Assembly: GCF_040529045.1 (NCBI RefSeq)
Contig: NZ_CP131914.1
Coordinates: 2,216,501 to 2,280,500, forward strand
DNA from: Xanthomonas indica
GTDB lineage: Bacteria; Pseudomonadota; Gammaproteobacteria; Xanthomonadales; Xanthomonadaceae
DNA length: 64,000 nucleotides
Reading direction: 5' to 3'
The notes under the pieces are model-generated. The model was given only the letters and a program-made list of their open reading frames with translations. It searched no databases and was not told the DNA's origin. The position numbers were made by a program, and so were the translations under genes. Within the stretch, counting starts at the first letter, position 1. Every line of letters begins with the position of its first letter. Positions 1 through 64,000 of this stretch are shown here, piece after piece.

Positions 1-430
1 CGACGTAAATTCCGACGTGCGTCACATTGCCCGCGCTGCCGAAGAACACCAGGTCGCCGGTGCTCAGGCGCTGCGGGTCGATCCGCGGCCCCTGCACCGC
101 GGCCAGCTCGCGCGAGGTGCGCGGCAGCCGCAGGTCGAGCATGTCGCGATAGACGTAGGCGACCAGGCCGCTGCAGTCGAACCCGGACTCGGGGGTGTTG
201 CCGCCGTAGCGGTAGGGCGTGCCGACCAGGCCCAGCGCGCGCATCAGCACCGCATTGGCCGCGACCGGGTCGGCAGGCGCCACCTGCGGCCACTCGCGCA
301 CCGTCACCGGTGCCGGCCGGGTGTGGCGGACCTCGTGGCGTCCGCAGGCCGCCAGCGCGGCGGTGCACAGCAGCGGAAGCCACCACGGGAACGCGCGGCG
401 GCCGCGCGGCGAAACTGGCGTGTTGTGCAT
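1..430 (-). CDS. NlpC/P60 (C40) peptidase, probable lipoprotein, partial at window edge
   Basis: Murein peptide hydrolase of the NlpC/P60 family, expected to act at the cell envelope. Reading from 430 the N-terminus has basic residues, a hydrophobic run and a lipobox-like LAAC at residues 26-29, so lipid anchoring at Cys29 is likely. The family core follows: GTPYRYGG, then FDCSGLV with the presumed nucleophile Cys86, then a GDLVFFG block and THVGIYV with the presumed catalytic His138. The gene runs off the left edge after residue 143, so the C-terminal third is not visible. It is transcribed away from slyD. The family is clear; the exact substrate bond is not. Confidence 0.88.
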   Translation of the reverse strand, partial: MHNTPVSPRGRRAFPWWLPLLCTAALAACGRHEVRHTRPAPVTVREWPQVAPADPVAANAVLMRALGLVGTPYRYGGNTPESGFDCSGLVAYVYRDMLDLRLPRTSRELAAVQGPRIDPQRLSTGDLVFFGSAGNVTHVGIYV

Positions 431-539
431 GGAGCCGGGATAATGCGCGACCTCAGAAGGCCGCCATGATGGCGGCGCTCCCGGCGGCCGACAAGCCGCC
501 CATCCCGTCTGCCCCCGGCAGCCACAGCGCAGAGTGCAC

Positions 540-1019
540 ATGAAGATCGAAAAAGACCGCGTCGTCCGTTTCCACTACACCGTTTCGGAAGTCGGTCAAG
601 AACCGATCGAAAGCTCCAAGGACCGCGATCCGCTGGTGATCCTGGTCGGCCACGGCAACATCATCCCGGGCCTGGAGAACGCGATGCTGGACAAGGCCGC
701 CGGCGACAGCTTCGGCGTCGACGTGGCCGCCAAGGACGCCTACGGCGAATACCGCGAGGGCCTGAGCCAGCGCGTGCCGAAGAAGCATTTCGGCGCGGCC
801 AAGCTGCAGCCGGGCAGCCAGGTGGTGCTGCAGACCAACTTCGGCCCGCGCGCGGTGACCGTGCAGAAGGTCGGCATGAGCGTGGTCGACGTCGACCTCA
901 ACCACCCGATGGCCGGCAAGGACCTGCACTTCGACGTGGAGATCGTCGACGTGCGCGAGGCCAGCGCCGAAGAGATCGAGCACGGCCACGTGCACGGCGA
1001 CGGCGGCCACCACCACTGA
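540..1019 (+). CDS. slyD: FKBP-type peptidyl-prolyl isomerase, SlyD-like
   Basis: Cytoplasmic FKBP-type prolyl isomerase and chaperone of 160 residues. The N-terminal FKBP half carries LVGHGNIIPGLENAM, an insert-in-flap region lies at about residues 75-120, and the chain returns to the FKBP fold with DLHFDVEIVDV. The tail EHGHVHGDGGHHH is a short histidine-rich metal-binding tail like the longer one of E. coli SlyD, which supplies nickel to hydrogenase maturation; no hydrogenase gene is in the window, so here the tail may only bind metal. An in-frame GTG at 534 would add two residues; the ATG at 540 starts the conserved MKIEKD. It stands alone, divergent from the peptidase at 430. Confidence 0.93.
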   Translation: MKIEKDRVVRFHYTVSEVGQEPIESSKDRDPLVILVGHGNIIPGLENAMLDKAAGDSFGVDVAAKDAYGEYREGLSQRVPKKHFGAAKLQPGSQVVLQTNFGPRAVTVQKVGMSVVDVDLNHPMAGKDLHFDVEIVDVREASAEEIEHGHVHGDGGHHH

Positions 1020-1152
1020 TTGCGTTGGCGGCGGTGCCGGTCGCGCCGGTGCCGCCGGCCCTGGCGCCGCGCGCAGCGGCGCCGTCGCGCCGCCGCGGAC
1101 GCCGGCGGCCCTCCTGATCGCGGCGAGGGGACATTCGCCGGCCTTCCGCCCG

Positions 1153-2400
1153 GTGCCCGTCTTGGCTTCCTCCGCCCCCCTGTTGCAGCCCGTCGCGCCC
1201 GCCGAGCGCATCGCCACGCTGGACGTGCTGCGCGGCTTCGCCCTGCTGGGCATCCTGCTGATGAACATCGAGGGCTTCGTCGGTCCGCTGGACGCGGCGC
1301 TGACCGGCCTGGATCCGGCGCTGCGCGGCGCCGACCGCATCGCCGACGCCCTGGTCTACATCCTGGTGCAGGGCAAGTTCTACACCTTGTTCTCGCTGCT
1401 GTTCGGCATGGGCTTTGCGGTGATGGCGCAGCGCGCCGAGACCGCGCGGCGGCCGTTCGGCGGGTTCTTCCTGCGCCGCAGCGCGGGGCTGTTGCTGATC
1501 GGCCTGCTGCACGCGCTGCTGCTGTGGTCCGGCGACATCCTGGTCAGTTATGCGCTGCTGGCGTTCATGCTGCTGGCGTTCCGCGAGGCGCCCACGCGCT
1601 GGCTGCCGGGGATGGCGCTGGTGGTGTATCTGTTCGCGCCGGCGCTGTGGCTGCTGATCGGCGCGGTGGCGTCGGCGGCGCAGGCCGATCCGCACGCTGC
1701 GGCGCAGTGGCAGCGCGACATGGCCGAGCAGGCGCAGCACAGCGCCGCGGCGCTGGCGCAGCAGCGCGAGGTATTCGGCCACGGCAGCTATGTCCAGGCC
1801 ACCGCGCAACGCGCGCGCGACCTGGTCGAATCGCTGAGCGGGCTGCTGTTCAATGCGCCGAGCATCTTCGGCATGTTCCTGCTCGGCGCCTGGTGCGTAC
1901 GCAGCGGTCTGGCCGCGCACCCGCAGCGCTTCCCGCGGCTGCTCGCCGCGCTGCGCTGGGGCGTGTTGCCGCTGGGCCTGGCGCTGATGTTGCTGAGCTT
2001 CCGGCTGGAGCCGTGGATGGACCCGGCGCGGCTGGATCTGCGCCTGACCGGTGCCTATGCGCTGGCCAGCATCGCCAGCGGTCTGATGGCGCTGGGCTAT
2101 GCGGCCTGGCTGGTGCGCGCCGCGCCCGCGCTGCAGTGGCTGGCGCCGGCCGGGCGCATGGCGCTGAGCAACTACCTGCTGCAGTCGCTGGTGTGCACCA
2201 CGCTGTTCTATGGCTACGGCTTCGGCTACTTCGAGCGCTTGCCGCGCGCCTGGCAGATCCCGTTCGCGGTCGCGCTGTTCGCGCTGCAGGTGGTGGTGTC
2301 GCACTGGTGGTTGCAGCGGTTCCGCTTCGGCCCGGTGGAGTGGCTGTGGCGCTCGGCCAGCTATCTGCGCTGGCAGCCGATGCGCCGCGGCGCGGCCTGA
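1153..2400 (+). CDS. DUF418 family integral membrane protein (YeiB-like)
   Basis: Polytopic inner-membrane protein of 415 residues. The N-terminus carries the family signature ERIATLDVLRGFALLGILL followed by MNIEG, then several hydrophobic helices; the C-terminal DUF418 part is recognisable from AGRMALSNYLLQSL and the aromatic stretch FYGYGFGYF. The function of the family is not established; relatives such as YeiB resemble acyltransferase-like membrane proteins in the N-terminal half. A GTG at 1153 is taken as the start because it precedes the signature by about 20 residues, but no strong ribosome-binding site is visible and a nearby downstream start is possible. Confidence 0.8.
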   Translation: MPVLASSAPLLQPVAPAERIATLDVLRGFALLGILLMNIEGFVGPLDAALTGLDPALRGADRIADALVYILVQGKFYTLFSLLFGMGFAVMAQRAETARRPFGGFFLRRSAGLLLIGLLHALLLWSGDILVSYALLAFMLLAFREAPTRWLPGMALVVYLFAPALWLLIGAVASAAQADPHAAAQWQRDMAEQAQHSAAALAQQREVFGHGSYVQATAQRARDLVESLSGLLFNAPSIFGMFLLGAWCVRSGLAAHPQRFPRLLAALRWGVLPLGLALMLLSFRLEPWMDPARLDLRLTGAYALASIASGLMALGYAAWLVRAAPALQWLAPAGRMALSNYLLQSLVCTTLFYGYGFGYFERLPRAWQIPFAVALFALQVVVSHWWLQRFRFGPVEWLWRSASYLRWQPMRRGAA

Positions 2401-2489
2401 GCGCAGGCGCTGCCGCGGCGTCCTCACATCTGCCGCGCGGCCGCCCATGGCATGCTCCGCGGCGACCGAGACATGCGACAGGACAGCCG

Positions 2490-2561
2490 ATGGATGACGT
2501 GAGAGGCGGCAACACGCCCGCCAGCGATACCGCCCCCCTGCGCGCCGAGCGTGCGTCGTGA
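2490..2561 (+). CDS. possible 23-residue upstream ORF overlapping the gor start
   Basis: An ATG at 2490 opens a 23-codon frame whose TGA at 2559-2561 overlaps the GTG start of glutathione reductase (GTGA). The peptide is hydrophilic and has no recognisable domain. The overlap geometry is that of a translationally coupled leader, but the frame is short and may be chance. No clear ribosome-binding site is seen. It is listed because it touches the start of gor; a function is not claimed. Confidence 0.25.
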   Translation: MDDVRGGNTPASDTAPLRAERAS

Positions 2562-3919
2562 GCGGGCCGATCCGCGATTACGACCTGCTGGTACTGGGCG
2601 GCGGGTCCGGTGGCCTGGCCACTGCGTTCCGCGCCGCCAGCCACGGCGCGCGCGTGGCGATCCTGGAGCCGAACGCGCTCGGTGGCACCTGCGTCAATGT
2701 CGGTTGCGTGCCGAAGAAAGCGATGTGGCTGGCGGCGGACCTGGTCGAGCGCATCGACCTGGCGCGTGCGGTCGGTTTCGCCATTCCCGAGGCCACGCTG
2801 TCGTGGGCGGAACTGGTGGCGCATCGCCAGGGCTACATCGGCAACATCCACGCCAGCTACCGGCGGCGCCTGGATGCCGATGGCGTGGTGCTGATCCCGC
2901 GGCGCGGCCGGCTGGTCGATGCGCACACCGTCGAATGCGACGACGGCGTGCGGGTCAGCGCCAACCACGTGGTGATCGCCACCGGCGCGCATCCGTTGCG
3001 GCCGCAGATCGAAGGCGCCGACCTGGGCCTGGTCTCGGACGACTTCTTCAACCTGTGCGAGGCGCCGCCGCGGGTGGGGATCGTCGGCGGTGGCTACATC
3101 GCGGTGGAACTGGCCGGGCTGCTGCAGGCGCTGGGCAGCCGGGTGGAGCTGTACGTGCAGGGCGAGCGCCTGCTGGAGCGGTTCGACGCGGAACTGGCGC
3201 GGCAGCTCGCCGACAACCTGCACCACCAGGGCGTGCGCCTGCATTTCGGCTATCGCGCCAGCGCCCTGCGCCGCAGCGGCGAGGGCCTGTGCGTGGTCGA
3301 TGCGCAGGGACGGCCGGGCGACAGCGTCGACAAGGTGTTCTTCGCGATCGGGCGCCGTCCCAATACCCGCGACCTGGGCCTGGAAGCGCTGGGCGTGCGC
3401 CTGGGCGACAAGCACGAGATCGTGGTGGACGATTACCAGAACACCGACGTGCCGGGGCTGTATGCGATCGGCGACGTGGCCGGCAAGGTCGGCCTGACTC
3501 CGGTGGCGATCGCCGCCGGGCGCAAGCTGATGGACCGCGTGTTCGGCGGCCGGCCGCAGGCGCGGCTGGACTACGAGAACGTGCCCAGCGTGGTGTTCTC
3601 GCACCCGCCGCTGGGCCAGGTGGGGCTGGGCGAGGAGCAGGCGCGCGAGCGCTATGGCGCCGACGCGGTGACCGTGTACCGCAGCAACTTCCGGCCGATG
3701 CTGCAGGCACTGGCCGACTCGCCGCAGCGCAGCCTGTTCAAGCTGGTGTGCGTCGGTGCCGACGAGCGCGTGGTCGGCGTCCATCTGCTGGGCGATGGCG
3801 CCGACGAGATCCTGCAGGGCTTCGCGGTGGCGTTGAAGCTGGGCGTGACCAAGCAGCAACTGGAGGACACCGTGGCGATCCATCCGACCTCGGCCGAGGA
3901 AGTGGTGCTGATGCGCTGA
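2558..3919 (+). CDS. gor: glutathione-disulfide reductase
   Basis: Cytoplasmic flavoenzyme (453 residues) that reduces glutathione disulfide with NAD(P)H. It shows the FAD-binding GGGSGG at residues 14-19, the redox disulfide in GGTCVNVGC (Cys45 and Cys50), the nucleotide-binding GGGYIAVELAG, the second FAD contact GLYAIGD, and the C-terminal HPTSAEE with the active-site His-Glu pair. Length is normal. The loop after the second Rossmann strand reads VELYVQGERLLERF; from memory the NADPH-selecting arginines of E. coli Gor lie here and the first is Gln in this protein, so coenzyme preference could differ. The GTG start at 2558 is fixed by the conserved N-terminus. Confidence 0.93.
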   Translation: MSGPIRDYDLLVLGGGSGGLATAFRAASHGARVAILEPNALGGTCVNVGCVPKKAMWLAADLVERIDLARAVGFAIPEATLSWAELVAHRQGYIGNIHASYRRRLDADGVVLIPRRGRLVDAHTVECDDGVRVSANHVVIATGAHPLRPQIEGADLGLVSDDFFNLCEAPPRVGIVGGGYIAVELAGLLQALGSRVELYVQGERLLERFDAELARQLADNLHHQGVRLHFGYRASALRRSGEGLCVVDAQGRPGDSVDKVFFAIGRRPNTRDLGLEALGVRLGDKHEIVVDDYQNTDVPGLYAIGDVAGKVGLTPVAIAAGRKLMDRVFGGRPQARLDYENVPSVVFSHPPLGQVGLGEEQARERYGADAVTVYRSNFRPMLQALADSPQRSLFKLVCVGADERVVGVHLLGDGADEILQGFAVALKLGVTKQQLEDTVAIHPTSAEEVVLMR

Positions 3920-4009
3920 GAGAAAGCGGCGATCCGACGGCTGGCCGGCCGTCGCGCCGTAAAATGGCGGCATGCATGTGTTCTCTCCTCCTTGCCGCGG
4001 CGCTGCGCG

Positions 4010-4948
4010 ATGAGCGCGCCCGGTACCTCCGCCAGCGTCGCTCCCGCCGCCACACAGGCCAGCCTCGGCGGTGTGCTGCTCGCCGCGGGCGGTGCGATCG
4101 CGTTCTCCGGCAAGGCCATCATCGTCAAGCTCGGCTACCGCTATGGTGTCGATGCGGTGACCCTGCTGGCCTTGCGCATGCTGGTGGCGCTGCCGTGCTT
4201 CGCGGCGATGGCGCTGTGGGCGGCCCGGCGCGCGCCGCCGCTGCAGCCCGGCGACCGCTGGCGGATCGTCGCGCTGGGCGTGCTCGGCTACTACCTGGCC
4301 AGCTTCCTGGATTTCCTCGGCCTGGCCTACATCACCGCGACCCTGGAGCGGCTGATCCTCTATCTCACCCCGACCCTGGTGCTGCTGATCGGCGTGCTGC
4401 TGTGGCGGCGACGTCCGCAGCGGCGCCAGCTGTGGGCGCTGGCGTTGAGCTACCTGGGCGTGTTGCTGGCGTTCGGCCACGACCTGCGCATCGGCGGCGC
4501 GCGCACCGCCTGGGGCAGCCTGCTGGTGTTCGGCAGCGCGCTGGCCTATGCGGCCTATCTGGTCGGCAGCGGCCAACTGGTGGCGCGGGTCGGCGCGGTA
4601 CGGCTGACCGCCTACGCCAGCCTGGTCGCCTGCGCGCTGTGCATTGCCCAGTTCCTGCTGCTGCGGCCGCTGCAGGCGCTGGCCTTGCCGGCACCCGTGT
4701 ACGCGCTGTCGCTGCTCAACGGCACGCTGTGCACCGCGGTGCCGGTGCTGGCGACGATGCTGGCGGTGCAGCGGATCGGCTCGGCGCTGGCGTCGCAGAT
4801 CGGCATGCTCGGCCCGGTCTCCACTATCGTGCTCAGCGTGCTGCTGCTGGGCGAGGCGATGGGGCCGTGGCAGATCGCCGGCACCGTGCTGGTGCTGGGC
4901 GGCGTGCTGCTGGTGTCGCGGCCGGTGCGGACGCGGCCGGCGGCATGA
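4010..4948 (+). CDS. EamA/DMT-superfamily transporter
   Basis: Inner-membrane drug/metabolite transporter of 312 residues with the usual ten predicted hydrophobic helices arranged as two EamA repeats. The first repeat begins GGVLLAAGGAIAFSGKAIIV and the second follows AWGSLLVFGSALAYAAYLVG; the C-terminal helix pair contains ASQIGMLGPVSTIVLSVLLLGE, typical of the family. The substrate cannot be told from sequence; relatives export amino acids, purine derivatives or other metabolites. A TTG 18 bases further upstream is in frame, but ATG at 4010 is preferred. The stop overlaps the start of the ATL gene (ATGA), so the two are probably co-transcribed and coupled. Confidence 0.88.
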   Translation: MSAPGTSASVAPAATQASLGGVLLAAGGAIAFSGKAIIVKLGYRYGVDAVTLLALRMLVALPCFAAMALWAARRAPPLQPGDRWRIVALGVLGYYLASFLDFLGLAYITATLERLILYLTPTLVLLIGVLLWRRRPQRRQLWALALSYLGVLLAFGHDLRIGGARTAWGSLLVFGSALAYAAYLVGSGQLVARVGAVRLTAYASLVACALCIAQFLLLRPLQALALPAPVYALSLLNGTLCTAVPVLATMLAVQRIGSALASQIGMLGPVSTIVLSVLLLGEAMGPWQIAGTVLVLGGVLLVSRPVRTRPAA

Positions 4949-5325
4949 GTCCACGACGGCCGCCCGCAGCGACGGCAACGGCGTCGGCCACGACGACGGC
5001 CGAGGCGCACGCGCGGATCCTGGCGACGATCCAGGCGATCCCGCCGGGCCAGGTGCGCGGCTATGGCGAGGTGGCGATGCTGGCCGGCTTGCCGGGACGC
5101 GCACGCCTGGTGGCACGCCTGCTCGGCAGCAACAGCGATGCCGCGCTGCCCTGGCACCGGGTGCTGCGCAGCGACGGCCGCATCGCGTTCCCCGAAGGCT
5201 CGCGTGGTTATCGCGAACAATGCCAGCGCCTGCGCGCCGAAGGCGTGGTTGTACAGGGTGGACGCGTGAAGCGCCGAGCGTCACCGGCGCGCGATCTCGA
5301 TGCCGAGGTGTGGGGGCCGCGGTAG
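4945..5325 (+). CDS. alkyltransferase-like (ATL) protein, MGMT-fold without the acceptor cysteine
   Basis: DNA-binding protein of 126 residues from the O6-alkylguanine-DNA alkyltransferase fold. The winged-helix part is intact: ILATIQAIPPGQVRGYGEVA, then AGLPGRARLVARLLGSN with the DNA-flipping arginine region, then the active-site motif. Where MGMT/Ogt have PCHRV, this protein has PWHRV with Trp70, which defines the ATL subgroup: members bind alkylated guanine and pass the lesion to nucleotide excision repair rather than repairing it directly. An Ala/Thr-rich N-terminal extension of about 20 residues precedes the domain. It overlaps the transporter stop by 4 bases (ATGA). Confidence 0.9.
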   Translation: MSPRRPPAATATASATTTAEAHARILATIQAIPPGQVRGYGEVAMLAGLPGRARLVARLLGSNSDAALPWHRVLRSDGRIAFPEGSRGYREQCQRLRAEGVVVQGGRVKRRASPARDLDAEVWGPR

Positions 5326-5390
5326 CGAGGCCCACGAGAACTGCGGCGGCCGGTGCCTCAACGCGCAGAAGAGGCCGGCTGTGATTGGCT

Positions 5391-5885
5391 TACCCCCTCT
5401 CCCTTGGGGGCGACAGGGCACGGCGTGCGCGCCACTGGCGCGCGTGCCCTGGAGCGCCCGCGCCGCAAGCGCGGGCCGGGGCGCGGAGCGGGGGTTGGGT
5501 GGTGAGGGCAGGGCGGGAAGCGCATGCGGTGTTTCAACTGCACGAGGCTGCGCCCGTACCCTCATCCGCCCCTTCGGGGCACCTTCCCCCAAAAAGGGGG
5601 CCATGGTCCCGGGGGGAGAAGGGGGTGCAGGCCCCTCTCCGTCCGGGAGAGGGGTTGGGGTGAGGGCAGGGCGCGAAGCGCACGCGGTGTTTCAACTGCG
5701 CGCGGCTGCGCCCGTACCCTCATCCGCCCCTTCGGGGCACCTTCTCCCGCAGGGAGAAGGGGGGGCAAGCCCCTCTCCCTCCGGGAGAGGGGTTGGGGTG
5801 AGGGTCGGGGCGCGAAGCGCATGCGGTGCTTCAACTGCACGAGGCTGCGCCCCGAACACCATCCGCCCTTCGGCGCACCCACTGG
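5391..5885. repeat. intergenic repeat cluster: three copies of a composite palindromic unit
   Basis: Three related units at roughly 5495-5590, 5640-5750 and 5775-5885. Each contains GGGGTTGGGGTGAGGG or a variant, a GCGAAGCGC core, a shared stretch GGTGTTTCAACTGC (GGTGCTTCAACTGC in the third), then in the first two a reverse-oriented copy of the element that recurs at 37.4-37.8 kb and 50.2 kb (CCCTCATCCG ... CACCTT). Hairpins of the form CCCCTCTCC / GGAGAGGGG occur in two of them. No gene with family similarity is seen in 5326-6132. These are short non-coding repeats of the sort common between genes in Xanthomonas. Confidence 0.8.
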
Positions 5886-5916
5886 TGATGGTGCTTGGAA
5901 GAGAGGGCTTGGTCCT

Positions 5917-6004
5917 TGTGGGAGGGACTTCAGTCCCGACGCTGTTTGCGCAGCCTGCGGGTTGGCCGGTGTCGTTCGTCGCGACTGAAGTCGCTCCTGC
6001 AGGA
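5917..6004. repeat. REPIN-like inverted pair of REP elements
   Basis: A REP copy with core GGGAGGGACTTCAGTCCC at 5919-5940 is followed about 40 bases on by an inverted, slightly diverged copy (GCGACTGAAGTCGCTCC, around 5981-5997). The two face each other, the arrangement of a REPIN. The same core recurs at 37.5, 37.7, 37.9 and 44.0 kb. Confidence 0.75.
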
Positions 6005-6132
6005 GGCAGCGAGAAGGGTGCGGCGGTTCCCTCGGGGGCGATCGCGGTCGAGGCGCCGGAATGCCGCCGCGTCGGTTGGAGTGCAGTCTCCGGCGAGCGG
6101 CTATGATGGGGGCAGTTGCCACGGACCCGACC

Positions 6133-6789
6133 ATGTTCCCCAGACTTCCGCCCGTCACCCAAGCGCTGCTGATCGGCAACGTCGTGGTGTTCCTGCTGCA
6201 GATGTTGCTCGGCACGGACACGTTCTCGCCCTTCATGCTGTGGCCGATCGGCGCCTTCGATGCGTTTTCGCCCGGGCAGAATTTCCAGCTCTGGCAGTTG
6301 CTGACCTATGGCTTCCTGCACGGCAGCTTCTCGCATCTGCTGTTCAACATGCTGGCGCTGTACATGTTCGGCGGGCCGCTGGAACAGACCTGGGGCAACA
6401 AGCGCTTCCTGACCTACTACCTGGTGTGCGTGGTCGGTGCCGGCCTGTGCCAGTTGCTGGTCGGCTGGTGGATGCTCAGCAACGGCAACGAGCCGTATCC
6501 GACCCTGGGCGCCTCCGGCGGCATCTTCGGCCTGCTGCTGGCCTTCGGCATGCTGTTCCCGAACCAGCGGGTGGTGCTGCTGTTCCCGCCGATCCCGATG
6601 AAGGCGCGGACCTTCGTCATCGTGTTCGGCGCGCTGGAACTGCTGATGGGCTTCACCGGCTGGCAGCCGGGCGTGGCGCATTTCGCGCATCTGGGCGGCA
6701 TGCTGTTCGGCTGGCTGATGATCCGCTACTGGCGCGGCCAGCCGCCGTTCGGCAAGCGCAAGCCGCCGCGTCCGCGCATCGTGCGCTGA
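6133..6789 (+). CDS. rhomboid family intramembrane serine protease
   Basis: Inner-membrane serine protease of 218 residues that cleaves transmembrane segments. About six hydrophobic helices are visible. The family motifs are present in order: the HxxxN-type oxyanion motif in FSHLLFNMLALYMFG, the nucleophile in TLGASGGIFG, and the catalytic histidine in VAHFAHLGGMLFG. A basic tail (GKRKPPRPR) ends the protein. Earlier in-frame ATG codons exist (6061, 6100) but the family N-terminus starts at MFPRLPPV, so 6133 is chosen. It stands alone after the repeat cluster and is convergent with the M13 peptidase genes. Confidence 0.92.
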   Translation: MFPRLPPVTQALLIGNVVVFLLQMLLGTDTFSPFMLWPIGAFDAFSPGQNFQLWQLLTYGFLHGSFSHLLFNMLALYMFGGPLEQTWGNKRFLTYYLVCVVGAGLCQLLVGWWMLSNGNEPYPTLGASGGIFGLLLAFGMLFPNQRVVLLFPPIPMKARTFVIVFGALELLMGFTGWQPGVAHFAHLGGMLFGWLMIRYWRGQPPFGKRKPPRPRIVR

Positions 6790-6897
6790 GCGCACGCCGG
6801 CCTCCGCGCGCAGGCATCGCCGCGCGCGCAGCGCCCTCGCGTTGACAGCCGCCTGCGCAGCGCAGGCGCCGACGACACGTTTTCCCATCCCTGAACG

Positions 6898-6927
6898 CAA
6901 GACGGCGCGGTTGCCCGCGCCGTCTTG
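6898..6927. terminator. hairpin between convergent genes
   Basis: Perfect 13-bp arms CAAGACGGCGCGG / CCGCGCCGTCTTG with a 4-base loop, between the rhomboid gene and the oppositely oriented M13 gene. No T tract follows on either strand, so it may act as a bidirectional mRNA 3' end stabiliser rather than a classic terminator. Confidence 0.5.
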
Positions 6928-6965
6928 CTGTGCGTGCCTGGCCGGCGGCTAGCGCCGGCAGCGGC

Positions 6966-8978
6966 TCACGGCCACAGGTGGATCTGCTCGGCCTCGCTGC
7001 GGACCATCGGCTGGCCCGGCTTGCAGGTGAAGGTCGCGGCGAAGGCGGGCAGGTTGGCCAGCGCGCCGTTGGTGCGCCAGCGGCCAGGCGCGTGCACGTC
7101 GGCGGTGACCCGCTGCACGGCTTCGTTCGGCGACAGCTGCTGCGCCCACAGGCCGGCCCAGGCCTTGTAGAACGCCTGCTTGCCGGCCTCGCTGGCGCTC
7201 GGCTGCGCGGCGCCGTAGGCCTGCCAGGCCAGTTCGACGCTGCCGATGTCGGTCAGGTCCTCGTCCTGGGTCAGCGGGCCGTTGACCTTGGCCCCCTTCA
7301 CGCCGGGGAAGTCGTAGGCGCCGTACTGCGCGGCGGTGCGGGCGGCCAGCGCGTTCCAGGCGCTCTTGTCCTCCGGGGTCCACCAGTTGCGCAACTGGCC
7401 CTGCGCGTCGACCTGGCTGCCCTTGTTGTCGATGGCGCCGATCAGTTCGTGCGCGACCATCGCGCCGTAGGCGCCGTACAGCGCCGCGGCGTCGCCGCCG
7501 GCCGCGTACACCGGCGGCTGCAGCACCGCGGCGGTGACGATCAGGCGGTTCTGGGCGATGTCGTAGGTTAGCGCCGGCTGCTGCGGCAGCACGTCCCAGC
7601 GGCGGTCGGCGTTGCCCTTGCCGATGCGCTTCATCTCCTCGCGGTGACGCCAGGTGGAGGCGATCAGCATGTTGCCGCCGAAGCTGCCGCGGCCCATCGG
7701 CTGCAGGGTGTAGTCGAGGTCACGGCGCGGCGCGCCGACTTCGATCTTCAGCGCGGCCAGCTTGGCCTGCGCCTCGGTGCGCGCCGGCTCGCTCAGCCAG
7801 GTGCTGCGCTTGACCGCGGCGATCTGCGCGTCGCGCACCTGGTCGGCGATGGTCTCGGCCTGGCGGCGGGTGTCGGCCGACAGGTAGCGGGCCACGTACT
7901 CGCGGCCGAGCATGGGGCCGGCGGCGACGTTGATCGCGTCCAGCACCTGCGCCCAGCGCGGCGGCGGCGCGACCTGGCCCTGCAGCACGCGGCCGCGGAA
8001 CTCGAAGCTGGCGTCGCGGAAGCTCTTGGACAGGTACGGCGCCATCGCATCGCCCACGCGCCAGCGCAGGTAGGCCTTCCACTGCTCAGGCTTGATGCTG
8101 ACGATCATGCCGTCGAGCTGCTTGAACATGTCCGGGTCGGCCATCGACACCAGGTCGTCGTTGACGCCCTGCGCCTTGAGGAAGGCGTCGAGCTGCAGGT
8201 TGCGGTACTGCTTGTTCAACTCCTTGGTCGAGATCGGCGCGTAGTTGTTGAACGGGTTGTTGATGCCTGCCAGCGACTTGGCGCTGCGCGCCAGCGCGGT
8301 CTCGATCTGCAGCACCGACTGGGTGTCGGCCTCGAGCCGGTCGGCTGGGGTACCGGTCAGGGTCAGGATCTGCTTGATGTAGGTGCGGTAGCGGCCCATC
8401 AGCGCCAGGGTGTCGGCGTCGGTGCGGGTGTAGAAGGCCGGGTCGGGCAGGCCCATGCCGCCCTGCATGAAGTAGCCGATGTGGCGGTCCAGCGCCTTCA
8501 GGTCGACGTCGGCACCGAAGTTGAACGCGACTGGGATGCCGATCTGGTGCAGCGCGGCGATCGAGGCCGGCACGTCCTTGGCCTTCTTGATCGCGTCGAT
8601 GCGGCCGAGCAGCGGCGCGATCGGATTGGACCCGTCCTTCTCCACCGCGGCCTCGTCCAGGCCGCTGGCCCAGAAATCGCCCAGCGCCTTCTGCACCGCG
8701 TTCTGCGGCGACTGCATGGAGGCGTCGAGCAGGTCGCGCTGCTGTTGCTGCGCACGCTCGGCGAGCTGGCCCAGCGCGGTGACCGCGCCGGTCTGCGGCA
8801 CCGGATTCTGCTTCAGCCAGTCGGCGTTGGCATCGTCGTAGAAGTCGCTGCAGGCGGCGCTGATCGGCGGGGCCTTGGGCGCGGCGGCGCGCTTCTTCTT
8901 GGGCGCGGCATCGGCGGCCGAGGCGAGGGCGATCAGGCCGAGGGCGACGGCGAGGGCAAGCGGACGGGCATTGGGCAT
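6966..8978 (-). CDS. M13-family metallopeptidase homologue with degenerate zinc motif
   Basis: Neprilysin/PepO-like secreted protein of 670 residues, the length of the family. A signal peptide (residues 1-24, LIALASAADA) is followed by a Lys/Ala-rich linker. The M13 zinc site should read HExxH followed by ExxxD; here residues 510-514 read HELIG, so the second zinc histidine is glycine, while EDLTD in the third-ligand region is kept. The C-terminal CKPGQPMVRSEAEQIHLWP is the family ending. It lies directly downstream of a second M13 gene on the same strand that has an intact site, about 240 bases away. It is most likely catalytically impaired or inactive; no frameshift is present, so it is not treated as a pseudogene. 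Confidence 0.88.
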   Translation of the reverse strand: MPNARPLALAVALGLIALASAADAAPKKKRAAAPKAPPISAACSDFYDDANADWLKQNPVPQTGAVTALGQLAERAQQQQRDLLDASMQSPQNAVQKALGDFWASGLDEAAVEKDGSNPIAPLLGRIDAIKKAKDVPASIAALHQIGIPVAFNFGADVDLKALDRHIGYFMQGGMGLPDPAFYTRTDADTLALMGRYRTYIKQILTLTGTPADRLEADTQSVLQIETALARSAKSLAGINNPFNNYAPISTKELNKQYRNLQLDAFLKAQGVNDDLVSMADPDMFKQLDGMIVSIKPEQWKAYLRWRVGDAMAPYLSKSFRDASFEFRGRVLQGQVAPPPRWAQVLDAINVAAGPMLGREYVARYLSADTRRQAETIADQVRDAQIAAVKRSTWLSEPARTEAQAKLAALKIEVGAPRRDLDYTLQPMGRGSFGGNMLIASTWRHREEMKRIGKGNADRRWDVLPQQPALTYDIAQNRLIVTAAVLQPPVYAAGGDAAALYGAYGAMVAHELIGAIDNKGSQVDAQGQLRNWWTPEDKSAWNALAARTAAQYGAYDFPGVKGAKVNGPLTQDEDLTDIGSVELAWQAYGAAQPSASEAGKQAFYKAWAGLWAQQLSPNEAVQRVTADVHAPGRWRTNGALANLPAFAATFTCKPGQPMVRSEAEQIHLWP

Positions 8979-9163
8979 CGGGAACGCATCCGGTCAGGAT
9001 TAAAGTCGGCGGAGTTTAACAAGCCGCGGTGTGCAACTGTGGCGATGACGCGCGTCCATCGCCCAACCGGATTCAGCGAGCGGCTTGGGCAACCACGGAC
9101 GCCTGTGGCCGCGCAGGGCGGCCGGCATCGCCGCCGCTGCCGCAGATCGGTGTTCACGCAAAG

Positions 9164-9190
9164 AAAAGGCCCGGACATGCCGGGCCTTTT
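9164..9190 (-). terminator. intrinsic terminator of the intact M13 gene
   Basis: GGCCCGG / CCGGGCC arms with loop ACATG, flanked by AAAA and TTTT, 26 bases after the stop of the gene ending at 9216. Read on the minus strand the hairpin is followed by TTTTCTTT. It separates the two M13 genes, so the downstream paralogue may have its own promoter between 8979 and 9163. Confidence 0.75.
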
Positions 9191-9215
9191 CGCGAGACGG
9201 CGGTGACGCTGCCGC

Positions 9216-11336
9216 TTACCAGATCACCACGCGCTTGTCGCCGCTGCGCACCATCGGCGCGCCCGGCTTGCACTGGAACGCGGTGGCGAAGGCCTCCAGG
9301 TTCGACGGCGCGCCGATCGCGCGGAACTGCGCCGGGGCGTGCGGGTCGGTGGTCAGGCGCACCATCGCGTTCTGCGGGGTGTACTTGGTGCGCCACACCG
9401 TGGCCCAGTTGATGAAGAAGTTCTGGTCGCGGCTCATGCCGCCGACCTTCGGGTCGTCCTTGCCCTCGGTGGCCTTCTTCATGGCGTCGTAGGCGGTGGT
9501 GATGCCGCCCAGGTCGGCGATGTTCTCGCCCAGGGTCAGCTTGCCGTTGACGTGCTTGCCATCGACTTCGTAGCCGTCGAACTGCTGGACCAGCTTGCCG
9601 GTGAGCGCGGAGAACTTCTTGGCGTCGGCCGGGGTCCACCAGTTCTCGAAGTTGCCGGTCGGCCCGAAGCGCGCGCCCTGGTCGTCGTAGCCGTGGGTCA
9701 TCTCGTGGCCGATCACCGCGCCGATGCCGCCGTAGTTGAACGCGTCGTCGGCCTTGGGGTCGAAGAACGGCGGCTGCAGGATCGCCGCCGGGAACACGAT
9801 CTCGTTCTGCAGCGGGTTGTAGTAGGCGTTGACCGTCTGCGGGGTCATGCCCCACTCGGTCTTGTCCACCGGCTTGCCGATCTTGCTCAGGTTGTACTTG
9901 TAGTTGAACGCGGTGGCGGCGCGCACGTTGTCCAGGTAGCTGTCGCGCTTGGTGGTCAGGCTGCTGTAGTCGCGCCACTTGTCCGGGTAGCCGATCTTCG
10001 GGGTGAAGGTCTTCCACTTCTCCAGGGCCTTGGCCTTGGTCTCGTCGCTCATCCAGGTCAGCTTCTCCAGGCGCGCCTTCAGCGCCTGGCTCAGGTTCTG
10101 CACCAACTGCTGCATCTTGGCCTTGTCGTCGGCCGAGAAGGCGACCTTGACGTACATCTGGCCCATCGCCTCGCCGGCGCCGTTCTCGATGCTGCCGAGC
10201 ACGCGCTTCCAGCGCGGCTTCATCTCGGCCTGGCCGTTGAGCTCCTTGCCGTAGAAGGCGAAGTTCTCCTGCGCGAAGGCATCGCTCAGGTAAGGCGAGG
10301 CGCTGTCCACGGTGTGGAAGCGCAGGTAGGCACGCCACACCGACGGGTCGGTGTCGCCCAGCGCCTTGCTCACTTCCTGATGGAACGCCGGGATCGCCAG
10401 CGAGAACTTCTCCGGCACGGCCACGCCCTGCGACTCGAAGAACTTGGTCCAGGGGAAGTTCGGGGTCAGCTTGTCGGCCTCGGCCGGGGTGACCGGGTTG
10501 TAGGCCAGTTCGGCGTCGCGCGAGAGCTGCTCGCTGGACTTGGACACCTTGGCCAGGCGGGTTTCCAGCGCCACCACGTCCTGCGCCTGCTTGGCCGCAT
10601 CGGCGGCCGGCACGCCGGCCAGTTCCAGCACCTTGGCCACGTGCGCCTGGTAGGCCTTGAGCTTGTCCTGCTTGTCGGCGTCGACGTAGTAGCTGCGGTC
10701 GGGCAGGCCCAGGCCGCCCTGCATGGCGTAGGCCATGTTCATCGTCGAGTTCTTGAAGTCGGCCTCGGCACCGAAGCCGAACAGGCCGTTCTCGCCCTTG
10801 GCCGCGCTCTGGCGCAGGTACTCGGCGATCGCCGGGCCATCCTTGAGGCCGTCGATCGCGGCCAGGTCGGCCTTCAGCGGCTCGATGCCCTGGGCGTTGA
10901 TCTTGGCTTCGTCCATGCCCGAGGACCAGAAGTCGCCGACGATCTTTTCCACGCCCTGCGGGTTGGCGGCAGAGGCGGCCTGTTCGGCCAGCTGGTGCTG
11001 CACGGCCACCGAGCGCTCGTCCAGGATCGAGAACGCGCCCCAGCTGCTGCGGTCCTTCGGAATCTCGTTGGCGGCCAGCCACTTGCCGTTGACGTAGCCA
11101 TTGAAGTCGTCGCAGGCGTTCTTGCTGGCGTCCAGGTCGTCGACGTTGAACGCGTTGTAGGCCGGCAGCTTGCTGGTGTCGAGCTTGAGCTCGGCCGGTG
11201 CCGCGGCGGGGGCGGCCGCGGGGGCGGGCTTGGCGGCGTCGGCGGCGGGCGCGGCGCTCTCGGGCTTGTTGCAGCCGGTCAGCGCGGCGCTCACGGCCAG
11301 GGTCAACAGCAGCATCTTGGGATTGCGAAGGGTCAC
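9216..11336 (-). CDS. M13-family zinc metallopeptidase, lipoprotein (PepO-like)
   Basis: Envelope-anchored zinc endopeptidase of about 706 residues. The signal sequence LLLTLAVSAALTGC is a lipobox (Cys at about residue 22), followed by an Ala/Pro-rich linker to about residue 50. The M13 N-domain follows, then NAYYNP..NEIVFPAAILQPP, the intact zinc motif HEMTH (His544, Glu545, His548) in GHEMTHGYDDQGARFG, the third ligand in GENIADLGG, and the C-terminal CKPGAPMVRS. A GTG at 11336 with GGAG seven bases upstream is chosen; an ATG at 11378 would put a non-signal extension ahead of the signal peptide. Substrates are likely short peptides in the periplasm or medium. Confidence 0.9.
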   Translation of the reverse strand: MTLRNPKMLLLTLAVSAALTGCNKPESAAPAADAAKPAPAAAPAAAPAELKLDTSKLPAYNAFNVDDLDASKNACDDFNGYVNGKWLAANEIPKDRSSWGAFSILDERSVAVQHQLAEQAASAANPQGVEKIVGDFWSSGMDEAKINAQGIEPLKADLAAIDGLKDGPAIAEYLRQSAAKGENGLFGFGAEADFKNSTMNMAYAMQGGLGLPDRSYYVDADKQDKLKAYQAHVAKVLELAGVPAADAAKQAQDVVALETRLAKVSKSSEQLSRDAELAYNPVTPAEADKLTPNFPWTKFFESQGVAVPEKFSLAIPAFHQEVSKALGDTDPSVWRAYLRFHTVDSASPYLSDAFAQENFAFYGKELNGQAEMKPRWKRVLGSIENGAGEAMGQMYVKVAFSADDKAKMQQLVQNLSQALKARLEKLTWMSDETKAKALEKWKTFTPKIGYPDKWRDYSSLTTKRDSYLDNVRAATAFNYKYNLSKIGKPVDKTEWGMTPQTVNAYYNPLQNEIVFPAAILQPPFFDPKADDAFNYGGIGAVIGHEMTHGYDDQGARFGPTGNFENWWTPADAKKFSALTGKLVQQFDGYEVDGKHVNGKLTLGENIADLGGITTAYDAMKKATEGKDDPKVGGMSRDQNFFINWATVWRTKYTPQNAMVRLTTDPHAPAQFRAIGAPSNLEAFATAFQCKPGAPMVRSGDKRVVIW

Positions 11337-11517
11337 AGGCAGGCTCCAGGCCGACGTGGATAAAGGAATGGCCCGCACGGGCCGTGGCGAGACTCTACGC
11401 CGCCACGGGAGGTTTCAGGGGTGTCGAAGGTCATGGGCGGCCGCGCGCGTTGGGCCCTGGGACGGCCGCGTCGCCTGCCGGTCGGCAGGCCCGCCGGCGC
11501 TGGCTTACCATGCGGCC

Positions 11518-13110
11518 ATGACCCGTGAATCGCCATGCGATGCCCTGATCGTGGGCGCCGGCCACAACGGCCTGGTCTGCGCCGCCTACCTGGCGCGGGC
11601 CGGCTGGAAGGTGACGGTGCTGGAGCGGCGCGGCGTGGTCGGCGGCGCCGCGGTGACCGAGGAATTCCACCCCGGGTTCCGCAACTCGGTGGCGTCCTAC
11701 ACGGTGTCGCTGCTGCAGCCCAAGGTGATCGCCGATCTCGACCTGGCCGGGCACGGCCTGCGCATCGTGCCGCGCCGGCGCAACAACTTCCTGCCGTTGC
11801 CGGACGGTCGCTACCTGCTGACCGGCGCCGGCCACACCCAGGCCGAACTGGCCAAGTTCTCCGCGCGCGACGCCGCGCGCCTGCCGGCCTACGAGGCGCG
11901 GCTGGAGGGCATCGCCGACGTGCTGCGCGCGTTGGCGCTGCAGCCGCCGCCCAACGTCACCGACGGCGGCTGGCTGCAGGCCTTGCCCGAACTGCTGCGC
12001 GCCGGCCGCCTCGGCCGCCGCCTGCACGCGCTGGACGCGGAACTGCGCCAGGACCTGCTGGACCTGTTCACCATCTCCGCCGCCGAGTATCTGCAGCGCT
12101 GGTTCGAGAGCGACGCGGCGCAGGCGCTGTTCGGCTTCGACGGCATCGTCGGCAACTACGCCAGCCCGTACACGCCGGGCTCGGCCTACGTGCTGCTGCA
12201 CCACGTGTTCGGCGAGAGCAATGGGGTCAAGGGCGCCTGGGGCCATGCGCTGGGCGGCATGGGCGCGATCACCCAGGCGATGGCGCGCGCCGCGACCGCC
12301 GCCGGCGCGCAGATCCGCACCGATGCGGGCGTGCGCGAGATCCTGGTCGAGGACGGGCGCGCGGTCGGCGTGGTCACCGAGCAGGGCGAGCGGTTGCGGG
12401 CGCGGCGCGTGGTCGCCAACGTCAATCCCAAGCTGCTGTACGAACGCCTGCTCGACCCGGCACACGTGCCGGCCGCGACCCGCGCGCGCATGGCGCACTG
12501 GCGCTGCGGGTCGGGCACCTTCCGCATGAACGTGGCGCTGTCGCGCCTGCCCAGTTTCAGCGCGCTGCCGGGGCCGGGCGACCACCTCACCGCCGGCATC
12601 GTGCTGGCGCCGAGCCTGGACTACATGGACCGCGCCTATCACGACGCGCGCCGGCATGGCTGGTCGCGCGAGCCGATCGTCGAGTTGCTGATTCCCAGCA
12701 CCCTGGACGACAGCCTGGCGCCACCGGGCCAGCACGTGGCCAGCCTGTTCTGCCAGCACGTGGCGCCGCAGTTGCCGGACGGGCGCAGCTGGGACGCGCA
12801 CCGCGACGAGGTCGCCGAGCTGATGATCGCCACCGTCGAGCGCTACGCGCCGGGCTTCGCCGCCTCGGTGCTGGGCCGGCAGGTGCTGAGCCCACTGGAC
12901 CTGGAGCGCACCTTCGGGCTGATCGGCGGCGACATCTTCCATGGCGCGCTGAGCCTCAACCAGTTGTTCAGTGCGCGGCCGATGCTCGGCCAGGCGGCCT
13001 ACCGCGGTGCGATTTCCGGTCTGTTCCTGTGCGGCTCGGGCACCCATCCCGGCGGCGGCGTGACCGGCGCGCCCGGCCACAACGCGGCGATGGCGCTGCT
13101 GCGCGGCTGA
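11518..13110 (+). CDS. FAD-dependent oxidoreductase, PYROXD2/phytoene desaturase-like
   Basis: Soluble flavoprotein of 530 residues. The N-terminal dinucleotide motif ALIVGAGHNGLVCAAYLARA continues into TVLERRGVVGGAAVTEEFHP, the pattern of the CrtI/PYROXD2 branch. The C-terminal FAD contact GLFLCGSGTHPGGGVTGAPG is intact. Relatives include carotenoid desaturases and isomerases, but no other carotenoid gene is nearby, and this subgroup (annotated generally as NAD(P)/FAD-dependent oxidoreductase) has no settled substrate. The ATG at 11518 begins right before the nucleotide-binding fold; upstream in-frame codons would add unrelated sequence. It is divergent from the M13 gene. Confidence 0.85.
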   Translation: MTRESPCDALIVGAGHNGLVCAAYLARAGWKVTVLERRGVVGGAAVTEEFHPGFRNSVASYTVSLLQPKVIADLDLAGHGLRIVPRRRNNFLPLPDGRYLLTGAGHTQAELAKFSARDAARLPAYEARLEGIADVLRALALQPPPNVTDGGWLQALPELLRAGRLGRRLHALDAELRQDLLDLFTISAAEYLQRWFESDAAQALFGFDGIVGNYASPYTPGSAYVLLHHVFGESNGVKGAWGHALGGMGAITQAMARAATAAGAQIRTDAGVREILVEDGRAVGVVTEQGERLRARRVVANVNPKLLYERLLDPAHVPAATRARMAHWRCGSGTFRMNVALSRLPSFSALPGPGDHLTAGIVLAPSLDYMDRAYHDARRHGWSREPIVELLIPSTLDDSLAPPGQHVASLFCQHVAPQLPDGRSWDAHRDEVAELMIATVERYAPGFAASVLGRQVLSPLDLERTFGLIGGDIFHGALSLNQLFSARPMLGQAAYRGAISGLFLCGSGTHPGGGVTGAPGHNAAMALLRG

Positions 13111-13130
13111 GCGGCGGTCCCGCGGCAGGG

Positions 13131-13160
13131 CAAAAAAAACCCTGGCATGGCGGCCAGGGC
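13131..13160 (-). terminator. intrinsic terminator of the S9 peptidase gene
   Basis: Hairpin CCCTGGC / GCCAGGG preceded on the plus strand by eight A residues; on the minus strand this reads as a stem followed by TTTTTTTT, about 75 bases after the stop at 13234. It also lies just past the end of the convergent oxidoreductase gene. Confidence 0.8.
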
Positions 13161-13233
13161 GAGGAAAGGCGCGGCGCGTGCAGCGCGCCGCGCGGGCCAC
13201 GGCGGCGCGCCGTGGCGTTGTCTGCGCGCGGGG

Positions 13234-15216
13234 TCAGGGCGTGCCGGCCTGCGCGCGACCGCCCAGATGCGCGTCGAAGAACGCCAGCATCCTGGTGTAG
13301 AGGTTGAGGTTGTGCTCCTCCTTGTAGAAGCCGTGGCCTTCGCCGGATTGCACGATCACGCCTTCGGGCGGATGCCCGGCGTCCTGCAATGCCTTGGCCA
13401 GCGCTTCGGTGTGCTCCGGCGGGCAGCGGTCGTCGCGGGCACCGGCGGCGAGGTAGATCGGCAGGGTCAGCGCCTGTACGTGATGGATCGGCGACATCCG
13501 CTCCTGCTCGGCACTGCTGCTGCCGAAGGCGCGCAGCAGGTAGCGCCTGCCGCTCTCGCTCTTGCTGGTGTCGCTGAGCCGCAGCTGGAGCTTGGCGTCG
13601 TACATGCCGACATAGCCGAACGCGCACTGGAACAGGCCCGGCGCGCGCACCGGCGCCATCATCGCCGCGTAGCCGCCGAAGCTGCCGCCGTAGATGCAGA
13701 TGCGCGATTTGTCGACCAGGCCCTGCTGGATCGCGTACTGCGTGCCGTCGACGATGTCGTTCATGATGCCGCCGTCCCACTGCCCGTAGGCACGGTCCAT
13801 GAACGCCTTGCCGAAGCCGCCGGAGCCGCGGTAGTTGAGTTGCAACGTGGCGTAGCCGCGGCTGGCGAACAGTTGCGCCTCGGAATGGAAGCCCCAGCTG
13901 TCGCGCGGCCCCATCGGCCCGCCGTGCACGTTGACGATCAGCGGCAGATTCTTGGCCTGTGCCCCGGCCGGCACGGTGAGGTAGCCGTGGATGCGCAGGC
14001 CGTCGCGGGCGGTGAACTGGATCGGCGTGACCGTGGCCATCTTCGCCGCATCGATCCACGGCCGGCTCTTCATCAGGAAACGCGCCTTGCCGGTGGCGCG
14101 CTCGTACAGGTACAGCTCGCCCGGGTTCTGGTCGCTGCGCACGCTGACCACGATGGTGTCGCCGGTGCGGGTGGCGCTGGCGAAATCGACGTATTGGCCG
14201 GGAAAGGCCGCGGCCAGGCTGGCGTACAGGGTCGCGTCCGGATGCGCCTCGTCGATCAGCTTGACCTGCGGCGCGCCGGCCTCGGTGACGACGGCCAGTG
14301 CGGTGTCCGAGCCGTCGGTGGCGGTGATGGTGCGCGCGACCTCGCTGGTGGCGTCCTGGAACAGCGAAACGAAACGTCCGCTCTGCGGATCCAGGTAGCC
14401 GAACGCACCGGGCGCCTTGCCGTCGTCGCGGGTGGCGTAGACGCGGCCGTCGGCGGTGGACCAGGCGATGTCCAGACGCGCGCCGTCGGCCTTGCTGGCG
14501 TTGATCAGCTCCCACTTGCCGTCCTTCAGCGCGTACACCTCGCTGTGGCTGTCGTAGCCGGTGTCGTCGTCCTTGTCGCTCTGGCAGGTGGCGAAGGCGG
14601 GCTGCTTGGCGGCGTCCAGGGCGATGGAGCAGTTCGCCTTGGGCGCGCGGCCCAGCGACTTGCGCCGCCCGCTGAGGGTGTCGATCAGCACCACCTCGGT
14701 GCCGGCGCCCTCCGAGGAGCGCGGGTAGCGCACCTGCATGACCACGTTCTGCTCGTCGTCGCGCAGCGTGTCGAGTAATGAGAAGGCTTCGCGGCCCACG
14801 CTCTTGCCGCGCTGGGTGACGCCTTGCGTGCCGTATTCGATCAGGGTACGCGGCTGGCTGCCATCGGCGTCGACCGCGAACCATTCGCCGGTGCCCATCG
14901 GCCGCTCGAACGCACCGACCTTCTTGACGGCGGTGAACAGCAGCCGCTTGCGGCCGGTCCAGTAGAACGCGCCGACGCTCTTGCCGTCGGGCAGTACATT
15001 GACCTTGATCGGTTTGAGGTCGCGCGTGCCGAGCACGGTCAGCACGTCCTGTTCGCCGCGGTCCACGGTGAGCGCGAGATACTCACCGTCCGGCGAGATC
15101 TTGACCGCACTGTAGGTGGGGCGCTTGACGAAATCCGAAATGGGCGGGGGCGCGGCCGCGGCGGCACTGCCGTGCAGGCACAGCCCCAGCGCGCAGAAAG
15201 CAACGAGTCGTTTCAC
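13234..15216 (-). CDS. S9-family (prolyl oligopeptidase type) serine peptidase, exported
   Basis: Alpha/beta-hydrolase peptidase of about 660 residues. The signal peptide KRLVAFCALGLCLHGSAAAA suggests export. An N-terminal beta-propeller-like region (blocks such as YSAVKISPDGEYLALTV) precedes the hydrolase domain: LIVNVHGGPMGPRDSWGF, the nucleophile in YGGSFGGYAAMM (about residue 510), the Asp in AAGARDDRCPPEH and the His in GEGHGFYKEEHN. GTG at 15216 is chosen because AAGGA sits five bases upstream; the ATG at 15222 would leave no gap to that site. It follows the TonB-dependent receptor by about 80 bases on the same strand, which suggests peptide uptake and digestion as a joint role. Confidence 0.9.
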   Translation of the reverse strand: MKRLVAFCALGLCLHGSAAAAAPPPISDFVKRPTYSAVKISPDGEYLALTVDRGEQDVLTVLGTRDLKPIKVNVLPDGKSVGAFYWTGRKRLLFTAVKKVGAFERPMGTGEWFAVDADGSQPRTLIEYGTQGVTQRGKSVGREAFSLLDTLRDDEQNVVMQVRYPRSSEGAGTEVVLIDTLSGRRKSLGRAPKANCSIALDAAKQPAFATCQSDKDDDTGYDSHSEVYALKDGKWELINASKADGARLDIAWSTADGRVYATRDDGKAPGAFGYLDPQSGRFVSLFQDATSEVARTITATDGSDTALAVVTEAGAPQVKLIDEAHPDATLYASLAAAFPGQYVDFASATRTGDTIVVSVRSDQNPGELYLYERATGKARFLMKSRPWIDAAKMATVTPIQFTARDGLRIHGYLTVPAGAQAKNLPLIVNVHGGPMGPRDSWGFHSEAQLFASRGYATLQLNYRGSGGFGKAFMDRAYGQWDGGIMNDIVDGTQYAIQQGLVDKSRICIYGGSFGGYAAMMAPVRAPGLFQCAFGYVGMYDAKLQLRLSDTSKSESGRRYLLRAFGSSSAEQERMSPIHHVQALTLPIYLAAGARDDRCPPEHTEALAKALQDAGHPPEGVIVQSGEGHGFYKEEHNLNLYTRMLAFFDAHLGGRAQAGTP

Positions 15217-15295
15217 GAGCATCCTTTTTGCGTGATTGCACACAGCGAGAGCCCGATGCCGGGCTCTCGCTGACCTCCAGTGCGCGTGCCGCGGC

Positions 15296-18151
15296 TCAGC
15301 GGAAGCGGTACTGGAACTCCGCCGCCACTTCACGGCCGTACGGGCTGTAGGCACGCCAGAAGTACGGATACGTGTTGTAGCCGCTGTCCTTCGGGTGGGT
15401 CTTGTCGAACACGTTGTTGACGTAGAAGTTGACCGTCAGCTTGTCGGTCAGCTTCTTGCCCACGTTGGCGTTCCAGATGAAGTACGGCGCGATGCGGCCG
15501 GTTTCCTGCCAGTTCGGCAGGCTGCCGTAGCGGAGCATGAACACGGCCGCCTGCCAGTCGTTCCGCTGCCAGGTTGCGGTGGTGCGGATGCGGCTGCGGA
15601 AGTCGAAGTTGCTCAGGTCGTCGCGGTAGTCGAGGATCGGGTCGCCCTTGAACTCGGCCGACTTCTGCTCGAGGGTGTGCGAGTAGCCCACCTGGAAGCG
15701 GAAATCGCCCAGCCGGTCGGTGTCCAGGCGGTAGTCCAGCGACGCGTCGATGCCCTTGGTGCCGAGGAAGGCGCGGTTGATCGGGCCGCGACGGATCTCG
15801 GTGATCTGGCCGTCGTTCGGCGTCCCCGGCGCGCTGAGGCGGGTCACCCGCGACAGCATGTCGGCGCAGAACGCCGAACCCGGCGCACCCAGGGTGAACG
15901 GGTTGCGGTTGCGGGTCAGCCCGGTCACGCAGCCGGCTTCGCCGTCGAGGATGTAGGTGGAGGTGATGTCGGCCACCACGTTCTTCAGGCGGATGTCGTA
16001 GTAGTCGGCGGTGACCGACAGGCCCTCGAGCACGTCCCACACGAAACCGGCGGTCCACGACGTGCCGGTTTCCTCGGACAGGTCGGTGGTGCCCTGGCGC
16101 ACGCCGTACGCGGTGTAGTTCACCGTGGTGTCCGAGGTCGGGCACTGCGCCGCGGCGCGGCCGCTTTCCAGGCAGCGACGGGTGTCAAAGATGCTGGAGA
16201 ACGAGCCGCTGCGATCGGCGAACACGTAGTGCAGGTCGGGCGCGCGGAAGCTGGTGGAGTAGGAGCCGCGCAGCAGCAGGCTGTCCAGCGGACGCCATTC
16301 CAGGCCGGCGTTCCAGGTCTTGGCGTCGTCCACCGCGGTGACGTCGTCGTACTTGTCCAGGCGTCCGGCCAGGTGCGCCTTCAGCGAACTGAGGATCGGG
16401 ATCGACAGCTCCACGCCCAGCGCGTAGCGGTCGCGCTTGCCGCCGCCGCCGGTGCCGGTGAGGTTGTACGGACGGTCGGCGCCGGTGTAGTCGGGCAGGA
16501 TGCGCGGGTCGGCATTGAGCTTGTACTCCTGCTGCGAGGCTTCGACGATGCCGGCGAAGCCCAGTGCGCCCGCCGGCAACTCGAACAGGTCGCCGGAGAG
16601 GACGAAGCTGCCCTGGTTGACGTGCGAGTTGGCGTCGGTCTTGACCGTGGTGCTCAGCGCCGCGAACTGGTCCGGGGTCAGCGCGCTGTAGTAGCGCTGC
16701 TGGTTCAGGCGGTACACCGGATAGGTGGCGCCGCCGACCACGCGGGTACCCAGCTGCTGGCCCAGGAAGTAGTCGTTGACCGCCGACGCCACCAAGCGCG
16801 GCCGGTCGACCTTCACCTTGTACTCGGCGCGCGACAGGGTCAGGTCCCAGTCGAAGCGGTCGCCCCACTTGCCGCGCAGGCCGGCGGCGAAGTCGTAGGA
16901 CTTCTCCTTGTTGCGTGCCATCAGGTGCTCGACGCCGCCGGCTTCCTGCGGGGCGAACACCCGCTGCGCGTCGACCAGCGCGTTGAAGCCGGGGTCGAAC
17001 CACAGCGCGCCATTGGTGCGGCCGGACCAGAACTGGGTGCCGGCGGTGTACTTGGACTCGGAGGACCACGCCTGCAGGCTGGCCCAGCCCTGCATGCCGC
17101 CGTCGAAATCGAAGGTGCCGTAGGCGTAGCCGGACAGGTCGTTGTTCTCGTTGCGGATGGTCTGGTAGGCCGGGTCCTTGAACGTGCCGCAGGCCTGGCC
17201 GAGGTTGGTGATGGCACCGCTGGCGCTGGCAGTGCGGTAGTTCCAGCGCACCCACTCGTCGCCCAGCTGTTCGCACGCGCCGGCCGGCGGTGCGAAGTAG
17301 GAGTTGGTGGTCGAGCCGGTGCGGCGGCGCACGCGCATGGTGCCGGTCGGCTGGATGCCGACGAAGGCCGGCGGGAAGGGATTGTCCTGCGACGAATCCA
17401 TGAAGTCGCGCTGGTAGCCGTACAGCGGTTCGCCGGCGGTGTATTCGAAGGCATAGGTCAGGCTCCAGCGGTCGCCGGTCTTGCCGCCGATCCACTGGAA
17501 GTCGCCGGTGTCGCCGCCGCCGCGGGTCAGGGTGCTGCCGCGCAGCTTGACCAGGTCGCCCTCGTAGTTGGTCTTGAGGATGACGTTGACCACGCCGGCG
17601 ACCGCGTCGGAGCCGTAGATGGCCGAGGCGCCGCCGGCGAGGATCTCGATGCGGTCGACCGCCGCGGCCGGGATGTTGCCGAAGTTGGCGAAGTTGCTCT
17701 GGCCGTTGTAGGGCAGCGGGTAGTCCGCGGCGCGGCGGCCGTTGATCAGCAGCAGGGTGCGGCCGGGGCCGAGGCCGCGCAGGTTGATCACGCTGGCGTT
17801 GGGGGTGAAGCCGCCCTGGAACAGCTCGTTCTGGGTCGAGCCGGAGGCCTGGGTGAGCGTGCTCAGCGCATCGAAGACGGTGTTGAAGCCTTCGCGCTCG
17901 ATCTGGGTGGCGGAGATGATGGTGACGGGCGAGGGGCCCTCGACTTCGGTGCGCTGGATGCGCGATCCGGTCACGGTCACCTTCTCGAGGGTGCGCGCCT
18001 TGGCGCCGGTGGCCTCGGTCAGTTGTTCCGTTTCCGATTCCTCGTTCGCGGGCTGGCTTTGCGCCAGCGCCGATGCGGCGGGCAGGGCCAGAATGGCGGA
18101 CACAGCAACGACCAGAAGACTCCGCTTGGGAGTCGGTGCTTTGACTGACAT
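15296..18151 (-). CDS. TonB-dependent receptor
   Basis: Outer-membrane active-uptake receptor of 951 residues. Signal peptide: KRSLLVVAVSAILALPAASA then LAQ. A TonB-box-like ARTLEKVTVTGSRI is followed by the plug (VINLRGLGPGRTLLLINGRR, VDRIEILAGGASAIYGSDAV, GVVNVILK) and a beta-barrel ending in FQYRFR with the C-terminal aromatic-rich strand used by the assembly machinery. The ligand is not readable from sequence. The same plug type is used by the second receptor at 20.4-23.3 kb. The downstream S9 peptidase suggests peptides. A 21-base palindrome lies 117-137 bases upstream of the start and could be its operator. The ATG at 18151 has GGGGAA upstream. Confidence 0.93.
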   Translation of the reverse strand: MSVKAPTPKRSLLVVAVSAILALPAASALAQSQPANEESETEQLTEATGAKARTLEKVTVTGSRIQRTEVEGPSPVTIISATQIEREGFNTVFDALSTLTQASGSTQNELFQGGFTPNASVINLRGLGPGRTLLLINGRRAADYPLPYNGQSNFANFGNIPAAAVDRIEILAGGASAIYGSDAVAGVVNVILKTNYEGDLVKLRGSTLTRGGGDTGDFQWIGGKTGDRWSLTYAFEYTAGEPLYGYQRDFMDSSQDNPFPPAFVGIQPTGTMRVRRRTGSTTNSYFAPPAGACEQLGDEWVRWNYRTASASGAITNLGQACGTFKDPAYQTIRNENNDLSGYAYGTFDFDGGMQGWASLQAWSSESKYTAGTQFWSGRTNGALWFDPGFNALVDAQRVFAPQEAGGVEHLMARNKEKSYDFAAGLRGKWGDRFDWDLTLSRAEYKVKVDRPRLVASAVNDYFLGQQLGTRVVGGATYPVYRLNQQRYYSALTPDQFAALSTTVKTDANSHVNQGSFVLSGDLFELPAGALGFAGIVEASQQEYKLNADPRILPDYTGADRPYNLTGTGGGGKRDRYALGVELSIPILSSLKAHLAGRLDKYDDVTAVDDAKTWNAGLEWRPLDSLLLRGSYSTSFRAPDLHYVFADRSGSFSSIFDTRRCLESGRAAAQCPTSDTTVNYTAYGVRQGTTDLSEETGTSWTAGFVWDVLEGLSVTADYYDIRLKNVVADITSTYILDGEAGCVTGLTRNRNPFTLGAPGSAFCADMLSRVTRLSAPGTPNDGQITEIRRGPINRAFLGTKGIDASLDYRLDTDRLGDFRFQVGYSHTLEQKSAEFKGDPILDYRDDLSNFDFRSRIRTTATWQRNDWQAAVFMLRYGSLPNWQETGRIAPYFIWNANVGKKLTDKLTVNFYVNNVFDKTHPKDSGYNTYPYFWRAYSPYGREVAAEFQYRFR

Positions 18152-18557
18152 TGACAAATTTCCCCTAGATGCATGTGCAGTACCCGGGTCCCTTCCTGGA
18201 CAGGTACGTGTAGAGAGTGTGAGGTCCGTTTCACGTTTCGTGACCGTAGCATGAACGAATCGGAAAAGTAACGAAAAATTTTCGTTACATGACATGGTTT
18301 TGAAGCGGGCCTGCTGTAGGGGCCGCCTCGACGGCTGCGCGCTGGGGTCAGGGCTGACGCAACTGCTTGTCGCGGCGGCGCTTCCATCCAGGCGAGCGGT
18401 GTTTCGCACCGCGTTCGCCCAACGTGGCGCATGCGTCAGCCACGGGCAGCAGACACCCTCGGCGTGCACGCGCATGCTGCGCTGCAGTCATAATCGGAGA
18501 CCGTCGCGGGCCTGCATGCCACCGCGGCCAGCCTTCCAGGGGAGATCGGGCGCATCC
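18152..18557. other. intergenic region between receptor and TPR-sulfotransferase
   Basis: Divergent 406-base region. It holds the short inverted repeat TCACG-TTT-CGTGA at 18231-18243 and an AT-rich palindrome at 18268-18288 nearer the receptor side. The remainder, 18300-18557, is GC-rich with no convincing ORF or RNA. Confidence 0.6.
18268..18288. promoter_or_regulatory. perfect AT-rich palindrome, candidate operator
   Basis: Arms GTAACGAAAA and TTTTCGTTAC are separated by a single A. The site is unusually AT-rich for this genome and lies between divergent genes. Its symmetry fits binding of a dimeric repressor or activator, but no regulator gene is adjacent. A second, weaker inverted repeat (TCACG/CGTGA) lies 25 bases away at 18231-18243. 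Confidence 0.55.
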
Positions 18558-20123
18558 ATGAGCGAACAGGTTCAGCTCTACAACCAGGCCATCGCCGCGC
18601 TCAACCGCAGCGACTGGCCGCAGGCGCAGCGCATCGCGCAACATCTGCTGCAGGCCTTGCCGCAGCATCCGGGCGTGCATTTCGTCGCCGGCGTGGCGGC
18701 GCTGGAGCTGCAGCAGATGCAGGTTGCGGCCATGCACCTGCATCAGGCGGCGACCCTGAACCCCGAGCGCGCCGACTACGCGGCGCAACTGGCGCGGGTG
18801 CTGGCGATGGGGCGATTCCTGCAGGATGCGCAGCGTTTCGCCGATCATGCGATGGCCTTGCAGCCCACCGATGCGCATACCCTGGACACGCTGGGCGTGG
18901 TCTATAGTCAGGTCAACGAACATGCTGCGTCGCTGCGGGCGTTCACGCTGGCGGTGCAGGCGGCGCCGCAGCAGGCCAGCTTCCGCTACAACTTGGGCAC
19001 CTCGCTGCTGTTCTCCGGGCGGCTGCAGGAGGCCGAGGCCGAATACCGCGCCTGCCTGGCGCTGGAGCCGCGCTACTGGAAGGTGTATCTGTCGCTGTCG
19101 CAGCTGCGCAAGTGGACGCCGGAAGAAAACAATCTGGCCTTGCTCGACGCCGCTCTAGCGTCGGCCGGCGACACTCCGGACGCGGTGCTGTACCTGAACC
19201 TGGCGCTGGCCAAGGAGCACGAAGACCTCGGCGATTACCGCGCGGCGTTCCGCGGCTATGTGCAGGGCAAGTCGATACACAAGCGGGCGCGCAGCTATAC
19301 CTCCGAGCGCGATGCGCGCCTGTTCGATGCCCTGCAGCGCAGCTTCCGCACCGACGACGCGCCGGTGGCGGGCTTCGACAGCGAGGAGCCGATCTTCGTG
19401 ATCGGCATGCCGCGCAGCGGCACCACCCTGGTCGACCGGATCCTGTCCAGCCATCCGCAGGTGCACTCGGCGGGGGAGCTGCAGAACTTCTCGGTGGTGC
19501 TCAAGCGCTTGACCGGCACGCCATCGCCGGAGATCCTCGACGTCGCCACGCTCAGCCAGGTGCAGGGACTGGACTGGCGTGCGCTCGGCCGCGGCTATGT
19601 CGAATCCACGCGCCCCGGCACCGCGCTGAAGCCGCGCTTCGTGGACAAGCTGCCGCACAATTTCCTTTACGCCGGCCACATCGCGCGCGCCTTGCCGAAG
19701 GCGAAGATCGTGTGCCTGCGGCGCGATCCGATGGACACCTGCCTGAGCAACTTCCGCCAGCTGTTCGCGCTGTCCTCGCCGTACTACGACTATTCCTTCG
19801 ACCTGATGGATGTCGGCCGCTACTTCCTGATGTTCGACCGGCTGATGGCGCACTGGAACGCGGTGCTGCCGCAGCGCATCCTGCAGGTCGACTACGAGGA
19901 CCTGGTGACCGCGCAGGAGCCGACCACGCGCCGGTTGCTGGACTTCTGCGGCCTGCCCTGGGACGCGGCTTGCCTGCATTTCGAGCAGAACCAGGCGCCG
20001 GTGGCCACCGCCAGCGTGGTGCAGGTGCGCACGTCGATGACGCGTTCCTACATGGGCCGCTGGCAGCGCTACGGCGAGGATCTGGACGAGCTCAAAGCGC
20101 TGTTGTCGGCGTTCTATCCCTAG
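18558..20123 (+). CDS. tetratricopeptide-repeat sulfotransferase
   Basis: Cytoplasmic two-part protein of 521 residues. Residues 1 to about 200 are TPR helices (NQAIAALNRSDWPQAQRIAQ, NPERADYAAQLARVLAMGR, DTLGVVYSQVNEHAASLRAF). Residues about 278-500 form a PAPS-dependent sulfotransferase: the 5'-phosphosulfate loop GMPRSGTT at 283-290, then LVDRILSSHPQV, then the 3'-phosphate element KIVCLRRDPMDTCLSNF. The loop resembles tyrosylprotein and RaxST-type sulfotransferases, and TPRs usually bind protein, so a protein or peptide substrate is plausible but inferred. The ATG at 18558 follows GGGGAGATCGGG. It lies between two TonB-dependent receptor genes and is divergent from the first. Confidence 0.88.
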   Translation: MSEQVQLYNQAIAALNRSDWPQAQRIAQHLLQALPQHPGVHFVAGVAALELQQMQVAAMHLHQAATLNPERADYAAQLARVLAMGRFLQDAQRFADHAMALQPTDAHTLDTLGVVYSQVNEHAASLRAFTLAVQAAPQQASFRYNLGTSLLFSGRLQEAEAEYRACLALEPRYWKVYLSLSQLRKWTPEENNLALLDAALASAGDTPDAVLYLNLALAKEHEDLGDYRAAFRGYVQGKSIHKRARSYTSERDARLFDALQRSFRTDDAPVAGFDSEEPIFVIGMPRSGTTLVDRILSSHPQVHSAGELQNFSVVLKRLTGTPSPEILDVATLSQVQGLDWRALGRGYVESTRPGTALKPRFVDKLPHNFLYAGHIARALPKAKIVCLRRDPMDTCLSNFRQLFALSSPYYDYSFDLMDVGRYFLMFDRLMAHWNAVLPQRILQVDYEDLVTAQEPTTRRLLDFCGLPWDAACLHFEQNQAPVATASVVQVRTSMTRSYMGRWQRYGEDLDELKALLSAFYP

Positions 20124-20394
20124 CGCCTCGGCGGCCTGGCTTGCTTGCGGCTGCTTGCCGCGGTGCTCACCGCGCGTCGCGATGCTTGCGCGTGCCTTGT
20201 CGCGCAATGGCGCTGGCGCGCGGCACGGCGCGCGCAAATGGTCCGTCGCGCATGCGCTTGGGTGAGAGCGAGGCCGCGTCCAGTACATGGCGCCGACGCG
20301 CCGAAGCGGATGCCGCGGCGTGATCGCGGCGATCGCGCCGCCTGCCGCTTGCAGCGGGTGAGGCAGGGCCGCCGTTCCACGATCTGCCGCGCAT
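20124..20394. other. GC-rich gap without recognisable content
   Basis: About 270 bases between the sulfotransferase stop and the terminator of the second receptor. Short frames exist on both strands but none has family features or a plausible start. I see no RNA gene or repeat of the families found elsewhere in the window. Confidence 0.5.
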
Positions 20395-20422
20395 AAAAAA
20401 ACCCACCCTTGCGGGTGGGTTT
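20395..20422 (-). terminator. intrinsic terminator of second TonB-dependent receptor
   Basis: Arms AAACCCACCC / GGGTGGGTTT with loop TTGC; on the minus strand the stem is followed by a run of T residues. It ends about 20 bases after the receptor stop at 20444. Confidence 0.85.
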
Positions 20423-20443
20423 CTTCATTTCCTGCACGCGTTC

Positions 20444-23266
20444 TTACTTGCCGAACGAGTAACGCATTTCCAGGTAGTACGCACGGCCGTACACATCGAA
20501 GTTGTATTCGTTGTACGCCCACTGCGCGCTGCCCGGGTAGGAGGCGTCGAACGGCGGCATCTTGTTGAACACGTTGGTCACCATCAGCGACAGCTCCATG
20601 CCCTCGAACGCCTTGTAGGTCACGCTGGCGTTGTGGGTGATGTGCGACGGCAGCTTGCCGGCGCGCGGAGCGGCGTAGCCGTCGGCGCTGATCGTGGCGG
20701 CGTAGTTCGGGGTCTTGTCGAACCAGCTCGCGTACCAGGTGGTCGAGAACTTGCCGATGTCCCAGGTCAGCGACGCGTCGGCCTTGCGCTTCGGATCGGT
20801 GCTCCAGTACGGATCGTTCAGCAGGTCCACCGGCTGGTCGCCCGCATAGCGCACGTACTTGTGGCGCAGGTTCTCGCTGTAGCTGGCGATGGTGCTCAGG
20901 TCACCCCAGCGGCCGAAGTCGTAGCCATAGCGGAACGAGGCGGTGACCGCTTCCAGCTTCTGGTTGGAGACGTTGACCTTCGGCGTGTAGATGTTGGTGA
21001 TCTGGCCGGCCGCGTTGCGCGTGACCTGCGAGAACGTGGCCTGGCACAGCGCCGAGGCGGCATCGTCGATGCCGGCGCGGCAGCGGTAGTCCTGCAGGCT
21101 CAGACCATTGGCGCTCTGCTGGGTGACCTCATCGCTGATGTCCCAGTTGAGGTAGTCGACGGTCAGCGCCATGCGGTCCACCGGCGACCACACGAAGCCG
21201 GCGCTCCACACATCGGCGTTGATCGGCTTCAGGTCCAGGCTACCGGACTGCGTGCCACGGAACTGGCGGTTGGAGTACGCGGCCGGGCAGTTGTCGGTGT
21301 TGCCCGGCAGATAGCCGCGCCGCGCGCACTGGTAGTAGTCGATGACGCTGCTGTAGTAGCCGCTCTGGCCCTGGTACAGATCGGACAGGGTCGGCGCGCG
21401 GAACGCGGTGCCGTACTTGCCGCGCAGCAGCAGGGTCTCGAACGGACGGTACTCCAGCGAGATGCTGTAGGTCGGCTTGTCGATGGTGCGGCCGCTGGCC
21501 TTGAACGCATCGTAGCGGCCGGCCAGGGTGATGGTCAGCGGGTCGAACACCGGCATGCGCAGTTCCGAGGTCAGCGCGTAGCGGTCGCGCTGGCCGCCGC
21601 CGGCCACCGAGGTCAGGCCCCAGACTTCGCCGTTGAGGATCGCCGGGTCCGGATCGTAGTCCCACTTCTGCTTGCCGTATTCGCCGACCACGGCCAGCCC
21701 CGCGTCGCCGCCGGGCAGGCTGAACAGCTTGCCGTTGGTGGCCTGCACGCGAATCATGCCGTCGGAGGTCTTGCTCTTGTTGGTCGCATGGCCGGTGAAG
21801 CTGGCGAACTCCGCCTGGGTGATCGGCGAGTAGAACGCCGCGTAGTTCGGCGCATACACCGGATAGGTGTCGTACAGCGGATCCAGGCCGAGCTGCGGGC
21901 CCAGCACCTTGTTGATGAAGAACTGGTCCACCGCGTTCTTGTAGCGGACGAAACTGCGCTCCTGCAGCTTGTACTGGGTATAGGTGACGCCGGCGTCGTA
22001 GTCCCAGCTCGACTGGCCGAGCTGGCCCTGGGCACCGAAGGTCACACGCACCGAGTCGCTCTTGTCGCGGCTCATCGTGTCCTTGATGCCGTTGATGCCC
22101 ATTTCTTCCGGCGCGAACGAGCGCTGCAGGTTCAGCAGGTCGCCCACGTTCGGATCGTAGTAGTAGCCGAAGTCGGCGCTGGTGCCCCACCACAGGTAGT
22201 TGGAACCGGAGTGGTACTTGACCTCGTCGTGGCTGTAGAGCACGTCGCCATACAGTTGCACGTTGTCGTTGAGGTCGTGGGTGGCGTGCACGTAGGCCTG
22301 CAGCGACTTGTTGCCGCTGTCCAGGGTGCGGTATCCCGGGGTGTACTTGGAGCCGCAGTAGTAGGTGTCGCCGAAGCCCGGGCGCTGCTGCTTGGCGATG
22401 GTGCCGCCGAACAGGCCGCTCAGGTTGCTGCAGTTGTTCGGGTCCAGGAACTTGTAGCTGGTGAACGGGCTGTAGACCAGGAAGTCGCGGCTCGGCAGCT
22501 GGGCGGTATAGCCCTGCGTGTTGAACTGCTTGGTCATGTCGCGCTGGTAGCCCCAGATCGGATCCTTCTCTTCGTACTGCAGGCCGCCCAGCACGCTGGT
22601 GCGGCCGTCGGCCGAGGTCCAGCCGTCGGCGAAGGTGGCGCGGAAGTTGCTGCCGCCGCCCTCGGAGTAGCCGCCGCCGCGGATGCTGAACACCGCGCCG
22701 TCCATCTTCTTCTTGAGGATGACGTTGATGACGCCGGCGATCGCGTCGGAGCCGTACAGCGACGACTGGCCGCCCGGCAGGATCTCGATGCGGTCGACCA
22801 GGTCGATCGGAATGCCGCTGATGTTGTTGAAGGTGTCGCTGCCGTTGTACAGCGCCGGATAGTTCGACATCGGGCGGCCGTCGATCAGGTACTTCACGTA
22901 GCCCGGCGGCAGGCCGAACAGGCTCACCGTCTTCGCGCCCTGGGTGAAGGTGCCCGAGGTCTGCCCGCCCTGCACGCCGCCGGTGGCGAACGAGCTCTTC
23001 TGCAGCACGTCGGCGACGGTGCTGAAGCCGCGCGCCTTGATCTCTTCGGCATTGATCGTGGTGACCGGGGTGGCGGTCTCGATCTCGGTCTGCGGAATCA
23101 GCGAGCCGGTGACGGTGATCTTCTCCAGGTCCGTCGCCTTGTCGGTCTTGCCGTCGGTCGTGGCGTCCTGCGCGAAGGCGGCGAACGCGGCCGGGACAAG
23201 CATGGCGGAGGCCAGCGCGGCACTCAGGTGGCTGTGCTTGAAACTACGAGTATGACGAGCAGTCAT
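20444..23266 (-). CDS. TonB-dependent receptor
   Basis: Outer-membrane receptor of 940 residues. The signal peptide runs to about residue 33 (LVPAAFAAFAQ), then a TonB-box-like LEKITVTGSLIPQ, then the plug with TVSLFGLPPGYVKYLIDGRP, VDRIEILPGGQSSLYGSDAI and GVINVILKKK. The barrel ends LEMRYSFGK; a terminal lysine after the last aromatic is slightly unusual for this signal. It is the same plug subtype as the receptor at 15.3-18.2 kb, so the two are probably paralogues of one family with unknown ligands. The start ATG at 23266 has GGGGATAGAGAAAG upstream. A 7-bp-arm inverted repeat (GGTCGCA/TGCGACC, 23337-23353) lies in the presumed leader. Confidence 0.93.
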   Translation of the reverse strand: MTARHTRSFKHSHLSAALASAMLVPAAFAAFAQDATTDGKTDKATDLEKITVTGSLIPQTEIETATPVTTINAEEIKARGFSTVADVLQKSSFATGGVQGGQTSGTFTQGAKTVSLFGLPPGYVKYLIDGRPMSNYPALYNGSDTFNNISGIPIDLVDRIEILPGGQSSLYGSDAIAGVINVILKKKMDGAVFSIRGGGYSEGGGSNFRATFADGWTSADGRTSVLGGLQYEEKDPIWGYQRDMTKQFNTQGYTAQLPSRDFLVYSPFTSYKFLDPNNCSNLSGLFGGTIAKQQRPGFGDTYYCGSKYTPGYRTLDSGNKSLQAYVHATHDLNDNVQLYGDVLYSHDEVKYHSGSNYLWWGTSADFGYYYDPNVGDLLNLQRSFAPEEMGINGIKDTMSRDKSDSVRVTFGAQGQLGQSSWDYDAGVTYTQYKLQERSFVRYKNAVDQFFINKVLGPQLGLDPLYDTYPVYAPNYAAFYSPITQAEFASFTGHATNKSKTSDGMIRVQATNGKLFSLPGGDAGLAVVGEYGKQKWDYDPDPAILNGEVWGLTSVAGGGQRDRYALTSELRMPVFDPLTITLAGRYDAFKASGRTIDKPTYSISLEYRPFETLLLRGKYGTAFRAPTLSDLYQGQSGYYSSVIDYYQCARRGYLPGNTDNCPAAYSNRQFRGTQSGSLDLKPINADVWSAGFVWSPVDRMALTVDYLNWDISDEVTQQSANGLSLQDYRCRAGIDDAASALCQATFSQVTRNAAGQITNIYTPKVNVSNQKLEAVTASFRYGYDFGRWGDLSTIASYSENLRHKYVRYAGDQPVDLLNDPYWSTDPKRKADASLTWDIGKFSTTWYASWFDKTPNYAATISADGYAAPRAGKLPSHITHNASVTYKAFEGMELSLMVTNVFNKMPPFDASYPGSAQWAYNEYNFDVYGRAYYLEMRYSFGK

Positions 23267-23961
23267 CTTTCTCTATCCCCGAAAATCAATCGATAAGGCG
23301 AGGGGCCTCGTGCCGCGACATGTGCCTTGAAAGTGGGGTCGCATCCTGCGACCAACCCAAACGTAACACGGACTTAACGCCGTTTGTACATGGGTGTCAC
23401 TTTTTTCGTCTACAAGCGAAAAGTGCCGTGAACACGCCGGAAACGTCGGTAAACAGCGGGCTTCGGCGTATGTGTAGACAAATTCCACGCTGCTTTGCAC
23501 CATTGCGGGGCATTGCGGGTACAGGTTTCTGAACTTCGTTGCGTCGGTGCGATACGCGCCCGGGAGGGCCCGCCCCCATTAGCTGGTATCGACATCGCCT
23601 GCGGCTTGGTCAGGTTGTCGGCGCACCATTTCGGTGAGTGAGATTTGCCATCGTGGGGCGTGGCGGCGTGGGCCGTGCCGTCGATCGCCTGGCATCCCTG
23701 CATCGGGCTCCTGTGCGGGTCGATGTCCGCCCCGATGGCAGACCCGGGCGAATGGCGCGCCGCTGCGGCTACCGGGTGCCATTTGCGCAAATTCGCCAGC
23801 GGTCGCATCGCTGCGGGACCCTGCACGGGGACACTTGTATAGTCATGTGTCTGTGCGACCCGCGACGCTGCCGCTGCCCGCGGCCCGTTCGTGGGCCATG
23901 TGTCCTCTTCGTCCCGTGCACCGCTGCGTGCGCTGCCGGACGCTTCCTGATTGAGTTCCCG
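23267..23961. other. 695-base divergent intergenic region
   Basis: No convincing gene is seen. It holds GGTCGCA-TCC-TGCGACC at 23337-23353, a hairpin with arms CACTTTT / AAAAGTG around 23397-23425, and the 7-bp inverted pair GTCTACA (23409) / TGTAGAC (23473). The half near the receptor is less GC-rich than its surroundings. A TATAGT at about 23837 could be a -10 element for the Mrp-type gene, but no good -35 accompanies it. A small RNA cannot be excluded. Confidence 0.5.
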
Positions 23962-24813
23962 ATGACCGAACGCCCGCGTCTCCCCGCCCACGCCGTCCAG
24001 CCCAAGCTCGCTCCGCACCCGCGCATCCGCAACGTCATTGCCGTCGGCTCCGGCAAGGGCGGGGTGGGCAAGTCCACCACTGCCGTGAACCTGGCCCTGG
24101 CCCTGCAGCGCCAGGGCGCGCGTGTCGGCGTGCTGGACGCCGATGTCTACGGCCCCAGCGTGCCGGCCATGCTCGGCCTGAGCGGGCGTCCGGACAGCCC
24201 GGACGACAAGAGCATCGAGCCGATGCGTGCGTTCGGCATCGAAGCGATGTCGATCGGGCTGCTGGTGGACCAGGACACGCCGATGATCTGGCGTGGCCCG
24301 ATGGCGACCTCGGCGCTTACCCAGTTGTTCGCCGACACCTTGTGGGACGACCTGGACTACCTGCTGATCGACCTGCCGCCGGGCACCGGCGACATCCAGT
24401 TGACCCTGGCGCAGAAGATCCCGGTGGCCGGGGCGGTGATCGTCACCACCCCGCAGGACATCGCCACGCTGGACGCGAAGAAGGCGCTGAAGATGTTCGA
24501 GAAGGTCGAGGTGCCGGTGCTGGGCATCGTCGAGAACATGGCGGTGCACACCTGCAGCCAGTGCGGCCATGTCGAGCACCTGTTCGGCGAGGGCGGCGGC
24601 CAGCGCATGGCGCAGCAGTACGGCGTGCCGCTGCTGGGGTCGCTGCCGCTGGCGATCGCGATCCGCGAGCAGGGCGACGCCGGCACCCCGGTGGTGGCCG
24701 CCGCGCCGGCGTCGGCCGCGGCGCAGGCCTACCTGGCCACCGCGCAGCGCTTGACCGAAGAGTTGCGCAAGCGCCCGCGCGCGGCCATCCCGATCTCCGC
24801 GGCCTTGCGCTGA
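23962..24813 (+). CDS. apbC: Mrp/ApbC family iron-sulfur cluster carrier ATPase
   Basis: Cytoplasmic P-loop ATPase of 283 residues that carries and transfers iron-sulfur clusters. The deviant Walker A SGKGGVGKSTTAVNLA follows a short N-terminus, and VDADVYGPS-type residues appear as VLDADVYGPSVPAML. The cluster-binding cysteines are in HTCSQCGHVEHLFGEGG. Compared with E. coli ApbC (about 369 residues) the N-terminal DUF59-like domain is absent, as in shorter homologues. The ATG at 23962 is chosen because the upstream extension (from 23638) has no family similarity. It precedes dcd on the same strand by 128 bases, where a TAGAAT sequence (about 24852) may provide a separate promoter. Confidence 0.9.
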   Translation: MTERPRLPAHAVQPKLAPHPRIRNVIAVGSGKGGVGKSTTAVNLALALQRQGARVGVLDADVYGPSVPAMLGLSGRPDSPDDKSIEPMRAFGIEAMSIGLLVDQDTPMIWRGPMATSALTQLFADTLWDDLDYLLIDLPPGTGDIQLTLAQKIPVAGAVIVTTPQDIATLDAKKALKMFEKVEVPVLGIVENMAVHTCSQCGHVEHLFGEGGGQRMAQQYGVPLLGSLPLAIAIREQGDAGTPVVAAAPASAAAQAYLATAQRLTEELRKRPRAAIPISAALR

Positions 24814-24941
24814 GCGGCACGCGGCGCCTGCCGCGAATGCCCTGCACCGGCTAGAATCGCCGGCTATTGCGGCCGGCCCCCTTCGCCGGCCGCGTTCCCG
24901 GCGTGCAGGCTGCGGCCGCCGCCACCGCATCAGGAACCCCC

Positions 24942-25514
<573 letters not shown>

Positions 25515-25551
25515 GCCCACCCGGTCTTTCCCACAGCACAAGGAGCGCGCA

Positions 25552-26079
25552 ATGAACGACCCCAATCCCTACCAGGCCCCCGACGCGGCGCTGCCGCCCG
25601 CGCTGCCGGACACCGCCGGCGGCGAGGTCCTCGCCGGCCGTGGCGAGCGCCTCGGCGCCGCGCTGATCGACGGCGTGATTTCGTTGGCGACGTTCCTGCC
25701 GGTGGCGGCGCTGACCGGCTACTTCGGCAAGGTCATGGAGGCCGCACGCAGCGGCGTGCAGGTGTCGTTTCTGGCCACGCTGGGCTACGGCGTGCTGGGC
25801 ATGGTGATCTTCCTGCTGGTGCAGGGCTACCCGCTGGCCAAGAGCGGCCAGACCTGGGGCAAGAAGCTGCTGTGGATCCGCATCGCCGACCTGGACGGCG
25901 GGCAGCCGCCGTTCTGGCGCCTGATCGCGTTGCGCTATCTGCCGACCCAGGCGATCTCGCTGCTGCCGATCGTCGGCGGCATCTACGCCCTGGTCGACGC
26001 GCTGTTCATCTTCCGCCAGGACAAGCGCTGCCTGCACGACCTGATCGCCGGCACCCGCGTGGTCAACGTCCGCCGCTGA
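25552..26079 (+). CDS. RDD family membrane protein
   Basis: Inner-membrane protein of 175 residues. The family signature appears as GERLGAALIDGVISL (the Arg...Asp pair that names the family) followed by a second hydrophobic helix, GQTWGKKLLWIRI, and a third helix ending in FIFRQDKRCLHDLIAGTRVV. Three hydrophobic segments are visible. The family has no general function; some members are transporters or antiporters. CAAGGAG sits 6 bases before the ATG. It follows dcd on the same strand and may be co-transcribed. Confidence 0.85.
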   Translation: MNDPNPYQAPDAALPPALPDTAGGEVLAGRGERLGAALIDGVISLATFLPVAALTGYFGKVMEAARSGVQVSFLATLGYGVLGMVIFLLVQGYPLAKSGQTWGKKLLWIRIADLDGGQPPFWRLIALRYLPTQAISLLPIVGGIYALVDALFIFRQDKRCLHDLIAGTRVVNVRR

Positions 26080-26172
26080 GCCCGCGGTCGCGACACGGCG
26101 CCCCTGCGTTTGGAGGGGCCGCCCCGAAAGCCGCTAGCGCGACGCAGCAGCTAAGAGTGGGGGAAACGCTTT

Positions 26173-26203
26173 CGCGAATCCCCACTCCCGAATCCTCAAT
26201 CCT
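26173..26203. repeat. G-rich intergenic repeat fragment (CCCGAATCC type)
   Basis: GAATCCCCACTCCCGAATCC, one copy of the repeat family that also appears at 43.75, 44.14, 52.41 and 52.51 kb. Confidence 0.6.
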
Positions 26204-26211
26204 CGCCCCAC

Positions 26212-26379
26212 CTACTTGCCGCGGCCGAACAGCATGCCGACGCCGACCGCGACCAGGATCGCCGGCCACCAGGTGGCGATCAGCCGGCCCAGGCTCAGGT
26301 TGGTCCAGCCCAGGTTGTTGGCCAGGAACACCAGGCCGATCACGATCAGCACGATGGCGGCGATCACATTGGATTTCAT
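26212..26379 (-). CDS. small two-helix membrane protein, DUF5668/LiaI-LiaF-like
   Basis: 55-residue membrane protein with two hydrophobic helices (NVIAAIVLIVIGLVFLANNL and ATWWPAILVAVGVGMLFGRG) joined by a short polar loop. The pattern VIGLVFLANNLGW followed by WWPAILVAVG is that of the transmembrane domain shared with LiaI/LiaF-type proteins. No function is known for stand-alone copies. The start at 26379 is the only ATG that gives just this domain; the longer frame to 26511 adds low-complexity sequence overlapping the HIT gene. Confidence 0.75.
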   Translation of the reverse strand: MKSNVIAAIVLIVIGLVFLANNLGWTNLSLGRLIATWWPAILVAVGVGMLFGRGK

Positions 26380-26407
26380 GGAGGCGCGGCTTCCGCAAAA
26401 AGGGCGC

Positions 26408-26815
26408 CTATCGTAGCCGCTGGCGCCACGCCGCAACACGCGCCTGCAGTTCCTCGGCCGGCAGCCGCTGCGCCGCGCCGCTGCCCCACACCGGGCCGGG
26501 CCAGGCGGCATCGCCCGGATGCCGCCCCAGCACGTGGACGTGCAGTTGCCGCACCACGTTGCCCAGTGCGCCGATGTTGAGCTTGTGCACGCCCGGCTCC
26601 TGCCGCAGCAACTGCGAGAGCTGGTTGATCTCGGCCAGCAGCAGGCGCTGCTGGCCGCCGTCCAGGTCGATCCACTCGCTGGCCTCGGCCACCCGCGGCA
26701 CCAGCAGCAGCCACGGGAAGCGGGCGTCGTCCATCAGCCGCACCTGCGACAGCGGCCCGTCGGCGACGAACGCGCTGTCGGCCTGCAGCCGCGGGTCCAG
26801 GACGAAGTCGGCCAT
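26408..26815 (-). CDS. HIT family protein
   Basis: Soluble nucleotide hydrolase-type protein of 135 residues. The core shows FPWLLLVPR, EASEWIDLD, LNIGALGNVVRQLHVHVLGR: the histidine-triad motif is present as QLHVHV with Gln at the first position, a form common in bacterial HIT proteins of this subgroup. Members usually hydrolyse nucleotide phosphoramidates or dinucleoside polyphosphates; the substrate here is not known. The start at 26815 lies 8 bases after the stop of the dienelactone hydrolase gene, so the two are probably one transcript. Confidence 0.87.
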   Translation of the reverse strand: MADFVLDPRLQADSAFVADGPLSQVRLMDDARFPWLLLVPRVAEASEWIDLDGGQQRLLLAEINQLSQLLRQEPGVHKLNIGALGNVVRQLHVHVLGRHPGDAAWPGPVWGSGAAQRLPAEELQARVAAWRQRLR

Positions 26816-26823
26816 GCCGCGGC

Positions 26824-27486
26824 TCAGCCCAGGTGCTCGGCGAGGAACGCCAGGCTGCGTTCGCGGGCGAGCTCGGCGCTGTCGGCGTCGTAGTGGTTCG
26901 GATCCACGTGGCGGTCGAAGCCATGCCCGGCCGGGTACACGAAGGTCTGCATCTGCGGCAGCTTCTCGCGGTGCTGCTGGATCGAGTCGGCCGGGATGCT
27001 GCCGTCCTGCGCGCCGAAGTGGAACAGCACCGGCGCCTTCGGCGTCTCGTCCAGGAACTGGGTGTTGCGGCCGCCGTAGTAGCTCACCGAGGGCAGGCCC
27101 AGGCGCAGCGCCGACAGCAGCGCGACGCTGCCGCCCCAGCAGTAGCCCAGGGTGCCGACCTTGCCGGCCGGCGCCAGCGCCTGCGCGGCCGCCTGCACGA
27201 TGTCCAGGGCGCGGTCGAAGCCGAGCGCGCCGACCAGTTCCAGGCCCTTGCGCACGCCCTCCTGGTCGTAGGCCAGCTGCGCGTCCTTTTCCACCGGATC
27301 GAACAGCGCCGGCGCCAGCACTTCGTAGCCGTGCGCGGCGTAGCGGTCGGCGACCTGGCGGATGTAGTCGGTCACCCCGAAGATCTCCTGGATGACCACC
27401 AGGCCGCCGCGCGGCGTGCCCTCGGGCAGGGCGTGCCAGGCGGAAACCTGGCCGTGAGCGGTGTCGAGCGTGGTCCAGTGGCCCAT
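26824..27486 (-). CDS. dienelactone hydrolase family protein
   Basis: Cytoplasmic alpha/beta hydrolase of 220 residues. The nucleophile elbow is GYCWGGS with cysteine, as in carboxymethylenebutenolidase, and the catalytic Asp and His regions appear as GAQDGSIPADS and YPAGHGFDRH. The N-terminal GGLVVIQEIFGVTDYIRQVA is the family signature. No ring-cleavage genes are nearby, so a role in aromatic degradation is not supported; many such paralogues act on other esters or thioesters. It is divergent from rimO and leads into the HIT gene. Confidence 0.9.
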   Translation of the reverse strand: MGHWTTLDTAHGQVSAWHALPEGTPRGGLVVIQEIFGVTDYIRQVADRYAAHGYEVLAPALFDPVEKDAQLAYDQEGVRKGLELVGALGFDRALDIVQAAAQALAPAGKVGTLGYCWGGSVALLSALRLGLPSVSYYGGRNTQFLDETPKAPVLFHFGAQDGSIPADSIQQHREKLPQMQTFVYPAGHGFDRHVDPNHYDADSAELARERSLAFLAEHLG

Positions 27487-27600
27487 ACGGCATTCCTGTG
27501 GCGTGGGGGAAGCGGCGGATTATCCATGGCCCAGGCTAAGTCGGGGTGAGTGGCCTCACGCGCGGCTGCGGCCGCGCCGGCGGCCCCGGCCGCGGCCCGG

Positions 27601-27606
27601 TATACT
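27601..27606 (+). promoter_or_regulatory. candidate -10 element for rimO
   Basis: TATACT, 43 bases before the rimO ATG. No clear -35 at the usual spacing, so the assignment is weak. Confidence 0.35.
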
Positions 27607-27648
27607 TCGCGCGCTGTTTTTCTCCCAGGCCCCCGGACCCCGGCCCCA

Positions 27649-29037
27649 ATGTCTCTCGCGACCCCCAAAGTCGGCTTCGTCAGCCTTGGCTGCCCGAAGG
27701 CCCTTGTCGATTCCGAACGCATCCTCACCCAGCTGCGCGTGGAGGGTTACGCGGTCGTGCCCAGCTACGACGCGGCCGACGTGGTGGTGGTCAACACCTG
27801 CGGCTTCATCGATTCGGCGGTGGCCGAGTCGATGGAGGCGATCGGCGAGGCCATGGCCGAGAACGGCAAGGTCATCGTCACCGGCTGCCTGGGCAAGCGT
27901 TCGGAGCAGATCCGCGCGGCCTATCCGGACGTGCTGGCGGTGTCCGGCCCGCAGGACTACCAGAGCGTGATGGAAGCGGTGCACGCGGCGCTGCCGCCGC
28001 GCCACGACCCGTTCGTGGACCTGCTGCCGCGCGCGCGGGGCGCCGAGGACGACATCGGGGTCAAGCTGACGCCGCGGCATTACGCCTATCTGAAGATTTC
28101 CGAGGGCTGCAATCACCGCTGCAGCTTCTGCATCATTCCGTCGATGCGCGGCGACCTCGTGTCGCGCCCGGTCGACGAGGTGCTGCGCGAGGCCGAGCGG
28201 TTGGTGAAGGGCGGGGTGCGCGAGTTGCTGGTGGTGTCGCAGGACACCTCGGCCTACGGCGTGGACCTGAAGTACGCCGAGCGCGAGTGGCGCGGCCGCG
28301 CCTACCAGACGCGGATGAAGGCGCTGTGCGAGGGCCTGTCGGAAGTGGGAGCGTGGGCGCGCCTGCACTACGTGTACCCGTATCCGCACGTGGACGACGT
28401 GATTCCGCTGATGGCCGAGGGCAAGCTGCTGCCGTACCTGGACATTCCGTTCCAGCATGCCAGCCCGCGCATCCTCAAGCTGATGAAGCGGCCGGGCGCG
28501 GTGGAGCGCACCCTGGAGCGCGTGCAGCGCTGGCGCGCGCTGTGCCCGGAGATCACCCTGCGTTCGACCTTCATCGTCGGCTTCCCCGGCGAGACCGACG
28601 CCGAGTTCGAGCAGTTGCTGGAGTTCCTGGACGCCGCGCAGCTGGACCGCGTCGGCGCGTTCGCCTATTCGCCGGTGGAAGGCGCCAGCGCCAACGCGCT
28701 GCCGGATCCGGTGCCGGAAGCACTCAAGCAGGAGCGGCTGGCGCGCTTCATGGAACGGCAGGCGGCGATTTCCGCCGCGCGCCTGGAGGCCAAGATCGGC
28801 AGCGTGCAGGAGTGCCTGGTCGACCTGCTGGAGGATGGCATCGCGGTGGCGCGCTCCAAGGCCGATGCGCCGGAGATCGATGGCCTGGTGCATATCCAGA
28901 ACGGCGGCGAGCTGGGGCTGAAGCCGGGCGACCTGGTACAGGTGGAGATCACCGACAGCGACGAGCACGACCTGTTCGGCGATGCGCTGCCGGTGCAAGC
29001 GTCGCCGGCAAAACCGCTGGACCTGCGGGTGCTCTGA
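27649..29037 (+). CDS. rimO: ribosomal protein uS12 methylthiotransferase
   Basis: Radical-SAM enzyme (462 residues) that methylthiolates an aspartate of ribosomal protein S12. Domains in order: an N-terminal UPF0004 domain with its three cluster cysteines in [15 protein letters not shown] and TGCLGK; the radical SAM domain with CNHRCSFC near residue 155; and a C-terminal TRAM domain ([20 protein letters not shown] onward). [12 protein letters not shown] distinguishes RimO from the tRNA enzyme MiaB. The ATG at 27649 starts the conserved [11 protein letters not shown]; upstream in-frame codons add low-complexity residues. Confidence 0.95.
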
Positions 29038-29087
29038 GGTCGCAGGCGGCCGCATGCAGGGCGCCACGGCGCCACGGCGCCGCGCGC

Positions 29088-29594
29088 TCAGGGCGTGGCG
29101 TAGTCCACCGCGACCACCACGAAGCTATGGCGGCCGCCGGGCAACTGCGCTTCCACTTCGTCGTCGATGCGCTTTTTCAGCAGCGCCCGCGCCAGCGGCG
29201 AATCGATGCTGATCCAGCCGCGCGCCGCGTCGGTCTCGTCCGGCCCGACGATGCGGTAGCGGCGCAGCTCGCCGCTGTCGGCATCCTCCAGTTCGATGTG
29301 CGCGCCGAAGAACACCGCCTGCGGGTCGGACGGCGCCTCGGCGACCACGCGCAGCGCTTCCAGGCGCTTGCTCAGGTAGCGCACGCGGCGGTCGATCTCG
29401 CCCAGTTGCTTCTTGCGGTAGGTGTACTCGGCGTTCTCCGAGCGGTCGCCCTCGGCCGCGGCCGCGGCCAGCGCCTTGACCACCTCGGGGCGGCGCACCC
29501 GCCACAGCTCCTCCAGCTCGGCCTTGAGCCGGGCATGGCCTTCCGGGGTGATCAGGGCGGTGCTTTTCTCGGCAGGGGGACGCCAGCGGCTCAT
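29088..29594 (-). CDS. greB: transcription elongation factor GreB
   Basis: Cytoplasmic RNA-polymerase accessory factor (168 residues) that stimulates cleavage of backtracked transcripts. The N-terminal coiled coil is clear: [20 protein letters not shown], then [20 protein letters not shown] carrying the acidic tip residues. The C-terminal FKBP-like domain begins with [22 protein letters not shown] and the [21 protein letters not shown] end favour GreB over GreA. It is convergent with rimO, with only 50 bases between the stops. Confidence 0.93.
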
Positions 29595-29702
29595 CGGTGC
29601 GACTGCGGTGGAGCGGGGTGGCGATGCTAGCGCGTGCCTGCGGCTTGCGCACCCGCAGGCGATGGCCGAAGCTGGCGCCGCCCCGCACACGAACGTCGCC
29701 CG

Positions 29703-31142
29703 ATGCTGATCCTGCCGCTGCACAAGCCGCTGTCGCGGGACAACTTCCCGCTGGTCACGCTGCTGCTGATCCTGCTCAACGTCGCGGTCTACGTCGGCTG
29801 GCAGCGCCACGACGGGGCGCCGCTGCGGCAGGCGCTGCGCGTCTACCTGGACTCCGGACTCGGCGCGCTGGAAGCGTCGGCCTATGCGCGCTACCTGGAG
29901 CGCAGTGGCGAGCGCGAGGCGCTGGCACGGCTGCAGCAGGTGCCGGCGGCGGAGCGGCCGGCCTTCGTCGGCGCCACCACACTGCACGATGTGCGCTTCG
30001 TGCAGGCCATGCGCGACGGCAGCGCATTCGCGGACGCCGATGCGCAACAGGCCTGGGCGCCGCTGCGCGCGCGCTACGACACGCTGCTGCAGCGTGTGTT
30101 CACCCTGCGCCATGTGCAGCGCAGCTCCGAATGGGCGCCGGCACGCATGCTCACGTCGGCCTTCCTGCATGCCGACGCCCTGCACCTGGTCGGCAACATG
30201 TTGTTCCTGCTGGCGCTGGGCACCTTGCTGGAAGGCGCGATCGGCGGCTGGCGGTTCCTGGCGGTGTACCTGCTCGGTGCGTTCGGTGCCAGCGCGGCGA
30301 GCCTGTGGTGGCGTTGGGGCGAAGCCGGGGCGGGGCTCGGCGCCTCCGGGGCCATTGCCGCATTGATGGGCGCGTTCTGCGTGGTGTGGGGGCGGCGCCC
30401 GGTGCGCTTCTTCTACTGGGCGGCGGTGCTGTTCGACTACGTGCGCGCCCCGGCCATCGCGCTGCTGCCGCTGTGGCTGGGCTGGGAACTGTACAACCTG
30501 CTGTTCAATGGCGATGCCGGCATCGGCTTCGATGCGCATGCCGGCGGCCTGGTGGTCGGCGCGCTGCTCGGCGCGGTGCTGGTGGCGGCCGGACAGACCC
30601 GCGAGGCGTTCCTGCGCGACGAGGCCGATGCGCCCCTCGACGACCGCTGGGCGCGTGCGCAGGCGCACCTGGGGCGAATGGAACACCACCAGGCTGGCGT
30701 GCTGCTGGATGCGCTGGCCGCGGAAGCGCCGCAGCGCTTCGATGTGGCGCTGGCGCGCTACCGCCTGGCCGCCAATGCCGGCCAGGCCGCGTCGGCGCGG
30801 GCCAGGGCGATGGAGGTGATGCGCCTGGTGGCGCCGTCCGTGCAGGAGGCGCGGCAGCAGGCCGGGGTGCTGCAGGCGGCCGGCGACCTGGATGCGCCGA
30901 CGCGCGCGGCCCTGTTCGCACGCTGGATGGCGCTGGGCTTGCTGGCCGAGGCCGAGGCGCTGCTGGCGCAGGATGCGGTCTCGCCACGCGAGCAGCAGGC
31001 GCAGGCCTGGTTCCGGCTCGCGCTGGGCCACGGCGAACGCCAGGCCACGGCGGAGTGGCGGCGCGTGCTGGAGGCGCTGATCGTGCGCTACCCGGATTTG
31101 CCGCCGGCGGACAAGGCGCGGTTCCTGCTCGCCAACGCCTGA
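29703..31142 (+). CDS. rhomboid-family membrane protease with long helical C-terminal region
   Basis: Inner-membrane protein of 479 residues. A first helix ([16 protein letters not shown]) is followed by a polar loop of roughly 90 residues, then the rhomboid core: [20 protein letters not shown], the nucleophile in [13 protein letters not shown], and the catalytic histidine in [16 protein letters not shown]. The remaining 190 residues are helical and TPR-like ([20 protein letters not shown] and repeats of similar length) and should be cytoplasmic. The long first loop and tail distinguish it from the compact rhomboid at 6.1 kb. Substrate is unknown. It starts 108 bases after the divergent greB start. 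Confidence 0.87.
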
Positions 31143-31198
31143 GGGCGCTGCCCGGCGCGGCAGTGGGGCACGTCAGCGTGTCCCGCTCCGCGCACGCC

Positions 31199-32479
31199 CT
31201 AGACCGGCGCGATCGTCACCGCGCGCAACGCCGCCTGCAGCTTGCCGCGCTGCACGTCATCGTCGCAGCGGCTCAGCGCGTCCTCCAGCAGGCTGCGCGC
31301 CTGCGCGTCCTCGCCGAAGCGCTCGGCCAGCAGCAACGCGGCCTGCAGCGACCAGGCGCTGCGTTCCGGCGCATTCGGCCAGCCGCGCACAGCGGCCTGC
31401 AGGCCATCGGCGGCGAGCCGGAACTGGCCCGCCAGCTGCGCACGTTCGGCCAGCAGCGTGGCCTGCTCCGGCAGCAGCGGCACGAAGTCGGGATCGGCAT
31501 CCAGCGCCTCGCGCTGCAAGGCCAGCGCGCGCCGTTCCTGCTTTTCCTGCAGCAGCCGGTGGATGTACTGGCGGGTGTGGTCGCGGTGTTCGTCGTGGCG
31601 CGCGCTGCTGCGCAGCAGGCGCTGGTACAGCTCGTGCACGCCCAGGCTCACTGCGCGCGTGCGCACTTCGCTGCGCAGCACCTGCAGCGCGTCGTCGGTG
31701 TGGCCGTCGCGCACCAGCTGTTCGGCCTCGTCGAGCACGCGCTGGTCCGGGTCGTGGCGGGCGAAGGCGTTGGCCGCCTCGGCGGCCGGTTCGTAGCCCA
31801 GCACGGCGTGATACTGGTAGACCAGATAGCCCAGCAGGTGGAAGGCGGCAAACAGGCCCCAGATCGTCACCACGGTGACCGCCAGGTCGGCGACCAGCGG
31901 CGGCAGGGCGCGCTGCAGCCAGGCGGCGGCGCTCAGCGCGCTGGCCTGGATCACGAACAGCAGGCCGAACGCGGCCAGGTACGGCCAGCCGATGCGCAGC
32001 GCCAGGCCGATCGACACGGCCGGGTTCAGCGCGCGGCGCAGGCTGCCGTCCATCGCCAGGGAAATCAGGATGCCCGGCTGCAGCAGCACCACCGCCAGCA
32101 GCATCAGCAGGCCGCCGACCGGCCCGGCCAGCAGCAGCGCGGCGAACACCGCCACGCCGAGCAGGATCATCATCGCCAGCAGCCGCAGCACCACGCCGTC
32201 GCCGACATCGAAGCCGCGTTCCGGCGCGTCCAGGTAGCCGTCGGCGGTGTGGCGCAGGATCTCGAAGGCGTATTTGTAGATCGCCAGGGTGGTGACGATG
32301 CCCAGGATCCAGCCGATGCCGGGCAGCAGTCCCAGCAGGCTGCACAGGGTCAGCGCGATCAGCGCGTACAGCGCGCCGCCGCGCAGCGGATACAGCGCGA
32401 TGGCGCGGGTGCGCGCCCAGAACGGTTCGGGTGTGCTGCGATGGGCGCGGCTTGCGCCCGCGCGACGACGATCTTCCAT
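31199..32479 (-). CDS. DUF4013-like membrane protein with helical C-terminal domain
   Basis: Protein of 426 residues. The N-terminal half has several hydrophobic helices ([60 protein letters not shown]), and [16 protein letters not shown] is the type of block seen in DUF4013 proteins. The C-terminal 190 residues are soluble, rich in Leu/Ala/Glu/Arg and repeat-like ([20 protein letters not shown]), probably TPR-like helices. No function is known. It faces the rhomboid gene tail to tail with a 56-base gap; both pair a membrane domain with a TPR-like tail, which may be coincidence. Confidence 0.7.
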
Positions 32480-32725
32480 GACTCCCCCTGTCTACGAAGT
32501 GAGACGATTGTGCGGGTCGGCCGCGGCCGGTGCAATCGGGCGTTGGCCGTGGCGGGCGTGCGGCAGCGGACGGCCGACGCTGGCACGGGCGGCGTGTGCT
32601 GCTGCGCTAAGCGCCACCCGTGCCGCAGCGGCTGCGCGTGCGCTGGCTACACTGCACGCCCGGCGGCGGATGCGTGCGTCTCGCGTCGAGCCCGCCGTTT
32701 CGCCGTTCCCTCCCAGGAGTCTCGC

Positions 32726-33328
32726 TTGGACCCTTCCTTCGTTTCCGGCAATCCGCGCGTGCGCGTCACCAACATCGAGGTGCTGTCGGACAACTGGTAC
32801 GTGCTGCGCAAGGTCAGCTTCGATTTTCAGCGTCACGACGGCAGTTGGCAGGCGCTCACCCGCGAGGCCTACGACCGTGGCAATGGCGCGACCATCCTGC
32901 TGTACAGCCGCGCCAAGGGCACGGTGATGCTGACCCGCCAGTTCCGCTTGCCGACCCTGCTCAACGGCAATCCCGACGGCATGCTGATCGAGGCCTGTGC
33001 CGGGCTGCTCGATCGCCACGATCCGGAGACCTGCATCCGCAAGGAAACCGAGGAGGAGACCGGCTACCGGATCGAGAACGTGCGCAAGGTGTTCGAGGCG
33101 TTCATGAGCCCGGGCTCGGTGACCGAGCGGCTGTATTTCTTCGTGGGCGAATACGTGGACCGCGACAAGGTCGGCGCCGGCGGCGGCGTGGCCGCTGAGG
33201 GCGAGGAGATCGAGGTGCTGGAACTGGCGCTCGATGCCGCGCTGGCGATGATCGACACCGGCGAGATCGCCGACGCCAAGACCATCATGCTGCTGCAGTA
33301 CGCCAAGCTGCACGGGCTGCTAGCGTAG
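32726..33328 (+). CDS. nudK: NudK-like Nudix pyrophosphatase (GDP-mannose)
   Basis: Cytoplasmic Nudix hydrolase of 200 residues; family members of this type cleave GDP-mannose to GMP and mannose-1-phosphate. The Nudix box is [20 protein letters not shown] followed by GY, matching E. coli NudK closely from memory, as do [35 protein letters not shown] and [16 protein letters not shown]. The start is a TTG at 32726 with CAGGAG six bases upstream; no ATG or GTG fits before the conserved N-terminus. Divergent from the DUF4013 gene with a 246-base gap. Confidence 0.92.
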
Positions 33329-33451
33329 CTTTGTCGGTTTTTGTACCTGCGCGTGGCAGCGCCTGGACGAAGGCCGCCCGTGTCCGCGAATCCAGCGTTC
33401 TGCACGCTGGGCCTGTCGATCGCTGGTGGCGACGGTGTGCGGCAGGCATGC

Positions 33452-33904
33452 TCAGGTGCCAGCGATGACCCATTGCACGTCCGGCACCCACGCCTGCCGC
33501 CATCGGGCCATTTTTGCTTCGGCGTCCAGCCATTGCGGAGAAACCGGCGCTGCGGCCCCGAGCGCCGGCGTCTTGTCCAGACAGCCGGCATTGACGGCAC
33601 CGTAAAGCCGCCCCTGATGCTCGAACGTGACCGCGACCAGCACCCCGCACTGGCGGCACAACTGGAACTGGGCGGCTTCTGCGCCTTGGCGATAACGATG
33701 CACGGCCTCGGCATGCGTGGCCGTCAGTCGCAGTGTGCCGGCGGGATCGGAAACGTATGCCGCACCATGCTTCTGGCAGAAGCTGCAGTCGCAGGCGCGC
33801 GGACGGATGTCCTCTGCCGATTGATCCGTCGAGAACACGACGGTCAGGCCGCCGCAGTGGCAGCTTCCCTGGAGCGTTGTCGGCTTGCCTGCCCGCGACA
33901 TCAT
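33452..33904 (-). CDS. GFA (glutathione-dependent formaldehyde-activating) family protein
   Basis: Small zinc protein of 150 residues in the GFA/CENP-V fold. Zinc cysteines are visible in order: SCHCGGL, RACDCSFCQKHGA and LCRQCGVLVAV. The original GFA enzyme speeds formation of S-hydroxymethylglutathione, but most family members have no proven activity; glutathione reductase at 2.6 kb shows only that glutathione is used by the cell. Two ATG codons stand in tandem at the start (33904 and 33901). It lies 58 bases downstream of the HerA-like gene on the same strand. Confidence 0.85.
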   Translation of the reverse strand: MMSRAGKPTTLQGSCHCGGLTVVFSTDQSAEDIRPRACDCSFCQKHGAAYVSDPAGTLRLTATHAEAVHRYRQGAEAAQFQLCRQCGVLVAVTFEHQGRLYGAVNAGCLDKTPALGAAAPVSPQWLDAEAKMARWRQAWVPDVQWVIAGT

Positions 33905-33962
33905 TGAAAGGCGCTCATCGCGTTCCTGTCCATGCTGGAGCTTGCTTTGGCGCCGGCTGCGC

Positions 33963-35468
33963 TCAGCGCTTGCCACCGAAGATGCTGCCGAAGATGCCGC
34001 GCACGATCTGCTGGCCGATGCGGTTGCCGATGGTGCGCGAGGTCTGCTTGGCCATCGCCTCCAGCATGCCCTGGCGGCGCTTGGTGCCGAACACCGCGTC
34101 CTTGACCGCCTGGCCGAAGCCGCTGTCCTGGGCCTCGTCCTGTTCGCGGGTGCGTGCCGGCGGCGCGGCGCTGCGGTCGGCGCTCTGCTCGACGCGGCGT
34201 GCCAGCAGCTCCGCCGCCGATTCGCGGTTGACAGGCGTGTCGTAGCACGCGCCGACCGGGCTGCCGGCGCGCACCTGCGCGCGCTCGGCCTCGGTGATCG
34301 CGCCCATGCGGCAGCGCGGCGGCGCGATCAGGGTCTGCTGCACCGGCGATGGCACGCCCTTGTCCTGCAACGTGGACACCAGCGCCTCGCCGGTGCCGAG
34401 CTGGGAGATGGCCTTGGCCACGTCCAGCTTGGGATTGGCGACGAAGGTTTCGGCGGCGGTGCGCACCGCCTTCTGGTCGCGCGGCGTGTAGGCGCGCAGC
34501 GCGTGCTGCACGCGGTTGCCGAGCTGGCCGAGGATGCTGTCGGGCACGTCGTCGGGGAACTGCGAGCAGAAGTACACGCCCACGCCCTTGGAGCGGATCA
34601 GCCGCACCACCTGCTCGATGCGCTGCACCAGCGCCGGTGGCGCGTCGTCGAACAGCAGGTGCGCCTCGTCGAACACGAACACCAGCTTGGGCTTGTCCAG
34701 GTCCCCCACTTCCGGCAGTTGCTCGAACAGTTCCGACAGCAGCCACAGCAGGAAGGTCGAGTACAGCCGCGGCTTGAGCACCAGTTGCGCGGCGGCGAGG
34801 ATGCCGATCACGCCGCGGCCGTCGTGGTCGACCCGCATCAGCTCGGCCAGGTCCAGTGCCGGCTCGCCGAAGAAACCTTCGCCGCCGTCCTGGGCCAGGC
34901 GCAGCAGCGCGCGCTGGATCGCCGCCACCGATTGCGCGCTGACCAGGCCGTATTCGGTGGAGATGTCCTTGCGCTCTTCCACCACCAGCGCCAGCAGCGC
35001 GCGCAGGTCGTCCAGGTCGAGCAGCAGCAGGCCGCGGTCGTCGGCCAGCTTGAACACGATGTCGAGCACGCCGGCCTGGGTGTCGTTGAGTTCCAGCACG
35101 CGTGCCAGCAGGGTGGGGCCCATCTCGCTGACGGTGGTGCGCACCGGATGACCGAGCTTGCCGTACAGATCCCAGAACACCACCGGGTTGGCGGCCGGGG
35201 CGTAGTCGCGCACGCCGATCTGCGCCGCGCGCTGCAGCACCTTCTCGCTGCCGTCGCCGGGCATCGCCAGGCCGGCCACGTCGCCCTTCACGTCGGCCAG
35301 GAACACCGGCACGCCGATCCGCGAGAAGCCTTCGGCCAGGGTCATCAGGGTCACGGTCTTGCCGGTGCCGGTGGCGCCGGCGACCAGGCCGTGGCGGTTG
35401 CCCAGGCGCGGTTGCAGCAGCACCGCGATGTCGTCGGTCACGCCTTTGCCTAGCAGGATCGGGTCCAT
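33963..35468 (-). CDS. HerA/YjgR-like DUF853 ATPase
   Basis: Cytoplasmic P-loop ATPase of 501 residues. Walker A is GATGTGKTVTLMTLAEGFSR near the N-terminus; KPKLVFVFDEAHLLFDDAPP carries the Walker B acidic pair; VGVYFCSQFPDDVPDSILGQ is the sensor-like region. The C-terminal tail ends in a basic, glycine-rich IVRGIFGSIFGGKR. The family (E. coli YjgR) resembles HerA-type DNA translocases, but its role is not established. The ATG at 35468 opens MDPILLGKG, the conserved beginning. Probably co-transcribed with the GFA gene. Confidence 0.88.
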   Translation of the reverse strand: MDPILLGKGVTDDIAVLLQPRLGNRHGLVAGATGTGKTVTLMTLAEGFSRIGVPVFLADVKGDVAGLAMPGDGSEKVLQRAAQIGVRDYAPAANPVVFWDLYGKLGHPVRTTVSEMGPTLLARVLELNDTQAGVLDIVFKLADDRGLLLLDLDDLRALLALVVEERKDISTEYGLVSAQSVAAIQRALLRLAQDGGEGFFGEPALDLAELMRVDHDGRGVIGILAAAQLVLKPRLYSTFLLWLLSELFEQLPEVGDLDKPKLVFVFDEAHLLFDDAPPALVQRIEQVVRLIRSKGVGVYFCSQFPDDVPDSILGQLGNRVQHALRAYTPRDQKAVRTAAETFVANPKLDVAKAISQLGTGEALVSTLQDKGVPSPVQQTLIAPPRCRMGAITEAERAQVRAGSPVGACYDTPVNRESAAELLARRVEQSADRSAAPPARTREQDEAQDSGFGQAVKDAVFGTKRRQGMLEAMAKQTSRTIGNRIGQQIVRGIFGSIFGGKR

Positions 35469-35799
35469 ATCGGGGTCCGCAATGAGGTGCCTGGATTCTA
35501 GAGCGTCTGCGGGATGGCCGAACGCGCGCGGGTGCGTTGGGGGCTTCGCGCCACCATGCAGATGCCGGCGCACCCCGCGAAATGGGGTCTTTGCCTGGTG
35601 TGGCCGTTCGATGCTGCGGCACGGGAGTGCGACTGCTTCGCGGGTCGTGGGCGCGGTGCGCGCAGTGTCCGTGTTGCAGCGCGGGACGCCCGCCAGCCAT
35701 GAACGTCGGCCCGCCGCGGGCCGGACCGTGGCCGCGGCGACCTTGCCGCGATGCGACGGCGGGGGCTACCCTGCGGCCTTTCCGTCGCCGCGTCCCACC

Positions 35800-37401
35800 A
35801 TGCCCCTTCCGTTCCGCTTCACCCACGCGTGGCCCGTCGCGGCTGCCGTGGCGCTGACCTGCGCCGCTCCTGCCGCCCATGCCCGCGTGTCCGCCCGCGA
35901 CCAGGCCGCCATCGCCGTCCTCGACCAGCGCCTGGCCGCTGCCGAGAAGCGCTACAACGACGCCATGGTGCTGGTCGGCAACAGCGACCCCAAGGGTACC
36001 CAGGAAAGCGACGCCGCGCTGGAAGACATCGAGGACGTGATCCAGGCCTGCATCAAGCAGCGTGGCTGCGAGGTCGGCACCTACCTGGGCGCGTACAAGC
36101 GCCTGCTCAAGGCCAAGACCGACGCGCAGGGCCAGGCCAGCGATACCGATGCCGCCGACGACGAAGACGCGGCGCCGCTGCAGGCCGACCCCGACCACAT
36201 CAGCCCGCTGGCCGCCGACGTGCCGGAAGCCGCGCGCGCGGCACGCCTGCTCAACGACAAGCGCCACGCCTTCGATTCGATGGTGGAGTACAACCCGGCG
36301 GTGCAGGCCGGCATCCGCCGCTGGCTGACCGACATGCGCCCGGCGCTGATGAGCAGCTACGAGAACTACCAGAACCTGCGCGCGATCATGTGGCCGGAGT
36401 GGGAGAAGCGCGGCCTGCCGGAGGCGTTGCTGTTCGGCATCATCGCCAAGGAGTCCAACGGCCGCGTGCATGCCAATTCGCGGGTGGGCGCCGCCGGGCT
36501 GATGCAGTTCATGCCGGCCACCGGGCGCCGTTTCGGCCTGGGCCCGGACGGCACCGGCTTCGATACCCGCTACGACGCGCGCAGCGCCGCCGAGGCCAGC
36601 GCGGTCTACATCAACGAGCGCATGGCCGAGCTCAACCGCAGCGTCGAACTGGCCCTGGCCGGCTACAACGGCGGCGAAGGCCGTGCGGCGCGCGTGTTCA
36701 ACCAGATGCCCGGCCGCAGCTTCTGGGACGCCTCGGTGTACAACCAGTTCCCGGCCGAGACCAAGGACTACGTGCCGATGGTGATCGCCGCGGCGTGGAT
36801 CTTCCTGCACCCGCAGCAGTACGGCGTGGCCTTCCCCAAGATCAATGCGCAGCCGGCCACGCTGCGCCTGGCCAAGTCCACCACCATCTACGAACTGACC
36901 ATCTGCCTGGGCAGCGACGGCACCCGCGACGGCTACATGCGCGCCCTGCGCAACCTCAACCCGCGCTACGAGCCGGACGGCTGGATCCCGGCCGGGGTGA
37001 CCATCAACGCCACCACCAAGATCGTCGGCCTGTACAACCGCTACTGCGTCAGTGGCCCGCGCGCCGACCTGGCGCGCGCACTGATCACCGCCGACGTCAC
37101 CGCCGCGGTGCGCAGCGGCAGCCCGGCGCCGGCCGCCGACCTGACCGGCAACGTGGCGGTGGGCGACGTCAGCCCGGTCGCCGGCGTGCCGACCACGGTG
37201 GCCACCGGCCGACCCGCGCCGGCCAAGCCCAAGCAGAAGCAGGTGCGCAGCTACCGCGTGGCCAAGGGCGACACGTTGGGGCGGATTTCCGACCGCCACG
37301 ACTGCGACCTGAAGGAACTGGCCAAGGCCAACGGCCTGCGCGCCCCGGGCTATGCCCTGAAGCCGGGCCAGTCGCTGAAGCTGGTGGGCTGCGAGAAGTA
37401 A
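35800..37401 (+). CDS. membrane-bound lytic murein transglycosylase, MltD-like, with LysM
   Basis: Periplasmic muramidase of 533 residues that cleaves glycan strands to anhydromuropeptides. A signal peptide ends at about residue 28 (CAAPAAHA). After a polar, acidic N-terminal region comes the SLT domain: LPEALLFGIIAKESNGRVHA with the catalytic glutamate in KES, then GAAGLMQFMPATGRRFG, then ELALAGYNGGEGR. A LysM carbohydrate-binding repeat closes the protein (YRVAKGDTLGRISDRHDCDL). One LysM rather than two or more as in E. coli MltD. ATG at 35800 is supported by the signal peptide. A tandem repeat block starts directly after the stop. Confidence 0.9.
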   Translation: MPLPFRFTHAWPVAAAVALTCAAPAAHARVSARDQAAIAVLDQRLAAAEKRYNDAMVLVGNSDPKGTQESDAALEDIEDVIQACIKQRGCEVGTYLGAYKRLLKAKTDAQGQASDTDAADDEDAAPLQADPDHISPLAADVPEAARAARLLNDKRHAFDSMVEYNPAVQAGIRRWLTDMRPALMSSYENYQNLRAIMWPEWEKRGLPEALLFGIIAKESNGRVHANSRVGAAGLMQFMPATGRRFGLGPDGTGFDTRYDARSAAEASAVYINERMAELNRSVELALAGYNGGEGRAARVFNQMPGRSFWDASVYNQFPAETKDYVPMVIAAAWIFLHPQQYGVAFPKINAQPATLRLAKSTTIYELTICLGSDGTRDGYMRALRNLNPRYEPDGWIPAGVTINATTKIVGLYNRYCVSGPRADLARALITADVTAAVRSGSPAPAADLTGNVAVGDVSPVAGVPTTVATGRPAPAKPKQKQVRSYRVAKGDTLGRISDRHDCDLKELAKANGLRAPGYALKPGQSLKLVGCEK

Positions 37402-37404
37402 GGA

Positions 37405-37960
37405 TCCCGTCTCCCTCCGGGAGAAGGTGGCGCGTAGCGCCGGATGAGGGGTGGCGCATGCGCAGTCTCGGGCGTGTGGCTTTACCGTCATCCATTGCAG
37501 GGAAAGGCGGTCCTTCCACCGTCCAGGCGTCGGGACTGAAGTCCCTCCCACAGTGGCGCTGTCGCTGCACACCAGTTGCGAGACAAAGCGCAATCCAATC
37601 CCTTCTCCCTCCGGGAGAAGGTGGCGCGCAGCGCCGGATGAGGGGCGGGCCATGCGCAGTCTCGGGCGTGTGGCTTGCCGTCATCCATTGCAGGGAAATG
37701 CGGTCCTTCCACCGTCCATGCGTCGGGACTGAAGGCCCTCCCACAGGGGCGGGCGCTGCACACGCGTTGCGAGACAAAAGCGCAATCCACTCCCTTCTCC
37801 CTTCGGGAGAAGGTGGCGCGTAGCGCCGGATGAGGGTACGGCCGCCGCAGTCTCAGGCGAGGCGTCGACACCACCATCCAGCACATGCTGGCGGTCTTTC
37901 ACCGTCCATGCGTCGGGACTGAAGGCCCTCCCACAAAGGCGCTCCTCAAGCGAAAGGGCC
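37405..37960. repeat. tandem array of three ~191-base composite repeats
   Basis: Three head-to-tail units starting near 37411, 37602 and 37794. Each begins with the inverted CTCCCTCCGGGAGAAGG-type hairpin followed by GGCGCG and GCGCCGGATGAGGG, continues with a shared spacer (GCGCAGTCTCGGGCG, CATCCATTGCAGGGAAA; diverged in the third) and ends with a REP copy (GTCGGGACTGAAGTCCCTCC or its GAAGGCCCTCC variant) before a joint containing TTGCGAGACAAA. The third is shorter. Units differ at several positions, so it is old enough to have diverged. No ORF is credible here. Confidence 0.85.
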
Positions 37961-37981
37961 GCAGCGCGGCCCTCTCACGCC

Positions 37982-38827
37982 TCAGCGCACCAACCGCGCC
38001 AGTGCCTGCCCCAGCCGCACCGGCGATTCCGCCTTCAGTGCCGGGTCGAACGCGGCCACGCCCGGCGGCAGCAGCACGATCACCGTGGAGCCGTAGTTGA
38101 AGCGCGCCATTTCCTCGAACCGCTGCAGGGTGATGCCCTTGCCGCGCCAATCCTTGCGGGTGATGCGGTCGGCGTAGCGCGGGATCTCCACGCCGCTCCA
38201 CACGGTTTCCACGCCGGACACCAGCAGCGCGCCGACCATCACCGAGACCATCGGGCCGAAGTCGGTGTCGAAATGACAGACCAGGCGCTCGTTGCGCGCG
38301 AACAGGCGCGGCACGGTGCGCACCGCGTCGGTGCCGACGCTGAACAGCCGCCCCGGCACGTGCATGGTTTCGCGCAGGGTGCCGGTCCACGGCATGTGCA
38401 CGCGGTGGTAGTCGCGCGGCGACAGGTACACGGTGGCATACAGGCCGTTGGCGAACGGCGCCGCCGCGGCGTCGTCGCCGAGCAGTTCGGCGGCGGTGAA
38501 CGACTGCCCCTTGGCCTGGAAGATGCGCCCGTCCTCGATCCGGCCGAGCTGGCTGATGCGGCCGTCGGCCGGCATCAGCAGCGCCTGCGGATCGGGATCG
38601 GCGACACGCGCACCCGGCTTCAGCGCACGGGTGAAGAAGGCATTGAAGGTCGGGTAGGCGCGCGCATCCGGTTGCGCGGCCTCGCTCAGGTCCACGCCGA
38701 AGCGGCGCACCACCGTGTCGATCAGCCACTGCTTCAGTCCGGGCCGCGACGAATAGGCCAGGCGCCGCGCCAGCGAGGACAGCAGCCGGTGCGGCAGCAC
38801 GTAGGTCAGGCGGGTGGTCAGGCTCAT
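37982..38827 (-). CDS. psd: phosphatidylserine decarboxylase proenzyme
   Basis: Inner-membrane-associated enzyme (281 residues) that makes phosphatidylethanolamine. It self-cleaves to create a pyruvoyl cofactor; the GST cleavage site is in [14 protein letters not shown] near the C-terminus. Other family blocks are [30 protein letters not shown] and [20 protein letters not shown] with the histidine pair. Length is normal. The ATG at 38827 overlaps the stop of the SCO gene (ATGA), so the two are translationally coupled. It ends just before the repeat block. Confidence 0.95.
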
Positions 38828-39474
38828 GGGGCGGTGGCCTTGGTCAGGGTCTGCAGGTCGGCGGCGATCGCCGCGGCATCGAACGGCGGGCGGATCAGCC
38901 CGGCCTGGCGGCCCTGCGGGTCGAGCACCGCGATCGCGGCGGAGTGGTCCATGCTGTAGTCGTTCGGGTTCTCGGCGTAGTGCTTGCCCGGCACCTTCTG
39001 GAACACGAAGCCCAGCGCGGTGGCGAAGCGCTCCAGCTCGGGCACGTCGGCGGTGGCGGCGATGGTGTCCTTGTGGAAGGCATGGGCGTACTCGCCCAGC
39101 CGTGGCAGGGTGTCGCGCTGCGGGTCGACCGAGACGAACAGCACGCGCGGGCGCAGCGTGTCCGGCAGCGTCTCCCATTGCTTCTGCGCGCGCGCCAGGT
39201 CGGCCAGGGTGGTCGGGCACACGTCCGGGCAGGCGGTGAAGCCCAGGAACACCAGGGTCCAGTGGCCCTTGAGCTCGCCCGGCACCAGCGGCGTGCCGTC
39301 GGTCTGGCGCAGGTGGAAGTCGGGCAGGGGCCGCGGCTGCGGGTACATGCGCACCGTGCGGGTCTCCGGCCAGGCCGGGCCGGCGCTGCCGCCGAAGTAC
39401 TTCTGGGCCAGCAGCAGCCCCAGGCCGGCGGCCAGGGCAACCACCAGGACGATGCCGAAGGTGCGGTTGAACAT
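38824..39474 (-). CDS. SCO1/SenC family copper/thiol-redox protein
   Basis: Membrane-anchored periplasmic thioredoxin-fold protein of 216 residues, usually needed to place copper in cytochrome oxidase CuA or to keep its thiols reduced. One N-terminal anchor helix ([18 protein letters not shown]) is followed by the copper motif CPDVCP and the distal histidine in [30 protein letters not shown] is the family central block. The stop overlaps the psd start by 4 bases. No oxidase genes are in the window. Divergent from prmB. Confidence 0.92.
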
Positions 39475-39519
39475 ACTGATTTCCCATGCAACGAACGCTC
39501 ATCATAGCGGCCGGGCCTC

Positions 39520-39525
39520 TATAAT
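39520..39525 (+). promoter_or_regulatory. -10 element for prmB
   Basis: Consensus TATAAT 29 bases before the prmB ATG, in the 79-base divergent gap with the SCO gene. The -35 is not clear. Confidence 0.5.
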
Positions 39526-39553
39526 CGGGGGCCGAATTGCCTTGCCTGTTGCC

Positions 39554-40480
39554 ATGACTGCCGACGCGGCCGCCGAACTCCACACGATCATCGACCTGAT
39601 CCGCTACGGCACCAGCCGTTTCAACGCCGCCGGGCTGAGCTTCGGCCACAGCTACGACAACGCCCTGGACGAGGCCACGCAACTGGTGCTGCACGCGCTG
39701 CACCTGCCGCACGACCTGGGCCCGGCCTACGGCAGCGCGCGGGTCACCACGCCGGAGAAGGCGCAGGTGCTGGCGCTGTTCGAGCGCCGCATCGCCGAGC
39801 GCATCCCCGCCGCCTACCTCACCGGCGAGGCCTGGTTCGCCGGGCTCAGCTTCAAGAGCGATGCGCGCGCATTGGTGCCGCGTTCGCCGATCGCCGAACT
39901 GATCGAGGCCGGCTTCGAGCCGTGGCTGGCCGGCCGCCCGGTCGAGCGCGCGCTGGACCTGTGCACCGGCTCGGGCTGCATCGCCATCGCCATGGCCCAC
40001 TACAACCCGAACTGGCAGGTGGACGCGGTCGACATCAGCGACGATGCGCTGAGCCTGGCCGCCGAGAACAAGGAGCGGCTGCTGGCCGACAACGTCGAAC
40101 TGGTCAAGTCCGACCTGTTCGCCGGGCTGGGCGGGCGCCGCTATGAGCTGATCGTGACCAATCCGCCCTACGTCACCCACGCCGAGACCGATGCGCTGCC
40201 GCCGGAATACGCGCACGAGCCGGAACTGGGCCTGCGCGCGGGCGACGACGGGCTGGACCTGGCGCTGAAGATCCTGCGCGACGCACCGGCGCACCTGAGC
40301 GAGGACGGGCTGCTGATCTGCGAGGTCGGCGAGTCCGAGCGCGCGCTGGCGCAGCTGCTGCCGGAAGTGGATTTCGCCTGGGTCGAGTTCAAGGTCGGGC
40401 AGATGGGCATCTTCGCGGTGGAGCGCAGCGAACTGCTGACGCACCACGCGCGCATCGCCGCGCTGGCCGCGGACCGGTGA
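39554..40480 (+). CDS. prmB: ribosomal protein uL3 N5-glutamine methyltransferase
   Basis: SAM-dependent methyltransferase of 308 residues that modifies a glutamine of ribosomal protein L3. SAM motif I is [16 protein letters not shown], and the catalytic NPPY is in [13 protein letters not shown]. PrmB is preferred over PrmC because aroC follows immediately, as in E. coli, and because the N-terminal helical domain matches PrmB length. The ATG at 39554 follows GTTGCC without a strong ribosome-binding site. Ten bases separate its stop from aroC. Confidence 0.93.
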
Positions 40481-40490
40481 TGCGACGGCC

Positions 40491-41594
40491 ATGAGCGCGA
40501 ACAGTTTCGGCACGCTGCTGACCGTCACCACCTTCGGCGAATCGCACGGGCCGGCGATCGGCTGCGTGGTGGACGGCTGCCCGCCGGGGCTGGAGCTGGA
40601 CGCCAGCGAATTCGCCCACGACCTGCAGCGCCGCGCCACCGGCAAGAGCCGGCACACCTCGGCGCGGCGCGAGGCCGACGCCATCGAGATCCTGTCCGGG
40701 GTCTACGAAGGCCGCACCACCGGCACCCCGATCGGCCTGCTGATCCGCAACACCGACCAGCGCAGCAAGGACTACACCGACATCGCCCGGCAGTTCCGCC
40801 CCGGCCATGCCGACTACAGCTACTGGCAGAAGTACGGCATCCGCGATCCGCGCGGCGGCGGACGCTCGTCCGCGCGCGAGACCACCATGCGCGTGGCCGC
40901 CGGCGTGATCGCCAAGAAGTGGCTGGCGCAGCGCTACGGCGTGCGCGTGCGCGGCTACCTGTCCCAGCTCGGGCCGCTGCTGCCGCAGGGCTTCGCCTGG
41001 GACGCGGTGGAAGACAACGCGTTCTTCTGGCCGCACGCGCCGCAGGTGCCGGAGCTGGAGGCGTACATGGATGCGCTGCGCAAGTCCGGCGATTCGATCG
41101 GTGCGCGCGTGACCGTGGTCGCCGACGGCGTGCCCGCTGGGTGGGGCGAGCCGATCTACGGCAAGCTCGACGGCGAGCTGGCCGCGGCGATGATGAGCAT
41201 CAATGCGGTCAAGGGCGTGGAGATCGGCGACGGCTTCGCCGCGGTGACCCAGAAGGGCACCCACCATCGCGACCTGATCGCGCCGGACGGGTTCCAGTCC
41301 AACCACGCCGGCGGCGTGCTCGGCGGCATCGCCACTGGGCAGCCCGTCGTCGTCTCGGTGGCGTTCAAGCCCACCTCCAGCCTGCGCCTGCCCGGCGCCA
41401 CGGTGGACGTGGACGGGCAGGCAGTGGACGTGATCACCACCGGCCGCCACGACCCCTGCGTCGGCATCCGCGCCACCCCGATCGCCGAGGCGATGATGGC
41501 GCTGGTGCTGATGGACCAGGCGCTGCGCCACCGCGCGCAATGCGGCGACGTCGGTACGGTGACGCCGCGCATCCCCGGCGGTGGCGATGGCTGA
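40491..41594 (+). CDS. aroC: chorismate synthase
   Basis: Flavin-dependent last enzyme of the shikimate pathway (367 residues), converting EPSP to chorismate, the precursor of tryptophan made by the trp genes further on. Family blocks: [20 protein letters not shown] at the N-terminus, [37 protein letters not shown], and [20 protein letters not shown]. Length is normal. The stop overlaps the start of the 2-hydroxyacid dehydrogenase gene by 8 bases. Confidence 0.97.
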
Positions 41595-42621
41595 GTCGCG
41601 GCCGCGGGTGTGGGTCAGCCAGCCGCTGTTCGACGATGTCGTCGCACGGCTGGGGGCGCATTGCGCGCTGACCACCACCGCGGACGTGACCAAGTATTCG
41701 CCGCAGGACCTGGCGCAGGCGCTGGCGCCGCTGGACGGCGCCCTGGTCACCCTCAACGAACGCATCGGCGCCGCCGAGATCGCTGGCGCGCCGCGGCTGC
41801 GCGCCATCGCCAACGTCGGCGTCGGCTACAACAATCTGGACCTGGACGCGCTCAGCGCGGCCGGCATCGTCGCCACCAACACCCCCGACGTGCTCACCGA
41901 GACCACCGCCGATCTCGGCTTCGCCCTGCTGATGGCCGCCGCGCGCCGCGTCGGCGAGGCCGAGCGCTGGCTGCGCGCGGGGCAGTGGCAGCAGTGGTCG
42001 TTCCAGACCATGCTCGGCGCCGATGTCCACGGCAGTACGCTGGGCATCCTCGGTATGGGCCGGATCGGCCAGGCCATCGCGCGCCGCGCCGCCGGCTTCT
42101 CGATGCGCGTGCTGTACCACAACCGCAGCCGTCTGCCGGCCGAGGTGGAGCGTGCGCATCGCGCCGAATACGTCGGTTTCGACGCGCTGCTGGCGCGCGC
42201 CGACCACTTGTTGCTGGTGCTGCCGTACAGCGCGCAGTCGCACCACGTCATCGATGCCGCCGCGCTGGCGAAGATGCAGCCGACCGCGACGCTGGTGAAC
42301 ATCGCCCGTGGCGGGCTGGTCGACGAAATCGCGCTGGCCGACGCGCTCGCGCACGGACGCCTGGCCGCGGCCGGGCTGGACGTGTTCGAAGGCGAGCCGG
42401 CAATCCGTCCGGAACTGCTGGCGCTGCGCAATGTGGTGCTGACCCCGCACATCGGCAGCGCCAGCGTGGCCACGCGCCGCGCGATGGTGGCGCTGGCGGT
42501 CGACAACCTGCTTGCCGCGCTGGGCATCGGCGCCGACGCCGGGCGCCCGCCCAACGCGCTGAACCTGGACGCGATCGCCGCGGCCGGCGGCGCGCGGGCG
42601 ATGGCGGACAAAAAACGATAG
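41587..42621 (+). CDS. D-2-hydroxyacid dehydrogenase (glyoxylate/hydroxypyruvate reductase type)
   Basis: NAD(P)-dependent dehydrogenase of 344 residues. The Rossmann motif is [20 protein letters not shown]; the catalytic Arg is in [11 protein letters not shown], the Glu in [10 protein letters not shown] and the His in [13 protein letters not shown]. The arrangement is that of glyoxylate and hydroxypyruvate reductases; NRS after the second strand (LYHNRSR) suggests NADP use. ATG at 41587 overlaps the aroC stop; a GTG at 41581 would add two residues. Probably translated with prmB-aroC. Confidence 0.88.
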
Positions 42622-42724
42622 GGAGCCTGCGGCCCTGTGCGCGGCGCGCACGGCAGGTTCCCCGAATCCACGCGGCAGTGCGGCTGTTTTTCCCCTTTTT
42701 TCTTCCTGCGGATCGAATCCTTCC

Positions 42725-43750
42725 ATGAGCAATGCAACCCGTCGTTTCAACGTCGCCGTCGTCGGCGCCACCGGTGCCGTCGGCGAAACCATGCTGAGCA
42801 TCCTCGCCGAGCGCGGTTTCCCCATCGCCACGCTGTACCCGCTGGCCTCCGAGCGCTCGGCCGGCGGCCAGGTCGAGTTCAACGGCCAGAAGGTCACCGT
42901 GCTCGACCTGGCCACCTTCGACCCGACCGGCGTGGACATCGCGCTGTTCTCCGCCGGCGGCGGCATTTCCAAGGAATACGCGCCGAAGTTCGCCGCGGCC
43001 GGCGCGGTGGTGATCGACAACTCCTCGACCTTCCGCTACGACGACGACGTGCCGCTGGTGGTGTCGGAAGTCAATCCGCACGCGCTGAAGCACCGTCCGC
43101 GCGGCATCGTCGCCAATCCCAACTGCTCGACCATGCAGCTGATGCCGGTGCTGGCGCCGATCCACAAGGAATACGGCATCGAGCGCATCAACGTGGCCAC
43201 CTACCAGTCGGTGTCTGGCGCCGGCCGTTCGGGCATGGAGGAACTGGGCAAGCAGACCGCGCAGCTGCTGGCGTTCCAGGACATCGAGCCGCAGAAGTTC
43301 CAGGCGCAGATCGCCTTCAACCTGATCCCGCACATCGACGACTTCCAGCCCAACGGCTACACCAAGGAAGAGATGAAGCTGGTGTGGGAGACGCAGAAGA
43401 TCCTCGAGGACAGCAGCATCCTGGTGAACCCCACCGCGGTGCGCGTGCCGGTGTTCTTCGGCCATTCGGAGGCGGTCAACATCGAGACCAAGCGCAAGAT
43501 TACCGTCGAGCAGGCGCGCGCCCTGCTGGGTCAGGCGCCCGGCGTGGAAGTGGTCGACGAGCACAAGGCCGGCGGCTATCCGACCCCGGTGACCCATGCC
43601 TCCGGCAAGGACCCGGTGTTCGTCGGCCGCATCCGCGAGGATTTCTCGCACCCGCGCGGCCTCAACCTGTGGGTGGTGGCCGACAACATCCGCAAGGGCG
43701 CCGCGCTCAACGCGGTGCAGTTGGCCGAGCTGGTCGCTCAGGAGGCGTGA
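42725..43750 (+). CDS. asd: aspartate-semialdehyde dehydrogenase
   Basis: Cytoplasmic NADPH enzyme (341 residues) making aspartate semialdehyde for lysine, threonine, methionine and diaminopimelate. NADP motif: VAVVGATGAVGETML. The active-site cysteine is in ANPNCSTMQLMPVLAP, with QSVSGAGRSGMEEL after it, and the C-terminal histidine in PVTHASGKDPVFVGR. Length is normal. The 104-base gap before it contains a T-rich stretch. A stem (AACGGCCAG/CTGGCCGTT) about 90 bases downstream may end its transcript. Confidence 0.96.
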   Translation: MSNATRRFNVAVVGATGAVGETMLSILAERGFPIATLYPLASERSAGGQVEFNGQKVTVLDLATFDPTGVDIALFSAGGGISKEYAPKFAAAGAVVIDNSSTFRYDDDVPLVVSEVNPHALKHRPRGIVANPNCSTMQLMPVLAPIHKEYGIERINVATYQSVSGAGRSGMEELGKQTAQLLAFQDIEPQKFQAQIAFNLIPHIDDFQPNGYTKEEMKLVWETQKILEDSSILVNPTAVRVPVFFGHSEAVNIETKRKITVEQARALLGQAPGVEVVDEHKAGGYPTPVTHASGKDPVFVGRIREDFSHPRGLNLWVVADNIRKGAALNAVQLAELVAQEA

Positions 43751-44165
43751 TTCGGGAGTCGGGATTGGGGATTCGTAACGCGCTGCGCAGCGCCGACTGA
43801 TCCTGGGCTGCGTAGCGCCCAATTCCCGGCAGGTACGCAACGGCCAGTGGCGCAAGCCCTGGCCGTTGTCGTGTCGGGCATGCGCGTCGTGCCGATGGCG
43901 CAGGCCGATCCACATCTGGCGGGTCATGCCGCCAGCGCATCGGCGGGGCGACCACGCAGGCATGGCCCAGGCAGCGCCCGTGTGGGAGGGACTTCAGTCC
44001 CGACGGGCCTTACCGACCCAGTGCCGGGGCTGAAGCCTCTTCCAAACCGCGCCCACGACAATGCCAACGCTCCGTTGGCATGGCGCTCGCCAAACCCATG
44101 CGATTCGCCCCCGTCGCCGCTGCAGTGCCCGCAACCAATCCCCAATCCCAAATCCCCACTCCCCG
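43750..44165. repeat. region bounded by inverted G-rich repeats and holding a REPIN
   Basis: TTCGGGAGTCGGGATTGGGG near 43751 and the inverse AATCCCCAATCCCAAATCCC near 44138 are inverted copies of one repeat. Between them is a REP (GGGAGGGACTTCAGTCCC at 43983-44000) followed by a diverged inverted copy (GGGGCTGAAGCCTCTTCC, about 44026-44043). No gene is seen in 43751-44209. The left part also holds the hairpin at 43839-43867. Confidence 0.7.
43839..43867 (+). terminator. hairpin downstream of asd
   Basis: Arms AACGGCCAG / CTGGCCGTT with an 11-base loop, about 90 bases after the asd stop. It is followed by GTCGTG rather than a T tract, so efficiency is uncertain. Confidence 0.45.
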
Positions 44166-44170
44166 CTTCA

Positions 44171-44178
44171 TATATATT
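44171..44178 (+). promoter_or_regulatory. AT-rich -10 region for fimV
   Basis: TATATATT, 32 bases before the preferred ATG at 44210. Nothing else in this GC-rich gap is as AT-rich. Confidence 0.4.
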
Positions 44179-44209
44179 GATGGACATGACTCCAAGGGGC
44201 AGGGGCGGG

Positions 44210-46297
44210 ATGCGCCTACAACCACGTTTGTTCCGTCGCTGCAGCGGCGATGCGGTCTCTGCCGCGCGCGGGCTGCGCCATGTCGGTCGCGCGGCCGCGG
44301 CGCTGCTGTTGCTGGCCTGCAGCCAGGCGGCCCTGGCATTGGGCCTGGGCGATATCCGCGTGCTGTCCAAGCCGGGCGAGCCGTTCCTGGCCGAGATCCC
44401 GGTGATCTCCAACGAGCCGGGCGAACTGGAGCGGGCGCGGGTGGCGCTGGCCTCGCCGGCGACCTTCGCGCGGGTCGGGCTGGAGCGCCCGCAGGGCCTG
44501 GTCAGCGATCTGCAGTTCCGCTTCACCCAGACCCGCAAGGGCCGCGCGGTGATCCAGGTCAGCAGCCGCATGCCGGTCGACGTGCCGTCGTTGAGCTTCC
44601 TGATCGAGGTCGATTGGGGCCAGGGGCGGCTGATCCGCGAGTATTCGGCACTGATCGACGCACCCAACACCGCTGCGGCGATCGACGCGCCGGCGATCGA
44701 TGCACCGGCCGCGGCGCAGCCGTCCGACCGCATCACCCGTGAGGCATCCACGGCCGCCCCAGCGCCGGCGGCCGCCACGACGCCAGCGACGCCGAGTGCG
44801 AGGCCGGCTGCCACGCCGCGTCCGGCGCCGGCCCCGGCGGCAGCGCCCGGCGATGCGCTGGCGCCGGTGCGCGCCGGGCAGACCTTGTCGCAGATCGCCG
44901 GCCAGCTCGCGCGCGGCAACGGCCATTCGCTGGACCAGACCATGGTCGCGCTGCTGCGCGCCAATCCGGACGCCTTCATCCGCGGCAATCTCAACCTGCT
45001 CAAGCAGGGCGCGGTGTTGCGCACGCCGCGCGAGGAGGACCTGGCCAGCCTGGATGCCGCCGCGGCCGAGGCCGTGGTGCGCGAGCAGGCCGCGCAATGG
45101 CGCCAGGCGCGCGCGCCGGTGCCGCAGCCGGCACAGGCGCAGCAGGACGCGGCGACGGCGCAGGCCGCACCCAAGCCGGCCGCCGCGGCGCCGGCGGCCG
45201 CGTCCGGCGCGCGCCTGGAAATCGCGCCGGCGGTGCCGGCGACGCGCCGCGAGGCGGGAACCAAGTCCGGCACCGGTGCCGGCGACGAAGGAGACATGGT
45301 GGCGACCCAACAATTGCAGCAGGCGCGCGAAGACCTCGCGGCACGCGATGCCGAGGTCCAGGAACTGCGCTCGCGGGTGGAGCAGCTCGAAAAGCTCAAG
45401 GCCCAGCAGCAGCAACTGATCGCGCTGAAGGACAGCGACCTGGCCGCGGCGCAGAAGCGCCTGGCCCAGGCCGGGCAGGCGGCGCCGGCCGCCGCGGCCG
45501 CGCCGGCGCCGGCCAATGCGGGATTCCCGCTGTGGCTGTGGGGCGGGCTGAGCCTGCTGGTGCTGGGTCTCGGTGCCTGGTTGCTGTCGCGCCGGCGCAA
45601 GCCGTCGCCGCTGCCGCCGTTGCCGCGCGACGACGACGCGGCCCTGGCGGCGAGCGCCGCGGTGCCGGTGGTCGCGCACCGCGATGTCGATGCGCCGGAA
45701 CTGCCGCCGCTGGAACCCGAGCCGTTGGCCGAGGAGGCTGCGGCCACCCGCGACGAGGAGGCGCTGGAGGCGTGGGAGCGCGCCGACCACGTCGACCACG
45801 TTGCCGACGATCACGCCGACCACCACGCCACGCTCGACGACGACGCCTTCGAACGCGTGCTGGCGCAGCAGTCGATGCGCCATGCGTCGGCCGATGCGCC
45901 GCTGTCCGCCGGCAATGACGACCTGCATTCCGTCGACCCGGCCGAGGCCCATCCGGAATCCGTCCCGGCCGTCGAGTCCGCGGCCGAGACGGCCTGGCGG
46001 CAACCGCCGCCGCTGGCCGCGGTGCCGAGCAGCGACCTTCCTGTCGACAGCGACGCCGGCGCCGGCCGGCAGGAGCCGACCTGGCACCAGCCTGCCGCAC
46101 TGGAGCCTGCCGCACCGGCGCCGGCCGAAGCGCCGTCGCCGTATCCGCCGGTGGGCCGCGAGCGGCTGGAACTGGCGGTGGCGTACATGGACCTGGGCGA
46201 CAACGAGACCGCACGTACCTTGCTGACCGAGGTCGCGGCCAGCGGCGACCCGGCCGCGCGCGCCGAGGCGTTGCAATTGTTGGGACGGCTGGACTGA
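44210..46297 (+). CDS. fimV: FimV-like LysM/membrane protein
   Basis: Inner-membrane protein of about 695 residues related to FimV/HubP, which organises the cell pole and type IV pili. A signal or anchor segment ([18 protein letters not shown]) leads into the FimV N-terminal block [20 protein letters not shown]. An Ala/Pro linker, a LysM-type segment ([18 protein letters not shown]), a coiled coil ([20 protein letters not shown]), a transmembrane helix ([20 protein letters not shown]), an acidic region and a C-terminal TPR-like block ([20 protein letters not shown]) follow. Start 44210 has AGGGGCGGG upstream; ATG at 44180 and 44186 are alternatives without a good site. truA follows, as in Pseudomonas and Xanthomonas. 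Confidence 0.88.
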
Positions 46298-46523
46298 TGG
46301 TGGCAGGCGGCGCGCGGCGCGCTCGCCGCGGCCGTCCGGCCTGGAGCGGGACGGCCCTGCGGCAACACGCCCGTCAGCGGCGGACGAGCGCACTCGTGCG
46401 CGTGCTCTCGGCGTGGCCGGGGGACTGCCGTCGCGTCGTCGTCGCGAGTACCCTGCGCTCGTCCTTGCGCGAGGCGACCGCACAATGCGTCGACGCCGAT
46501 GGCGCACTGCAGCGGAGGTCGCC

Positions 46524-47297
46524 ATGCGTTACGCGCTAGGCGTGGAGTACGACGGCAGCGAGTTCCAGGGCTGGCAGCAGCTCGGCGAGAGCGGCGGTCC
46601 CAGCGTGCAGGCCACGCTGCAGGCGGCGTTGTCGTCGGTGGCCGACGCGCCGGTGAGCGTGATCTGCGCCGGCCGCACCGATGCCGGCGTCCACGGCGAA
46701 TGCCAGGTGGTGCATTTCGATTGCGATGCGCCGCGCCCGGCGCGCGGCTGGATGCTGGGCGCCACCGCGCGACTGCCGCCCTCGGTGTGCGTGCGCTGGT
46801 GCGTGCCGGTGGCCGACGACTTCCATGCGCGCTTCTCGGCCCGCGCGCGCCGCTACCGCTACCGCCTGCTCAACCGCCAGGTGCGCCCGGCGCTGTACCG
46901 GCAGACCCTGAGCTGGGAGCGGCGGCCGCTGCAGGCCGCGGCCATGCACGCTGCAGCGCAGGCGTTGCTGGGCGAGCAGGACTTCAGCGCCTTCCGCAGC
47001 GTGCAGTGCCAGGCGCTGCACGCGCGCCGCGAGCTGCAGTCGATCACGGTGAGCCGCAGCGGCGACCTGATCGAGATCCAGGTCCAGGCCAATGCATTCC
47101 TTCATCACATGGTGCGCAATATCGTTGGTTCCCTTGTCATGGTGGGAACGGGCGAAAAGCCGGTGTCCTGGATTGGCGAACTGCTCGCGGGACGCGACCG
47201 CCGCGTCGCCGGCCCGACGGCACCGCCGCAGGGCCTGGTGTTCGTCGGTCCCCTTTATCCCGCCCACTGGACGCTTCCGGACGAGGTCACGCTATGA
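46524..47297 (+). CDS. truA: tRNA pseudouridine(38-40) synthase
   Basis: Cytoplasmic tRNA-modifying enzyme of 257 residues that makes pseudouridine at positions 38-40 of the anticodon arm. The catalytic aspartate is in [19 protein letters not shown], and [17 protein letters not shown] near the C-terminus is the family block. The ATG at 46524 has GGAGGT with a 4-base gap, the strongest ribosome-binding site near, and starts the conserved [15 protein letters not shown]. The stop overlaps the trpF start (ATGA), a common Proteobacterial pairing. The 226-base gap to fimV shows no other gene. Confidence 0.95.
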
Positions 47298-47956
47298 ATC
47301 GCACGTTGTATCGCACCCGCATCAAGTTCTGCGGCATGACCCGCGCCGGCGACATCCGCCTGGCAGGCGAGTTGGGCGTGGACTCGATCGGGTTCGTATT
47401 CGCCCATGGCAGCCCGCGGCGGGTGGCGCCGGCCGAGGCACGGGCGATGCGCCAGGCCGCCGCGCCCATGGTCGACGTGGTGGCGCTGTTCCGCGACAAC
47501 CCCAAGGACGAGGTGCGCGAGGTGCTGCGCACCGTGCGTCCGACCCTGCTGCAGTTCCACGGCGACGAGGACGACGGCTTTTGCCGCAGCTTCAACCTGC
47601 CGTACCTGAAGGCGGTGCCGATGGGCGGCGGCGAGGTCAACGCGCGCACCCTGCAGTTGCAGTACCCCAACGCCGCCGGCTTCCTGTTCGATAGCCACGC
47701 CCCCGGCGAAAGCGGCGGCTCGGGCAAGACCTTCGACTGGTCGCGGCTGCCCACCGGCCTGCACCGGCCGTTCCTGCTCGCCGGCGGCATCAATGGCGAC
47801 AACGTGTTCGACGCGATCATCGCCACGCTGCCGTGGGGCGTGGACGTGTCCAGCGGCATCGAGAGCCAGCCCGGCATCAAGGACGGCCACAAGATGCGCA
47901 AGTTCGTCGAGGAAGTGCGCCGCGCCGACTGCCACGAGTTGAATACGAACTGCTGA
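47294..47956 (+). CDS. trpF: phosphoribosylanthranilate isomerase
   Basis: TIM-barrel enzyme of tryptophan synthesis (220 residues) that turns phosphoribosylanthranilate into CdRP. Motifs: [20 protein letters not shown] with the catalytic cysteine, [33 protein letters not shown] with the catalytic aspartate, and [15 protein letters not shown] plus [16 protein letters not shown] for phosphate binding. It starts at the truA stop (ATGA). It is a stand-alone trpF, not fused to trpC. The remaining trp genes trpB-trpA are about 1.1 kb further, with a divergent LysR gene between. Confidence 0.96.
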
Positions 47957-48022
47957 GCGCGGTCACACGTCGCGGCAGCAGGGCAGGCAGGCGGTCGCGG
48001 CGTCATCGGCGTCCCGTTGACC

Positions 48023-48916
48023 TCAGCGCTGCAGCTCCTGCGTCAGCCACTGGGCCAGCGCGTCGACCCGCGGGTCCTGCACCTCGCGGCGCGTGCACAG
48101 CGCCCACTGCCCGCCGGTGGCGACGAAGCCCCACGGCGCCAGCAGGCGGCCACTGGCCAGGTCGTCGGCGACCAGCGGCTGTGGCGCGATCGCCACGCCG
48201 ATCCCGGCCAGCGCCGCCTCCAGCAGGTAGTACAGGTGTTCGAAACCGGTGCCGTAGCGCAACTGCGCCGGCGCCAGTCCCTGTGCCTCGGCCCAGGCCG
48301 GCCACGCCTGCGGGCGCGACACCGTATGCAGCAGCGGCAGGTCCTGCAGCGCCGCCGGCGCGGCCGTGGCCAGGGCTGGCGCCTGCGGCAGGGTGGGGCT
48401 GAGCACCGGGCCGATCCGCTCCGGCGCCAGCACGCGGACCTGCCAGTCCGCCGGCCACGGCGCCTGGCCCAGCAGCAGCGCCGCGTCCAGGCCGTCCAGG
48501 TCGACGGCGAAGTCGCCTTCGTGCGCGGACAGGTGCAGGGTCAGCGCCGGCAGGTCGCGCTGCAGCGCCTGCAGCCGCGGGATCATCCAGCGGGCGAGGA
48601 TGCTGCCGGGGCAGCCCAGCACCAGCGCGGCCGGGCGCGCGGGACGGCGCAACTCCGCCACCGCCTCGTGCAACTGCGCGAAGGCGGTGCCGGCGGCCTC
48701 GCACAGGCGCGTGCCGGCGGCGGTCGGGCGGATGCCGCGGCCGTCGCGCTGCAGCAGCGGCAGCCCCAGTTCCTGTTCCAGCAGCCGCACCTGGCGGCTG
48801 ACCGCGCCATGGGTGACATGCAGTTCCGCCGCCGCGGCGCCGACGCTGCGCAGCCGCGCGGCGGCCTCGAACGCGCGCACGGCGTTGAGCGAGGGCAGGC
48901 GGCGTGTGCTGGTCAT
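48023..48916 (-). CDS. LysR-family regulator, TrpI-like position
   Basis: Transcription factor of 297 residues. The N-terminal winged helix is typical of LTTRs: LPSLNAVRAFEAAARLRSVG, AAAELHVTHGAVSRQVRLLE, LGLPLLQRDGRGIRPTAAGT. The GcvA/AmpR-like subgroup (THGAVSRQVR) is the one that holds TrpI. The effector domain follows (PAALVLGCPGSILARWMIPR). It is divergent from trpB with a 99-base shared region containing an LTTR-type inverted repeat, the arrangement of Pseudomonas trpI-trpBA, where TrpI senses indoleglycerol phosphate. Control of trpBA is inferred from position and family. Confidence 0.85.
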   Translation of the reverse strand: MTSTRRLPSLNAVRAFEAAARLRSVGAAAAELHVTHGAVSRQVRLLEQELGLPLLQRDGRGIRPTAAGTRLCEAAGTAFAQLHEAVAELRRPARPAALVLGCPGSILARWMIPRLQALQRDLPALTLHLSAHEGDFAVDLDGLDAALLLGQAPWPADWQVRVLAPERIGPVLSPTLPQAPALATAAPAALQDLPLLHTVSRPQAWPAWAEAQGLAPAQLRYGTGFEHLYYLLEAALAGIGVAIAPQPLVADDLASGRLLAPWGFVATGGQWALCTRREVQDPRVDALAQWLTQELQR

Positions 48917-48926
48917 GTGAGTTTTC

Positions 48927-48943
48927 CTGACGATTTGCGTCAG
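48927..48943. promoter_or_regulatory. LTTR-type inverted repeat between LysR gene and trpB
   Basis: CTGACG-ATTTG-CGTCAG, a perfect 6-bp-arm inverted repeat with the T-N11-A form, 11 bases upstream of the LysR start and 73 upstream of trpB. A candidate autoregulatory and activation site. Confidence 0.65.
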
Positions 48944-49015
48944 ACTTTATCGGTTTTTGTGCGCCGACGTGTGCGCTAAAGTGCAGGCCTGTCCTGTTGC
49001 CCTCCGGTTTGCGCC

Positions 49016-50233
<1,218 letters not shown>

Positions 50234-50237
50234 CGCT

Positions 50238-50370
50238 TGACCTTTCTCCTTCGGGAGAAGGTGGCGCGGAGCGCCGGATGCGGGTGCGGGCGCAGCCCCG
50301 TCCCCAAACTCCGCACCGCTTCGCCTCTTAACTTTCACCCCACCCCTCTCCCGGCGGGAGAGGGGTGCAT
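50238..50370. repeat. repeat elements between trpB and trpA
   Basis: The gap starts with a copy of the hairpin element found at 37.4-37.8 kb (TCTCCTTCGGGAGAAGGTGG then GCGCCGGATG) and ends with CCCCTCTCCC-GGCG-GGGAGAGGGG, which resembles the elements of the 5.4-5.9 kb cluster. The trpA start follows 10 bases after the second hairpin. Confidence 0.75.
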
Positions 50371-50379
50371 AGGTCCCCC

Positions 50380-51183
50380 ATGAACCGCCTCGCCGATACC
50401 TTTGCCCGACTCGATTCCCAACGCCGCAAGGCCCTGATTCCCTTCCTCACCGCCGGCGATCCGTCGCTGGAGGCGACCGTGCCGGCGATGCATGCGCTGG
50501 TCGAGGCCGGCGCCGACGTGATCGAACTGGGCGTGCCGTTCTCCGACCCGATGGCCGACGGCCCGACCATCCAGCGCAGTTCCGAGCGCGCGCTGGCGCG
50601 CGGCGCCGGCCTGCGCTACGTGCTGGAGACGGTCAGTGCGTTCCGCCGCGACGACGCGACCACGCCGGTGGTGCTGATGGGCTACCTCAACCCGGTGGAG
50701 ATCCACGGCACGGCGCGCTTTGCCGAAGAAGCGGTGGCGGCCGGCGTGGATGGCGTGCTGCTGGTCGACCTGCCGCCGGAGGAATCGGCCGAGACCCTGG
50801 CGATCTTCGCCGACGCGGGATTGGACCTGATCGTGCTGGCTTCGCCGACCACCAGCGATGCGCGCATCGCCCTGTTGTGCGATGCGGCGCGTGGCTACCT
50901 GTACTACGTCAGCTTCGCCGGCGTGACCGGTGCCGACCGGCTGGATACCCGCGCCGCTGGCGATCGCCTGCGCCAGTTGCGCGCGTGCTGCCCGGTGCCG
51001 GTGGTGGCCGGCTTCGGCATCAAGGATGCGGCCAGCGCCAAGGCCATGGCCACCGATGCCGACGGCGTGGTGGTGGGCAGCGCGCTGGTCGCGGCGCTGG
51101 CCGAGGCCGCCAGCCCGCAGGCCGCGCGCGAGGCGGCCCTGGCGTTCCTGGTGCCGCTGCGGCAGGCGCTGGACGCCGGCTGA
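50380..51183 (+). CDS. trpA: tryptophan synthase alpha chain
   Basis: TIM-barrel subunit (267 residues) that cleaves indoleglycerol phosphate to indole and passes it to TrpB. The catalytic glutamate and aspartate lie in VIELGVPFSDPMADGPTIQR and the second catalytic region is GVDGVLLVDLPPEESAE; SFAGVTGADR and VPVVAGFGIKDAASAKAMA are the phosphate loops. Length is normal. ATG at 50380 is chosen over 50365, which would begin inside the repeat hairpin. A stem with arms CGAACGCCCGC / GCGGGCGTTCG follows the stop. Confidence 0.96.
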   Translation: MNRLADTFARLDSQRRKALIPFLTAGDPSLEATVPAMHALVEAGADVIELGVPFSDPMADGPTIQRSSERALARGAGLRYVLETVSAFRRDDATTPVVLMGYLNPVEIHGTARFAEEAVAAGVDGVLLVDLPPEESAETLAIFADAGLDLIVLASPTTSDARIALLCDAARGYLYYVSFAGVTGADRLDTRAAGDRLRQLRACCPVPVVAGFGIKDAASAKAMATDADGVVVGSALVAALAEAASPQAAREAALAFLVPLRQALDAG

Positions 51184-51202
51184 GCGACGCCCGGTACATA
51201 AC

Positions 51203-51229
51203 CGAACGCCCGCCATGCGCGGGCGTTCG
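51203..51229 (+). terminator. hairpin after trpA
   Basis: Perfect 11-bp arms CGAACGCCCGC / GCGGGCGTTCG, 5-base loop, 20 bases after the stop, followed by CGTTTG. Strong stem, weak T tract. Confidence 0.6.
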
Positions 51230-51519
51230 CGTTTGCGGCGATGCCGCATTCGCGGCGCGCGGGTGCGTGCGGCCCACGCCTCGCCGGCCGGTGGCGCGTG
51301 CAGGCCGTTGGGATGGAACGTTGTTGGCTGCCCGGGAGGGCGGAGGCGGCGCCGCAGGTCTGGCAATGGGCGAGCCCCGACAGGTGCCCTGGCAGCAGCC
51401 GTGCCGGTGCCGGCCGGCCTGGCCGCTCCATGCGCCACCGTCTGCAGGCCAGCGGGGGACCGAGTTAGACTGTCGCCCCTCTGCGGCTCTCGCGGCCGCC
51501 CAATGGATCGTCACATCGC
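51230..51519. other. GC-rich gap before accD
   Basis: About 290 bases without a supported gene. The right end should hold the accD promoter; TTAGACT near 51465 could be its -10. I see no repeat of the families found elsewhere. Confidence 0.45.
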
Positions 51520-52407
<888 letters not shown>

Positions 52408-52546
52408 GGGCCGGGAATCGGGAATCGGGAATGGGGAATCGTGGTGTCGCGCGTGCGTTGCGTCGCGCGGCAAGCCCGCGTTTGTCGCGATTCCTTGACG
52501 TCTCCGGCTGTTCCCGATTCCCGATTCCCCAGTCCCGATTCCCCAG
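52408..52546. repeat. inverted pair of G-rich repeats between accD and glmM
   Basis: GGGAATCGGGAATCGGGAAT at 52413-52432 and its inverse TTCCCGATTCCCGATTCCCC at 52511-52530 face each other across about 70-80 bases, so the whole gap could fold into a long stem. The repeat family is the one at 43.75/44.14 kb and 26.17 kb. Confidence 0.75.
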
Positions 52547-52549
52547 CGC

Positions 52550-53893
52550 ATGAGCCAACGCAAATACTTCGGCACCGACGGCATCCGTGGCCGGGTCGGG
52601 CAGGGGGCGATTTCCGCCGATTTCGTGATGCGCCTGGGCAATGCGCTGGGCCGCGTGCTGGTCGCCGGCGGCACCGCGCGGCCCACCGTGGTGATCGGCA
52701 AGGACACGCGCATCTCCGGCTACATGTTCGAGTCGGCGCTGGAGGCCGGGCTGGTGGCGGCCGGCGCCAACGTGCAGTTGCTCGGGCCGATGCCGACCCC
52801 GGCGGTGGCGTTCCTCACGCGCACCCTCGGCGCCGACGCCGGCATCGTCATCAGCGCCTCGCACAACCCGCACTACGACAACGGCATCAAGTTCTTTTCC
52901 GCCCACGGCGAGAAGCTCGACGACGCCACCGAGCAGGCGATCGAGGCCGCGCTGGACGCGCCGTTCGCCACCGTCGAATCCGAGCGGCTGGGCAAGGCGA
53001 TGCGCGCGCGCGAGGCGATCGGCCGCTACATCGAGTTCTGCAAGGCCAGCGTGCCGCGCGGCTTCGACCTGCGTGGACTCAAATTGGTGCTGGACTGCGC
53101 GCACGGCGCGACCTACCACATCGCACCGCTGCTGTTCCGCGAGCTGGGCGCGGAGGTGATCGCGATCGGCGCGGCGCCGGACGGGCTCAACATCAATGCC
53201 GGCGTCGGCTCGATGCACATCGACAACCTCGCCGCCAACGTGCGCGAGCACGGCGCGCACCTGGGCATCGCCTTCGACGGCGACGGCGACCGCGTGCTGA
53301 TGGCCGACGACCAGGGCAACCCGGTCGACGGCGACGGCCTGCTGTACGTGCTGGCCTGCGGCTGGCAGGCCAGCGGCCGCCTGCATGGGCCGGTGGTCGG
53401 CACGCTGATGACCAACTATGGCCTGGAGCGGGCGCTGGCCGCGTTGCAGGTGCCGTTCCTGCGCGCCAAGGTCGGCGACCGCTACGTGCACCAGGCGCTG
53501 GTCGAACACGGCGGCGTGCTCGGCGGCGAGGCCTCCGGGCACATGCTGTGCCTGGACCGCGCCACCACCGGCGATGCCATCGTCAGCGCGCTGCAGGTGC
53601 TGGAAGTGCTCAAGCGTTCGCGGCAGACCCTGCGCCAGGCGCTGGCCGGCCTGCAGACGGTGCCGCAGCAGACGATCAACGTGCGCCTGCAGCCGGGCGT
53701 GCGCCCACTCGAGGCCGACGCCGTGAAGACCGCGCTGGCCGCGGCGCAGGCGGCGGTGCAGGGGCGCGGGCGCGCCTTCCTGCGCGCCTCCGGCACCGAA
53801 CCGGTGGTGCGGGTCACGGTCGAGGCCGACGATGCCGCGCTGATGCGGCAGACCCTGGACGCGCTGGCCGAGGCGGTCCGTGACGCGGCGTGA
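52550..53893 (+). CDS. glmM: phosphoglucosamine mutase
   Basis: Cytoplasmic enzyme (447 residues) interconverting glucosamine-6-phosphate and glucosamine-1-phosphate for UDP-GlcNAc, hence murein and LPS. The phosphoserine is in [18 protein letters not shown], the metal loop in [16 protein letters not shown], the sugar loop in [10 protein letters not shown], and the phosphate loop in [15 protein letters not shown]. The N-terminus [13 protein letters not shown] is conserved and fixes the start. Its 3' end overlaps a possible small membrane ORF at 53880. Confidence 0.97.
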
Positions 53894-53969
53894 GTCGATC
53901 GCCATTGCCCTCTTCGTGATCGTCGCCAAGGCGATCACGTTCTACCTGCTGTACCGCCTGCTGCGCTGA
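53880..53969 (+). CDS. possible 29-residue single-helix membrane protein
   Basis: A GTG at 53880, 14 bases before the end of glmM, opens a 29-codon frame. After a polar start (TRRES) the peptide is a single hydrophobic helix ([19 protein letters not shown]) with a basic end (RLLR), the look of a bona fide small membrane protein. GAGGCGG lies a few bases upstream of the GTG. It is too short for a family match and no function is proposed. Conservation in relatives would be the test. Confidence 0.45.
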
Positions 53970-53995
53970 GCGCGGCGTTTGTTCCCTCTTACGAG

Positions 53996-54949
53996 ATGAC
54001 GGTTCCTGCCATGACTGCGCGCATTCCCACCCTCGACATCACCCGTTTCGACACCGACCGCGAGGCGTTCGTCGCCGAGCTGGGCGCGGCCTACCGCGAG
54101 TGGGGCTTCGCCGGCATCCGCAACCACGGCATCGCCCAGGCGCAGATCGACGCCGCCTACGACGTGTTCAAGGCGTTCTTCGCCCTGCCCGAGGAGACCA
54201 AGCGCACCTACCACCTGCCGGGCAGCGGCGGTGCGCGCGGCTATACCGCCTTCGGCGTGGAGACCGCCAAGGACTCCAAGCACTTCGACCTGAAGGAGTT
54301 CTGGCACATCGGCCGCGAGATCGCCGACGACTCCCCGTACCGCGCCGTGATGCCGCCGAACCTGTGGCCGAGCGAAGTGCCCGGCTTCCGCGCACATGGC
54401 TACGGCCTGTACCAGGCGCTGGACCAGCTCGGCGCGCGCGTGCTGTCGGCGCTGGCCCTGCACATCGGCCTGCCCGAGCACTACTTCGTCGACAAGACCG
54501 ATTCGGGCAATTCGATCCTGCGCCCGATCCACTACCCGCCGATCACCGCCGACGACATCCCCAACGTGCGCGCCGGCGCCCACGAGGACATCAACCTGAT
54601 CACCCTGCTGGTCGGCGCCAGCGCCGCCGGCCTGGAAGTGAAGTCCAAGCAGGGCGAGTGGGTGCCGTTCACCTCCGACGCCGACACCATCGTGGTCAAC
54701 ATCGGCGACATGCTGCAGCGCCTGACCAACCACGTGTATCCCTCGACCACCCACCGCGTGGTCAACCCGCCGGGCGAGCAGGCGCGCCAGCCGCGCTACT
54801 CGGTGCCGTTCTTCCTGCACCCGAACCCGGATTTCGTGATCGACGTGCTGCCGTCCTGCGTCAGCGCCGACAACCCCAGCCGCTATCCCGAGCCGATCAC
54901 CGCGCAGGGCTATCTGGAAGAGCGCTTGCGCGAGATCAAGCTGAAGTAA
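53996..54949 (+). CDS. 2-oxoglutarate/Fe(II)-dependent oxygenase, isopenicillin N synthase family
   Basis: Soluble dioxygenase of 317 residues. The N-terminal DIOX_N part shows YREWGFAGIRNHGIAQAQID. The metal site is HED in AGAHEDINLITLLVGA plus the distal histidine in PSTTHRVVNP, and the substrate/oxoglutarate arginine is in RYSVPFFLHP. Length is standard for the family. The substrate is unknown: relatives act in antibiotic, hormone and amino-acid metabolism. ATG at 53996 is used; 54011 is an alternative. A GC-rich stem (TGCCGCCG/CGGCGGCA, about 54970-54995) follows. Confidence 0.9.
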   Translation: MTVPAMTARIPTLDITRFDTDREAFVAELGAAYREWGFAGIRNHGIAQAQIDAAYDVFKAFFALPEETKRTYHLPGSGGARGYTAFGVETAKDSKHFDLKEFWHIGREIADDSPYRAVMPPNLWPSEVPGFRAHGYGLYQALDQLGARVLSALALHIGLPEHYFVDKTDSGNSILRPIHYPPITADDIPNVRAGAHEDINLITLLVGASAAGLEVKSKQGEWVPFTSDADTIVVNIGDMLQRLTNHVYPSTTHRVVNPPGEQARQPRYSVPFFLHPNPDFVIDVLPSCVSADNPSRYPEPITAQGYLEERLREIKLK

Positions 54950-55105
54950 GCCGCGCCCGCAACGCTGCGTGCCGCCGCCGGGACGTCCGGCGGCAGGGCC
55001 GGCCTCAAGCCGGGTCCGTTCACGGCCGATATCGCTTGCAGGTCGCCCTCGACGCGCCGTCCGGGAGGTCCGGGCGCTGCCAGCCGGGCCCGTAGCGAGG
55101 GTGCG

Positions 55106-55807
55106 ATGACAAGGCGGACGGGATCGTTCTGGCGGCAGGGCCGCCGCCGCTGGCTTGCAGTGGTACTGGGCATGGCGGCGTTGCCGGCCGCGGCCACCCC
55201 GGTCACGGTGCTGGTGGCCGACGCCGCCGGTCCGCTGGCCGATGCCGTGGTCAGCCTGCAACCGACCGCGCCGGCGCGCCCGCCCGCGCCGGCCTCGGCG
55301 ACGGCGACGATGGACCAGGTCAACTCGCAGTTCGTGCCTGCGGTGCTGGCGGTGCAGGCCGGCAGCTGGGTGCGCTTTCCCAACAGCGACCAGATCCGCC
55401 ACCAGGTCTATTCCTTCTCGCCGGCCAAGCGCTTCGAACTGCCGCTGTACCAGGGCAGTACCGCCAAGCCGGTGCGCTTCGAGCAGGCGGGCCTGGTCAC
55501 GGTGGGCTGCAACATCCACGACTGGATGGTCGGCTACGTGGTGGTGCTGGACACCCCGTACTTCGCGGTGACCGGCGCCGACGCGCAGGTGCGGCTGGAG
55601 GTGCCGCCCGGCGCCTACGAACTGCGGGTGTGGCATCCGCGCCTGAGCGGCGCCGGCTACGCGCAGCCCCTGCAGGTGGCGCGCGCGCCGCTGCGCCAGG
55701 CGGTGCAGTTGGCCACGCACGGACCGGCGCCGGTCGTCCCGGAAGATCCGCGCATCCGCGCGCTGCAGGACAAGTTCCGCGGCAGCCAGACGGCGCCGAC
55801 CCGATGA
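55106..55807 (+). CDS. cupredoxin-like periplasmic protein (methylamine-utilisation-like)
   Basis: Exported protein of 233 residues. The signal peptide ends near residue 30 (LGMAALPAAA). The copper-site pattern of plastocyanin-like domains is present: DQIRHQVYSFSPAKRFELPL with His99, then LVTVGCNIHDWMVGYVVV with Cys135, His138 and Met141. The opening DQVNSQFVPAVLAVQAGSWV is the conserved block of the family often labelled methylamine utilisation protein, although no mau genes are here. A Pro/Ala-rich linker sits at about 55-68. Copper binding is inferred from the four residues. The stop overlaps the next start (ATGA). First gene of the four-gene cluster. Confidence 0.82.
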   Translation: MTRRTGSFWRQGRRRWLAVVLGMAALPAAATPVTVLVADAAGPLADAVVSLQPTAPARPPAPASATATMDQVNSQFVPAVLAVQAGSWVRFPNSDQIRHQVYSFSPAKRFELPLYQGSTAKPVRFEQAGLVTVGCNIHDWMVGYVVVLDTPYFAVTGADAQVRLEVPPGAYELRVWHPRLSGAGYAQPLQVARAPLRQAVQLATHGPAPVVPEDPRIRALQDKFRGSQTAPTR

Positions 55808-58176
55808 AGCCGTGGCGGTTGCACACCCGCATCGCCGCGCTGCTGGTGCTGGTGGTGCTGGCGGCCCAGGCGCTGACGTTCCTGGCGGTGCACGTGGCGA
55901 CCCAGCGCAGCGTCGCCGCGCAACTGGACGACGAATTGCGCACGGGCGAGCGCGTGTGGCAGCGCATCGACCAGCGCCGCGACGAGCAGTTGCTGCAGGC
56001 CGCCTCGGTGCTCGCCGACGACTTCGGCTTCCGCGCCGCGGTGACCAGCGGCGACGTGCCGACCATGCAATCGGCGCTGCGCAACCACGCCGCGCGGGTG
56101 CGCGCGCCCAGCGCTCTGCTGCTGTCGGCCGACGGCCAGTTCCTGGCCGGGCTGTCGGCGCTGCCGCAGGCGCAGCAACTGCGTGCGGTGCAGCCGCTGC
56201 TGCGGCAGGCGCAGCGCAACGGCAGCGCGGTCGGCATCGTGCTGCTGGACCGGCGCCTCATGCGTCTGGCGCTGGTGCAGGTGCTGGCGCCGCAACGGGT
56301 CGGCTGGGTCGCGATCGGCGGGGAATCCGGCGACGAGCTCGGCCAGGACTTCGTCGGGACCACCGGGCTGGACGCGACCTTCTTCACCACCCAGGGCGCG
56401 CCGCAGGTGCTGGCCTCGACCCTGGATCCGCTGCGCGCCGCGCAGTTCCAGCAGCAACTGCGGCGCACGCCGCTGGCGCCGGCGGCCGCGCAGCCGCTGC
56501 AGCTGGGGCAGGCACGCTACCTGTTGCGGGTGCGGCCGGCGTCCGACGACGGCCGGGTCATGGTCGCGCTGCAGGCCTCGCTGGACCGCGCCGATGCGCC
56601 GTACCGCCTGCTGAAGCTGCGCATCCTGATCCTGGCCGGCGTGGCCACGCTGGCCGCGCTGGTGGCGGCGATCTTCCTGGCGCGCGGGGTCAGCCGCCCG
56701 GTCGCGCAACTGGTCGCAGCGACGCGGCGCATCCAGCACGGCGACTATCAGGCGCTGCTGCCGCTGCACGCCGGCGCCGAACTGACCGAACTGGCCAGCA
56801 GCTTCGGCGCCATGCAGCGCCGCATCGCCCGCCGCGAGCAGGACATCCTGCACCAGGCGCGGCACGATGCGCTGACCGGGCTGCCCAACCGCACGGCGCT
56901 GCTGCAGCACCTGCAGGCCGTGGTCGAGGCCTGCCAGGCCGATGCCAGCACCGCCGCAGTGCTGGTGCTGGACCTGGAGCGCTTCAAGGAACTCAACGAC
57001 AGCTTCGGCCACGATTTCGCCGATCAGGTGCTGGTCCATACCGGGCGTCGGCTGGAACAGGCGGTGCGCGCGCCGGACCGGGTCGGCCGGCTTGGCAGCG
57101 ACGAATTCATGGTAGTGCTGGCGCACACCGATGCCGCCGCGGTGGAGGCCTATGCCGCCGAACTGCTGGCGCAATTGCGGCACCCGTTGAGCCTGCCGCA
57201 GGCGCGGATCCTGGCCGACGCCAGCATCGGCATCGCGCTGATTCCCGCGCATGGCGCCGATGCCGACACCCTGCTGCGCCGCGCCGACATCGCTCGCCAG
57301 CAGGCGCGACAACACGGCGGCGGCGCATCGGTGTACCGCGACGGCCAGGACGAGCAGCACCTGCGCCGCCTGCGCCTGACCGGCGACCTGCGCCAGGCGA
57401 TCGCGCGCGGCGAGATGTCGCTGCGTTTCCAGCCGAAGATCTGCCTGGCGCGCGGCGTGGTCGAACACGTGGAGGTGTTGCTGCGTTGGCAGCATCCGCT
57501 GCTCGGCCCGATCGGGCCGGACGAGTTCATTGCGCTGGCCGAGCACTCCGGCGCGATCCAGCAACTCACCCAGTTCGTGCTCGACGAGGCGATGCGCCTG
57601 CAGGCGCAGTGGCGCGGCCAGGGCCTGGATCTGGGCCTGGCGGTGAACCTGTCGGCGCTGGACCTCAACGATCCTGGCCTGCCGGCCTTCGTCAGCGGCT
57701 GCCTGGCGCGGCACGGCCTGGCCGCGCCGCGGCTGACCCTGGAACTGACCGAAAGCGCGCTGATGCGCGACGTCGAGCACGCCCTGCACATGCTGCAGCA
57801 GCTGCGCCGCTGCGGCGTGCGCCTGTCCATCGACGACTTCGGTACCGGCTATTCGTCGCTGGCGCAGCTCAAGCGCATGCCGGTGCACGAACTGAAGATC
57901 GACAAGAGCTTCGTGTTGCAATTGGCCGCGGGCAGCGACGACGCGGTGATCGTGCGCAGTACCATCGACCTGGGCCACCACATGGGCTTGCAGGTGGTGG
58001 CCGAGGGCGTCGAGCACGCCGCCGCGGAGGCCTTGCTGCGCAGCTACGGCTGCGACATGGCGCAGGGCTATCTGTACGCGCCGCCGCTGGATGCGCCGGC
58101 GCTGCTGGCCTGGTGTGCGCGGCGCGCGGAGGACGGTGCGACCACGCCGGCCCCGATCGAGGAGACGTCCCGATGA
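55804..58176 (+). CDS. membrane GGDEF-EAL protein with periplasmic sensor region and HAMP
   Basis: c-di-GMP signalling protein of 790 residues. Helix one (IAALLVLVVLAAQALTFLAV), a periplasmic region of about 235 residues, helix two (ILILAGVATLAALVAAIFLA), a HAMP-like linker (RGVSRPVAQLVAATRRIQHG), a GGDEF domain at about 360-510 and an EAL domain at about 525-775. The GGDEF signature reads GSDEF (residues 431-435), one residue off, so cyclase activity is doubtful. EAL reads EVL (557-559) but the other phosphodiesterase residues are kept: VNLSALDLND, LELTES, DDFGTGYSSL, KIDKSF, AEGVEH, QGY. It most likely hydrolyses c-di-GMP. Coupled to both neighbours by 4-base overlaps. Confidence 0.92.
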   Translation: MKPWRLHTRIAALLVLVVLAAQALTFLAVHVATQRSVAAQLDDELRTGERVWQRIDQRRDEQLLQAASVLADDFGFRAAVTSGDVPTMQSALRNHAARVRAPSALLLSADGQFLAGLSALPQAQQLRAVQPLLRQAQRNGSAVGIVLLDRRLMRLALVQVLAPQRVGWVAIGGESGDELGQDFVGTTGLDATFFTTQGAPQVLASTLDPLRAAQFQQQLRRTPLAPAAAQPLQLGQARYLLRVRPASDDGRVMVALQASLDRADAPYRLLKLRILILAGVATLAALVAAIFLARGVSRPVAQLVAATRRIQHGDYQALLPLHAGAELTELASSFGAMQRRIARREQDILHQARHDALTGLPNRTALLQHLQAVVEACQADASTAAVLVLDLERFKELNDSFGHDFADQVLVHTGRRLEQAVRAPDRVGRLGSDEFMVVLAHTDAAAVEAYAAELLAQLRHPLSLPQARILADASIGIALIPAHGADADTLLRRADIARQQARQHGGGASVYRDGQDEQHLRRLRLTGDLRQAIARGEMSLRFQPKICLARGVVEHVEVLLRWQHPLLGPIGPDEFIALAEHSGAIQQLTQFVLDEAMRLQAQWRGQGLDLGLAVNLSALDLNDPGLPAFVSGCLARHGLAAPRLTLELTESALMRDVEHALHMLQQLRRCGVRLSIDDFGTGYSSLAQLKRMPVHELKIDKSFVLQLAAGSDDAVIVRSTIDLGHHMGLQVVAEGVEHAAAEALLRSYGCDMAQGYLYAPPLDAPALLAWCARRAEDGATTPAPIEETSR

Positions 58177-59042
58177 CCCGACCCCGATCTCCACGATGCG
58201 CGCTGCTGGCGGTCGCGGCCTTGCTGCCGGGGCTGGCGTGGGCCGGGCAGGGGCGGCTGCTGGCCACCGGCGGCGCCTCCAGCGTGGAAGGCAGCGGCGG
58301 TGGCGGCATCGTGCCGTGGGCGACCTTGTCCGGCTACGGCACGCGCGATCAGGACGGCGCGGTGCTGTTCGCCACGCACGTGGACAGCGGCGATTACCGG
58401 CTGGACGTGCAGGGGGCGGCGCTGACCCTGGGCAACCGCCTGGAGCTGTCGCTGGCGCGGCAGCGCCTGGACCTGGGCACGTTGCAGCGGCGCCTGGCGC
58501 TGCCGTGGCATGCGCTCGGCCAGGACGTGATTGGCGCCAAGCTGCGGCTGGGCGGCGACCTGGTCTACGGCGCCGCGCCGCAGGTGGCGCTGGGGGTGCA
58601 GTACAAGCGGCTGCGCGACGGCAGCTTGCCGTTGGCGGTCGGCGCGCGCGCCGACCATGGCACCGACGTCTATCTCAGCGCCGCCAAGCTGTGGCTGGAC
58701 GCGGCCGGCGGCTACCAGTTGCTGGTCAACGGCACCCTGCGCGCCACCCGCGCCAACCAGGCCGGACTGCTCGGGTTCGGCGGCGATCGCGGCAATGCCT
58801 ACCGGCTGGTGGTCGAGGCCAGCGTCGCGGTGGTACTCGACCCGTCGTGGGTGCTGGGCCTGGAATACCGGCAGAAGCCGGACAACCTCGGGTTCGCCCG
58901 CGAGGATGCCTGGGCGGATGCGTTCGTGGCATGGTTCCCGAACAAGCGCGTGTCCGTGGTCGGCGCCTGGGCCGACCTCGGGGACGTCGCCACCCTGCGC
59001 GACCAGCGTGGGCCCTATCTCTCCCTGCAGGTGGCGTTCTGA
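58173..59042 (+). CDS. DUF3034 family exported protein
   Basis: Exported protein of 289 residues. A signal peptide (ALLAVAALLPGLAWA, to about residue 24) is followed by GQGRLLATGGASSVEGSGGG and GIVPWATLSGYG, the DUF3034 opening. The rest alternates short beta-rich segments (LVYGAAPQVALGVQYKRL, WVLGLEYRQKPDNLGFA) ending in a phenylalanine (LSLQVAF), which suggests an outer-membrane beta-barrel. Function is unknown. It starts inside the GGDEF-EAL stop (ATGA) and ends 1 base before the haemoglobin gene. Confidence 0.85.
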   Translation: MTRPRSPRCALLAVAALLPGLAWAGQGRLLATGGASSVEGSGGGGIVPWATLSGYGTRDQDGAVLFATHVDSGDYRLDVQGAALTLGNRLELSLARQRLDLGTLQRRLALPWHALGQDVIGAKLRLGGDLVYGAAPQVALGVQYKRLRDGSLPLAVGARADHGTDVYLSAAKLWLDAAGGYQLLVNGTLRATRANQAGLLGFGGDRGNAYRLVVEASVAVVLDPSWVLGLEYRQKPDNLGFAREDAWADAFVAWFPNKRVSVVGAWADLGDVATLRDQRGPYLSLQVAF

Positions 59043-59043
59043 C

Positions 59044-59487
59044 ATGGCCAGGCCGATGCGCGTCCTGATCCTGATCCTGCTGGCGACGGCCGCGCTGCTG
59101 GCCGGCTGCGCCAGCGCCCCGCGGCCGCCGCGCACGCTGTACGCCGACCTGGGTGGCCAGCCCGGCATCGAGGCGCTGGTGGAGACGCTGCTGTCGCGCA
59201 TCGCCGATGACCCGCGCATCGTCCAGCACTTCGCCCGGGTCAACATCGTGATGCTGGACCAGCGCCTGGTGCAGAAGTTCTGCCACCTCAGCGACGGGCC
59301 GTGCGCCGATACCGCCAAGCCGATGAAGCAGGCGCACCAGCATCTGCCGATCCACGAGGCGGACTTCAACGCGCTGGTCGAGGACCTGGTGTGGGCGATG
59401 GACCAGCGCGGCATCCCGCGCCGCGTGCAGAACCGGTTGCTGGCCAGGCTGGCGCCGCTGCACGGCGATATCGTCAACCAGCCCTAG
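59044..59487 (+). CDS. group I truncated haemoglobin with lipoprotein signal
   Basis: Small haemoglobin of 147 residues. The first 22 residues are a lipoprotein signal (LILILLATAALLAGC, lipidation at Cys22), not usual for this normally cytoplasmic family. The trHb1 fold follows: TLYADLGGQPGIEALVETLL, then KPMKQAHQHLPIHEADFNAL, where His98 is the expected haem-ligating F8 histidine. Two cysteines (80 and 87) lie between. A role in O2, NO or redox chemistry in the envelope is inferred. It is the last gene of the cluster, one base after the DUF3034 stop. Confidence 0.87.
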   Translation: MARPMRVLILILLATAALLAGCASAPRPPRTLYADLGGQPGIEALVETLLSRIADDPRIVQHFARVNIVMLDQRLVQKFCHLSDGPCADTAKPMKQAHQHLPIHEADFNALVEDLVWAMDQRGIPRRVQNRLLARLAPLHGDIVNQP

Positions 59488-59593
59488 GGCGTGTCACCCA
59501 TTCCCGAGTAGGCCGCGTCGGGTCTGGCGGGCGCGCTGCCGGCGTTGCGCGGCGCGATACCGGACCGCGCTCGCCGGGCCGGCAGGTCGCGGG

Positions 59594-60394
59594 CTATTCC
59601 ACCGACCTGATCCGATGCGAGCCACGCCCCATCAGGCGCAGCAGCAGGGCATTGGGCAACAGCGCGGTCAGGCCGAGCAGGGCGCGGTACACCGCACCCG
59701 GCACCACCCGCACCTTGCCGCGTTCGGCGCCGTCGATGCCGGCGCGGGCCACGGCCGCGGTCTGCAGCCAGATCCAGCGCGGCAGGGCGTTCATCTGGTC
59801 GCGGGTGCCGGTGACGTCGTGGAACTCGGACCAGGTGAAGCCGGGGCACAGCGCGCACACGCCGACCCCGCGGTCGGCGTTCTCCAGGGCCAGCGACTCG
59901 CTGAAGCGCAGCATGAAGCTCTTCGCCGCCGCGTACAGGGTGTGGCCGTCGGCACCGGGCACCAGGGCGGCGAACGAGGCCACGTTGAGGATGCGGCCGT
60001 GGCCGCTGGCGCGCAGCGACGGCAGCAGCCGCCAGGTCAGTTCGCACACCGCGCCGACCATCACCTGCAGGAACGCCGCGTGCACCGCCCAGTCCTGGGC
60101 GATGTAGCGGCCGGGCACGCCGTAGCCGGCGTTGTTGACCAGGATCCGCACCGCCAGCCCGCGCCGTTCCAGCTCCGCCACCAGCGCCGCCGGCGCCGCC
60201 GGGTCGGCCAGGTCGGCGACCAGCACCTCCACTGGCACCTGCGGCCGCAGCTCGGCGGCCAGCGCCTGCAGTTGTGCCTCGCGGCGCGCCGTCAGGATCA
60301 GCGGGACGCCGCGGCGGGCGTATTCGCGGGCGATCTCGCGGCCGATGCCGCTGGAGGCGCCGGTGATCAGGGCGTAGCCGGGAAGCTGGGTCAT
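59594..60394 (-). CDS. short-chain dehydrogenase/reductase
   Basis: Cytoplasmic SDR of 266 residues. The nucleotide-binding motif is TGASSGIGREIAREYARRGV, the NNAG motif is ILVNNAGYGVPGR, the catalytic serine lies in LNVASFAALVPG and the YxxxK pair in YAAAKSFMLRFSESLA. TARREAQLQAL after the second strand suggests NADP(H). The C-terminal hydrophobic stretch (LLGLTALLPNALLLRLMG) may associate with membrane. Substrate unknown. It is convergent with the haemoglobin cluster and divergent from tpiA. Confidence 0.9.
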   Translation of the reverse strand: MTQLPGYALITGASSGIGREIAREYARRGVPLILTARREAQLQALAAELRPQVPVEVLVADLADPAAPAALVAELERRGLAVRILVNNAGYGVPGRYIAQDWAVHAAFLQVMVGAVCELTWRLLPSLRASGHGRILNVASFAALVPGADGHTLYAAAKSFMLRFSESLALENADRGVGVCALCPGFTWSEFHDVTGTRDQMNALPRWIWLQTAAVARAGIDGAERGKVRVVPGAVYRALLGLTALLPNALLLRLMGRGSHRIRSVE

Positions 60395-60516
60395 GGCGGT
60401 CTCTGCGCGTGGAGCGGGCGGCGGGGAAGGGCGGGGCGGCGGGCGGGGCGCGGCGATACCTGCCCTTGGCGGCGCATCGGCTATCCTCTCGGCACTTTTT
60501 CGCCGGAGATGCGCCG

Positions 60517-61278
60517 ATGCGACGCAAGATCGTAGCCGGAAACTGGAAATTGCATGGCACCCGCCACTTCGCCGCCGAGCTGGTGCGGGAGATCGTCGCC
60601 GGGTTGCACGAGGCCGGTCACGACGTGGAGGTGGTGATCCTGCCGCCGCTGCCGTACCTGGGCGACCTGATCGAAAATTTCGAGGACCGGATGCTGCGCT
60701 TCGGCGCGCAGGACGTCAGCAGCAACGAGAAGGGCGCCTATACCGGCGAGGTGTCGGCGGCGATGCTGGTCGACGTGGGCGCCGACTACGGCCTGGTCGG
60801 GCATTCGGAGCGCCGCCAGTACCACCAGGAGAGCAGTGAGCTGGTCGCGCGCAAGTTCGCCGCCGCCATGCATGCCGGGCTGGTCCCGATCCTGTGCGTG
60901 GGCGAGACCCTGGAACAGCGCGAAGCCGGGCGCACCGAGGCGGTCATCGCCGCGCAGTTGGCGCCGGTGCTGGACCTGGTCGGCGCCGAGGGCTTCGCCC
61001 GGGCGGTGGTGGCCTACGAGCCGGTCTGGGCGATCGGCACCGGCCGCACCGCCAGCCCGGCGCAGGCGCAGGCCGTGCATGCGTTCATCCGTGGCGAAGT
61101 GGCGGCGCGCGATGCTAGAATCGCGGATTCGTTGCCGATCCTGTATGGCGGCAGCGTCAAGCCCGACAACGCCGCCGAGCTGTTCGCGCAGCCGGATGTC
61201 GATGGCGGGCTGGTGGGCGGCGCCTCGCTGGTCGCCGCGGAATTCCTGGCCATCGTGCGAGCGGCGGCCGCCTGTTGA
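60517..61278 (+). CDS. tpiA: triose-phosphate isomerase
   Basis: Glycolytic TIM-barrel enzyme (253 residues). The catalytic lysine is in AGNWKLHG, the histidine in VGHSERRQY, the glutamate and flexible loop in VAYEPVWAIGTGRTASPAQA, and the phosphate loop in ILYGGSVKPDNAAELF. Length is normal. The ATG at 60517 follows CCGGAGATGCGCCG. secG follows 62 bases on, the usual Proteobacterial order. A TAGAAT inside the 3' part (about 61116) might give secG an internal promoter. Confidence 0.97.
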   Translation: MRRKIVAGNWKLHGTRHFAAELVREIVAGLHEAGHDVEVVILPPLPYLGDLIENFEDRMLRFGAQDVSSNEKGAYTGEVSAAMLVDVGADYGLVGHSERRQYHQESSELVARKFAAAMHAGLVPILCVGETLEQREAGRTEAVIAAQLAPVLDLVGAEGFARAVVAYEPVWAIGTGRTASPAQAQAVHAFIRGEVAARDARIADSLPILYGGSVKPDNAAELFAQPDVDGGLVGGASLVAAEFLAIVRAAAAC

Positions 61279-61340
61279 GCGAACGGCCGCCGATGGCGGC
61301 CGTTGGTCCCCCAAATCGTACTGTCCGGACGGATTTCGAA

Positions 61341-61766
61341 ATGCTGATGGTCATCCTCAATGTGGTCTACGTGCTGGTGGCGATCGCGATGATCGCGCTG
61401 ATCCTGATGCAGCGCGGCGCCGGTGCGGCGGCGGGTTCCGGGTTCGGCGCCGGCGCGTCCGGCACCGTGTTCGGATCGCGTGGCGCGTCCAACTTCCTGT
61501 CCAAGTCGACCAAGTGGCTGGCCGTGGTGTTCTTCGCCATCAGCCTGTTCATGGCTTGGTACGCCGGCCACAGCGCGCGTCCGGCCGACGCCAATCTGGG
61601 CGTGATGTCGCAGTCCGCCACCCCGGCGCCGGCCGCGCCGGCCGGCGAGCTGCAGGTGCCGCAGGCGCCGTCGGCGGCCCAGCAGGCGCCCGCCGCCGCC
61701 CCGGCCGCCCAGCAGGCGCCGGAAAAAGCACAAGAAAAGTCGCCTGCCCCGTCGCAGAAAGACTGA
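61341..61766 (+). CDS. secG: preprotein translocase subunit SecG
   Basis: Inner-membrane subunit of SecYEG (141 residues). Two hydrophobic helices: NVVYVLVAIAMIALILMQRG, then, after a glycine-rich loop (GFGAGASGTVFGSRG), WLAVVFFAISLFMAWYAG. The loop and the first helix are the conserved part. A long Ala/Pro/Gln tail of about 55 residues follows; such tails are common in gammaproteobacterial SecG. It lies between tpiA and tRNA-Leu. Confidence 0.95.
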   Translation: MLMVILNVVYVLVAIAMIALILMQRGAGAAAGSGFGAGASGTVFGSRGASNFLSKSTKWLAVVFFAISLFMAWYAGHSARPADANLGVMSQSATPAPAAPAGELQVPQAPSAAQQAPAAAPAAQQAPEKAQEKSPAPSQKD

Positions 61767-61782
61767 AGACGGTTACAATATG

Positions 61783-61811
61783 CTGCGCGGCGGGATTGCC
61801 GCGCAGGTTTT
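61783..61811 (+). terminator. hairpin with short T run upstream of tRNA-Leu
   Basis: Arms CTGCGCGGC / GCCGCGCAG, loop GGGATT, followed by GTTTTA. It can end the tpiA-secG transcript. A TACAAT at about 61774 could instead be the -10 of the tRNA, which would place the stem in the precursor leader. Confidence 0.6.
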
Positions 61812-61817
61812 ACGCAA

Positions 61818-61902
61818 GCCCAGGTGGCGGAATTGGTAGACGCACTACCTTGAGGTGGTAGCGACTTAGGTCGTAGGGGTTCGAGTCCCCTCTTGGGCAC
61901 CA
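61818..61902 (+). tRNA. tRNA-Leu(GAG)
   Basis: 85-base tRNA with encoded CCA. The acceptor stem GCCCAGG pairs with CTTGGGC, the D arm GCGGAATTGGTAGACGC is typical of leucine tRNAs, the anticodon stem-loop is CTACC-TTGAGGT-GGTAG with anticodon GAG, a long variable arm follows as in class II tRNAs, and the T arm reads AGGGGTTCGAGTCCCCT. No integrase or repeated 3' fragment was seen near it. Confidence 0.96.
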
Positions 61903-62009
61903 TTGTTTGGCTACGGTTTCTGCGCAGGGGCGTCACGCCCTTGTCCGGAGAATCGTCTATCCCATGCCTGCGCGGCACGCGCGCGGGCACAGGCAAGAGA
62001 GAATCGCGA

Positions 62010-62366
62010 GTGCTGGCCGAATATTTGCCGACCCTGCTGTTTCTGATCGTGGCCACCGGTATCGGCGTCGCGCTGATGCTGGTGGGGCGGTTCCTCGGTC
62101 CCCGGCGTCCTGACCTGAAGAAGCTCTCGCCTTACGAGTGCGGCTTCGAGGCCTTCGAGGACGCGCGCATGAAGTTCGACGTGCGCTACTACCTGATCGC
62201 CATCCAGTTCATCGTCTTCGATCTGGAAATCATCTTCATCGTGCCGTGGACGCAGGTGTTCATGGACCTGGGCGCTCGCTCCCTGGTCACCATGGGCCTG
62301 TTCGTCGGCATGTTGTTCCTCGGTTTTGTCTACGTGTGGAAGAAGGGAGCGCTGGAATGGGAGTGA
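62010..62366 (+). CDS. nuoA: NADH-quinone oxidoreductase subunit A
   Basis: Membrane subunit of complex I (118 residues) with three hydrophobic helices. The conserved [20 protein letters not shown] precedes [20 protein letters not shown] with the loop acidic residues. The start is a GTG at 62010 with AAGAGAG upstream; the in-frame region before it, from 61893, has no family similarity. It overlaps nuoB by 10 bases. First gene of the nuo operon, after tRNA-Leu. Confidence 0.94.
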
Positions 62367-62911
62367 TTCAGACCCTGGATCGCCTGATGACCAACCCGAT
62401 CCCGGAAGGGCGGGTGGACGACATCCTGCGTCCCGAAGGCGAGAACCCGCTGCTGGAGAAGGGCTACGTCACCACCAGCGTCGATGCGCTGCTGAACTGG
62501 GCGCGCACCGGCTCGATGTGGCCGATGACCTTCGGCCTGGCCTGCTGTGCGGTCGAGATGATGCACGCCGGCGCCGCGCGCCTGGACCTGGACCGCTACG
62601 GCGTGGTGTTCCGCCCGTCGCCGCGCCAGTCCGACGTGATGATCGTCGCCGGCACCCTGGTCAACAAGATGGCTCCGGCGCTGCGCAAGGTCTACGACCA
62701 GATGCCGGACCCGAAGTGGGTCATCTCGATGGGCAGCTGCGCCAATGGCGGCGGCTACTACCATTACTCGTATTCGGTGGTGCGCGGTTGCGACCGCATC
62801 GTGCCGGTGGACGTCTACGTCCCCGGCTGCCCGCCGACCGCCGAGGCCCTGGTCTACGGCATCCTGCAGTTGCAGAAGAAGATCTGGCGAACCCAGACCA
62901 TCGCGCGCTGA
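62357..62911 (+). CDS. nuoB: NADH-quinone oxidoreductase subunit B
   Basis: Peripheral-arm subunit (184 residues) that carries the N2 [4Fe-4S] cluster which hands electrons to quinone. The tandem cysteines are in [15 protein letters not shown], and the other ligands in [19 protein letters not shown] and [16 protein letters not shown]. Length is normal. The start overlaps nuoA and follows GGGAGCGCTGGA. nuoC starts 33 bases after the stop. Confidence 0.97.
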
Positions 62912-62944
62912 TTCCTCTTTCCTCAGAGAGCACGCCAAGCCCCC

Positions 62945-63694
62945 ATGGCAGAGCAAGCATCTTCCTTTAGCGACCGACTCGGCGCCCGTTTCCCCGGCAG
63001 CCAGGTCTTCGTGGCCCTTCCGCGCGGCGAAGTCACCCTGGAAGTGCCGGCCGACGCCTGGCACGCCACCTGCCTGGCGTTGCGCGACGAGTTCGGTTTC
63101 GAACAGCTGTCCGACCTGTGCGGTGTGGACTACCTGGGCTACGGCAGCGACGAGTGGGACACCTCGGACGTGTCCTCGCACGGCTTCAGCCGCGGCGTCG
63201 AAGGCAAGGCCATGGGCCGCTTCGCCTGGGGCGAGTTCCCCAGCGCCGAGACCGCCGCCGGCGTGCAGCCGATGCCGGTCCCGCAGCAGCGCTACGCGGT
63301 GCTGGCGCAGCTGATCTCCTACCGCCATAACCAGCGCCTGCGCGTGCGTTGCTACGCGCCGAACGAAGACCTGCCGGTGGTGGCCTCGGTCACCGACATC
63401 TGGCCGGGCGCGAACTGGTTCGAGCGCGAGGCGTTCGACCTGTTCGGCGTGGTGTTCTCCGGGCACCCGGACCTGCGCCGCATCCTCACCGACTACGGCT
63501 TCGTCGGCCATCCGTTCCGCAAGGATTTCCCGCTGATCGGCAACGTCGAAGTGCGCTACGACGAAGAGAAGCAGCGCGTGATCTACGAGCCGGTCACCTC
63601 GGTGGAACCGCGCGTGGGCGTGCCGCGCGTGATCCGCGACGATGCACGCTACCAGACTGCGGCGGGCGAAGCACAGAAGGAGTCCGCCAAGTGA
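62945..63694 (+). CDS. nuoC: NADH-quinone oxidoreductase subunit C
   Basis: Peripheral-arm 30-kDa-type subunit of complex I (249 residues), separate from nuoD as in most alpha-, beta- and Xanthomonas-type operons rather than fused as in E. coli. The signature is [20 protein letters not shown] followed by [20 protein letters not shown] and [16 protein letters not shown]. Its stop overlaps the nuoD GTG start (GTGA). Confidence 0.96.
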
Positions 63695-64000
63695 GCGAGT
63701 ACCACCAGGCGCACGACGGGTTCGCCAGCAATCCTGCCGAAGCCAAGCAGGAAATCCGCAACTACACGATGAACTTCGGCCCGCAGCATCCGGCCGCGCA
63801 CGGCGTGCTGCGCCTGATCCTGGAGATGGACGGCGAGACCGTGGTCCGCGCCGATCCGCACATCGGCCTGCTGCACCGTGGCACCGAGAAGCTGGCCGAG
63901 TCCAAGCCGTTCAACCAGTCGATCGGCTACATGGATCGCCTGGACTACGTGTCGATGATGTGCAACGAGCACGCCTACGTGCGCGCGATCGAAACCCTGA
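63691..64000 (+). CDS. nuoD: NADH-quinone oxidoreductase subunit D, partial at window edge
   Basis: 49-kDa-type quinone-site subunit of complex I. About 103 residues are visible: [20 protein letters not shown] with the quinone-pocket histidines, then [20 protein letters not shown] and [21 protein letters not shown] start overlaps the nuoC stop. The rest lies beyond the window. Confidence 0.96.

What the first reader, a model, noticed from the sequence alone, without database searches (positions are those of the whole stretch)
55106..59487. Four-gene coupled cluster linking a cupredoxin, a c-di-GMP phosphodiesterase-type sensor, DUF3034 and a lipid-anchored haemoglobin
The genes run cupredoxin-like (exported) > GGDEF-EAL with a 235-residue periplasmic region > DUF3034 (predicted exported barrel) > truncated haemoglobin with a lipobox. 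Neighbours overlap by 4 bases twice and are 1 base apart once, so they are translated together. Three of four products act outside the cytoplasm and the fourth senses there. Copper and haem in the same transcript as a c-di-GMP enzyme suggests detection of O2, NO or redox state in the envelope, converted to c-di-GMP loss. I know of no described system with this set; that absence is from memory.
Basis: partly seen in the sequence, partly recalled or inferred. Interest (0 to 1): 0.78.

Follow-up and report, generated by a model that had tools for sequence, protein, structure and literature searches.

The report
Copper-haem envelope sensor for motility
Four linked bacterial genes, preceded by a site of the kind used for flagella genes, appear to form a chain from the outer membrane through a copper protein to an enzyme that destroys the signal molecule c-di-GMP; related copper proteins sit beside sensors with quite different outputs, which points to an undescribed kind of envelope sensing.

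Summary
In detail: cupredoxin (CUP), dCache-HAMP-GGDEF-EAL enzyme, DUF3034 and lipoprotein globin at 55106-59487, overlapping by 4 and 4 bases with a 1-base gap. All four are linked in 29 of 38 sampled DUF3034 genomes outside the own one; 77 of the best 80 named loci show the window's order. DUF3034 is predicted to be a 12-strand outer-membrane channel and has the globin beside it in 38 of 38. Copper ligands are kept in 96 of 96 CUPs, EAL catalytic residues almost without exception.

Two results go further. (1) Of 80 CUP loci outside the own genus, 68 have a dCache/HAMP-type sensor within 1 kb, but its output varies (57 GGDEF-EAL, 7 class III cyclase, 2 Ser/Thr kinase, 1 histidine kinase, 1 fragment). 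CUP therefore goes with the sensor, not with c-di-GMP. (2) An exact sigma28 (FliA)-type site lies 74 bases before the cluster; the genome's other five exact sites lie before fliS, a CheV-like gene, a chemoreceptor-like gene and two GGDEF genes.

Most likely this is a trans-envelope relay setting c-di-GMP breakdown in flagellated cells. The stimulus (redox, gas or copper) is inferred. Ten searches of an open-access library found no description.

The parts
55005..55031 (+). sigma28 (FliA)-type promoter site TCAAG-N15-GCCGATA
   Evidence: sole match with up to 1 mismatch in the 64 kb window, 0.03 expected; 0 mismatches (A or C at position 2) in 16 Xanthomonas loci, one strain counted twice
55106..55807 (+). 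exported type-1 cupredoxin (CUP), 233 aa
   Evidence: AF2 pLDDT 90.1; PDB match amicyanin 1sfd E 3.3e-06
55400..55402 (+). copper ligand His99
   Evidence: 114/114, 96/96 in the wider set
55508..55528 (+). copper ligands Cys135, His138, Met141 (CNIHDWM)
   Evidence: 114/114, 96/96
55804..58176 (+). dCache_3-HAMP-GGDEF-EAL protein, 790 aa, probable c-di-GMP phosphodiesterase
   Evidence: Pfam; E557 N615 D677 D678 K698 E734 in 112/112, E647 at least 95%, Q754 111/112
55906..56439 (+). periplasmic dCache_3 sensor (residues 35-212)
   Evidence: PF14827 E 2.6e-07, 30.9 against cut-off 25.7 bits
56857..57321 (+). GGDEF domain with motif GSDEF, variable in the family
57385..58086 (+). EAL domain
   Evidence: PF00563 E 2.8e-68
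58173..59042 (+). DUF3034 protein, predicted 12-strand outer-membrane channel
58266..58322 (+). conserved Gly-rich N-terminal segment (residues 32-50), low confidence in the model; possible plug or docking segment (inference)
   Evidence: T32 G34 G40 G43-45 invariant in 20 sequences; residues 18-56 pLDDT below 50
59044..59487 (+). truncated globin lipoprotein, 147 aa
   Evidence: PF01152; best PDB match HbN
59107..59109 (+). lipobox Cys22 (LAGC), next residue Ala
   Evidence: Cys aligned in 110 of 123 relatives; by motif search 112 lipoboxes, next residue never Asp
59281..59304 (+). Cys80 and Cys87, probable disulphide (inference)
   Evidence: each in 122 of 123
59335..59337 (+). His98, position of the proximal haem ligand of HbN
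   Evidence: 123 of 123; aligned to the His of MKQVHQG in HbN; role of that His recalled

Best explanation
A trans-envelope sensing operon of the flagellar regulon. Sigma28 turns it on in cells that build flagella. DUF3034 forms a 12-strand channel in the outer membrane, and the globin lipoprotein is anchored to the same membrane beside or in it. The cupredoxin is the periplasmic messenger: it docks on the dCache domain of the inner-membrane enzyme and, according to its copper or redox state, sets the EAL phosphodiesterase and so the c-di-GMP level that decides between swimming and settling. I commit to a redox-type stimulus (electrons or a redox-active ligand passed from the outer-membrane haem to copper) as the likeliest signal, at roughly 0.3 on its own. 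Shown by sequence or model: gene set, conserved linkage, conserved ligands and catalytic residues, barrel and cupredoxin folds, promoter-like site, change of output beside CUP. Inferred: cofactor loading, transcription from the site, docking of CUP on dCache, direction of the signal, nature of the stimulus.
For: CUP lies within 1 kb of a dCache/HAMP-type sensor gene (own profile, 25 bits or more) in 68 of 80 loci, same strand in 66 of the 68; no such gene occurs in 627 kb of flanks of loci L038-L160 more than 3.5 kb from the cluster genes. The output changes while CUP and sensor type stay: class III cyclase in 7, Ser/Thr kinase in 2, histidine kinase in 1 (Pfam); the CUP tree needs 7 changes of output. 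Copper ligands are kept in 96 of 96 whatever the output. EAL catalytic residues are invariant or nearly so, while the GGDEF motif varies. DUF3034 is barrel-like. Outside DUF3034 loci, 19 of 40 CUP loci have an adjacent ORF with a barrel-type C-terminus, against 4 of 316 ORFs further away. In 5 of 6 genomes whose DUF3034-globin locus lacks CUP, CUP lies elsewhere. Sigma28-type site: at most 2 mismatches in 54 of 113 loci against about 4 in shuffles. The five other exact sites of the own genome lie before fliS, a CheV-like gene, a chemoreceptor-like gene and two Reg_prop-GGDEF genes.
Against: No contact between CUP and dCache was tested. CUP has no such sensor within 1 kb in 12 of 80 loci (one cut by a contig end). 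The EAL gene is absent from 8 of 38 DUF3034 loci, and 5 of the 38 hold only DUF3034 and globin. No FNR/ANR, CRP or CueR-like box is enriched. Before CUP genes outside DUF3034 loci the sigma28-type site is at best weakly enriched (7 of 39 with at most 2 mismatches, 2.6 in shuffles). Of the own-genome sites, one overlaps the first start of the CheV-like ORF and one lies 7 bases before its ORF, so starts there are uncertain. In the own-genus sample 14 of 20 genomes lack both DUF3034 and globin. On the CUP tree 30 of 80 inner branches are weak, and well-supported branches alone force only 2 changes for the cyclase label.
Confidence: 0.5

Rival explanations
1. Copper sensor: the channel admits copper, CUP binds it and, when loaded, tells the dCache domain; the globin is only an accessory. 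The output is motility control by copper supply.
Against: No CueR-like or CopR-like box enriched upstream; type-1 sites serve electron transfer in the known members (recalled); does not explain why the globin accompanies DUF3034 in 39 of 39 genomes.
Confidence: 0.2
2. O2 or NO sensor: the globin binds the gas at the outer membrane, and its state is passed through CUP to the enzyme.
For: His98 at the proximal position in 123 of 123 and a Cys pair in 122 of 123; DUF3034 and strong globin share 39 of 39 genomes.
Against: No globin was found near CUP in 41 of 80 CUP loci, 32 of them with a sensor. The residue aligned with TyrB10 is Leu, Val, Ile, Met or Asn in 123 relatives, so HbN-like O2 binding is unlikely (though the next position is Tyr in 7; role recalled). 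No ANR/FNR box enriched.
Confidence: 0.2
3. Separate functions in one transcript: DUF3034 and globin scavenge or transport something, CUP and the EAL enzyme are an independent pair, and shared timing is the only link.
For: Both pairs occur apart: DUF3034-globin alone in 5 of 38 loci, CUP with a GGDEF-EAL sensor and no DUF3034 nearby in 22 of 80; divergent orientation in 6 of 38.
Against: 38 of 39 genomes with DUF3034 also hold CUP, in cis or trans, against 13 of 359 without; DUF3034 also stands by a CUP-kinase pair (L233).
Confidence: 0.2

Closest known systems
NspS-MbaA of Vibrio cholerae (recalled)
   Same: periplasmic protein encoded next to a membrane GGDEF-EAL enzyme and controlling it through its periplasmic domain
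   Different: NspS is a polyamine-binding protein; here it is a type-1 copper protein, with an outer-membrane channel and a globin added
YfiBNR of Pseudomonas aeruginosa (recalled)
   Same: outer-membrane lipoprotein, periplasmic protein and inner-membrane c-di-GMP enzyme in one operon
   Different: no part of the four matched YfiB or YfiR families in the Pfam and NCBIfam scans (of the EAL protein's 40 NCBIfam matches 25 were shown, and DgcN/YfiN appears only far below its cut-off), and the output here is a phosphodiesterase
PdeH (YhjH) of Escherichia coli (recalled)
   Same: EAL phosphodiesterase placed in the FliA regulon
   Different: PdeH is cytoplasmic without sensor or partners
Cyc2-rusticyanin and Mtr-type conduits (recalled)
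   Same: haem protein with outer-membrane barrel passing to a periplasmic redox protein, in the first case a cupredoxin
   Different: globin-type haem protein by prediction, no CXXCH motif in the four translations, and the end point is a signalling enzyme, not respiration
FapF and COG4313 channel (PDB 5o65, 4rl8)
   Different: 10-11% identity; no relation of function tested
Mycobacterium tuberculosis HbN
   Same: group 1 truncated globin, best PDB match (E 4.3e-12)
   Different: exported lipoprotein, Cys pair, no TyrB10

Membership tests
EAL c-di-GMP phosphodiesterase | catalytic residues of the EAL active site | tested here: met
   E557 N615 D677 D678 K698 E734 112/112; Q754 111/112; E647 at least 95%. 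Residue roles recalled
EAL c-di-GMP phosphodiesterase | hydrolysis of c-di-GMP | not testable with these tools
   needs assay
active GGDEF diguanylate cyclase | GG[DE]EF motif | tested here: not met
   GSDEF in the window protein; first two positions variable among 112 relatives
type-1 cupredoxin | His-Cys-His-Met copper ligands | tested here: met
   114/114, 96/96
type-1 cupredoxin | cupredoxin fold | tested here: met
   predicted model matches amicyanin and pseudoazurin, best E 3.3e-06
amicyanin (TIGR02657) | score above curated cut-off | tested here: not met
   17.4 against 110.2 bits
group 1 truncated haemoglobin | Bac_globin family score and proximal His | tested here: met
   50 against 21 bits; His98 123/123; haem binding not tested
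HbN-type NO dioxygenase | distal TyrB10 | tested here: not met
   Leu50 in the window; L/V/I/M/N in 123 relatives at that column (alignment to HbN)
outer-membrane beta-barrel channel | barrel of antiparallel strands with C-terminal aromatic residue | tested here: met
FliA (sigma28) regulon | promoter-type site before the gene | tested here: met
   exact site 55005-55031; other own-genome sites at chemotaxis, flagellar and GGDEF genes
FliA (sigma28) regulon | FliA-dependent transcription | not testable with these tools
   needs RNA from a fliA mutant
NspS-MbaA type pair | polyamine-binding periplasmic protein | tested here: not met
   the partner is a cupredoxin
Mtr-type multihaem conduit | CXXCH haem motifs | tested here: not met
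   none in the four translations, by inspection

The most novel reading that the evidence does not exclude
Cupredoxin-coupled receptors: a general class of envelope sensors in which a type-1 copper protein is the co-receptor of dCache/HAMP-type receptors with at least four kinds of output (c-di-GMP phosphodiesterase, class III nucleotide cyclase, Ser/Thr kinase, histidine kinase). In the DUF3034 branch an outer-membrane channel with a haem lipoprotein would form a haem-to-copper conduit that reports outside redox chemistry to the flagellar programme rather than feeding respiration.
Probability: 0.3. Interest if true: 0.9.

Novelty: new variant of a known kind. Interest (0 to 1): 0.78.

Why it matters
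Pfam lists DUF3034 as of unknown function. This work links it to a globin, a copper protein and, in most loci, a c-di-GMP enzyme, in genomes of the own class (33 of the 39) and elsewhere in the phylum (6), and gives it a predicted fold and a probable regulon. It offers a testable way in which chemistry at the cell surface could set the choice between swimming and settling. If the CUP-sensor pairing is physical, a copper protein would be a signalling co-receptor shared by several second-messenger and kinase systems.

Tried and rejected
Regulator boxes upstream of CUP: FNR/ANR 9 of 113 (11.2 in shuffles), CRP 11 (12.2), CueR-like 11 (8.9), CopR-like 20 (21.7), FleQ 1 (2.2), NarL 1 (0.9): none enriched. 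Sigma54 was 5 against 0.6, not followed. A loose sigma28 pattern was 46 against 20.1 and led to (all). These patterns are recalled consensus strings.

No sigma70-type promoter or intrinsic terminator was found at 54900-59700. No PHROGs family matches CUP, DUF3034 or globin at E 0.01, so a phage origin is not suggested.

Literature: ten searches of the held open-access library. The two papers holding 'DUF3034' were seen as one passage each: a retron figure legend whose other panels say DUF3037, and a table of Streptomyces genes. PMC3770913 was seen as passages: truncated globins and GGDEF/EAL genes in iron oxidisers; those passages describe no such operon. All other papers were seen only in search listings.

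Rows dropped or repeated: five loci of the own genus (L076-L080) and the window itself are not in the 80-locus counts. The 112-123 sequence alignments and the 113 promoters contain some loci fetched twice (L079/L081, L046/L110, L039/L128, L038/L141). The tree lost four rows for lack of an anchor motif (L242, L243, L244, L252). Of CUP matches under 130 bits only the 16 loci with CUP of 70-130 bits among those fetched were examined. The named loci are the best 80 of 583 relatives found, so they lean to close kin.

Unexplained: 14 of 20 genomes of the own genus lack DUF3034 and globin, although 12 named Xanthomonas records carry DUF3034.
Full report
What is there. The four genes are at the stated places: CUP 55106-55807, EAL enzyme 55804-58176, DUF3034 58173-59042, globin 59044-59487. 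The genome is a 4.81 Mb single contig. Its genus is Xanthomonas by one cross-match: the same-genus genome G409 has a contig of 3,517,237 bases with the cluster at the place that one search gives for Xanthomonas sp. GPE 39. Pfam supports dCache_3, HAMP, GGDEF, EAL, DUF3034 and Bac_globin. CUP is below cut-off in Pfam and NCBIfam, but its predicted structure is a cupredoxin.

How conserved. DUF3034 is in 39 of 398 sampled genomes of the phylum and 0 of 14 control genomes. In the 38 outside the own genome a globin lies beside it in 38. Order in those 38: CUP-EAL-DUF-HB 22, divergent EAL-CUP / DUF-HB 6, DUF-HB-CUP-EAL 1, and partial sets 9 (DUF-HB 5, DUF-HB-CUP 2, CUP-DUF-HB 1, EAL-DUF-HB 1). Of the best 80 named loci (of 583 relatives), 77 have the window's order; in the other three the held DNA begins 565, 2203 and 30 bases before the DUF3034 ORF (L109, L114, L120), so the missing genes may simply be cut off, though in L114 no part of the EAL gene was detected. 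At genome level (hand count of listings) DUF3034 goes with a strong globin in 39 of 39 against 2 of 359, and with CUP at 130 bits or more in 38 of 39 against 13 of 359 (Fisher p 5e-52 and 9e-41, relatedness not corrected). In the own-genus sample 6 of 20 genomes, the same six, have DUF3034 and globin, and the five outside the own genome have all four genes. The cluster is patchy there.

The wider module. Every CUP match of 130 bits or more in the genome samples (398 of the phylum, 142 of the class of G303, 369 of the own class; one search added none) outside the own genus was examined: 80 places. By my own profile a dCache/HAMP-type sensor gene lies within 1 kb in 68, same strand in 66; 0 such genes occur in 627 kb of flanks of loci L038-L160 more than 3.5 kb from the cluster genes. 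Output: GGDEF-EAL 57 (own profile), class III cyclase 7 (all seven confirmed by Pfam), Ser/Thr kinase 2 (L211, L233), histidine kinase 1 (L224), and a 363-aa sensor fragment 1 (L225). Among more distant CUPs, four more loci have Ser/Thr kinases next to CUP and two have hybrid histidine kinases one gene away. On a quick CUP tree (83 rows) the fewest changes of output among rows with a sensor are 7; weak branches are many, and well-supported ones alone force 2 for the cyclase label. In L233 DUF3034 itself stands beside a CUP-kinase pair. Outside DUF3034 loci, 19 of 40 CUP loci have an adjacent ORF of 240-520 aa with a barrel-type C-terminus; the rate among ORFs further away is 4 of 316 (loci against ORFs, so a rough comparison). 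Some of these ORFs have weak, below-cut-off Porin_4 or BBP2 scores, others none. In 5 of the 6 genomes whose DUF3034-globin locus lacks CUP (G213, G126, G389, G225, G261; not G078) a CUP gene is found elsewhere. So the module is CUP plus a sensor with interchangeable output, often with a barrel-like protein; the DUF3034 branch adds the globin.

Setting. An exact TCAAG-N15-GCCGATA site ends 74 bases before the CUP start, the only one with up to one mismatch in 64 kb (0.03 expected). With A or C at position 2 and spacing 15, the own genome has six exact sites and none for the reversed pattern. The other five lie before FliS (104 bases), a CheW-receiver (CheV-like) ORF whose first start overlaps the site, a Cache-HAMP protein that looks like a chemoreceptor (33 bases; only its first 489 residues were scanned), and two Reg_prop-GGDEF proteins (133 and 7 bases). 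Among 113 cluster loci 16 have no mismatch and 54 at most two, against 0 and about 4 in shuffles; the 16 are Xanthomonas loci, one strain counted twice, and the spacer differs between subgroups while the boxes stay. Many Pseudomonas loci hold a 14-base-spaced form with one or two mismatches. Upstream of CUP genes outside DUF3034 loci the site is at best weakly enriched (7 of 39 against 2.6).

Interpretation. These results fit a relay across the envelope: channel and haem lipoprotein in the outer membrane, copper protein in the periplasm, dCache-HAMP-EAL enzyme in the inner membrane, switched on with the flagella. The change of outputs beside a constant copper partner is the strongest argument that the cupredoxin acts on the sensor domain. 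Cofactor loading, docking, direction and stimulus are inference. A redox signal is my choice because both expected cofactors are redox-active and no O2, NO or copper regulator box is seen; copper and gas sensing remain open.

Novelty. Ten searches of the held open-access library found no description. Related principles are known (NspS-MbaA, YfiBNR, PdeH in the FliA regulon; all recalled), so I file it as a new variant of a known kind, with a possible new class of receptors as the bold reading.

Noticed in passing
L038, L039, L111, L118, L125, L128, L130, L135, L140, L141, L149, L150: Several Pseudomonas loci carry a second GGDEF-EAL gene just upstream of CUP; L123 and L126 have one downstream of the globin. 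The one scanned (L038) showed HAMP-GGDEF-EAL in Pfam; in L038 and L039 its N-terminal part matches the same sensor profile.
   Followed up: partly
L263:1396-4350 and L264:615-3746: Two Reg_prop-Y_Y_Y-GGDEF proteins in the own genome follow exact sigma28-type sites, so possible diguanylate cyclases and the phosphodiesterase may share the flagellar regulon.
   Followed up: partly
G078:C3:72188-73313: Second DUF3034-globin copy in pieces with stops inside, beside an intact pair elsewhere in the same genome.
   Followed up: no
L212 (G154), L213 (G328): Strong relatives of the globin in genomes without a DUF3034 match; G154 has a CUP-kinase pair elsewhere.
   Followed up: partly
L249, L250, L251: Members of a distant cupredoxin group (76-82 bits) without the sensor; each is preceded by an ORF of 770-838 aa, and the three ORFs begin alike.
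   Followed up: no
window 53996-54949: Gene just upstream on the same strand looks like a 2-oxoglutarate/Fe(II) oxygenase (recognised by eye; no search run).
   Followed up: no
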